Shown here one piece after another: positions 1 through 47,793 of a DNA stretch of 47,793 bases. The notes below the pieces were generated by a model. The model worked only from the letters and a program-made list of their open reading frames with translations, searched no databases and had not been told where the DNA came from. Numbering within the stretch: position 1 is the first letter of the stretch; each line of letters starts with the position of its first letter. Source of the stretch: Mycobacterium sp. AZCC_0083 (GTDB lineage: Bacteria > Actinomycetota > Actinomycetes > Mycobacteriales > Mycobacteriaceae); the NCBI RefSeq assembly GCF_014202335.1, contig NZ_JACHGP010000001.1, positions 1 through 47,793 of the forward strand, read 5' to 3'. A program made the position numbers and the translations under genes.

Positions 1-272
1 TTGGTAGGCCATCACCCCACCAACAAGCTGATAGGCCGCGGGCCCATCCCACACCGCAAAAGCTTTCCCCCACCAGGTCATGCGACCAGCAAGGTGTATT
101 CGGTATTAGACCCAGTTTCCCAGGCTTATCCCAAAGTGCAGGGCAGATCACCCACGTGTTACTCACCCGTTCGCCACTCGAGTACCCCGAAGGGCCTTTC
201 CGTTCGACTTGCATGTGTTAAGCACGCCGCCAGCGTTCGTCCTGAGCCAGAATCAAACTCTCCAAACAAAAA
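1..272 (-). rRNA. rrs: 16S ribosomal RNA, 5' part (cut by window edge)
   Basis: Read on the minus strand this is the first ~270 bases of a bacterial 16S gene. It has the GGAGAGTTTGAT start region near 255-267, the GGCTCAGGACGAACGC segment, and the V1-V2 region with mycobacterial-type helices. The mature 5' end is placed at about 272 by the TTTTTGTTTGGAGAG start typical of mycobacteria. The gene runs off the left edge. Lying just downstream of tyrS, it corresponds to rrnB of rapid growers rather than rrnA, which follows murA. Translated frames across it are not genes. Confidence 0.95.
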
Positions 273-429
273 CAACCCAACCCAAAAGCCAGGTGAATTC
301 GAATCAGAACAATCTGAAACCAAACAAAAGACACCAAACAAACTGGCATCAAAAATTTCAAACAACCATGCCCCCTAAACGAGAAAAAAAGAGACACAGC
401 AAAACAACAAACAAAAACCACCAAACACA

Positions 430-447
430 CTATTGAGTTCTCAAACA
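430..447 (-). promoter_or_regulatory. rRNA boxA antitermination element
   Basis: The minus strand reads TGTTTGAGAACTCAATAG, the conserved mycobacterial rrn boxA sequence bound by NusB/NusE in the antitermination complex. It lies ~160 bases upstream of the 16S 5' end. It is followed by an A/C-rich (plus strand) linker that reads T/G-rich in the transcript, as in other mycobacterial rRNA leaders. Confidence 0.85.
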
Positions 448-475
448 ACACACCCGCCTGACCGCGCAACAACCC

Positions 476-492
476 CGCGGCCAATAGCCGCG
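476..492 (-). repeat. rRNA leader hairpin
   Basis: Inverted repeat CGCGGC-caata-GCCGCG, between the promoter and boxA. It forms a 6-bp stem in the pre-rRNA leader. A leader-folding or processing role is inferred from position only. Confidence 0.5.
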
Positions 493-590
493 AAGCGTAG
501 TGCGGGCAGATGAGGTAACCCACCGAAGTGGACTTCCCTCTGGGATGCCGTCGCGCTCAGCGGCTGGACCGCGTCGCGACGACTTGGATT

Positions 591-619
591 AAGTTACAAG
601 AGGGAAAACTCGGAGTCAA
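591..619 (-). promoter_or_regulatory. rRNA operon promoter
   Basis: The minus strand has TTGACT (614-619), a 17-base spacer and TAACTT (591-596), matching the TTGAC / TANNNT pattern of mycobacterial rRNA promoters. It lies ~50 bases after the tyrS stop and ~320 bases before 16S. The rest of 273-667 is leader and holds no gene that I can support. Confidence 0.75.
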
Positions 620-651
620 ATCGCCTGCTAGACGACGTTTTCCGACACAGC

Positions 652-665
652 GGTACGCTCGTACC
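652..665 (-). terminator. small hairpin just after tyrS stop
   Basis: GGTAC-gctc-GTACC, 2 bases beyond the tyrS stop codon on the minus strand. The stem is only 5 bp and no T-run follows, so it could reduce read-through from tyrS into the rRNA operon but is weak as a terminator. Confidence 0.25.
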
Positions 666-667
666 AA

Positions 668-1951
668 TCATCCAACGCGCTCCACACCTGCGATATTCCG
701 CTTTCCCCGGCGCAGCACTAGCCACTTGCCGTAGAGAAAGTCCGCAGGCTGCGGAACCCATTCGTCGCTTTCGACCCTCACGTTGTTGACCGAGACGCCT
801 CCTTCGGCGATGGTCCGCCGCGCGGCACCCTTGCTCGCCGACAGGCCGCTGGCCACCAGCAGGTCGGTGATCGCGTCCGGTCCACCAGGCCCGAGTTCGG
901 CGACGGACGCCTCCCGTAGTGCAGCCGCGAGCGTCGCCTCGTCCAGTTCGGTCAGCTCCCCCCGCCCGAACAGCGCACGACTGGCGTGTTCCACCGCATC
1001 CGTCGCGGCCTGACCGTGCACCAAGGTGGTGAACTCCTGGGCCAGCCGGCGCTGGCCCCCCCGCTCGTGTGGCCGCTCCGCCGTGGCTTGCTCCAGTTCG
1101 GCCAGCTCGTCGGCAGTCAGGAAGGTGAACCAGCGCAGGTAGTTGACGACGTCGGCGTCCGCAGTGTTGACGAAGTATTGGTAGAACGCGTACGGGCTGG
1201 TCATCTCCGGGTCGAGCCAGAGATTTCCGCCACCAGTCGACTTGCCGAACTTGGTGCCGTCCGCCGCAGTCACCAGCGGAACGGTCATGGCGTGCACCGT
1301 CTCGCCTAGTTTCTGGCGGACCAGTCGCACGCCGGCGATGATGTTTCCCCACTGATCCGATCCGCCGATCTGCAACCGGGTGCCGTACCGGCGATGCAGC
1401 TCCACGTAGTCGTTGGCCTGCAAGAGCATGTAGCTGAACTCGGTGTAGGAGATGCCCTCGGCTTCGAGCCTGCGCCGGATGGTGTCTCGGTCCAACATCA
1501 CGTTGACCGAGAAATGCTTGCCGACGTCGCGGAGGAACTCGATCGCCGACAGTTCGCCCGTCCACGACAGGTTGTTCTCGACGATCGCGCCGGTCGGCGA
1601 GTCGTCGAAGTCGACGAACCGTTCCAGCTGCCCGCGGATGCGTTCAGTCCAGTCCGCGACGGTATCGGTGGTGTTGAGGCTGCGTTCGGCGGAGTCACGA
1701 GGGTCGCCGATCATGCCGGTGGCGCCACCGGCCAGCACGATCGGCCGGTGACCGGCCCGCTGGAATCGTCGCAACGCCAACAGCGGGACCAGGTTTCCGG
1801 CGTGCAGGCTCGGCGCGGTCGGGTCGAATCCGCAGTAGACGCTGACGGGGCCGGTCGCGAGCTCGGCGGCCAGCGCGCCCCGGTCGGTGGACTGGGCGAT
1901 CAAGCCACGCCATTCCAGCTCGTCGAGGATGGCGGTTTCGGTAGACGTCAC
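668..1951 (-). CDS. tyrS: Tyrosyl-tRNA synthetase
   Basis: Cytoplasmic class I aminoacyl-tRNA synthetase that charges tRNA-Tyr with tyrosine. The predicted protein is 427 residues, close to the usual ~424 of mycobacterial TyrRS. Visible landmarks are the HIGH-type motif HAGN at 50-53, the conserved YMLLQAND region near 174-181, GGSDQWGNI near 196-204, the KMSKS-type loop KFGKS at 234-238, and a C-terminal S4 RNA-binding domain in roughly the last 65 residues. The GTG at 1951 is chosen because the family sequence begins at [13 protein letters not shown]; the longer open frame upstream is low-complexity and overlaps marR. It follows marR by 44 bases on the same strand and precedes the rRNA promoter. 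The neighbourhood (mpg, tyrS) matches Rv1688-Rv1689. Confidence 0.96.
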
Positions 1952-1970
1952 GGCGTCGATCTTTCCGCAC

Positions 1971-1988
1971 TCGGTCCGGCCGGACCGA
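1971..1988. repeat. 18-bp perfect palindrome before tyrS
   Basis: TCGGTCCGGCCGGACCGA reads the same on both strands. It sits between the marR stop and the tyrS start. It could form a short stem in the transcript (attenuator or weak terminator) or be a protein site. No T-box features such as a specifier loop or T-box sequence are visible. Confidence 0.4.
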
Positions 1989-1995
1989 GGTGGAT

Positions 1996-2466
1996 CTACG
2001 ATCTCGCACCTGTATCCACGTGCTCCGACTCGTAGGCGCGGAGTGCAGCGACGAGGGCGCCGCGGAGATCGACGTCGAATCCAGCGCCGCGGAAGCGCTC
2101 CAGCCACGCCCGCTCGATGTCGGCGATCTCACCTATCGCATGGCGGACGGTGTTTCGGCCGGTCGAGGTCAGCGCGACCAGCCGCGCCCTGCCGTCGGAC
2201 GGGTCGACCCGACTCTCCAGGTACCCGAGACGCTCCATCGACCGCACCAGCTCGCCCATTGACTGGTGGGTCATCCCGGCTCGCGCCGCCAGCACGGTCA
2301 CCCGCGTGCCGCCTGGATCGATGTTCTCGAAAACCGGGTGGTGCGTGGCTGATTGGTGATCGAACCCGGCGGCGGACATCCGCTCGATCAGTTCGTCCGT
2401 CATCAGACGGGCCATCTGCCGGAGCAGCACGCTCATCGTGACGGTGCGGGCACTGTCGACTGCCAT
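1996..2466 (-). CDS. MarR-family transcriptional regulator
   Basis: Predicted 156-residue winged-helix repressor. The sequence fits MarR proteins: helical N-terminus with [15 protein letters not shown], recognition-helix region [21 protein letters not shown] (residues ~65-85), wing [17 protein letters not shown] (~88-104), and a C-terminal dimerisation helix. The ATG at 2466 is supported by an AGGAGG Shine-Dalgarno five bases upstream. It is divergent from the membrane methyltransferase-like gene at 2545, and the 78-base gap holds a long inverted repeat. Repression of that neighbour, and of itself, is therefore the likely job (inference). The ligand is unknown. It may be co-transcribed with tyrS, which follows 44 bases later. 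Confidence 0.9.
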
Positions 2467-2482
2467 GACGACCTCCTGGACT

Positions 2483-2526
2483 TTGCGAAGGTTACCTGCA
2501 TATAATTGCGCAGGTAACCTTCGCAA
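2483..2526. promoter_or_regulatory. Double MarR-type operator with embedded -10 box
   Basis: Two perfect 17-base arms, TTGCGAAGGTTACCTGC at 2483-2499 and its reverse complement at 2510-2526, flank a 10-base spacer. Each arm contains its own small palindrome (AGGTTACCT at 2489-2497, AGGTAACCT at 2512-2520), with centres 23 bases apart, about two helical turns. The spacer carries a perfect plus-strand TATAAT (2501-2506) with no good -35. The layout suggests two repressor dimers covering the divergent promoters. Confidence 0.75.
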
Positions 2527-2544
2527 CTTATCATTGGAGGGGCG

Positions 2545-3042
2545 ATGAAGGTACTGGCAGCGGCGGCAGGTAGCGCCATCTTCTTCGGGCTCGCACCCGG
2601 CGTCGTCGCAGGACTCATCCCGTGGTGGTTGACCCGATGGCAACCGCACGAGCTGGGCGAATTCGGCGTTCCGATACGAGTCGTCGGGGCGATGTTGATC
2701 GTCACCGGCACAGCGGTGTTGCTGCACGCGTTCGGTCGGTTCGTTCGCGAGGGCCTCGGCACGCCGGCCCCCGTCGCCCCGACGGAGCACCTGGTGGTCG
2801 GCGGCCTCTACCGGTACGTCAGGAACCCGATGTACCTGGCGGTGGTGGCGACGATCGTGGGGCAGGCGTTGGCGCTCGGCCGATTCGGCCTGCTCTGGTA
2901 CGCGGCCGCCGTGTTCGTCGCCGTCGCAGTGTTCGTCCACGGCTACGAGGAGCCGACGTTGAGTCGGCAGTTCGGCGACGAGTACGTGCGGTATCGAGAA
3001 GAGGTCAGGCGATGGCTTCCGACGTGGCCGAGGCCGGTCTGA
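2545..3042 (+). CDS. Isoprenylcysteine carboxyl methyltransferase-like membrane protein
   Basis: Predicted 165-residue integral membrane protein of the ICMT/phospholipid methyltransferase-like superfamily. About four hydrophobic segments are visible (residues ~3-25, 43-62, ~93-112 and ~115-132). They are followed by the family signature GGLYRYVRNPMYLAV (~90-104) and the C-terminal EEPTL...FGDEYVRYREEVRRWLP, the SAM-binding end of these enzymes. Bacteria lack prenylated CaaX proteins as substrate, so the true methyl acceptor (a small lipid or other molecule) is unknown. ATG 2545 has GGAGG at 2536-2540. It is divergent from marR and probably controlled by it. It is a likely target gene of a ligand-responsive MarR, for instance in modification of a toxic or lipid compound (inference). 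Confidence 0.85.
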   Translation: MKVLAAAAGSAIFFGLAPGVVAGLIPWWLTRWQPHELGEFGVPIRVVGAMLIVTGTAVLLHAFGRFVREGLGTPAPVAPTEHLVVGGLYRYVRNPMYLAVVATIVGQALALGRFGLLWYAAAVFVAVAVFVHGYEEPTLSRQFGDEYVRYREEVRRWLPTWPRPV

Positions 3043-3045
3043 GGA

Positions 3046-3657
3046 TCAGTCGCTGTCGCCGGGCGCCTGCGCGCGCGGACTTCGCCGGTACGCCGAGACC
3101 TCCAGCCTGCCCGCCAGCCAGAATCGCCAGGGCCGGTCGGCGGCCACACTGACCCCGACCCTCGGGCCGTCGGCGGCGGGATGCTCGTAGGCGAGCTCCA
3201 GCCGGACCGGGCTGGCGGGGTCGAACAGGTCGATTCCGTTGTCGCTCATCGCGATTCCCAACGCCGAACACAGGTTGCCAGGACCACGGGCCAGTGCCAC
3301 CGCGGACACCGAGGCGCCTCGGCGGCTGGCCGCGACGTCGATGCCCTCGTCGACGGCCGCCGCGCGCAACAGCACCGCCGACGCCACGCCGTCGGGACCG
3401 GTCACGATGTTCGCGCACACGTGGATGCCGTGGCTGCGGTAGGTGTACAGCCGTCCTGCAGGCCCGAACATGATCGCGCTGCGGGTCGTCGGGCCGCGGA
3501 ATGAGTGCGCCGCGGCATCCGGCCACGGTCCATCGGGCGGGCCGCCGTAGGCCTCCACCTCGACGATCACCGCGGACACACCGCGCCCCACGAGACGCCC
3601 TCCGAGTAACCGCAGGGCGGCCGTGACGGGATCGATGGCCAGCGATTCCGCACTCAT
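3046..3657 (-). CDS. mpg: DNA-3-methyladenine glycosylase (AAG/MPG family)
   Basis: Base-excision repair enzyme that removes alkylated purines such as 3-methyladenine. The 203-residue product fits the bacterial AAG family. VEVEAYGG (33-39) holds the likely catalytic Glu35, [12 protein letters not shown] (49-58) holds the conserved His, and [24 protein letters not shown] follows as usual. ATG 3657 is preferred: the frame extends 23 codons upstream, but that extension overlaps the divergent promoter region of the ABC operon and does not resemble the family. No strong Shine-Dalgarno is seen. The gene sits near tyrS as in M. tuberculosis (Rv1688). Its stop is only 3 bases from the stop of the convergent methyltransferase-like gene. 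Confidence 0.93.
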
Positions 3658-3690
3658 GGCAGCGATCTTGCCCGCTACCGCTCGCACCCA

Positions 3691-3719
3691 TTGACACCGG
3701 TGCGGGCCGAGAGCATTAT
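3691..3719 (+). promoter_or_regulatory. Promoter of the ABC exporter operon
   Basis: Consensus TTGACA (3691-3696), a 17-base spacer and CATTAT (3714-3719). The predicted transcription start falls at about 3726-3727, on the ATG of the ATPase gene, which suggests a leaderless mRNA. No Shine-Dalgarno precedes that ATG. Confidence 0.65.
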
Positions 3720-3750
3720 TCATCACATGATGACTTCATCGCACGATGAA
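3719..3750. promoter_or_regulatory. Tandem palindromic operators over the start codon
   Basis: Two 16-base units in direct succession. The first (3719-3734) has arms TCATCA/TGATGA and the second (3735-3750) has arms TTCATCG/CGATGAA, both with CA in the centre. Consensus TTCATCrCAyGATGA. They begin at the end of the -10 box and cover the ATG at 3727. The likely ligand is the TetR regulator encoded at the end of the same operon (inference). Confidence 0.65.
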
Positions 3751-4479
3751 TTAATCCACGACGACGGGTCTGCCGTCACGATCGAGCATCTGACCGTGGT
3801 TCGCGGTAAGCGCACGGCGCTGCACGACGTCTCGGTGCGGATCGCCCGCGGCACCATCACCGGGTTGCTCGGCCCGTCCGGGTGCGGCAAGAGCACGCTG
3901 ATGCGCTCGATCGTCGGCACGCAGATCGTCACCTCCGGCGTCGTCACGGTGCTGGGCAGGCCCGCTGGCTCGGGCGACCTCCGCCGCCGCGTCGGCTACG
4001 TCACCCAGGACCCCACCATCTACGACGACCTGCGCGTCATCGACAACGTGCGCTACTTCGCCTCGCTCTACGGCTCGGATGCGAAGTCAGCCGACGAGGC
4101 CATCGCAACGGTCGGCCTGACGGACCATCGGACGGCCATGTGCGGCAACCTCTCCGGAGGCCAACGGACCCGGGCGTCGCTGGCCTGCGCACTGGTGTCG
4201 AACCCCGACCTGCTGGTGCTCGACGAACCGACCGTGGGCCTCGATCCCGTTCTGCGGGTCGACCTGTGGGAGCAATTTCATCAGTTGGCAGGTCGCGGTA
4301 CGACGCTGCTGGTCTCCAGCCACGTCATGGACGAGGCCGACAACTGCGCCGACCTCTTGCTCCTACGAGAAGGCCGCCTTCTCGCTCACACCACACCATC
4401 GAAACTGCGGGAGGACACCGGATGTACGTCACTGGAGCAGGCGTTTCTGGCCATCATTCGGCACAGCACCGCGGCCTGA
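3727..4479 (+). CDS. ABC transporter ATP-binding protein (ABC-2 exporter)
   Basis: Predicted 250-residue ATPase subunit of an ABC-2 type exporter. It has Walker [10 protein letters not shown] (49-57), Q-loop near QDP (94-96), signature LSGGQ (142-146), Walker B LLVLDEP (162-168), and H-loop SSHVMDEAD. The C-terminal extension ending in [10 protein letters not shown] is typical of drug/lipid exporter ATPases. The first of two adjacent ATGs (3727) is chosen because it lies at the predicted transcription start; a TTG at 3691 is in frame but is part of the -35 box. The next gene overlaps its 3' end, and the operon matches Rv1687c-Rv1685c next to mpg. The substrate is unknown. Confidence 0.93.
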
Positions 4480-5249
4480 ACGATCGCAGCCGGCTGAGCC
4501 CGCAGGCCTACCTGGCGACCACCGGACGGATACTCCGGCAACTCGCCGGGGACCACCGAAGTGTCGCGATGATCCTGGTGGTGCCGAGCCTCGTCATCAC
4601 CTTGATGTACTTCATGTTCCAGAACGCACCGCACCGGCCGGGCACGCCGTCGCCGTTCAACAACGCGTGCCTGATCATGCTCGGCGTCTTTCCGCTGATC
4701 ATCATGTTCCTGATCACGTCGATCACCATGCAGCGCGAACGCGTCTCGGGAACGCTGGAACGGATCCTCACCACTCCCCTGCGCCGGCTGGATCTGCTGG
4801 CCGCCTACGGCACCGCGTTCTCGATCGCGGCAGCCGCGCAGGCGTCCCTCGCGTGCGTCGTCGCCTTCTGGCTGCTCGGGTTCGAGACGGCGGGAAATCC
4901 GTTGCTGGTCTTCGCGATTGCGATCATCAACGCCGTTCTGGGCGTCGGCCTCGGCCTGTTGTGTAGTGCGTTCGCGCGCACCGAGTTTCAGGCAGTTCAG
5001 TTCATGCCGGTGGTGATCGTGCCCCAGTTGCTGCTCTGCGGCATCATCGTGCCCCGCGACTTGCTGCCCGAGTGGCTGCAATGGATCAGCAATGCGATGC
5101 CCGCCAGCTACGCGCTGGAAGCACTGCGACAGGTCGGCGCCAACACCGACCTGACCGCCACTGCAGCCCGCGACATCGCGATCGTCGTCGGCTTCGCGGT
5201 CGTGGCACTGTGCCTGGCCGCGGCGACGCTGCGGCGCAGGACTCCGTGA
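4422..5249 (+). CDS. ABC-2 type transporter permease
   Basis: Membrane subunit of the exporter, partner of the ATPase just upstream. The 275-residue frame from ATG 4422 has a short polar N-terminus, then about six hydrophobic segments: MILVVPSLVITLMYFMF, a second at ~85-105, a third at ~130-155, a fourth at ~160-180, a fifth around FMPVVIVPQLLLCGIIVP, and a last at the C-terminus. This is the ABC2_membrane pattern. Family similarity begins near LSPQAYLATTGRILRQL. The start is uncertain: ATG 4422 overlaps the ATPase gene by 58 bases, and the only other in-frame ATG (4569) lies inside the first helix. The stop overlaps the GTG of the TetR gene in GTGA. Confidence 0.9.
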   Translation: MYVTGAGVSGHHSAQHRGLNDRSRLSPQAYLATTGRILRQLAGDHRSVAMILVVPSLVITLMYFMFQNAPHRPGTPSPFNNACLIMLGVFPLIIMFLITSITMQRERVSGTLERILTTPLRRLDLLAAYGTAFSIAAAAQASLACVVAFWLLGFETAGNPLLVFAIAIINAVLGVGLGLLCSAFARTEFQAVQFMPVVIVPQLLLCGIIVPRDLLPEWLQWISNAMPASYALEALRQVGANTDLTATAARDIAIVVGFAVVALCLAAATLRRRTP

Positions 5250-5848
5250 GCCAGAAGCGTCCCGGGCGACCACCGGGGCCATCCGACACCCGCGACCGGA
5301 TACTGGCCAGTGCGCGAGAGCTCTTCGCCCGCAACGGCATCGACAAGACCTCGATCCGCGCGATCGCGTCCGCGGCGGAAGTGGATGCCGCGCTGGTGCA
5401 TCACTACTTCGGTACCAAGCAGCAGCTCTTCGTTGCCGCCGTCCGCATTCCGATCGACCCGATGCTGGTGATCGGACCATTGCGTGAAACTCCCGTCGAC
5501 GAGCTCGGGCTGAAGTTGCCGTCGCTGCTGCTACCGTTGTGGGACTCCGAGATGGGTTCCGGCTTGATTGCCACGCTGCGATCGCTGTTGGCCGGCAACG
5601 AGGTCAGTCTGATCCGCTCGTTCCTGCAGGAGGTCGTCGCCGTCGAAGTCGGGACGCGCGTCGATGACCCACCCGGCTCGGGCCGGATCCGGGTTCAGTT
5701 CGTCGCGTCCCAATTGGTGGGCGTCGTGATGGCGCGCTACATCCTGGAGCTGGAACCGTTCAAGTCACTTCCCGTGCAGCAGGTGTCCGAGACCATCGCG
5801 CCGAACCTGCAGCGGTATCTGACCGGCGACCTGCCCGTACTGGACTAG
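5246..5848 (+). CDS. TetR-family transcriptional regulator
   Basis: Predicted 200-residue repressor. The N-terminal TetR DNA-binding domain is clear: DTRDRILASARELFARNG (residues ~14-31), then TSIRAIASAAEVDAALVHHYFGTKQQLF (~35-62), the canonical helix-turn-helix with an HHYFGTK end. The rest is the variable ligand-binding and dimerisation domain. The GTG at 5246 shares GTGA with the permease stop, so it is translationally coupled to the exporter it probably controls. The tandem palindromes at 3719-3750 are the natural candidate operator. Its own stop codon overlaps that of the convergent Trm112-like gene in CTAG (5845-5848). Confidence 0.93.
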   Translation: MSQKRPGRPPGPSDTRDRILASARELFARNGIDKTSIRAIASAAEVDAALVHHYFGTKQQLFVAAVRIPIDPMLVIGPLRETPVDELGLKLPSLLLPLWDSEMGSGLIATLRSLLAGNEVSLIRSFLQEVVAVEVGTRVDDPPGSGRIRVQFVASQLVGVVMARYILELEPFKSLPVQQVSETIAPNLQRYLTGDLPVLD

Positions 5849-6048
5849 GGTTCAGCGTGCTCGATCAGCCGCTGATGCTCCGCGTCGTCATCGATCGTCA
5901 CGGCCTCGTCGACGAGCAGCACGGGCACTCCCGCCTCGATCCGGTAGGCACGGCGCAGCCTCGGGTTGTAGAGCACGTCACCCGTCAGCAGCAGTGGGCC
6001 ACGGTCCTGCGGGCACACCAAGATGTCGAGCAACCGTTGGTCGAGCAC
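5845..6048 (-). CDS. Trm112/UPF0434-family small protein
   Basis: Predicted 67 residues, the standard length of the family. It begins MLDQRLLDILVCPQDRGPL, with the typical LxxxLVCPxxxGxL motif, followed by a YNPRLRRAYRIEAGVPVLLVDEA segment. In bacteria these proteins are small zinc-ribbon-like factors, some of which act as methyltransferase partners; here only one Cys is left in the first CP motif, so zinc binding is doubtful. GTG start at 6048. It follows the secreted-protein gene by 5 bases and corresponds in position to Rv1684. The stop shares CTAG with tetR. Confidence 0.85.
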   Translation of the reverse strand: MLDQRLLDILVCPQDRGPLLLTGDVLYNPRLRRAYRIEAGVPVLLVDEAVTIDDDAEHQRLIEHAEP

Positions 6049-6053
6049 GACGC

Positions 6054-6521
6054 CTACGGGCCCAGCGGGATGTTGATGCCGCCGCCGGGACCGCCGATTC
6101 CAAATCCGCTCTGGGGGCCGACGGGGCCCGTCGGGTTGTACGTGTTGATGCCGATATTCACCGGAGCCTGCTGCTGCTGGCCACGGGCCTGGTTCCGCTT
6201 CTGGAAGGCAATCGTGTTCGTCAGCGCGTCGATCAACGGCACCTGGTTGGGGCGTTTGTCCATCGCGGCGACGAGATCGTCCATGTTGCCCTTGGACGGG
6301 ACGAAGCCAAGGGCGCGCATCTTGAGGGCGACATGGATCAGTTCAGAAACCTGACCGCCGCCGGCACCGGTGTCGTACTGCGCGCCGATGTCGTCGAGCA
6401 CGTCGGCGCTGGCGGTGCCGGACCCCAGCCCCGCCATCAGTCCCGCGGCCAGCGCACCACTGGCCACTGCTCCGGTGAACGCGCGCCGCCAGCCCGTGTA
6501 CCTGCTGGTATGCGATGTCAT
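6054..6521 (-). CDS. Secreted mycobacterial protein of unknown function
   Basis: Predicted 155 residues with a clear Sec signal peptide: basic start (TSRYTGWRRAF), hydrophobic core rich in Ala/Gly, and a likely AxA-type cleavage after GTASA near residue 39. The mature part has a helical region (DVLDDIGAQYDTGAGGGQVSELIHVALKMRALGF...) and ends in a Gln stretch and a Gly/Pro/Asn-rich tail. It resembles small exported mycobacterial proteins of unknown role; I do not recognise a catalytic motif. ATG 6521 has GGAGG at 6526-6530. It lies between the lipase/ligase fusion and the Trm112-like gene on the same strand, probably in one operon. Confidence 0.8.
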   Translation of the reverse strand: MTSHTSRYTGWRRAFTGAVASGALAAGLMAGLGSGTASADVLDDIGAQYDTGAGGGQVSELIHVALKMRALGFVPSKGNMDDLVAAMDKRPNQVPLIDALTNTIAFQKRNQARGQQQQAPVNIGINTYNPTGPVGPQSGFGIGGPGGGINIPLGP

Positions 6522-6609
6522 CGATCCTCCATGCGGAGCCTGGCCCGACCCAGTGCGGCGATCTGCCGCCAGCGGGAGCCTAACAGTGTGCCGCGACGGC
6601 GGCACGGCC

Positions 6610-9594
6610 TCAGTCATCACCGGCCGCATCGACCAGCTCGGCCCGCACCGCCGCGGTGAGCCGTTTGTAGCGGTTCGTATCCTCGTCGAGGTACCAGGCG
6701 TTACGCGACGGCTTCGGGATGCCCTCGGCCTCGAGCGGACCGAGCAGCGGGCGGTAGGACGCGCTGAGCTTCATGTCGGGCACCACGTGGATGAAGTCCG
6801 GCGCAACACCAACGGCGAGCCCGGCCAGCGCCTCGTTCAGGTCGGCCGTCGGCACGCTGCCACCGGGAGCGAGCGTCAACGCCGTGACCGCGAATAGCGA
6901 CCCGTCGACCTCGACCCGGTAGGTGACCGACAGATCCACGGCACCGACTCGTCCCGCGGCGTCGTTCACCGCCGCGGCGAAGACGGGTCCGTGGGCGGTG
7001 CGAATGACCGAACCGCGGTTGTCGACGAGCCAGAAGTCGCCGTCATCGTCCTTGCGGAACAGGTACTCCGTCGACACCCAGGTGTCCGCTGGCGCGAACA
7101 CACCCCGCTTGACCGACGCGGTCGGATCGATCGGGCCGCGCGGATGGGCCAGCAGCACGCCGACCTCGCCTGCCTGCGCCAGTCGCACGAATCCGCGGTC
7201 GTCCTCCAGGATCAAGTCGTCGTCGACGTCATAGGCGGCGAGCTCGACGTGGCCGCCGCCGGGCAGTGGGCGCCCCTCGCTGCCGATCTTGGCCCCAGAC
7301 ACGTTGGCCAGAACGGCCTGCCCGTCGGTGGTGGCGAAGAACTCGACGATGTGCGCGGGCGCGAACTCCTCCTCGACGCGCTTCCACAGCCCGGTGGGCA
7401 TGCCGGAACCGATGAACAACCGGACAGGGTGGTTGCCGTTGGGGCCAAAGGACGGATCGCGTTGGAATTCCCCCAAGACGTCACGCAGCATTGCCCACGT
7501 GTAGGACACGACGGTGACGCCGTACTGGCGCAGTTCGTGGACGAACCGCTCGGGACGCAGGCCCCGCGACAGCGCGATGCGGGTGCCGCCGACCACGGCG
7601 CCGCCAAGGCTGACCAGCAAGCCGGATTGGTGATGCAGCGGGGTGAGGCAGTAGACCGTGTCGCTGCGGCCGAGGTTGGCCGCCGAGGCCGTGCCGAACG
7701 CGGACAGCGCCCACCGGAAGTTGGTGATCTGACGGGCGACGAGCTCACCGTTGACGGTGGCGAAGGCGATGTACGCCAGATCCTTGGCGTATCCGGGATT
7801 GGGCCGGTACCAACCCGGCAGCTCGACCACGTCGGGGTCGATCTGCTCCATGTCGGTGACGTCGGCGTCCTCGGGCAGGTTCAGCGCGCGCGTCTCACCG
7901 CCGCCGAGCGCCAGTACGCGCAGAGGCAGTTGCCTTGCCGCCTCGAGATTGCCGGGGTCGGCGATGACGTCGGACACCGCGCCGATGCGCGCGGCCTCGG
8001 AGAGATCTCCGTCGGGCGGCATGAGGACGGCCACCGCGCCGAGACGCGAGAGCGCCGCAATGGCGACCAGGGCACTCGGCCGCGTCTCCATCAGGACGCC
8101 GACGTGAGCGCCTTGGCGCACGCCGACCCCGATCAGGCCACGGACGACGTTGTTGATGCGGCGATCGACCGCCTCATAGGTGTGCACCCGGCCGTCGAAC
8201 AGCAGGAACTCGCCGTCCGGCGCCCCGCGGGCCTGCTCGGACAGGATCCGGCCCAACGAGATGCGGGTGTGATCGTTGATCTGGCCGAGACGCGCCAGCC
8301 TGGGCAGGGTGCGCGCGGTCTCGACGACCAGCGCGCGAGCCGACTTGTTGGCCGCCACCAACGCGTCGGCCGCCGCGCGGGCCAGGCTGAACGTCATCTC
8401 GGTCGCGGCGGCAGCACCGTGCGCCACCCGCGACGCAAGGGGTACGCCGCTCTCGTTGTGCTCGGCGGGCTGAAGCGCCATCGGGACCACGTGTTCGGGC
8501 ATCTCGCCGTCGCCAGAAAGCCACTTCACCCAATTCGCGACCGTCGGCCACGTCTCGTTGGCCGCCCTCGAGCCCACCACGAGGCCGAAATGCCCAGCGC
8601 GGATGAGGTATTCGTAGACATCCGCCTGCGGAGCGGCGCGCTTGATGCCGCGCACCGATGCCGGCTGGCCGATGTCGTCGACCTCGCCGACCACCGCCAA
8701 CACGGGGCAGTCGATGTCGCTGAGCGTGACCAGGTCACCGCGAATGCTGAATCCGCCGGACATCATCCGGTTGTGGGCGATGAACTGCTTGAGCAGTTCG
8801 GCGATCGCAGGGCCCGACCAGGCGATCCAGCCGTCGTTGGACAGGAACCGCCGCTGCTGCTCCCGTGGCAGCAACGCCTCGCGGTCGTGCAGCTGGCGCA
8901 GGAAGTCCAGGCGGGACTGTGCGGTCTTGATCGGGTCGAGCATCTGGAACCCGGTGCGGGCCATCCAGCCAGGGATGTCGATGCGGCTGAACACGTGGTC
9001 GGCCATGAAGTCGGCGGCCGCGGAGCTGAAACCGGCGGGCAAGTTCATCGGGAGGCCCGCAAGGGTGTCCACCGGAGAGCCGAAAGCGATGATGCTCGCC
9101 AAGTCCTTCGAATGCCGGTACGCCGCGGTCTGGTAGGCAAACATGCCGCCCTGCGAGTAACCGGCGAGGTGTACGTCGCGATCGGTGACCGTCTTGACCG
9201 TGTCGATGGCCTCGCTCAGCGCGACGACGTGATCGGCCAGGTTGCGCTGCATACCGCCCTCGACCTGGTCGGGCGAACCGAAGTCGATGACCCACGGATC
9301 GATCCCCGCCGCATGCAGGATCCCGACGGCACCGGCGTCGCGGGTGACGTCCCACATGTCGGCCGACATCATCATCGGGTGCACCATCAGCACGGGTGGA
9401 CCAGCGGGTGGGGCGCCGGGCCTGGTGTCAGGAGGGAAGTACCGTCGCAGCCGGTACATCGGCACGGCCTCGATGATCTGGAACGGGGACGGCACCGCGC
9501 CGGTCTCCAGTCCGCCGTAGCGGAGTACTTCCAGACCGTTCTGAGCGGTTGCAACCAAACGCCCGACCGGCTTGGTGATCGCCGACAGGTCCAT
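6610..9594 (-). CDS. Lipase / acyl-CoA synthetase-like fusion (Rv1683 type)
   Basis: Predicted 994 residues. The N-terminal ~370 residues are an alpha/beta hydrolase of the PHA-synthase type with the nucleophile motif GYSQGG (145-150; Ser147 instead of the Cys of true PHA synthases). From about residue 440 the protein resembles AMP-forming acyl-CoA synthetases. Its M. tuberculosis counterpart, Rv1683, has been described in BCG as a lipid-droplet protein joining lipase and long-chain acyl-CoA synthase parts, acting in triacylglycerol turnover. Here the adenylation motifs are poor: the TSGTTG-type P-loop reads FATVNGELVARQ, and the usual TGD and C-terminal Lys motifs are not seen. ATG 9594 has an AGGGGAG a few bases upstream. 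The secreted-protein gene follows 88 bases later. Activity of the second half is uncertain. Confidence 0.9.
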   Translation of the reverse strand: MDLSAITKPVGRLVATAQNGLEVLRYGGLETGAVPSPFQIIEAVPMYRLRRYFPPDTRPGAPPAGPPVLMVHPMMMSADMWDVTRDAGAVGILHAAGIDPWVIDFGSPDQVEGGMQRNLADHVVALSEAIDTVKTVTDRDVHLAGYSQGGMFAYQTAAYRHSKDLASIIAFGSPVDTLAGLPMNLPAGFSSAAADFMADHVFSRIDIPGWMARTGFQMLDPIKTAQSRLDFLRQLHDREALLPREQQRRFLSNDGWIAWSGPAIAELLKQFIAHNRMMSGGFSIRGDLVTLSDIDCPVLAVVGEVDDIGQPASVRGIKRAAPQADVYEYLIRAGHFGLVVGSRAANETWPTVANWVKWLSGDGEMPEHVVPMALQPAEHNESGVPLASRVAHGAAAATEMTFSLARAAADALVAANKSARALVVETARTLPRLARLGQINDHTRISLGRILSEQARGAPDGEFLLFDGRVHTYEAVDRRINNVVRGLIGVGVRQGAHVGVLMETRPSALVAIAALSRLGAVAVLMPPDGDLSEAARIGAVSDVIADPGNLEAARQLPLRVLALGGGETRALNLPEDADVTDMEQIDPDVVELPGWYRPNPGYAKDLAYIAFATVNGELVARQITNFRWALSAFGTASAANLGRSDTVYCLTPLHHQSGLLVSLGGAVVGGTRIALSRGLRPERFVHELRQYGVTVVSYTWAMLRDVLGEFQRDPSFGPNGNHPVRLFIGSGMPTGLWKRVEEEFAPAHIVEFFATTDGQAVLANVSGAKIGSEGRPLPGGGHVELAAYDVDDDLILEDDRGFVRLAQAGEVGVLLAHPRGPIDPTASVKRGVFAPADTWVSTEYLFRKDDDGDFWLVDNRGSVIRTAHGPVFAAAVNDAAGRVGAVDLSVTYRVEVDGSLFAVTALTLAPGGSVPTADLNEALAGLAVGVAPDFIHVVPDMKLSASYRPLLGPLEAEGIPKPSRNAWYLDEDTNRYKRLTAAVRAELVDAAGDD

Positions 9595-9701
9595 TGGCTC
9601 CCCTTTGTGACGTCCCGAATCCCCCGATCCGCCGTCATCCTTTCATAGCAACCCTGACCTCCCGCTGGGATTGCACCGACCGTCGTCTCCACGGACGGCC
9701 C

Positions 9702-9707
9702 TATGAT
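9702..9707 (+). promoter_or_regulatory. -10 box before the ABC-F gene
   Basis: TATGAT ends nine bases before ATG 9717 in the 122-base divergent gap. No clear -35 and no Shine-Dalgarno are visible, so the mRNA may be leaderless or have a very short leader. Confidence 0.45.
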
Positions 9708-9716
9708 CAGCGGCTG

Positions 9717-12883
<3,167 letters not shown>

Positions 12884-12890
12884 TCACCTT

Positions 12891-12952
12891 CGCGAGCGCG
12901 CGCAAACTCGGGTTCAGACGCGGCGTGTTGCCCGCAAACACGCGCGCTCGCG
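12891..12952. repeat. Inverted repeat unit between argG and argH
   Basis: A perfect 12-base arm CGCGAGCGCGCG (12891-12902) and its reverse complement (12941-12952) enclose 38 bases. The unit fills most of the 82-base gap. It looks like a mycobacterial intergenic palindromic repeat rather than a terminator: no T-run is present and argH lies downstream in the same operon. Confidence 0.6.
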
Positions 12953-12959
12953 GGAAGAG

Positions 12960-14162
12960 TCATGTGTCGGCCAGGTCCCGCCTCGCGGCGATCTTGCTCG
13001 ACAGGCCGTGAATGTGCACGAAGCCCTTCGCGCTGGACTGATCGTAGGTATCGCCCTCGTCGTAGGTGGCGAGGTTGAAGTCGTACAGAGATTCCGGGCT
13101 CCGGCGCCCATTGACCGCAATGTGGCCGCCGTGCAGCACCATCCGGATCTCACCGGTGACGTGTTCCTGGGTGTGGTCCACGAACGTCTCGAGCGCCGTC
13201 TTGAGCGGCGAGTACCAGAGCCCGTCGTAGACGAGCTCACCCCACCGCTGGTCGGTGGTCCGCTTGAACCGGGCCAGTTCGCGTTCCAGCGTGACGTGCT
13301 CGAGCTCGGTGTGCGCGGTGATCAGCGCCATGGCGCCCGGCGCCTCGTAGATCTCACGGCTCTTGATGCCGACCAACCGGTCTTCGACCACGTCGAGCCT
13401 GCCGACGCCCTGCGCACCCGCGCGCCGGTTCAGTTCGACGATCGCCTCCAAAACGGACGTCGAGCGCCCATCTATTGATACCGGCACGCCCTTCTCGAAG
13501 CCGATGATGACCTCGTCGGGCGAGCTCCAATTGACCGTGGGATCCTCGGTGTAGTCGTAGACGTCCTTGGTGGGGGCGTTCCAAAGATGTTCGAGGAAAC
13601 CGGTTTCCACCGCGCGGCCCCACACGTTCTGATCGATCGAGAACGGCGACCGCTTCGTCACGTTGATCGGGATGGCGTTCTCCTCGGCGAACGCAATCGC
13701 CTTCTCCCGGGTCCACGCGTAGTCGCGAACCGGTGCGAGCACGTCCAGGTCGGGGGCCAGCGAGGCGAACCCAACCTCGAAGCGAACCTGGTCGTTGCCC
13801 TTGCCCGTGCAGCCGTGGGCCACCGTGCCGCCACCGTGCTCGCGCGCCGCCTCGACGAGGTGCTTGACGATCAGCGGCCTGCTGATCGCGGACACCAGCG
13901 GGTAGCGGTCCATGTAGAGCGCGTTCGACTTGATCGTCGGCAGGCAGTAGCCCTCGGCGAACTCGTCGCGGGCGTCGACCACGACGGCCTCGACCGCGCC
14001 GCAGTCCAGCGCACGCTGCCGGACCACCTCCATGTCTTCACCGCCCTGTCCGAGGTCGATGGCCACGGCCACGACCTCGCGACCGGTCTCCTTGCCGATC
14101 CAGCTGATCGCGACCGAGGTGTCCAGACCGCCGGAATACGCCAGGATGACGCGTTCGGACAT
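12960..14162 (-). CDS. argG: Argininosuccinate synthase
   Basis: Joins citrulline and aspartate with ATP to give argininosuccinate. The 400-residue product begins [19 protein letters not shown], where YSGGLDTS (9-16) is the N-type ATP-pyrophosphatase loop. [14 protein letters not shown] and the C-terminal region [23 protein letters not shown] and [11 protein letters not shown] are also family hallmarks. ATG 14162 has AAGGAG about eight bases upstream. The gene starts 3 bases after argR, within the arg operon. Confidence 0.97.
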
Positions 14163-14165
14163 GAA

Positions 14166-16805
<2,640 letters not shown>

Positions 16806-16809
<4 letters not shown>

Positions 16810-17686
16810 TTCACCACCTTCGTTCCGGAACCGTCATCGGTGAACAACTCGACGAGGACGCAGTGTTCGACGCGGCCGTCGATGACGTGTGCGCTCGGCA
16901 CACCGCCCGCCACCGCGCGCAGGCAGGCCTCGATCTTGGGCACCATGCCCGACTCGAGCGTCGGCAGCAGTTCGGTGAGCGTCGCGGCGTCGATCTCACT
17001 GACCAGCGAACCGCGGTCCGGCCAGCTGGTGTAGAGACCCTCGACGTCGGTCAGCATCAACAGCTTCTCCGCGGCCAGCGCTTCGGCCAGCGCCGCGGCC
17101 GCCGTGTCGGCGTTGATGTTGTGCACCACCCCGTCGACGTCGGGCGCGATCGTCGACACCACCGGAATACGGCCCGCGGCAATGAGATCGAGGACCGCGG
17201 TGGTGTTCACCCGCTCGACGTCGCCGACCAGGCCGATGTCGGTCGCGACACCGTCGACGTTGACACTGCGCCGGACCGCGGTGAACAGGTGCGCGTCCTC
17301 GCCCGTGATGCCGACGGCGTACGGGCCGTGCGCGTTGATCAGTCCGACGAGTTCCCTGCCCACCTGGCCGAACAGCACCATCCTCGCGACGTCGAGGACC
17401 TCGGGTGTGGTCACCCGGAATCCGCCCTTGAAATCGCCCGCGATGCCCAGCCTCTTGAGCATGGCGCTGACCTGTGGTCCGCCGCCGTGCACGACGACGG
17501 GATGGATCCCGCAGTTGCGCAGGAACACCATGTCGGCGGCGAACGCGGCCTTGAGCACGTCGTCGGTCATCGCGTTACCGCCGTACTTGACGACGACGAT
17601 CTTGCCGTGCAGAGCCTTCAGCCACGGCAGCGCCTCGGCGAGGACCTGGGCTGCGGTCACATGCTCTTCGCGCAAGCGCTCATCGG

Positions 17687-17690
<4 letters not shown>
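16806..17690 (-). CDS. argB: Acetylglutamate kinase
   Basis: Phosphorylates N-acetylglutamate, usually the arginine-inhibited step of the pathway. The 294-residue product has the amino-acid-kinase motifs VVKYGGNAM (34-42), VVVHGGGPQ (66-74), the [15 protein letters not shown] segment, and the [10 protein letters not shown] loop. GTG 17690 is fixed by the GTGA overlap with the argJ stop. It overlaps argD by the same 4-base arrangement at its 3' end. Confidence 0.97.
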
Positions 17691-21004
<3,314 letters not shown>

Positions 21005-21017
21005 CCGATCGACCCCC

Positions 21018-21052
21018 TGTCGGGAAAAGACAAAAGCATGTCGGAAACCGTC
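21018..21052. promoter_or_regulatory. Direct-repeat operator in the AraC/monooxygenase gap
   Basis: TGTCGGGAAAAGAC at 21018-21031 and TGTCGGAAACCGTC at 21039-21052 are direct repeats (TGTCGGrAAnnGnC) with a 21-base period, two helical turns. AraC-family activators commonly bind such tandem half-sites. The repeats lie close to the regulator's own start, on the far side from the operon. Confidence 0.5.
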
Positions 21053-21131
21053 AAGACCTGCGACGGCGCCCTCGACCATTCTGTTTCTACAGCGTCCTGC
21101 ACACCCAGCAGGCAAGAAGCGCGAGGAAGCC

Positions 21132-22610
21132 ATGAACGCACAACACTTCGACGTCCTGATCATCGGCGCCGGCCTATCCGGCATCGGCACGGCTTGCCAA
21201 GTGACCGCCGAGCACCCCAACAAGACCATCGCGGTGCTGGAGCGACGCGAGCGCCTCGGCGGAACCTGGGACCTGTTCCGCTACCCCGGCATCCGTTCGG
21301 ACTCCGACATGTACAGCTTCGGCTACAAGTTCCGGCCGTGGCAGGACCTGAAGGTGCTCGCCGACGGCGCGTCGATCCGCGAGTACATCGCCGACACCGC
21401 CGCGGAGTACGGCATCGACGAGAAGATCCACTACGGCCTGAAGATCGTCACCGCCGACTTCTCCACCACCGGGAGCCGCTGGACGGTGACGGCCCTGCAC
21501 GAGGCGACCGGCGAGACCCGTACCTACACCTGCGGCTTCCTGATCAGCTGCACCGGCTACTACAACTACGACGCCGGCTACCTCCCCACCTTCCCCGGCG
21601 CAGACCAGTTCGAGGGTCGGTGCATCCACCCCCAGCACTGGCCAGAGGATCTGGACTACACCGACAAGAAGGTCGTCGTGATCGGCAGCGGCGCAACGGC
21701 AGTCACCCTGGTCCCCACGATGGCCGGCGACGCCGAGCACATCACGATGCTGCAGCGTTCCCCGTCCTACATCTTCTCGGTCCCCGCCCTGGACAAGATC
21801 TCCCGGTTCCTTGGTCGATTCCTCCCCGACAAGGTGGTGTACGAGTTCGCCCGCAAGCGCAACATCGCCATCCAGCGCTACCTCTATCTGGCCTGCCGTC
21901 GCTGGCCCAGCCAGATGCGCCGATTCCTGCTCTGGCAAGTGCGGCGCCACGTCGGCCCTTCGGTCGACATGAGCCACTTCACCCCGAAGTACATGCCGTG
22001 GGACGAGCGGTTATGCGCAGTACCCGACGCCAACCTGTTCAAGGTGGTGGCCTCCGGTGAGGCGTCGATCGTGACCGATCAGATCGACACCTTCACCGCC
22101 AACGGCATCCTGCTGAAGTCCGGTCGCGAACTCGAGGCCGACATCATCGTCACCGCGACCGGGCTGGACATCCAAATGCTTGGCGGGATGGAGCTTTCGG
22201 TCGACGGTGAGCCCCGCAAGCTACACGACCAGATGACCTACAAGGGCGTGCTCGTGGAGAACATTCCCAACCTTGCCTGGGTCTTCGGCTACACGAACGC
22301 GCCATGGACCCTGAAGTCCGACATCGCCGGCGAATACCTGTGCCGACTGTTCAAGCACATGGACGACAACGGCCACACGGTGGCAACTCCGCTCGACGTC
22401 GAGGACTCCGCTATGGACATCGGCATGCTGGACCAGCTGCAGTCCGGCTACGTCCAGCGCGCCAAGAACACCATGCCGCGCCAGGGCTCCAAGAATCCCT
22501 GGAAGGTGCTCATGGACTACGGCAAGGACTCCAAGATGCTGCGCCACGACCCCGTCGACGACAACCTGCTCCAGTTCGAGACGGCCGCGCTGGACACGGT
22601 GATGGCATGA
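21132..22610 (+). CDS. Flavin-containing Baeyer-Villiger-type monooxygenase, MymA-like
   Basis: Predicted 492 residues (M. tuberculosis MymA is 495). FAD and NADPH Rossmann motifs are GAGLSG (12-17) and GSGATA (185-190). The Baeyer-Villiger fingerprint FxGxxxHxxxWP is intact: Phe160, Gly162, His166, Trp170, Pro171. It inserts oxygen into a ketone or lipid-like substrate; which one is unknown. ATG 21132 has GAGGAA just upstream. The next gene overlaps its stop by ATGA. First gene of an operon resembling mymA-lipR-sadH, with a VirS-like regulator divergent to it. Confidence 0.92.
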
Positions 22611-23530
22611 GAATCAACAAGAGAGTCGTCCGGGCCGGGCTGCGAGCCTCGCGACCACTGTTCGCATCCCACCGCATTTCGGTCCACGGCAAGCGCGCAC
22701 TCTTCGACGCATTGACGAGTGCCGCCCGCCCCCCGAAGGGGACCCGCTTCGCGCGCATCACCATCGCCGGCGTTCCGGTCGAGCGGGTACTGCCCCCGGA
22801 GGGCGGAACCAACGGAACCCTGATCTACCTGCACGGCGGCGCCTATGCGCTGGGCAGCGCCAAGGGCTACTGCGGCCTTGTCGCCCACCTGGCTACGGCG
22901 GCAGGCATGACGGCTCTGATCCCCGACTACTCGCGGGCACCGGAAGCTCGATATCCGGTCGCCCTCGAACAGATGGTCGCGATGTACTCGCGATTGCTCG
23001 AAGACGGGATCGACCCGAAAAGCACCGTCATTGCCGGTGATTCGGCGGGCGGCGGCCTGACGCTGGCGCTCGCCATGGCGCTGCGGGATCGCGGAATCGC
23101 CGCGCCCGCGGCGCTGGGCTTGATCTGCCCGTGGGCCAACCTGGCGATCGACATCGACGAATTACGACCGACATTGCGGGATCCGCTGATCCTCCCGTCG
23201 ATGACCGCTGAGTGGGCTCCGCAGTATGCGGGGACCGCCGATCCGATGTCGCCGGGCATTTCTCCGGTGTATGGGGATATGACCGGCCTTCCACCGATCG
23301 TGATTCACACCGCCGGTGACGATCCGATCCGCTGTGATGCCAGCGACATCGCCAAGGCCGTTGCCGCCGCGGGAGCCCCCGCCGTTGATCATCGAATGTT
23401 CGAAAACCTGTGGCACGTCTTCCACCTCCAGGTCAGCGTCCTTCCCGAGGCACGCGAAGCCGTCGCCGATCTCGGAGCGAAGCTCCACAACCACGTCCGC
23501 ACCAACGATATGAAAGTTGCAGTGAAATGA
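22607..23530 (+). CDS. Alpha/beta hydrolase, hormone-sensitive-lipase family (LipR-like)
   Basis: Predicted 307-residue esterase. HGG oxyanion motif at 76-78 ([13 protein letters not shown]), nucleophile Ser146 in GDSAGG, likely acid Asp239 in AGDDP, and His270 in NLWHVFH complete the triad. Length and neighbours fit LipR (Rv3084, 308 residues). An ester made by the monooxygenase upstream would be a natural substrate (inference). The ATG is inside the ATGA shared with the monooxygenase stop, so translation is coupled. The downstream gene is coupled the same way. Confidence 0.92.
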
Positions 23531-24357
23531 ACCGATTCGAAGGCAAAGTCGCTGTCATCACGGGAGCCGGATCCGGCATCGGCAGAGCCCTGGCCGTCAG
23601 TCTCGCGGCCAAGGGCGCAAGGCTCGCGCTCTCGGACATCGACACCGAAGGACTCGCCGAAACCGTCCGCCAAACCGAAGCGCTGGGCGCGACGGTGAAA
23701 TCCGACCGGCTCAACGTCGCCGAGCGGGAGGCAGTGCTGGCCTACGCCGACGCCGTCGCCACCCACTTCGGTGAGGTCCATCAGGTGTACAACAACGCAG
23801 GCATCGCCTACAACGGCGACGTGGAGAAGTCCGAGTTCAAGGACATCGAACGGGTCATCGACGTCGACTTCTGGGGCGTCGTCAATGGGACCAAAGCCTT
23901 TCTGCCGCACGTGATCGCGTCAGAGGACGGGCACATCGTCAATGTCTCCAGCTTGTTCGGGCTGATCGCCGTGCCCGGCCAAAGTGCCTACAACGCCGCA
24001 AAGTTCGCCGTGCGGGGCTTCACCGAGGCGCTACGCCAGGAGATGTTGGTCGCCGAGCACCCGGTCAAGGTGACTTGTGTGCACCCCGGCGGGATCAAGA
24101 CCGCCGTCGCACGCAATGCCACTGTCGCCGAGGGCCAGAGTGCTCAGGGCTTTGCGGAGTTCTTCGACAAGCACATGGCGATCCATACGCCGGAAATGGC
24201 CGCCGACACGATCCTCAACGCAGTCGCCAAGGGACGCGCTCGGGTGGTGGTCGGCTGGGAGGCAAAGGCCCTCGACGTCTTGGCCCGCACCATCGGTTCG
24301 GGGTATCAGCGGATCATCGCGTCAGCGGTGTCCAAGTTCTTCCCATGGGCGAAGTGA
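23527..24357 (+). CDS. Short-chain dehydrogenase (SadH-like)
   Basis: Predicted 276-residue classical SDR. Cofactor loop TGAGSGIG (12-19), NNAG (89-92), catalytic Ser142, Tyr155 and Lys159. Asp37 after the second strand (LALSDID) favours NAD. Length equals SadH of the mymA operon as I recall it. It would oxidise or reduce an alcohol/ketone before or after the monooxygenase step. The start is within ATGA shared with the esterase stop. The genes that follow sadH in the M. tuberculosis mymA operon (adhD, Rv3087, tgs4, fadD13) are absent; pheT lies convergent 4 bases away. Confidence 0.92.
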
Positions 24358-24361
24358 CGCA

Positions 24362-26859
24362 CTATTTGCGCTGCGTCGCCCCGACCCGCTCAGCCGCCAC
24401 TGCCACCGCGGCGTCACGGGCCGCGCTCGCCTCGTCCTCGGTGAGCGTCCGGTCGGGCGCCCTGAACCGCAGCGCCAGTGTCAGCGACTTGCGGCCATCG
24501 CCGATCTGCGGCCCCACGTAGACGTCGAAGAGCCGGACGTCCTCGAGCAGTTCGCCCGCACCGTCGCGGACCGCATCGACGACGGCCTGCGCAGCGACGT
24601 CGTCGGCGACGATCAGGCTGACGTCCTGGAATACCGCGGGGAACGGGGACACAGCGGGTAGCGGCAGTCGTTCCACGAGAGGCACCGCGTCGAGGTCGAG
24701 TTCCACCGCACACGTGCCCTTCGGCAGGCCGGTCCGCTCGATCACCGCAGGGTGCAACGGACCTGCATGCCCGATCACGGAATCACCGAGCAGCACCTCG
24801 GCGCAGCGACCCGGATGCCACGGCAACTCCTGGGCGGCGCGCAGGGTGAACTCGACGTTGCAGGCCCGGCCGACTATCCGGACGGCCTCGAACGCGTCGG
24901 ATGCCTCGACCGGCCGTCCCGGCCCCCAGGGTCCTGCCGGTTCGCGCATGCCCGTCAGCACCGCGGCGACGTGCACCGGTTGCCGCGGCAGGGAGTCGTC
25001 GATCGTGGCGATCTCATCGTCGGTGGGACGCCGGTCGACGGGGATCGGCTGCAGTGACCGCGTCCGCGGGGTCGCCTGAGCGATCTGCTCGATGCCGAAC
25101 AGCGCCACGTCGGTTGCACCGCGAGAGACGTTGCGCACCAACGCCTCCAGCATTCCCGGTAGCAGTGTCGTCGCCAGATGTGGCCGATCGGCCTCCAACG
25201 GATTGAGCACAGACATGGTGGATCGCCTGGAATCTTCAGGGCCGAGACCCCACAGATCGAACACCCCGGCTGGCAGGAACGGCGTTGGCAGGATCTCGAC
25301 GAACCCGTTGAGCGCCAGCGACTTCCCGATCGCGCGGCGTCGCGCCTGCGCGGCGGTGAGGCCTCGCCCTGGCGGCGCAAGCGGCAGCACCGAGGGAATC
25401 TTGTCGAGGCCCTCGAGGCGCAGCACCTCCTCGACCAGGTCGGCAGGCTGCTTGAGGTCGGGCCGCCAACTCGGCGGGGTTGCGGCGACCTGGTCGTCGG
25501 ACGTCGTGACCGTGGCGCCGATCTGGGTCAGTCGACGTTCGGTGGTGCCTGCGGGGTAGTCGATGCCCGCGGTGCGGTCCGGCAGGTCGACGGGCATGCT
25601 CACCGGCGAATGCGACCAGTCGTCCCGCGGCGGGTCGCCGCGCCAGTCGGTCAAGGTGTTCTCGACGGTTCCGCCGGTGATGTCGGCCAGTAGCGCGGCC
25701 GAACGGTCAAGTGCGGCAACCGAGATCGCCGGGTCGACGGTGCGCTCGTAGCGCCGCCCCGCTTCGCTGACCAAGCGCAGACGACGTTGCGTGCGTGACA
25801 CGGCCGCGGGGTCCCACACGGCGGCCTCGAGCAACACGTCGGTGGTGCTATCGCGAACCTCGGTGGTGCCCGCGCCCATCACGCCGCCGATGGCGGCCGT
25901 CGCAACGTCGTCGACGATCAGCACGTCACCGGGATCGAGCCGACGCTCGACGTCGTCGAGGGTGATGACCTTCTCCCCCGGCTTCGCGAAGCGCACGTCG
26001 AAGGCACCGGTGATGAGGCTGCGGTCGTGGGCGTGCAACGGATGCCCGATCTCGAGCATGACGTAGTTGGTGACGTCGACCGCCGGCGAGATGGAACGGA
26101 TTCCGCTCAGCAGCAGCCTGCGCTGCATCCACCACGGTGACACCGCAGTCGGGTCGATGCCGGTCACGGGTCGCAGACCGAACCGCAGAACACCCGTCCC
26201 CGGCTGGACGGTCACCGGCCAGGCGTCGCCGTCGGCGGGCAGCGGCGTGACATCGGCGGGATCGACGAAGTCGAGGTCGTAGGCGCATGCAATCTCGCGT
26301 GCCATTCCCCGGATCGACAGGCAGTAGCCGCGATCCGGGGTGATCGCCAGGTGGAACACCACGTCGTCGAGACCGAGCAACTCGATCGCGTCGGTACCCG
26401 GTTCGGCAGTGCCCGGCGGCAGCACCATGATCCCGGACTGGTCGGCCCCCAGATTGAGCTCGGCGGACGAGCAGATCATCCCGTCCGACAGATGGCCGTA
26501 GGTCTTGCGAGCGGCGATGGCGAAGTCACCGGGCAGCACCGTGCCGGGCAGCGCGACCACGACGAGATCGCCCACGTTGAAGTTGGTTGCTCCGCAGACG
26601 ATGTCGCGCGGCGCACCGTCGACGTTGCGCGCGCCGACGTCGACCTTGCAGGCCCTGATCGGCTTCTTGAACTCGGTGAGCTCCTCGATCTGTACGACCC
26701 TGCCGACCGTCAGCGGACCGGTTACCGGGCCGACCGGAATGATCTCCTCGACCTCGTGCCCGATGGCGATCAACGCCCGTTCGAGTTCGTCGACCGAGAC
26801 ATCCCAATCCGGTGCACCGGCTCGGACGACGTCACGGAGCCAGCTGTAGGGAACGCGCA

Positions 26860-26860
<1 letters not shown>
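24362..26860 (-). CDS. pheT: Phenylalanyl-tRNA synthetase beta subunit
   Basis: Large subunit of the (alpha-beta)2 enzyme that charges tRNA-Phe. The 832-residue product has the usual order: N-terminal tRNA-binding domain (~40-155, with KVDVGARN and [10 protein letters not shown]), the B3/B4 editing region (~210-400), B5, the catalytic-like core, and the C-terminal ferredoxin-fold anticodon-binding domain ([12 protein letters not shown]... to the end). ATG 26860 shares one base with the pheS stop (TGATG), so the two are coupled. Same order as Rv1649-Rv1650. Confidence 0.97.
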
Positions 26861-29543
<2,683 letters not shown>

Positions 29544-29609
29544 ACCACGCGCATGGGGTGGGACCATGCAGATGCGACGAAGACGAGGTGGAGCGCCCCG
29601 GGATCGAAT

Positions 29610-30440
29610 TCACGCGCCGCTGACGGGGCAGTCGCCCAACGCAGGTTGAGCCGCCATCACGGGAGGCGCCGCAGGTGATCGGTGCACCTGCTGGCGCCAC
29701 CAACCCAGCAGCGCGCCGAGCACCGCGCCCGCCAGTCCACAGACCGCCGCAATCAGCATCGCCGAAATGGTGCTGGCCAGGACCATGAAGCCGAAACTCG
29801 CACCGATCACCAGCAGAACGGCCCGCGTGCCAGTCCACGGTGCTGGTCTGCCGAACCGCGTCGCCACGACCATGCCAAGTGCCAACGCCACGGCATGCCC
29901 CACGTCGGTGAAGTCGCTGCTCAGCCAGACCACGGCCGCGCCGACCGCCAGCCACCAACCGACCCAGGTGGAGCGCCAGCGGCGCGGCACTGCGCCGGTC
30001 AGCGTGCCAAGCACGGCAGTGGCCCCATAGCTCATGCCCACGTCCTCAGCGCGCGTGATGGCGACGGGCAGCCATGCCAGCTTCACTGCCGCGGCGAGAC
30101 CTGCCGCGACGAGCAATGTCGCACCGACGTGGCCGACGGCGAACCCCACCACCAGACGTCCACTGCGCCAGAGGAGTTCGGCAACGCCCATCAGGCAGAC
30201 CAACCCCGGCAACCACAGGTAGGGCGCTCCGGCTTCGACGACGAATGCGCTATCGAGCAGCGTTCCGACGTGACCGTGATTGAGGTTGTGCAAATTGGTA
30301 CTGGCGTGCCGGATCACGCGATCCGCAGCGGTGGGTCCGAGCACCGAGAGCGTGGTGGTGACACCGATCAGGATCACCGCGTACGACACGGTCACCCGCA
30401 TTCGGGCCAGTCCAGACCACAGTGCCGACACCATCACCAT
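29610..30440 (-). CDS. Rhomboid-like membrane protein (Rv1648 position)
   Basis: Predicted 276 residues with about six to seven hydrophobic helices. Rhomboid-type features are an early loop with NLHNLNHGHVGTLL, a candidate nucleophile Ser137 in DVGMSYGATAVLG, and His182 in FTDVGHAVALALGM on a later helix. The Ser-His pair suggests an intramembrane protease fold, but the classical GxSG is not exact, so activity is uncertain. The C-terminus is Pro/Ala-rich. ATG 30440 follows the cyclase stop by 3 bases, so the two genes form an operon, as Rv1648 and Rv1647 are neighbours in M. tuberculosis. Confidence 0.8.
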   Translation of the reverse strand: MVMVSALWSGLARMRVTVSYAVILIGVTTTLSVLGPTAADRVIRHASTNLHNLNHGHVGTLLDSAFVVEAGAPYLWLPGLVCLMGVAELLWRSGRLVVGFAVGHVGATLLVAAGLAAAVKLAWLPVAITRAEDVGMSYGATAVLGTLTGAVPRRWRSTWVGWWLAVGAAVVWLSSDFTDVGHAVALALGMVVATRFGRPAPWTGTRAVLLVIGASFGFMVLASTISAMLIAAVCGLAGAVLGALLGWWRQQVHRSPAAPPVMAAQPALGDCPVSGA

Positions 30441-30443
30441 CCA

Positions 30444-31346
30444 CTATGCGCCGGCAGAAACACCATCCCCGTTACCGTCAGCTGGCAAATCCCTGCGAAT
30501 CCTCATGTGGTACATGGCCAGATCCTCGGGAACCCCGGCGATCTTCGGCGCGAACAGTTGCTTGCGTATGCGTTTCACCGTCACGCCGAGAGCGTCGAAC
30601 TCCTCGTCGGGGATCCGCTCCAACGTGGTCCCCGAAACGACGAGGCCGCCCTTGGTTGCCTGGTCCATCACCCTGGCCGCGACGTTGACGTCCACACCGA
30701 GCCAGTCCGAACCCATCCGCTGCGGCCTGCCGGTGTGGATGCCAGCCCGCATCCGCGGCGTATAGCCGTCGATCTCAACGGTTTTCACCGCCTCGAGCGC
30801 GGCGAGCACGGCCTTTACCGCGGTGGTGGGACGGGAGAACACCGCCATCGCGCCGTCCCCCATCCGCTTGACGATGCGGCCGCCGGTGGCGAGCAGCGGC
30901 GGCTCCATCACCTGAGCAACACGACGCAGCAGCCGCAGGGCGGCGTCATCCCCTGCCCCGAGTGACCACTCGGAGAAGCCGACGAGGTCGGTGAACACCA
31001 GCGTGACCTCGGGGTTGGCCGGCCGTCCCGAGACCCGTTCGGTCAGCGCCTGCCACACCTGCAGGCCGGCGAGGCTGAACTCCCGCGATGCGGCATCACG
31101 GTCCAACAGCCGGTCTGCGGCACGTGCAGCGGCCTGCGGACCACCTTCGCCCGCAGCGGACAAGGGATCCCCGAAGTCCGGATCGCCTGGCAGCGTGCGA
31201 CGGGCGCGCCTGATGAAGGCGATGACCTCGGGGCTGTGGTTGGTGGTCTTCAGCCACGCCAACGGCCCGCCGGGTTTGAACCCAAGGTCGCTTCGCTCCT
31301 GCCCACCGGAACCGCCGGATCGTCGCTCGAACGATTCGACATCCAC
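30444..31346 (-). CDS. Class III adenylyl cyclase (Rv1647 type)
   Basis: Predicted 300 residues. The C-terminal catalytic domain makes cAMP from ATP: metal-binding Asp120 in VFTDLVGFS and Asp164 in KRMGDGAMAVF, the adenine-selecting Lys is probably in VKRMGDG, and DVNVAARV supplies the transition-state Asn/Arg. No membrane helix is seen. The N-terminal ~100 residues are a helical regulatory segment. Residues ~11-21 ([11 protein letters not shown]) come from the dispersed ERSD repeat. The GTG at 31346 lies six bases after a TAGGGT -10 box, suggesting a leaderless mRNA. Co-transcribed with the rhomboid-like gene. Confidence 0.92.
   Translation of the reverse strand: MDVESFERRSGGSGGQERSDLGFKPGGPLAWLKTTNHSPEVIAFIRRARRTLPGDPDFGDPLSAAGEGGPQAAARAADRLLDRDAASREFSLAGLQVWQALTERVSGRPANPEVTLVFTDLVGFSEWSLGAGDDAALRLLRRVAQVMEPPLLATGGRIVKRMGDGAMAVFSRPTTAVKAVLAALEAVKTVEIDGYTPRMRAGIHTGRPQRMGSDWLGVDVNVAARVMDQATKGGLVVSGTTLERIPDEEFDALGVTVKRIRKQLFAPKIAGVPEDLAMYHMRIRRDLPADGNGDGVSAGA
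31279..31307 (-). repeat. Dispersed ERSD-coding repeat, copy in cyclase gene
   Basis: Sense strand core GGTGGGCAGGAGCGAAGCGA, followed by CCTTGGGTT, encoding GGQERSDLG near the N-terminus of the cyclase. Confidence 0.6.
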
Positions 31347-31352
31347 AGCGCC

Positions 31353-31358
31353 ACCCTA
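31353..31358 (-). promoter_or_regulatory. -10 box of the cyclase operon
   Basis: TAGGGT (TANNNT type) on the minus strand, six bases before the GTG at 31346. No Shine-Dalgarno is visible; leaderless translation is suggested. Confidence 0.4.
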
Positions 31359-31482
31359 AGTGGTCGGCGAGATATCCACCGAAGTCGCTGGTCATGGCTG
31401 ATCTTGACCGGTCGACGTCGACGTATTCTCGCGTGCGTCGCAGGTCGGTAACGGTGCAGCGCGACGCGCCCGCAAATGATGG

Positions 31483-31501
31483 ACAACGCGTGTTGTCAAC
31501 A
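31483..31501. promoter_or_regulatory. Overlapping short palindromes before the DUF2236 gene
   Basis: ACAAC-gcgt-GTTGT (31483-31496) overlaps TGTTG-t-CAACA (31491-31501), 47 bases before the start of the DUF2236 gene. Possible operator; no regulator gene is adjacent. The remaining 201-base gap holds nothing else I can name. Confidence 0.3.
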
Positions 31502-31547
31502 TTATCGTTGGCCGCACACCACCGGTTGGGAAGTCAGCGAGGACACC

Positions 31548-32594
31548 ATGACCGCGAGATCGAAGACCACCGCGAGGGCAAGCGCCCCTGCCGATCCCCT
31601 TGGCCCCGACTCCCTCACCTGGAAGTACTTCGGCGACCTGCGCACCGGAATGCTGGGCGTGTGGATCGGCGCCATCCAGAACATGTATCCCGAGCTCGGC
31701 GCAGGCGTCGAGGATCACTCGATCCTGCTTCGCGAACCGCTGCAGCGGGTGGCGCGGTCGGTGTTCCCGATCATGGGCGTGGTGTACGACGGCAACCGCG
31801 CCGCCGACACCGGTGCGCAGATCCGGGGTTACCACGAGTCGATCAAGGGCGTCGACGGCGCCGGCCGGCGCTACCACGCCCTCAACCCGGACACCTTCTA
31901 CTGGGCGCACGCCACGTTCTTCATGCTGATCATCAAGACCGCCGAGTACTTCTGCGGCGGCCTCACCGAGGCCGAGAAGCACCAGCTGTTCGACGAACAC
32001 GTGCAGTGGTACCGGATGTACGGCATGAGCATGCGGCCGGTCCCCGAGACGTGGGAGGACTTCCAGGAGTACTGGGAGGCCAAGTGTCGCGACGAGCTCG
32101 AGATCAACAAGGCCACGCTGGACATCTTCTCGATCCGGATCCCCAAACCGTGGTTCGTCCTGATGCCGACGCCCATCTGGGACCAGATGTTTCGACCGCT
32201 CGTCGGCGCGCAGCGCTGGATCGCCGCCGGTCTGTTCGACCCGGCCGTCCGGGAGAAGGCGGGCATGCGGTGGACGCCGAGCGACGAGGTGCTACTACGC
32301 CTGTTCGGCAAGTTCGTCGAGCTGGCGTTCGTCGTGGTGCCCGACGAGATCCGGCTCCATCCCCGCGCGGTCGCCGCCTACAAGCGGGCCTCGGGCCGGA
32401 TCCCCGCCGACGCACCGTTGGTGGAGGCGCCTGCGTTCATGGCCCCGCCGCGCGAGCGCTGGGACCTGCCCATGCACTACGTACCGCGCCACAAGTCCCT
32501 GATGGAACGGGCAGGCTCGCTCGTCCACACCACGTTCTCCCTGACCGGCCTGCGGCCTGCTCGCGGTCGACAAAAGCCCGGAAAGGCAGCCTGA
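31548..32594 (+). CDS. DUF2236 / MpaB-like oxygenase-family protein
   Basis: Predicted 348 residues of the DUF2236 family (MpaB / latex-clearing-protein-like, heme-associated in the studied members). Typical blocks are visible: REPLQRVARSVFPIMGVVYDG (~65-85), GYHESIKGVDGAGRRYHALNP (~100-120) with conserved His, FYWAHATFFMLI (~122-133), and EHVQWYRMYGM (~155-165). The heme role is known only for some family members, so the reaction here is unknown. ATG 31548 has GAGGA five bases upstream. The acyl-CoA dehydrogenase gene starts 4 bases after its stop, so the two are one operon, possibly in lipid or hydrophobic-substrate breakdown (inference). Confidence 0.82.
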   Translation: MTARSKTTARASAPADPLGPDSLTWKYFGDLRTGMLGVWIGAIQNMYPELGAGVEDHSILLREPLQRVARSVFPIMGVVYDGNRAADTGAQIRGYHESIKGVDGAGRRYHALNPDTFYWAHATFFMLIIKTAEYFCGGLTEAEKHQLFDEHVQWYRMYGMSMRPVPETWEDFQEYWEAKCRDELEINKATLDIFSIRIPKPWFVLMPTPIWDQMFRPLVGAQRWIAAGLFDPAVREKAGMRWTPSDEVLLRLFGKFVELAFVVVPDEIRLHPRAVAAYKRASGRIPADAPLVEAPAFMAPPRERWDLPMHYVPRHKSLMERAGSLVHTTFSLTGLRPARGRQKPGKAA

Positions 32595-32598
32595 ATAC

Positions 32599-33837
32599 AT
32601 GCTCGAGTGGTCTGAGATCGACCTTGCCGTGCGCGATGCCGTTCGCCAGTTCGTAGACAAGGAGATCCGGCCACACCTCGATGACCTCGAGAGCGGCGAC
32701 ATGGCGCCCTACCCGATCATCCGCAAGCTGTTCACGACGTTCGGCATCGACGTGATGGCCAAGGACTCACTGGAGAAGCGCCTGGCCAAGATGCGCGCCG
32801 GCGAGTCGTCCGCGAAGCCGGCATCGGGTGGAATGTTCGGTGGCGGAGGCGACGCGGGCGGCATGGGCTTCGTCGTGGTCAGTGAACTGTGCCGGGTCAG
32901 CATGGGCATCGTGACCGGCATGGGCGTCAGCCTGGGTCTGACGGTGTCCACCATCGCCTCGAGGGGAACGCTCGCCCAGCAGGAGCGGTGGCTGCCCGGT
33001 CTGGTCACCTACGAGAAGATCGGCGCATGGGCGATCACCGAGCCGGACTCCGGCTCGGATGCCTTCGGCGGCATGAAGTCCTACGTCGTGCGCGATGGCA
33101 ACGAATACATCCTCAACGGGCAGAAGACCTTCATCACCAACGGTAGCGACGCCGACGTGCTCGTCGTCTACGCCAAGCTGGACGAGGGCGATCCGACCGT
33201 CGAGAAGCGCAATCGCAAGGTGCTGACCTTCGTCCTCGATCGCGGCATGGACGGTTTCGTGCAATCGAAGCCGTTCCACAAGATGGGGATTCACAGCTCG
33301 CGCACCGGCGAACTGTTCTTCGACAACGTGCGGCTCGGTCGCGACCGGTTGCTCGGCGAGACCGAGGACAACAAGGCCGGTGACGGACGGGACAGCGCGC
33401 GGTCCAACTTCGCCTCAGAACGGATCGGCGTCGTGGCCATGTCGCTCGGCGTCATCGAGGAATGCCTGCGGTTGTGTGTGGACTACGCGAAGACCAGGAC
33501 GTTGTGGGGTAAGGAGATCGGCCAGTTCCAGCTCATCCAGCTGAAGTTGGCGAGCATGGAGGTGGCGCGAATGAACGTGCGCAACATGCTGTTTCGCGTG
33601 ATCGAGGCCACCCAGTCGGGCACGCCGATCTCGCTGCCCGAGGCGTCGGCGATGAAGTGGTACTGCTCGCAAGCGGCCACCGACGTAGCCATGGAGGCGG
33701 TGCAGCTCTTCGGCGGCAACGGTTACATGACCGAGTACCGGGTGGAGCAACTGGCACGCGACGCCAAGTCGCTGATGATCTACGCGGGTAGCAACGAGGT
33801 GCAGATCACCCACGTCGCGCGGGGGCTCCTCGCCTAG
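32599..33837 (+). CDS. Acyl-CoA dehydrogenase family protein
   Basis: Predicted 412 residues with the three-part ACAD fold. The middle domain has GAWAITEPDSGSDAFGGMKS (~140-160, FAD/substrate-binding), and the C-terminal helical domain has ASERIGVVAMSLG, QLFGGNGYMTEYRVEQLARDAKSLMIYAGSNEVQ with the family end; Glu in IYAGSNEVQ or a nearby residue would be the base, not assigned with certainty. A Gly/Ala-rich, probably flexible stretch near residues 72-88 (SAKPASGGMFGGGGDAGG) is unusual for the family. Substrate chain length cannot be read from sequence. Its stop shares CTAG with tsnR. Confidence 0.9.
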   Translation: MLEWSEIDLAVRDAVRQFVDKEIRPHLDDLESGDMAPYPIIRKLFTTFGIDVMAKDSLEKRLAKMRAGESSAKPASGGMFGGGGDAGGMGFVVVSELCRVSMGIVTGMGVSLGLTVSTIASRGTLAQQERWLPGLVTYEKIGAWAITEPDSGSDAFGGMKSYVVRDGNEYILNGQKTFITNGSDADVLVVYAKLDEGDPTVEKRNRKVLTFVLDRGMDGFVQSKPFHKMGIHSSRTGELFFDNVRLGRDRLLGETEDNKAGDGRDSARSNFASERIGVVAMSLGVIEECLRLCVDYAKTRTLWGKEIGQFQLIQLKLASMEVARMNVRNMLFRVIEATQSGTPISLPEASAMKWYCSQAATDVAMEAVQLFGGNGYMTEYRVEQLARDAKSLMIYAGSNEVQITHVARGLLA

Positions 33838-34586
33838 CTTTGGGCCCTGGCACTCTGGTACAGGCAGATCGCCGCGGCCGCAGCCACGTTCAGGCTCTCC
33901 GCACCACCGCGCATCGGGATCTGCACCCGCACGTCCGCCAACGCCGCGACCTCGGATGCCAGGCCGTGGGCTTCCGGCCCGAACAGCCACGCGGTCGGCT
34001 GGGCCAGGCCGGACTCCAGTTCGGGGCTGTCGAGTGACGTCTCGCCGTCGACGGTGGTGGCGAGCACCCGCACGCCGATCCCCTGCAACGCCGCGATCAG
34101 CTCTTCGGTGTCGGTGACTTCGAGCACGGGTAGCGAGAAGATGCTTCCTGCCGAGGCGCGCAGGCACTTCCCGTTGTAGGGGTCGACACCGTGCCCGGCC
34201 AGGACGACGGCGTCGGCACCCATCGCGTCGGCCAGCCGGATGAGTGTTCCCGCATTGCCGGGTTCCGAGACTGCGACGGCGACCAGCACCAGGCGTGGAC
34301 GGGCGGCCAGCACGTCGGACAGGCTGGTCTCCGGCAGCGAGCACACCGCAACCAGCCCAACCGGTGTCACGGTGTCCGACAACGCCCTCGCGGCCCGCTC
34401 GGTCACCACGGAGACCGGCGCGCCGTCGAGCATTTCGCCGAACTTGTGCCGAGCCTCCTCGGTGGCGAATACCTCACCAACGAGACCGCGCCGCAACGCT
34501 GCCTCGACGAGATTCGGCCCCTCGGCGAGGAAACGTGCGGCGCGGGTACGGCTTACGTGGCGGTGCAGCTTGGCCGCAGCCACCAC
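33834..34586 (-). CDS. tsnR: 23S rRNA methyltransferase, SpoU/TrmH family (TsnR)
   Basis: SAM-dependent 2'-O-ribose RNA methyltransferase with a trefoil-knot fold. The 250-residue product has an N-terminal L30-like substrate-binding region (FLAEGPNLVEAALRRG) and SPOUT motifs: VSEPGNAGTLIRLADAMGADAVVL (motif 1), LFGPEAHGLA (motif 2), and IPMRGGAESLNVAAAAAICLY (motif 3). GTG 34586 is the first legal start in frame; the frame is similar to homologues for seven codons further upstream (LTERSTR), but no start codon exists there, so the true start is unsure. It follows rplT by 32 bases, as in the Rv1644 region. Stop overlaps the dehydrogenase stop. Confidence 0.92.
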   Translation of the reverse strand: MVAAAKLHRHVSRTRAARFLAEGPNLVEAALRRGLVGEVFATEEARHKFGEMLDGAPVSVVTERAARALSDTVTPVGLVAVCSLPETSLSDVLAARPRLVLVAVAVSEPGNAGTLIRLADAMGADAVVLAGHGVDPYNGKCLRASAGSIFSLPVLEVTDTEELIAALQGIGVRVLATTVDGETSLDSPELESGLAQPTAWLFGPEAHGLASEVAALADVRVQIPMRGGAESLNVAAAAAICLYQSARAQS

Positions 34587-34618
34587 GCGAGTCGATCGCT
34601 CGGTGAGCGGGGGGAGGC

Positions 34619-35008
34619 TCAGGCGGCCTCTCCGGACGGTGCGTTGACGTCCTCCGGCAACGCGGCCTTGGCGGCCTCGACGAGCGCGGTGAACGCAGCC
34701 GGGTCGCTGACGGCGATCTCGGCCAGGTTCTTGCGGTCCACCTCGATGCCAGCAGCCTTGAGGCCCTGGATCAGGCGGTTGTAGGTGATGTCATTGGCCC
34801 GGGCCGCGGCGTTGATCCGCGAGATCCACAGCTTGCGGAACTCACCCTTGCGGGCGCGCCGGTCGCGGTAGGCGTAGGTCAATGAATGCAGTTGCTGCTC
34901 TTTGGCCTTGCGGTAGAGCCGGGACCGCTGTCCGCGGTAGCCCTTCGAGGCCTTGAGGACTGTACGCCGCTTCTTTTGGGCGTTGAGTGCGCGCTTCACG
35001 CGTGCCAT
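34619..35008 (-). CDS. rplT: 50S ribosomal protein L20
   Basis: 129-residue basic protein, standard length for actinobacterial L20. It begins [21 protein letters not shown], with the [16 protein letters not shown] segment and [29 protein letters not shown], all conserved. L20 is needed for early 50S assembly. It follows rpmI by 42 bases in the infC-rpmI-rplT operon. Confidence 0.98.
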
Positions 35009-35050
35009 GGGGGTGTTCCTATTCTCGTGCGGTCGTCAGGGGTGCTGCGC

Positions 35051-35245
35051 TCAGCCGTTGAGCATCTTCTTCACGCGGCTGGTGTCGTTGGCAGACACCG
35101 TGGTACGGCCGTCGAGGCGACGGGTGCGCTTGCTCGACTTGTGCTCCAGGAGGTGGCGCTTGTTGGCCTTCTGGCGCACGATCTTGCCGGTTCCGGTGAC
35201 GCGGAAGCGCTTCGACGCTCCGCTGTGGGTCTTGGCCTTGGGCAT
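35051..35245 (-). CDS. rpmI: 50S ribosomal protein L35
   Basis: 64-residue basic protein: [22 protein letters not shown] then [18 protein letters not shown], the classic L35 sequence. ATG 35245 has GAGGA upstream. Second gene of the infC operon, 34 bases after infC. Confidence 0.98.
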
Positions 35246-35279
35246 GCTGTCCTCTAGTTCTGTGGTGGATCAGGTTCAG

Positions 35280-35912
<633 letters not shown>

Positions 35913-35955
35913 GGGGCCTCCTATGTAGTGTTGCCGGAGCCCACACCATCAGCCC

Positions 35956-35997
35956 CCTGTTCCATGGAACAGGAAAGGCCCTGCATATAGCAGGGCC
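35956..35997 (-). promoter_or_regulatory. Two hairpins in the infC leader region
   Basis: Two perfect inverted repeats, 3 bases apart: the 18-base palindrome CCTGTTCCATGGAACAGG (35956-35973) and GGCCCTGC-atata-GCAGGGCC (35977-35997). They lie 44-85 bases upstream of the infC start. If transcribed with infC they would form two strong stems in the leader, possible sites of attenuation or L20/IF-3-linked control. No T-run follows on either strand, so a simple terminator is less likely. Confidence 0.5.
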
Positions 35998-36128
35998 CGA
36001 TGCCGACCGATCACGGCTCTCACCGCCTGCGCATGACGCAGAACAGGCGTCGTGTGACACCTGTGACCGGACCGTTGAAACCGGCGTCGAAGACGTGGCC
36101 AACGGTGGGAGCGGGACTCCACTTGGGT

Positions 36129-36148
36129 GTCCTGGAATACACCAGGAC
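36129..36148. repeat. Perfect inverted repeat in the infC/DUF1844 gap
   Basis: GTCCTGG-aataca-CCAGGAC, arms of 7 bases, 25 bases before the DUF1844 start. Could be an operator for either divergent unit. Gap 35913-36173 otherwise holds only the infC leader. Confidence 0.4.
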
Positions 36149-36173
36149 GGTCGCACGTGCCAGTCTAGCAGGC

Positions 36174-36536
36174 ATGACCGAGGTTCCTAACTCCGCCGAA
36201 TCGCCAGCTCCGCCAGCAGCGCGCGAACTGGCCGAGATCCCCGCCGTCGAGGTGATCACGCGCTCGGCAGTCATGCTGATGAGCGCCGCCGCCGAGAAAC
36301 TGGGTTTGTCGGCACCGGACCCCGACGACAGCCCCTACCGCGACCTCGACGAGGCACGTCGCCTGATCACCGCGCTCGCCGGGCTGGTGACTGCGTCAGC
36401 CGAGTTCCTTGGGCCGCACGCCGGGCCGGTACGCGACGGCTTGAAGAGTCTCCAGCTGGCCTTCCGCGAGGCGAGTGTGGCGCCAGAAGAGCCGGGACAC
36501 GGTCCAGGCGAGAAATACACCGGCCCCGTCTGGTAG
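36174..36536 (+). CDS. DUF1844 family protein
   Basis: Predicted 120-residue soluble protein of the DUF1844 family, whose function is not established. It carries the family core AVEVITRSAVMLMSAAAEKLGL (~24-45) and DLDEARRLITALAGLVTASAEFLG (~56-80), a helical pair. ATG 36174 is chosen because the longer upstream frame has no family similarity and runs into the intergenic palindrome. It is divergent from infC and 45 bases before lysX. Confidence 0.8.
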   Translation: MTEVPNSAESPAPPAARELAEIPAVEVITRSAVMLMSAAAEKLGLSAPDPDDSPYRDLDEARRLITALAGLVTASAEFLGPHAGPVRDGLKSLQLAFREASVAPEEPGHGPGEKYTGPVW

Positions 36537-36581
36537 GCAGTCTCACCCATTTCCTGGGTTGACCGAATATCCTCGCGGCCT

Positions 36582-39500
36582 ATGACCCTGACCGCGGTGA
36601 ACAAGAAACGGCGCTCCGCATTCTGGTGGGTCCCCGTTGCGGCGGGCTGGGCCGTCGGTGTCATCGCCACGCTGTCCCTGATCGCCAGCGTGTCCCCGCT
36701 GATCCGGCTGATCATCAGGATCCCGCGCGAGTTCGTCAACGACTACCTCTTCAACTTCCCGGACACCAGCTTCGCGTGGGCGTTCGTGCTGGCGCTGCTC
36801 GCGGCCGCGCTCGCGGCCCGCAAACGGATCGCCTGGTGGATTCTGGTCCTCTACATGGTGGCCGCCATCGGCTGGAACGTCCTCGATGTGATGACCGGTG
36901 ACGAGACCGTCATGGTGGACATCGGCGAGATCATCGGGGCGGGCTTCCACGTCGCGGCCATCGGCCTCCTGATCCTCGCCCGACCCGAGTTCTGGGCGAA
37001 GGTGCGGCGCGGTGCGCTGTTCAAGGCGGCCGCCACCCTCGTCGTGGCCATGGCGACCGGCACCCTGATCGGGTGGGGCCTCCTCGAGCTGTTCCCCGGC
37101 ACGCTGGACAGGTCGGACCGGCCGCTCTACGCCCTCAACCGGGTGAGCGCATTCGCGGGCGCCGCCGCCGATTCGTTCACGGGACACCCGCACGTCTTCG
37201 TCAATGCGCTACTCGGCTTGTTCGGCGCGGTGGCCCTCATGGTCGCCGCCATCGTGCTGTTCCAGTCCCAGCGGGCCGAGAATGCGCTCACCGGCGAGGA
37301 CGAGTCGGCGATCCGCGGACTGCTGGAGCTGTACGGCAAGAACGACTCGCTGGGTTACTTCGGCACCCGCCGCGACAAGTCGGTGGTGTTCGCGCCGAAC
37401 GGACGTGCCGCGATCACCTATCGCGTCGAGGTCGGCGTGTGCCTGGCCAGCGGCGACCCGATCGGCGATCCACGGGCGTGGCCTGCTGCGATCCACGCCT
37501 GGCTCGAGCTGTGCCAGTCCTACGGCTGGGCACCCGGCGTGATGGGCGCGAGTTCGACTGCCGCGCAAGCATTCCGCGAGGCCGGCCTGAACGCCCTCGA
37601 ACTGGGCGACGAGGCGATCCTGCACCCGGACACCTTCAAGCTGTCGGGCCCGGACATGAAGCCGGTCCGCCAGGCCGTCACGCGGGCGCGCCGGGCCGAT
37701 CTGACGGTACGCATCCGGCGGCACCGCGAGTTGTCCGCCGACGAGATGAGCCATGTGGTCAAGAACGCCGACGCCTGGCGTGACACCGAGACCGAGCGCG
37801 GGTTCTCGATGGCACTCGGCCGGCTCGGGGATCCTGCCGACGGGGACTGCCTGCTCGTCGAGGCGGTGCAGGGGTCTGGCGCGCAGGAGCGCAGCGACCG
37901 GGGAATTGACTCTGGTGAGGTGGTGGCGATGCTGTCACTGGTGCCGTGGGGCGCCAATGGGGCGTCGCTCGACCTGATGCGGCGCTCGCCCCAATCCCCC
38001 AACGGCACCAACGAGCTGATGGTCAGCGAACTGTGCCTGCAGGCCGAAGACATTGGCGTGACCCGCATTTCGCTGAACTTCGCGATGTTCCGGTCGGCAT
38101 TCGAGGAAGGTGCGCAGCTCGGAGCGGGCCCGATCGCCAGGCTGTGGCGCGGCCTGCTGATGTTCTTCTCCCGATGGTGGCAGTTGGAGACGCTGTACCG
38201 CTCGAACATGAAATACCTGCCAGAGTGGGTGCCCCGCTTCGCCTGCTACGACGACGCGCGCCTCGTACCACGGGTCGGCATCGCCTCGGTGATCGCCGAG
38301 GGCTTCCTGGTACTGCCGTTCAGCCGCCGCGCCAAGCAGCACACCGGACATCACATCGCAGCGCCCGACACACTGGTCCAATCCGGGTTGCTGCACGAGG
38401 ACGGCAGTGCGCCCGACCTCAGCGGACTCGACATCGACCTGCTCGAAGAGGCTGGACCGCCGCGGCTACCCGAGCAGGTTCGGGTCAGGATGGCCAAGCT
38501 GAAGGCGTTGCAGGACAGCGGAGTCGACGCCTATCCCGTCGGCAAGGCACCCAGCCACACGATCACGCAGGCGCTCGATGCCGGCGACGACGTGACCGTG
38601 TCGGTGGCCGGCCGGGTGCTGCGCATCCGGGACTACGGAGCGGTGCTGTTCACCCAACTTCGCGACTGGTCCGGCGAGGTGCAACTGCTCCTCGACAATT
38701 CGCGGCTCGCCGACGGCACCATCGCCGATTTCACCCGAGCCATCGATCTCGGTGATCTCCTCGAGGTGACCGGCACCATGGGCTACAGCAAGAACGGGAC
38801 CCGTTCGCTCCTTGTCGACAGCTGGCGAATGATCGGCAAGTGCCTGCGGCCCCTGCCAGACAAGTGGAAGGGCCTGACCGACCCCGAGGCCAGGGTTCGG
38901 ACGCGTTACGTCGACCTCGCCATCAACACCGAGGCGCGCGACCTCATCACGGCACGCAGCCGGATCTTGCATTCGATCCGTGAAACCTTGGTCGGCAAGG
39001 GCTTTCTCGAGGTCGAGACGCCGATCCTGCAACAGATCCACGGCGGCGCCAACGCCCGGCCGTTCGTGACCCACATCAACGCCTACGACCTCGACCTCTA
39101 TCTGCGCATCGCCCCCGAGCTCTATCTGAAACGACTGTGCGTCGGCGGCGTTGAACGCGTCTTCGAACTCGGAAGGGCGTTCCGCAACGAGGGCGTCGAC
39201 TTCAGCCACAACCCCGAGTTCACCCTGCTGGAGGCCTACCAGGCGCACGCCGACTACAACGTGTGGGTGGACGGGTGCCGCGAGCTGATCCAGAACGCCG
39301 CGGAGGCGGCCAACGGCAGCCAGGTGGTCATGCGACCGCGTGACGCCGAGGGCTCGTTGCAGGCCGTCGACATCTCCGGTGAGTGGCCGGTGAAGACCGT
39401 GCACGGCGCGGTGTCCGAGGCGCTCGGCACGGAGATCGACGCCGAGACCGACCTCGCCCGGCTGCGCTCGCTGTGCGACGGAGCGGGCATTCCGTACCTG

Positions 39501-39923
39501 ACCCACTGGGATGCGGGCGCGGTGGTGCTCGAGTTGTACGAACGCCTCGTCGAGGGCGAGACCCAGAATCCGACGTTCTACAAGGACTTCCCCACGTCGG
39601 TGTCGCCGCTGACCCGGCCGCATCGCAGCAAGCCAGGGGTCGCCGAGCGATGGGACCTGGTCGCCTGGGGCGTCGAGCTTGGCACCGCCTACAGCGAGCT
39701 GACCGACCCGGTGGAACAGCGACGGCGGCTGCAGGAGCAGTCGCTGCTCGCCGCGGGCGGTGACCCTGAGGCGATGGAACTCGACGAGGACTTCCTGCAG
39801 GCGATGGAGTACGCGATGCCGCCCACCGGCGGCCTCGGCGTCGGCGTGGACCGGGTGGTCATGTTGATCACCGGACGCAGCATCCGCGAGACGCTGCCGT
39901 TCCCTCTGGCGAAACCGCGCTAG
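36582..39923 (+). CDS. lysX: Bifunctional lysyl-phosphatidylglycerol synthase / lysyl-tRNA synthetase
   Basis: Predicted 1113 residues. The N-terminal ~230 residues contain about six membrane helices. Residues ~240-600 are the MprF-like transferase domain ([15 protein letters not shown]..., then [15 protein letters not shown]). From ~630 it is a class II lysyl-tRNA synthetase with an OB-fold anticodon domain, motif 2 around [18 protein letters not shown], and motif 3 [16 protein letters not shown]. LysX attaches lysine to phosphatidylglycerol; in M. tuberculosis this supports membrane potential and resistance to cationic peptides. It carries a short ERSD repeat (Q435-D439) inside the transferase domain, a spot probably in a surface loop. 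The esterase gene follows 40 bases later, matching Rv1640c-Rv1639c. Confidence 0.95.
37878..37908 (+). repeat. Dispersed ERSD-coding repeat, copy in lysX
   Basis: Core GGCGCGCAGGAGCGCAGCGA, followed by CCGGGGAATTG, encoding [10 protein letters not shown] within the transferase domain. Sense orientation, same frame as the other copies. Confidence 0.6.
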
Positions 39924-39963
39924 TTCACAGCCCTTCACCAGGAACGGCATTCACCATGGGGCC

Positions 39964-41436
39964 GTGACGACTTCGATGACGAGGATCGCCGAGACGCTGC
40001 TGGCAGATCCGGCTGCCGGCTACCGCCAACAACACCTGTCGCTGATGCACGGCTGGCTGCCGTTGACGATCCAAATGGTCGCCGCGGTGGTGCTTCTGGC
40101 GGCCATCGGTTGGCGCAACCGACGCTGGCGGCTGATCTGGCTGCCGGTCGCCGTTGGCATCGGCGTCGTACTGTCGGCAACGGCGTACTGGTACATCTCC
40201 TCCGAGGGCCTCGCGGGCGACCCAGCTCCCAACTTGCTGTGGATCTGGATCGCGGTGACGGGCGTCGCGGCGGTCATCCTGGTGGTCGGTTGGCGCGGTA
40301 CCAAGTGGTGGCGACGCGGCGTGTCTGCGGTTGCTCTGCCGCTCTGCCTCCTGTGTGCAGGCCTTGCCCTGAATCTGTGGGTGGGCTACTTCCCCACCGT
40401 CCAGACGGCGTGGAACCAGCTCACGGCGGGCCCACTGCCCGACCAGACGGACCAGGCCACGGTGGTGGCGATGCAGACGTCCCACCAGATCCCGGCCAAG
40501 GGCACCCTGGTACCGGTCACCATCAGCCCGGCCGCCTCTGGCTTCAAGCACCGCGGCGAACTGGTCTACCTGCCGCCGGCCTGGTACGCCACCAACCCGC
40601 CGCCGCCGTTGCCAACGCTGATGATGATCGGCGGCGAGTTCAACACCCCTGCCGACTGGCTGCGCGCAGGCAACGCGATCAAAACCGTTGACGACTTCGC
40701 GGCCGCGCACAACGGAAACGCACCGGTACTCGTCTTCGTCGACTCGGGCGGCGCGTTCAACAACGACACCGAATGCGTCGACGGCACCCGCGGCAACGCG
40801 GCCGACCACCTCACCAAGGACGTCGTGCCGTTCATGGAGACGACCTACGGCGTGAGCCGCAGCGCCGCCAAATGGGGCATCGTCGGCTGGTCGATGGGCG
40901 GAACCTGCGCAGTCGACCTGACCGTGATGCACCCCGACCTGTTCAGCACGTTCGAGGACATCGCAGGCGACATGGGTCCCAACTCGGGCACCAAACAGCA
41001 GACCATCGAGCGGCTGTTCGGTGGCAACGCGGCTCAATACGCCGACTACGACCCCGCCACGGTGATCAGCCGCCATGGGCCCTACTCGGGGATCTCGGGA
41101 TGGTTCGACATCAGCGGAACCGCTTCAACCGCACCGCCTCCCACGGCGGTCAACGCCGCCAACGCCGGCGGCAACGGGCTTGGCGGCAGCGATGCCGCAG
41201 GCCGTACCAACGACCAGACCGAGGCGGCGAACTCGCTGTGCGGGCTTGGCGCGGCCAACGGGATCGAATGCGGCGTCATCCCCCAGACCGGGAAGCACGA
41301 CTGGCCGTTCGCCGCTCGCGCATTCGCCGCTGCCCTGCCGTGGCTGGCCGGGCAGATCGGTACGCCGCAGGTGCCGCAGGAACCGCTGCCACTGCCTGCA
41401 CCTCCGGCACCGACGCTGCAGGCGGCGGGCAAGTAG
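39964..41436 (+). CDS. Membrane-anchored esterase, antigen-85-like fold (Rv1639c position)
   Basis: Predicted 490 residues. About four hydrophobic helices occupy residues ~30-140, and the remainder is an alpha/beta hydrolase placed outside the membrane (inference from the Pro-rich and Gly/Asn-rich outer-type sequence). Nucleophile motif GWSMGG lies near residue 310, and a late GKHDWPFAARAF offers the His. The fold resembles esterase D/antigen 85 proteins, so a mycolyl or lipid ester substrate is possible but not shown. GTG start at 39964. The C-terminus is Pro/Leu-rich. It follows lysX by 40 bases, so envelope-related co-expression is likely. Confidence 0.85.
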   Translation: MTTSMTRIAETLLADPAAGYRQQHLSLMHGWLPLTIQMVAAVVLLAAIGWRNRRWRLIWLPVAVGIGVVLSATAYWYISSEGLAGDPAPNLLWIWIAVTGVAAVILVVGWRGTKWWRRGVSAVALPLCLLCAGLALNLWVGYFPTVQTAWNQLTAGPLPDQTDQATVVAMQTSHQIPAKGTLVPVTISPAASGFKHRGELVYLPPAWYATNPPPPLPTLMMIGGEFNTPADWLRAGNAIKTVDDFAAAHNGNAPVLVFVDSGGAFNNDTECVDGTRGNAADHLTKDVVPFMETTYGVSRSAAKWGIVGWSMGGTCAVDLTVMHPDLFSTFEDIAGDMGPNSGTKQQTIERLFGGNAAQYADYDPATVISRHGPYSGISGWFDISGTASTAPPPTAVNAANAGGNGLGGSDAAGRTNDQTEAANSLCGLGAANGIECGVIPQTGKHDWPFAARAFAAALPWLAGQIGTPQVPQEPLPLPAPPAPTLQAAGK

Positions 41437-41439
41437 GCG

Positions 41440-42549
41440 TCAGTAGTCGGATTCGGCGGCCAGGATCTCGGCAAGGAACGCGTCGGGGCCGGGTAGCGCG
41501 AGCCTGCCCCTTGCAAAGGACCGGATCCGCTCCCTGATGCTGGCGGCGTCATCGGAGTCGTCGACGTCGGCGCCGACGATCACGGCGGTGGTCGGCCAAT
41601 CATGGTCCCAGGCCTGGGTTTCGGTCACCGGCTGCTGTTCGGCGCCGATCAACGGCAGCGTCGCACGGCCGTTGGCGTCCAGGATGCCTGCGCCGCTGAG
41701 CGCACCCGACCGCAGTCGTATCGAGACACCCGTGGCGGGTGCCGTGGTGGCCACCCGGACCGCAGCCACTGCCGCCGATCCGGCCATCTCGATCGCCCAG
41801 TCGACCGTGCCGTCGGCCGCGTCGAACAGCCCGGGGGGGACGGCAGTCCAGTTGATCGAACCGATTCCGCTGGCGATCGTCGACGCTCCCGACCGAACCG
41901 GTTCAGGCCCGGCGGCCAAGGCATAGTCGTCGCGGCGCCGTTGCGATTGAGCCATTGGCACAACCAGTTCCGACCATTCGGCGACGCCGAGTTCGTCGGC
42001 GAGTTCGCCGCAGGCACTGACGAGTTCGGCAACGCGCGGATCGTCGCCGTTGGCACTCGCTACCAGACTCGCCCCGTGCCACCGCAACAACTCGGCCACG
42101 TCGGAATCGAAGACGTCCTCGGCGAAGAAATCCTGTGCGGCGGCATTCAGCAGGGCGATCTCGCCGTCCAGAACCGAGGGGTCGAGCGCGACGATGCCAT
42201 CGCGTGAACTCGCAGGCCACCACCGCCGCAGCCAGTGCCCGACGGCGAGCCGCCGCAGTGGGGCCAGCGCGTCCCGCGACGGTTCGACGCCAGGGACGTC
42301 GACGACACGACCGCCGGCTGCCCCGCCGTCGCCGAGCGCTGCGAGCACGGCGACGTGACCGGCTTCGCCGACCACCCGCCAGAGCCATTCGGCGGCAGGC
42401 ACATCGGTGAAGGTGATCCTGGCGGCACCGGACGGGTCGTCGACCGTCCACGCCAGCACTGCACCGCTGAGTTCGAGCACGGCCACGGCGGGTGTCGCGG
42501 CAACCGTCGGGCCCGTGCTCCATAAACCGGAGTCCGCGACGAATCTCAT
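41440..42549 (-). CDS. Uncharacterised protein, coupled to the gene upstream
   Basis: Predicted 369 residues. I do not recognise the family. It is acidic, rich in Ala, Val and Asp, with no signal peptide or clear membrane helix. The first ~130 residues have beta-like patterns (VAVLELSGAVLAWTVDDPSGAARITFTDV), then a helical middle with QRRRDDY, and a C-terminal part that alternates beta strands (VDWAIEMAGSAAVAAVRVATTAPATGVSIRLRSG, LPLIGAEQ) like a small sandwich or jelly-roll. ATG 42549 overlaps the stop of the upstream gene in ATGA, so both are made together, perhaps as a complex. It ends 3 bases from the stop of the convergent esterase. Confidence 0.7.
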   Translation of the reverse strand: MRFVADSGLWSTGPTVAATPAVAVLELSGAVLAWTVDDPSGAARITFTDVPAAEWLWRVVGEAGHVAVLAALGDGGAAGGRVVDVPGVEPSRDALAPLRRLAVGHWLRRWWPASSRDGIVALDPSVLDGEIALLNAAAQDFFAEDVFDSDVAELLRWHGASLVASANGDDPRVAELVSACGELADELGVAEWSELVVPMAQSQRRRDDYALAAGPEPVRSGASTIASGIGSINWTAVPPGLFDAADGTVDWAIEMAGSAAVAAVRVATTAPATGVSIRLRSGALSGAGILDANGRATLPLIGAEQQPVTETQAWDHDWPTTAVIVGADVDDSDDAASIRERIRSFARGRLALPGPDAFLAEILAAESDY

Positions 42550-43868
42550 CGGGCCGCCGCCTCAACTTCGAGCATGGCCTTGATCCGCTGCCGGTGATCA
42601 AGGCTCACCGACCTGGCCACCCCCTCCAGCAGGGCTCTCACGTCGTCGACGTCGTCACAGGGTTCCTGCCAGACGTCGCGTCCGTGCAGCCTGGCCCACA
42701 ACCTGCTGGTGTACGGGCGGGCGAAGGCGGCGAGATCCTCGATCACCTGCCGCTGGCGCGGATGCAGCGGCCCGCCCTCGGCCAGATACCTCCGTGCGTG
42801 CAGTACGTACGCCTCCTTGCGGAGTCTGGCCTGGATCAGCCTGCCCAAGTCGTAACGCGGCGTTGCGGATTCGCGCAGCGGAGCGAGGTCGACGGCGACC
42901 TCGATACCTGCCACCAATGTGGCCTGCTTGTCCTCGGCGAGCAGTCCCCACGGTGCGCAGGCGCGGTCGACCTCCTCTGCGCACAGCAGCGGGAGGTCGG
43001 GCAGTTCGTCGCGGTCCAACGCGCGGCGCAGCGTCGCCCGCACGCGGTCGAGCACACTGCGATCCAACGGACGGTCGCCGTTACCACCAGCGGTCATCGG
43101 CGGAGGTTGTTGCGGGGCAATCGAACTCAATCCCACCTCGACGATCGACCATGGCAGATCGGCGAATTCGCGGCGCGCCCGTGCGCCGAGGTTGTAGGGC
43201 GTCGCGTCGGCGATCAGCGCCGACCAGACGCGTTGCCGCGCCGCCTCCGCGGTGTGACCGTTCGCGGTGCCGAGGATGGTGAACAAACCCGCCAGGAACG
43301 GACCGGCGATGGTGTCACCAGGGCGCACGTCGCGCCAACTGCGGTCGAGTTGGCGCGACAGCTTGGCTATGACCTCGTCGCCGTCGACGTACCGGTTCAG
43401 TTGCTCGATCGCGGTGCGGTCCCGCTCCTGGTGAATGCTGCGCAAGACGGCCTCGGCCGCCCCAACGTGGTCGTGCTCCGGCGCGCCCTTGGTCACGGCC
43501 AGCTCGAAACACACAGGGAAGTACAGCTCTTGTGCGTTCCCGGTGGTGATGCGCAACCGGCGGCGCTCGGTCTTGAGGACGGCGAACCAGGCGGCCGCGG
43601 CCCGCAGGTGGGCGGCGTTGTCGACGATCAGGTCGCGCACCGCCGCGGCGGTATCGGGCGCGAGGACTGGCGCCGAGTACTGAGGATTGGATCGCAGGCG
43701 GAGAACCAGCGGGTCGAGGATGCGCTTGACGGTACGGCGCAACGGGCCACCGTCCGAGCCGCTGAGCACCTCGACGCCAGGCCCGATCGCCCGCCAGGCC
43801 GCATCGATCACCGCACGGCGCGGTTGTGCGACGGCGACCGTCGTCACCACCTGCGGCTGCGTGCTCAT
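42546..43868 (-). CDS. Uncharacterised helical protein, first gene of a two-gene operon
   Basis: Predicted 440 residues. I do not recognise the family. It looks mostly alpha-helical and soluble, with many Arg and Leu (DAAWRAIGPGVEVL, RRTVKRILDPLVLRLR, LRAAAAWFAVLKTERRRLR), no Cys/His cluster and no nucleotide motif. The C-terminus (VRALLEGVARSVSLDHRQRIKAMLEVE) is again helical. ATG 43868 is six bases after a TATCCT -10 box, suggesting a leaderless mRNA. Coupled to the next gene by ATGA. It is divergent from a membrane-anchored protein and lies beside the CHAT peptidase locus, so it may be part of that system (inference). Confidence 0.7.
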   Translation of the reverse strand: MSTQPQVVTTVAVAQPRRAVIDAAWRAIGPGVEVLSGSDGGPLRRTVKRILDPLVLRLRSNPQYSAPVLAPDTAAAVRDLIVDNAAHLRAAAAWFAVLKTERRRLRITTGNAQELYFPVCFELAVTKGAPEHDHVGAAEAVLRSIHQERDRTAIEQLNRYVDGDEVIAKLSRQLDRSWRDVRPGDTIAGPFLAGLFTILGTANGHTAEAARQRVWSALIADATPYNLGARARREFADLPWSIVEVGLSSIAPQQPPPMTAGGNGDRPLDRSVLDRVRATLRRALDRDELPDLPLLCAEEVDRACAPWGLLAEDKQATLVAGIEVAVDLAPLRESATPRYDLGRLIQARLRKEAYVLHARRYLAEGGPLHPRQRQVIEDLAAFARPYTSRLWARLHGRDVWQEPCDDVDDVRALLEGVARSVSLDHRQRIKAMLEVEAAAR

Positions 43869-43874
43869 CTGCCC

Positions 43875-43880
43875 AGGATA
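43875..43880 (-). promoter_or_regulatory. -10 box of the two-gene uncharacterised operon
   Basis: TATCCT on the minus strand, six bases before ATG 43868 and with no Shine-Dalgarno. Same layout as before the cyclase and TPR-like genes. Confidence 0.4.
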
Positions 43881-43934
43881 GGGGCTGCAGAAAGTTGGGT
43901 TCGGTAGCCGGAGGGAAGGCCCACCCTGTGGTAC

Positions 43935-44567
43935 ATGCCCGACGCGCTCCTGATCGCCATCATCTTCCTCGCCTGCGCCGCCGTCGGAGCGGCGCTGGCC
44001 TGCCCGCTGGCTCGTCGCATGCACGAGTCTGCCGCCGTTCCGCCAGGCGCGAACCCGGCGGTCGGGATCGGCACCGTCCGCACCGTGGCAGGTCCGATCA
44101 CCGTCGACGTGGAGAGCGTCTCGGGACAACGGTTCGTCGGCAGGCTCCGTCAGCGTGACGGCGAACCGGATCTGCGTCCAGGAGTCGTGTTGCTCGTGGC
44201 GTTCGATCCTGCTGCCCGCGAGCGCCTTTCGTTGGCCGACGACATCGTGGCGGTCCGGTCGGAGTTCGACCAGATGCTGGTCCGCAAGGGACTGGCCACG
44301 CGCAACGAGCTCGACTTGATCAGGCACGGCACCAGGTCACGCGGCGTGGTGACGGCGATGCGGACGACCGGCGATGCACGCGAGGACTACCGCGAGGTCG
44401 AACTCGACCTGATGGTCCTGCGGCCCGAGGGCGGGCAGTTCCCTGCGCACGAGACCACGCTGATTCCGGCGTCCGCCCTGGCCGAGGTGACGCCGGGCAG
44501 CGTCGTCGACGCCTATTACCGCAGCGGTGACGAGTCTGCCGTCGCGGTGTGCGTACCGCCGAATTGA
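43935..44567 (+). CDS. Membrane-anchored protein of unknown function
   Basis: Predicted 210 residues. Residues ~3-27 form one hydrophobic helix (ALLIAIIFLACAAVGAALACPLA), so it is likely a single-pass membrane protein with a soluble C-terminal part. That part seems to hold two related beta-rich units: one ending PDLRPGVVLLVAFDPAARERLSLADD, the other RGVVTAMRTTG...VELDLMVLRPEGGQFPAHETTLIPASALAEVTPGSVVDAYY. Such a pattern is seen in uncharacterised actinobacterial proteins; the function is unknown. It is divergent from the helical gene at 43868 and convergent with the CHAT gene (4-base gap), so it sits inside the CHAT locus. Start at ATG 43935 is uncertain because the only purine-rich site is ~18 bases away. 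Confidence 0.65.
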   Translation: MPDALLIAIIFLACAAVGAALACPLARRMHESAAVPPGANPAVGIGTVRTVAGPITVDVESVSGQRFVGRLRQRDGEPDLRPGVVLLVAFDPAARERLSLADDIVAVRSEFDQMLVRKGLATRNELDLIRHGTRSRGVVTAMRTTGDAREDYREVELDLMVLRPEGGQFPAHETTLIPASALAEVTPGSVVDAYYRSGDESAVAVCVPPN

Positions 44568-44571
44568 AGGA

Positions 44572-45912
44572 TCAGCGGACGCCGTCGACGGTGAACGTCA
44601 CCAGAGCCGCCCAGTAGACGGGATTGGCGGTGATATCCCCTGCTCGCCACCGGCGCATCTGGTCGCGTTGCCAGCGGTTGACCTCGCATCCCGCGTCCAC
44701 GGACTGATGCGCCTCGTCCACTGCGACCACCACGTCGGCCATCGGATCGCCGTCGGTGAGGTGCGTGAACTGCCGGTATCCCGCCGTCGTGGGAAGTGAC
44801 CAGAGCGTTGCCGTGACGAGTTGCGCCCCGCCGAGGACGACGGCCGCCACCAGTCCGGTTGGCTCGTCGAAGCGGTAGTCGCCACCGGATGCGCACGCCA
44901 GCAGCGCAACCCGCGGAGGCATCGCCAACTGCAGCGACATCACCGCCGCAGCGGTCAGGGGACGCTCGTCGGCCACGTGCAGTGCGGCCTGATCGGCGCT
45001 GCCCGACTCGGCTGCGGTGGCGTGACCCACGAACAACAGCCGACTCGGACCAGAGGCCAGCTTGGCGGACAGCCAGTTCCAGTCGGTGTCGGTCCGCCGG
45101 AACAGCTCGACGGCCGCATCGACGGCGGGCAGCACGGCTCCGCGCGCGATGGTCTCCGCGAAGTGCCGGGCCAGTGGCGCGTCCGGCGACGGCCGCCCAA
45201 GCACCGACCCAAGCGCCGAGTCGGCCCTCTGCCCCGGCACCCGAGGATCGAGCACCAGCAGCGGAGGTCGATCGACGCGCTGGCTCCACTGAACGCGGGG
45301 GCGCGGCGAGTGCACGATGTTGGCGGGCACCGCCATCAACACCTCCACCAGTTCCATCAGCCGGTAACCCTCGGTCAACGAATCGGCATCGGCTGTCGGC
45401 CAAGGGATTCGGGCGGCTGACCTGCCTTCGGTCGTGATCGCAGCCGTCCTGGCCAGTACCATCTCCTCGGCCGCCGGCCGCACCGTCGGCAATGCGAGCA
45501 AGCCCCATGGGACGCGGGCCAGGCGCCCGCTTGGCGAGACGAACAACACGGGCCTCTGCCTTCCCCCGTCGCTTCGCTCGCCCCGAGGCGTCGACAAGTA
45601 CTCGAGCAGGAGCTGCCATCCAGCGTCGGACACCAGAAGCACCCCCAGCCGGTAGGCCAGGGTCAGTTCGCTGGCCTGCATCGAGAACGGGCCGACGGTG
45701 AGTGCCCGGTTCAGTGCATCCGCAACCGTCTCCCCCGGGTTCGGCTCCGGTAGCGCGCCAGCGAGTTCCTCGAGCGCCGCGAGCAGGAGGGGCTCCTCGA
45801 TCACCCAGGTGAGGGTTCGTTCCGGCTTTCCGACCACCCGGAGGCTGGCATAGGTAGCGACGCCGACGTCGGCGAACCGGAGGACCAAGGTCTCCCGATC
45901 GGTCAGGGCCAC
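44572..45912 (-). CDS. CHAT-domain caspase-like peptidase
   Basis: Predicted 446 residues. The C-terminal ~230 residues are a CHAT domain of the caspase-like (clan CD) peptidases: His297 in RLLFVGHAT and Cys340 in VALLACASGGDYR form the likely dyad, GGAQLVTATLWSLP follows as usual, and the end NPVYWAALVTF is typical. The N-terminal part (~1-200) also shows the CHAT-type segment RPVLFVSPSGRLARVPWGLLALP. Both catalytic residues are present, so protease activity is plausible. Residues ~108-117 come from the dispersed ERSD repeat. GTG 45912 overlaps the end of the helical-repeat gene by 10 bases, so the pair is translated together; helical-repeat plus CHAT pairs act in other bacteria as regulated proteases (for example TPR-CHAT with type III-E CRISPR effectors). 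Confidence 0.82.
   Translation of the reverse strand: MALTDRETLVLRFADVGVATYASLRVVGKPERTLTWVIEEPLLLAALEELAGALPEPNPGETVADALNRALTVGPFSMQASELTLAYRLGVLLVSDAGWQLLLEYLSTPRGERSDGGRQRPVLFVSPSGRLARVPWGLLALPTVRPAAEEMVLARTAAITTEGRSAARIPWPTADADSLTEGYRLMELVEVLMAVPANIVHSPRPRVQWSQRVDRPPLLVLDPRVPGQRADSALGSVLGRPSPDAPLARHFAETIARGAVLPAVDAAVELFRRTDTDWNWLSAKLASGPSRLLFVGHATAAESGSADQAALHVADERPLTAAAVMSLQLAMPPRVALLACASGGDYRFDEPTGLVAAVVLGGAQLVTATLWSLPTTAGYRQFTHLTDGDPMADVVVAVDEAHQSVDAGCEVNRWQRDQMRRWRAGDITANPVYWAALVTFTVDGVR
45559..45587 (-). repeat. Dispersed ERSD-coding repeat, copy in CHAT gene
   Basis: Sense strand core CTCGGGGCGAGCGAAGCGAC, followed by GGGGGAAGG, encoding RGERSDGGR. Less similar upstream of GAG than the other three copies. 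Confidence 0.5.
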
Positions 45913-47642
45913 GTCGACCAGGCGACTTCGTCCGTCGTGACGTGCTGGCCGTACCGGTCCAGAGCGAGCTTGCGGTAGCGCTCCAGCACGGGACCACCGG
46001 TGGGATCCATCTGCATCGGCGGCAGCGGGCCGAGCCGGGTCAGTGAGGGGCCGGACTGCACCGGCGGTCCAGCGGCGACCTGCGCGAGCTCGTCCATGTC
46101 ACTGATCGGCGCGGCAGCCGTCGCGACGCGCGACCACTCGATCACCTCCGCCTGCGCACTCTCGGCACTGAACGTGCCTCTGGCGCTGTGGTATTCGATC
46201 AGCTCACTGGTGAGTTCGCGGTTCTCCGACTCCCAGACGACGGAGAACGCCCCGGCCAGTAACGGCGCGGCAACGCACTCGGCCCACTGCGCCCTTGCCC
46301 CGGGTTCGGTGATCGCGTAGCGCACCGAGTCGACTGCCAGCGCGGCGGGCAGTTTCAGGTCGGCAGCGCGTGCCAGCTTGTCCATCGCGGTGAGGTACGC
46401 AGGACTTCCCGGCTCGGCGTGCATCACGCCCTGCGCGGAGCGGTAGCGCTCCTCGGCGGCAGGCCAGTCCTCGTCGGGGTCGCCCGCCCCGTCGAATCCG
46501 AGGTCGGCCAGCGCATCGGCGCGCCATACCGAGCCGAGGTGGTCGTCCAGTCTGGCGTACGCCAGCCAACTGCTGCGCGGCGATTCGTCGAGGCACGCAC
46601 GGGCCTGTTCGATCATTGTGGTCGCGTCCTGGTAGCGACCGCGGAAGATCGCAATCCAGCTGCGCTGCAACAGGATGCGGTGAATGTGCAGGGGCTTCCC
46701 GAGCTCGCGCCAGTGCCGTTCAGCGTGCTCCCAACACTCGTCGGCGACCTGCAGACCGCCTGCCGCCATCCGGTACAGACCGAAGTACAACCAGCAGCGG
46801 GATACGTCGTTGGCGCGGAGATACTCCGCGATCACCGGGTAGGCCTCGCGGACCAATGCCTCGGTGGCCAGCTGTTCGCCCTTCGACCAGCAGATCGTGG
46901 CCCGCTCCAACTGGGTTCGGGCGATGGCCAGTGGCCACTTGCGGGCCTCGGCGCGGGCCCCCGCTCTGCGCAGCCAGGGCTCGGCTTCGTCCAGCGCCCC
47001 GGTCTCGATGCAGAATCTGGCGTATCCGATGCCGCCGAGGACGAGCAGGTTGTCGGTCGATTCACTGCCGTTGCTCGGCCCGTCGATGTCGGCGATCACC
47101 CTCTGCCACAGCGGTACCGAGCGGACGTGAAGATCGTCGTCGCAGAGCGCCGTGGCGCAATTGATCCGGGCGTACGTGCACAGGTACGCGTACTCGTCGC
47201 GCAGATCGGCGAACGCCGCGTCGTCCGACGTCATGCCGTCGAGCACCTCGAGCGCCGCCGCGGCGCGCTCGTGATCCCCGAGAGCCGCGGCCAGACCGAT
47301 CTCGAGGAACTGCGCGCGGCGGGAGTATCGACGGATCAGATGGCGCGCGTCGGCGTCGGACATGGTCGACTTGGCGACGATCTCCCGTGCCGCGGTCCCG
47401 TCGAGGATCGACGAGTAGTTCGAAAGGCACTCGCGGATCCTCGTCGCGCCTTCGCGCACCCCGTCGTACGCCGTCCTGACCAGGTACAGCTCGCCTAGCT
47501 GAGCCAGGACTTCAAGCATCAAATCGTCGCGGTCGGCTTGCTCGATCTCCGGCATCAGCGACAGCAGCAAGTCCTTGGCCGCGGGCTCGTCGGCGGCCAA
47601 GGCAAGGTGGCGGGCACGCTCCAGCTCGCCAGGGATCGACAC
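45903..47642 (-). CDS. Helical-repeat (TPR-like) protein paired with the CHAT peptidase
   Basis: Predicted 579 residues, almost entirely helical. TPR-like hairpins are visible: GALDEAEPWLRRAGARAEA, LATEALVREAYPVIAEYLRAN, RCWLYFGLYRMAAGGLQVADECWEHAERHWRELG, IHRILLQRSWIAIFRGRYQDATTMIEQARACL. No enzymatic motif and no membrane helix are seen. The last ~70 residues are Pro-rich and less ordered. Such scaffolds usually sense a ligand or partner; here the partner is most likely the CHAT peptidase encoded next (10-base overlap). The GTG at 47642 lies six bases after a TATGAT box, suggesting a leaderless mRNA. It is close to the poor-quality contig end, but its reading frame is intact. Confidence 0.8.
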   Translation of the reverse strand: MSIPGELERARHLALAADEPAAKDLLLSLMPEIEQADRDDLMLEVLAQLGELYLVRTAYDGVREGATRIRECLSNYSSILDGTAAREIVAKSTMSDADARHLIRRYSRRAQFLEIGLAAALGDHERAAAALEVLDGMTSDDAAFADLRDEYAYLCTYARINCATALCDDDLHVRSVPLWQRVIADIDGPSNGSESTDNLLVLGGIGYARFCIETGALDEAEPWLRRAGARAEARKWPLAIARTQLERATICWSKGEQLATEALVREAYPVIAEYLRANDVSRCWLYFGLYRMAAGGLQVADECWEHAERHWRELGKPLHIHRILLQRSWIAIFRGRYQDATTMIEQARACLDESPRSSWLAYARLDDHLGSVWRADALADLGFDGAGDPDEDWPAAEERYRSAQGVMHAEPGSPAYLTAMDKLARAADLKLPAALAVDSVRYAITEPGARAQWAECVAAPLLAGAFSVVWESENRELTSELIEYHSARGTFSAESAQAEVIEWSRVATAAAPISDMDELAQVAAGPPVQSGPSLTRLGPLPPMQMDPTGGPVLERYRKLALDRYGQHVTTDEVAWSTWP

Positions 47643-47648
47643 GGCTGC

Positions 47649-47654
47649 ATCATA
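47649..47654 (-). promoter_or_regulatory. -10 box of the TPR-CHAT operon
   Basis: TATGAT on the minus strand, six bases before GTG 47642. A -35 cannot be judged because sequence upstream of ~47678 is unreliable. Confidence 0.4.
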
Positions 47655-47677
47655 AGTCGCTGGACATAGCCGCAGGC

Positions 47678-47793
47678 GGGGGGGGGGGGGGGGGCCGGCC
47701 CCCCCCCCCGGGCGTGCGCGGCCGTTTTAAGAAAACAGATATAGGACAACGTTGTGTTTTTAACCCCCCCCCGGGGGGTGCTTGTGGGCCCCC
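47678..47793. other. Low-complexity contig end, probable assembly artefact
   Basis: A run of 17 G, then CCGG, then 11 C, a short AT-rich piece unlike the rest of the genome, and further C and G runs to the edge. Composition and homopolymers do not look like mycobacterial DNA. No gene should be called here. Confidence 0.85.

Follow-up and report, generated by a model that had tools for sequence, protein, structure and literature searches.

We describe a conserved gene module, in itself near certain, in which a TPR-like protein and a CHAT peptidase occur together with two proteins of no recognised family, here called A and B; that these four form a joint system is well supported. The variable linker of A carries YALAA, the last five residues of the tmRNA tag of the same cell, followed by glycine. 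Based on this match and on the analogy with known TPR-CHAT proteases we tentatively propose, with a confidence that stays somewhat short of even, that the TPR-CHAT pair would cut A at YALAA, that Clp would remove the N-terminal half of A, and that B would thereby be released.

Genomic organization of the locus

The window is the whole stretch of DNA analysed, 47,793 nucleotides of Mycobacterium sp. AZCC_0083. In an ORF check the five genes that an initial annotation had grouped around a TPR-like/CHAT pair (A, B, M, CHAT and TPR) were all recovered where it had placed them, with one selected ATG taken as the start of gene B. The features used below are the following.

41440..42549, minus strand: gene A, 369 aa; no family match; candidate substrate
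41908..41925, minus strand: YALAAG, codons 209-214 of A; AL(A/V)AG motif in the linker; proposed cut after Ala213
42546..42549, minus strand: overlap of the B end with the A start, 4 bases
42546..43868, minus strand: gene B, 440 aa; no family match; proposed output partner of A
43935..44567, plus strand: gene M, 210 aa; N-terminal hydrophobic segment; accessory
44572..45912, minus strand: CHAT peptidase gene, 446 aa
44893..44895, minus strand: catalytic Cys340 codon, 94/94 loci
45022..45024, minus strand: catalytic His297 codon, 94/94 loci
45903..47642, minus strand: TPR-like gene, 579 aa; overlaps the CHAT start
contig 47926-48516, outside the window, same strand as the module: LpqH-like lipoprotein gene (Pfam Myco_19_kDa, E 7e-30)

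The further description of these genes also holds. The TPR-like gene overlaps the CHAT gene (45903-47642 versus 44572-45912), with TPR profile matches below threshold; M, described as a membrane-anchored protein facing CHAT, lies on the plus strand and carries a single strongly hydrophobic segment near its N-terminus (Kyte-Doolittle 2.78 over 19 residues); and the two coupled genes of unrecognised family share a 4-base overlap and are without a Pfam, NCBIfam or PADLOC match at E up to 1.

One claim has to be corrected, namely that the locus abuts the contig end. The contig runs on to 733,549 bases, and the border appeared because the window stops at a scaffold gap (window 47679-47793 and L002:7680-7916), which separates the TPR and lipoprotein genes and is made up of extended runs of G and of C plus ten N; the gap with its homopolymer runs is probably assembly noise. 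Beyond it lie the LpqH-like lipoprotein gene, an AlkZ-like gene, a UvrA-like gene on the module strand and a metallo-beta-lactamase-fold gene; thus, with the lipoprotein, AlkZ-like and UvrA genes past the gap, the outer border of the locus is visible. The other flank holds lysX and an esterase-family gene, the Rv1639c-like gene of the initial annotation. The names UvrA, lysX and Rv1639c follow a presumed resemblance to the M. tuberculosis gene order.

Conservation within the genus

Named loci were collected in a scan of genome contigs, and the best 80 of 94 loci were used. Among these best 80, CHAT and TPR are present in 80 each, B and A in 79 each, the lipoprotein in 76 and M in 69, and the gene order lipoprotein-TPR-CHAT-(M)-B-A is constant. 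All six genes occur in 63 loci, while 11 are without M, four without the lipoprotein, one without A and one without B. The four loci without the lipoprotein and the one without A lie at contig ends, and the locus without B is the decayed one of M. lepraemurium (L076), in which the pieces are shortened. Where M is missing (11 of the best 80 of 94 loci) the CHAT-B spacing ranges from -11 to +94 bases, so that lipoprotein, TPR, CHAT, B and A form one run. In most loci the lipoprotein gene lies directly upstream of TPR, at a distance of 57-111 bases where its end is correctly called. A gene for uvrA, AlkZ or lysX is found in the flank of 53 of the best 80 of 94 loci; the other 27, from slow growers, Mycobacteroides, Nocardioides and others and including a few short contigs, are without these flanks, and the module is thus kept at more than one chromosomal site.

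We then compared by eye the match lists of 148 same-genus genomes, own genome included. CHAT and TPR were each matched in 96, B in 99 and A in 101; all four occur together in 95 genomes, some of A, B and TPR only in 6, a weak CHAT match alone in 1 (G126), and none in 46. These counts include related genomes and refer to matches rather than intact genes, as the genes in some of the 95 are broken up across frames or contigs (e.g. G031, G045) and several of the 6 are fragments. The module genes are shortened or broken in L076 (M. lepraemurium), L156-L158 and G107, pointing to decay in some lineages as judged from these pieces.

The initial annotation had named two observations as refuting a joint function, free variation of the neighbours of the CHAT pair and loss of the catalytic dyad in close homologues. 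The gene order is constant in the best 80 of 94 loci, and none of the 94 loci inspected has lost the dyad. Since the neighbours do not vary freely and the dyad is kept in 94/94 loci, there is good support for a joint system made up of TPR, CHAT, B and A. The putative regulated proteolysis system of five genes envisaged there is supported in part: TPR, CHAT, B and A are kept together (95/148), while M is accessory (69/80) and the lipoprotein joins as a sixth gene (76/80). We also considered M as a core part and rejected this, as it is absent from 11 of the best 80 of 94 loci; it is best described as accessory, because it is absent from these loci yet recurs in 4/11 loci outside the genus.

Occurrence outside the genus

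In a sample of the class, B was matched in 34/394 genomes and 6/137 genera, and 13 of the 34 genomes lie outside the genus. One of these 13 loci is a remnant (L155) and another is cut by a contig end after A (L148). In the remaining 11, B, A and CHAT occur together without exception (11/11) in the order B-A-(TPR)-CHAT, a TPR profile match is found in 9/11, and near B, within the stretch read, M is present in 4/11 and the lipoprotein in 2/11. The four Nocardioides loci of the named scan (best 80 of 94) show the arrangement lipoprotein-TPR-CHAT-B-A. A sample of the phylum gave matches in 12/396 genomes, the single one outside the class being marginal (E 4e-4).

The CHAT and TPR-like proteins

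The CHAT protein scores 56.5 bits against the Pfam CHAT profile (PF12770, cut-off 24) and is predicted to be a protease. The His297/Cys340 dyad assigned to it in the initial annotation is correct and intact in 94/94 loci, a set that comprises the 80 from the scan, the one in the window and 13 more. The TPR-like protein gives sub-threshold Pfam matches to TPR profiles, the best with an E of 0.0015. While TPR and CHAT are two overlapping genes here, they lie within one open frame in two outside-genus loci (L144 and L146); we infer that the two act as one enzyme. It is noteworthy that many same-genus relatives are without CHAT residues ~143-180 (window 45373-45486), where matches break between residues 142 and 181. 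This stretch may represent a lineage-specific insertion or loss ahead of the catalytic part.

Proteins A and B

Searches of Pfam, NCBIfam and PADLOC at E up to 1 assign neither A nor B to a family, and among 20 relatives of each protein weak Pfam rows appear in scattered single members only (best E 0.044). The 4-base overlap between B and A is found in 76/78 measured loci (from the best 80 of 94). Structure models were built on 20 sequences each. A comprises an N-terminal beta/helical part, a disordered-looking linker and an Ig-like part, and the model of B is mostly helical with low confidence and no fold resolved. Within mycobacteria the identity is about 67-87% for B and about 47-77% for A. 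The C-terminus of A (window 41443-41484, last residues DAFLAEILAAESDY) is strongly conserved, with tyrosine as the last residue in most aligned relatives.

A conserved AL(A/V)AG motif in the linker of A

The linker between the two halves of A is variable and predicted to be disordered, with a mean pLDDT of 31-33 for residues 201-220 in the model from 20 aligned sequences. It holds the motif AL(A/V)AG, here YALAAG. The motif is present in A in 55/55 genomes for which the tmRNA tag was also read, and exact ALAAG in 118/120 among the database relatives listed. In an alignment of 31 A proteins (19 of the available mycobacterial and Nocardioides proteins and all 12 outside ones, the decayed L076 being left out) it ranks second in conservation among 363 six-residue windows, and its flanks average 0.28 majority identity. 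The motif codons vary synonymously among relatives. None of the other locus or flank families keeps an ALxAG motif, and YALAAG is encoded three times in all frames of the 8.6 Mb genome, compared to one occurrence of a reversed-pattern control. Alanine-rich motifs are common in high-GC proteomes, which counts against a specific reading of the motif, and ALAAG could have a structural role.

Relation of the motif to the tmRNA tag

The main tmRNA of the genome encodes the tag ADSNQRDYALAA, which ends in YALAA. A reads RRDDYALAAG at the corresponding position, so that DYALAA is common to A and the cell's own tag. In genomes with a Tyr tag the residue ahead of ALAA in A is tyrosine in 33/33 cases, while the 22 genomes with a Phe tag have Tyr (12), Phe (5), Leu (4) or His (1) there. 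Strict covariation of this residue with the tag across the 55 genomes is therefore rejected, the Phe-tag genomes being mixed. A Fisher test for the association of Tyr with Tyr gives p 2e-5, a trend confounded by kinship.

In M. smegmatis, YALAA acts as a Clp degron (PMC9067928). Recognition by E. coli ClpXP hinges on the terminal Ala-Ala and its free carboxylate, YALAA being sufficient for degradation of GFP and LAA not (PMC7652416). The residues of the motif that are kept are the terminal Ala-Ala that matters for ClpX and one glycine after it, within a variable linker. Ends in ALVA, as genomes with valine at position 212 would expose, are also degraded. The genome contains a second tmRNA gene (L186, own genome C19:90049-90419) with an unusual tag, AAFTASDYAAAA; it adjoins tRNA-Gln, Tyr, Asn and Trp genes and possibly sits on a mobile element.

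Proposed mechanism and alternative explanations

In the mechanism that we propose, A would bind B and hold it. Once triggered, TPR-CHAT would cut the linker of A after YALAA, between Ala213 and Gly214. Inside the protein YALAA should be silent because it has no free end; the cut would make it a live C-terminal Clp degron, Clp would destroy the N-terminal half of A, and B, the likely partner of A, would be set free as the output. The presence of YALAA followed by glycine in the linker is a plain feature of A, while cutting of this bond is our proposal. A thereby becomes a specific candidate substrate with a specific candidate site. The lipoprotein and M suggest that an envelope signal may act as the trigger.

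The most complete form of this reading holds that the CHAT protease unmasks a built-in tmRNA (ssrA) tag end in A, that ClpXP takes the N-terminal half and B is released, that this arrangement is kept across mycobacteria and several other actinobacterial families, and that A and B represent undescribed protein families. Taken as a whole we consider it doubtful. If true, it would connect CHAT caspase-like proteases with Clp proteolysis of the tmRNA-tag type, a pathway that is essential in mycobacteria and a drug target there, and would provide a natural TPR-CHAT switch outside CRISPR as well as a possible reason for the instability of the fragment left by a TPR-CHAT cut. With substrate, site and the residues to change named, the function of two conserved unannotated families would be directly testable. 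A literature search on CHAT-domain/TPR genes in mycobacteria and Actinobacteria, with most subscription journals outside its scope, found no paper on the locus.

Orthologous Craspases differ in their cleavage sites and accept substitutions around them (PMC11106740), so that the protease need not demand YALAA. Since TPR-CHAT proteases do not require a fixed sequence, strict conservation of the site here asks for a different explanation, for instance as a degron or through docking. The motif may thus serve binding: in a TPR-CHAT switch of this kind AL(A/V)AG would have a docking or structural function instead of being a degron, cleavage would occur at another place in A or within B, and the resulting fragments would act directly. 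The variation of the residue ahead of ALAA fits this explanation, as does the better conservation of B compared to A in mycobacteria (about 67-87% versus about 47-77%). However, the kept residues are just the terminal Ala-Ala needed for ClpX and one glycine, the linker around them is variable and predicted to be disordered, and YALAA matches the final residues of the tmRNA tag in this cell; we regard a docking or structural role as rather unlikely. A role in cell-envelope homeostasis seems improbable to us. Here TPR, CHAT, A and B would act on the LpqH-like lipoprotein or M, with one of these envelope proteins, or something outside the locus, as the target of CHAT. This is consistent with the lipoprotein in 76/80 loci, mostly just upstream of TPR, M in 69/80 and housekeeping flanks in 53/80 (all from the best 80 of 94), and with the lipoprotein beside B in 2/11 and M in 4/11 outside-genus loci. 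M is, however, absent from 11/80 (best 80 of 94) and from 7/11 outside-genus loci while B, A and CHAT persist, and the lipoprotein is absent from 9/11 outside-genus loci within the stretch read. Moreover, the predicted protease is without a signal peptide, which would make an exported lipoprotein an unlikely direct target.

TPR-CHAT proteases act in type III-E CRISPR immunity (PMC10028731 and PMC9729208), and the presence of the module is patchy (95/148), with decayed pieces in some genomes. This would fit an anti-phage or conflict system whose CHAT is activated, as in Craspase, once TPR or B senses an invader, but in our view that explanation is quite improbable. A search for a CRISPR array or Cas7-11 near the locus gave no direct repeats of at least 20 bases in the surrounding 15 kb and no PADLOC match for the five locus proteins (E up to 1) or for eight proteins from the flanks (E up to 0.001). 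Searches of the genome for CATRA-C and CATASP, run without a positive control, gave no hit, and uvrA, AlkZ or lysX flank 53/80 loci (best 80 of 94). A mobile defence island is likewise not favoured, because of these housekeeping flanks and because neither a defence-like match in the scanned proteins nor repeats were found.

Comparison with known systems

The proposed cleavage of A at YALAA resembles Craspase (Csx29, Csx30 and a sigma factor) in several respects. Csx29, the TPR-CHAT protease of type III-E systems, cuts its neighbour Csx30 once and needs its His and Cys, and the N-terminal piece of Csx30 is unstable if the end created by the cut is left unblocked (PMC10028731). The Jettenia caeni ortholog cuts AIAA|SSEK, after two alanines, while other TPR-CHAT orthologs cut L|D and M|K with substitutions around the site tolerated (PMC11106740). 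Both systems combine TPR and CHAT with a His/Cys dyad and a neighbouring protein with a flexible linker, the substrate Csx30 there and the candidate substrate A here; the proposed cut of A would likewise follow Ala-Ala, as described for the one ortholog, and the N-terminal half of A would be destroyed, in line with the fragment instability described for Csx30. In contrast to Craspase, TPR and CHAT are usually two genes here, A and B match no family, and the proposed site in A is conserved.

CATRA systems comprise a caspase-like peptidase with TPR-associated partner proteins, a composition that the present module shares. A and B differ from them in that neither showed a CATRA row when scanned against Pfam at E up to 1. 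In PMC8195603 CATRA is mentioned among caspase-dependent ternary systems.

The fate proposed for A has parallels in bacterial stress regulation. LexA is cut at an Ala-Gly bond. This cut frees a latent ClpX signal, and Clp removes the N-terminal half, which still blocks the target (PMC10584840); for RseA, which acts with RpoE, a cut exposing a ClpX signal is discussed in PMC10028731. The same sequence of exposure of a ClpX signal and removal of an N-terminal half by Clp is proposed for A. LexA is self-cleaving and RseA is processed by DegS and RseP, whereas the cutting of A would fall to a distinct caspase-like protease; in a further difference from both, the signal in A matches the tmRNA tag end of the same cell.
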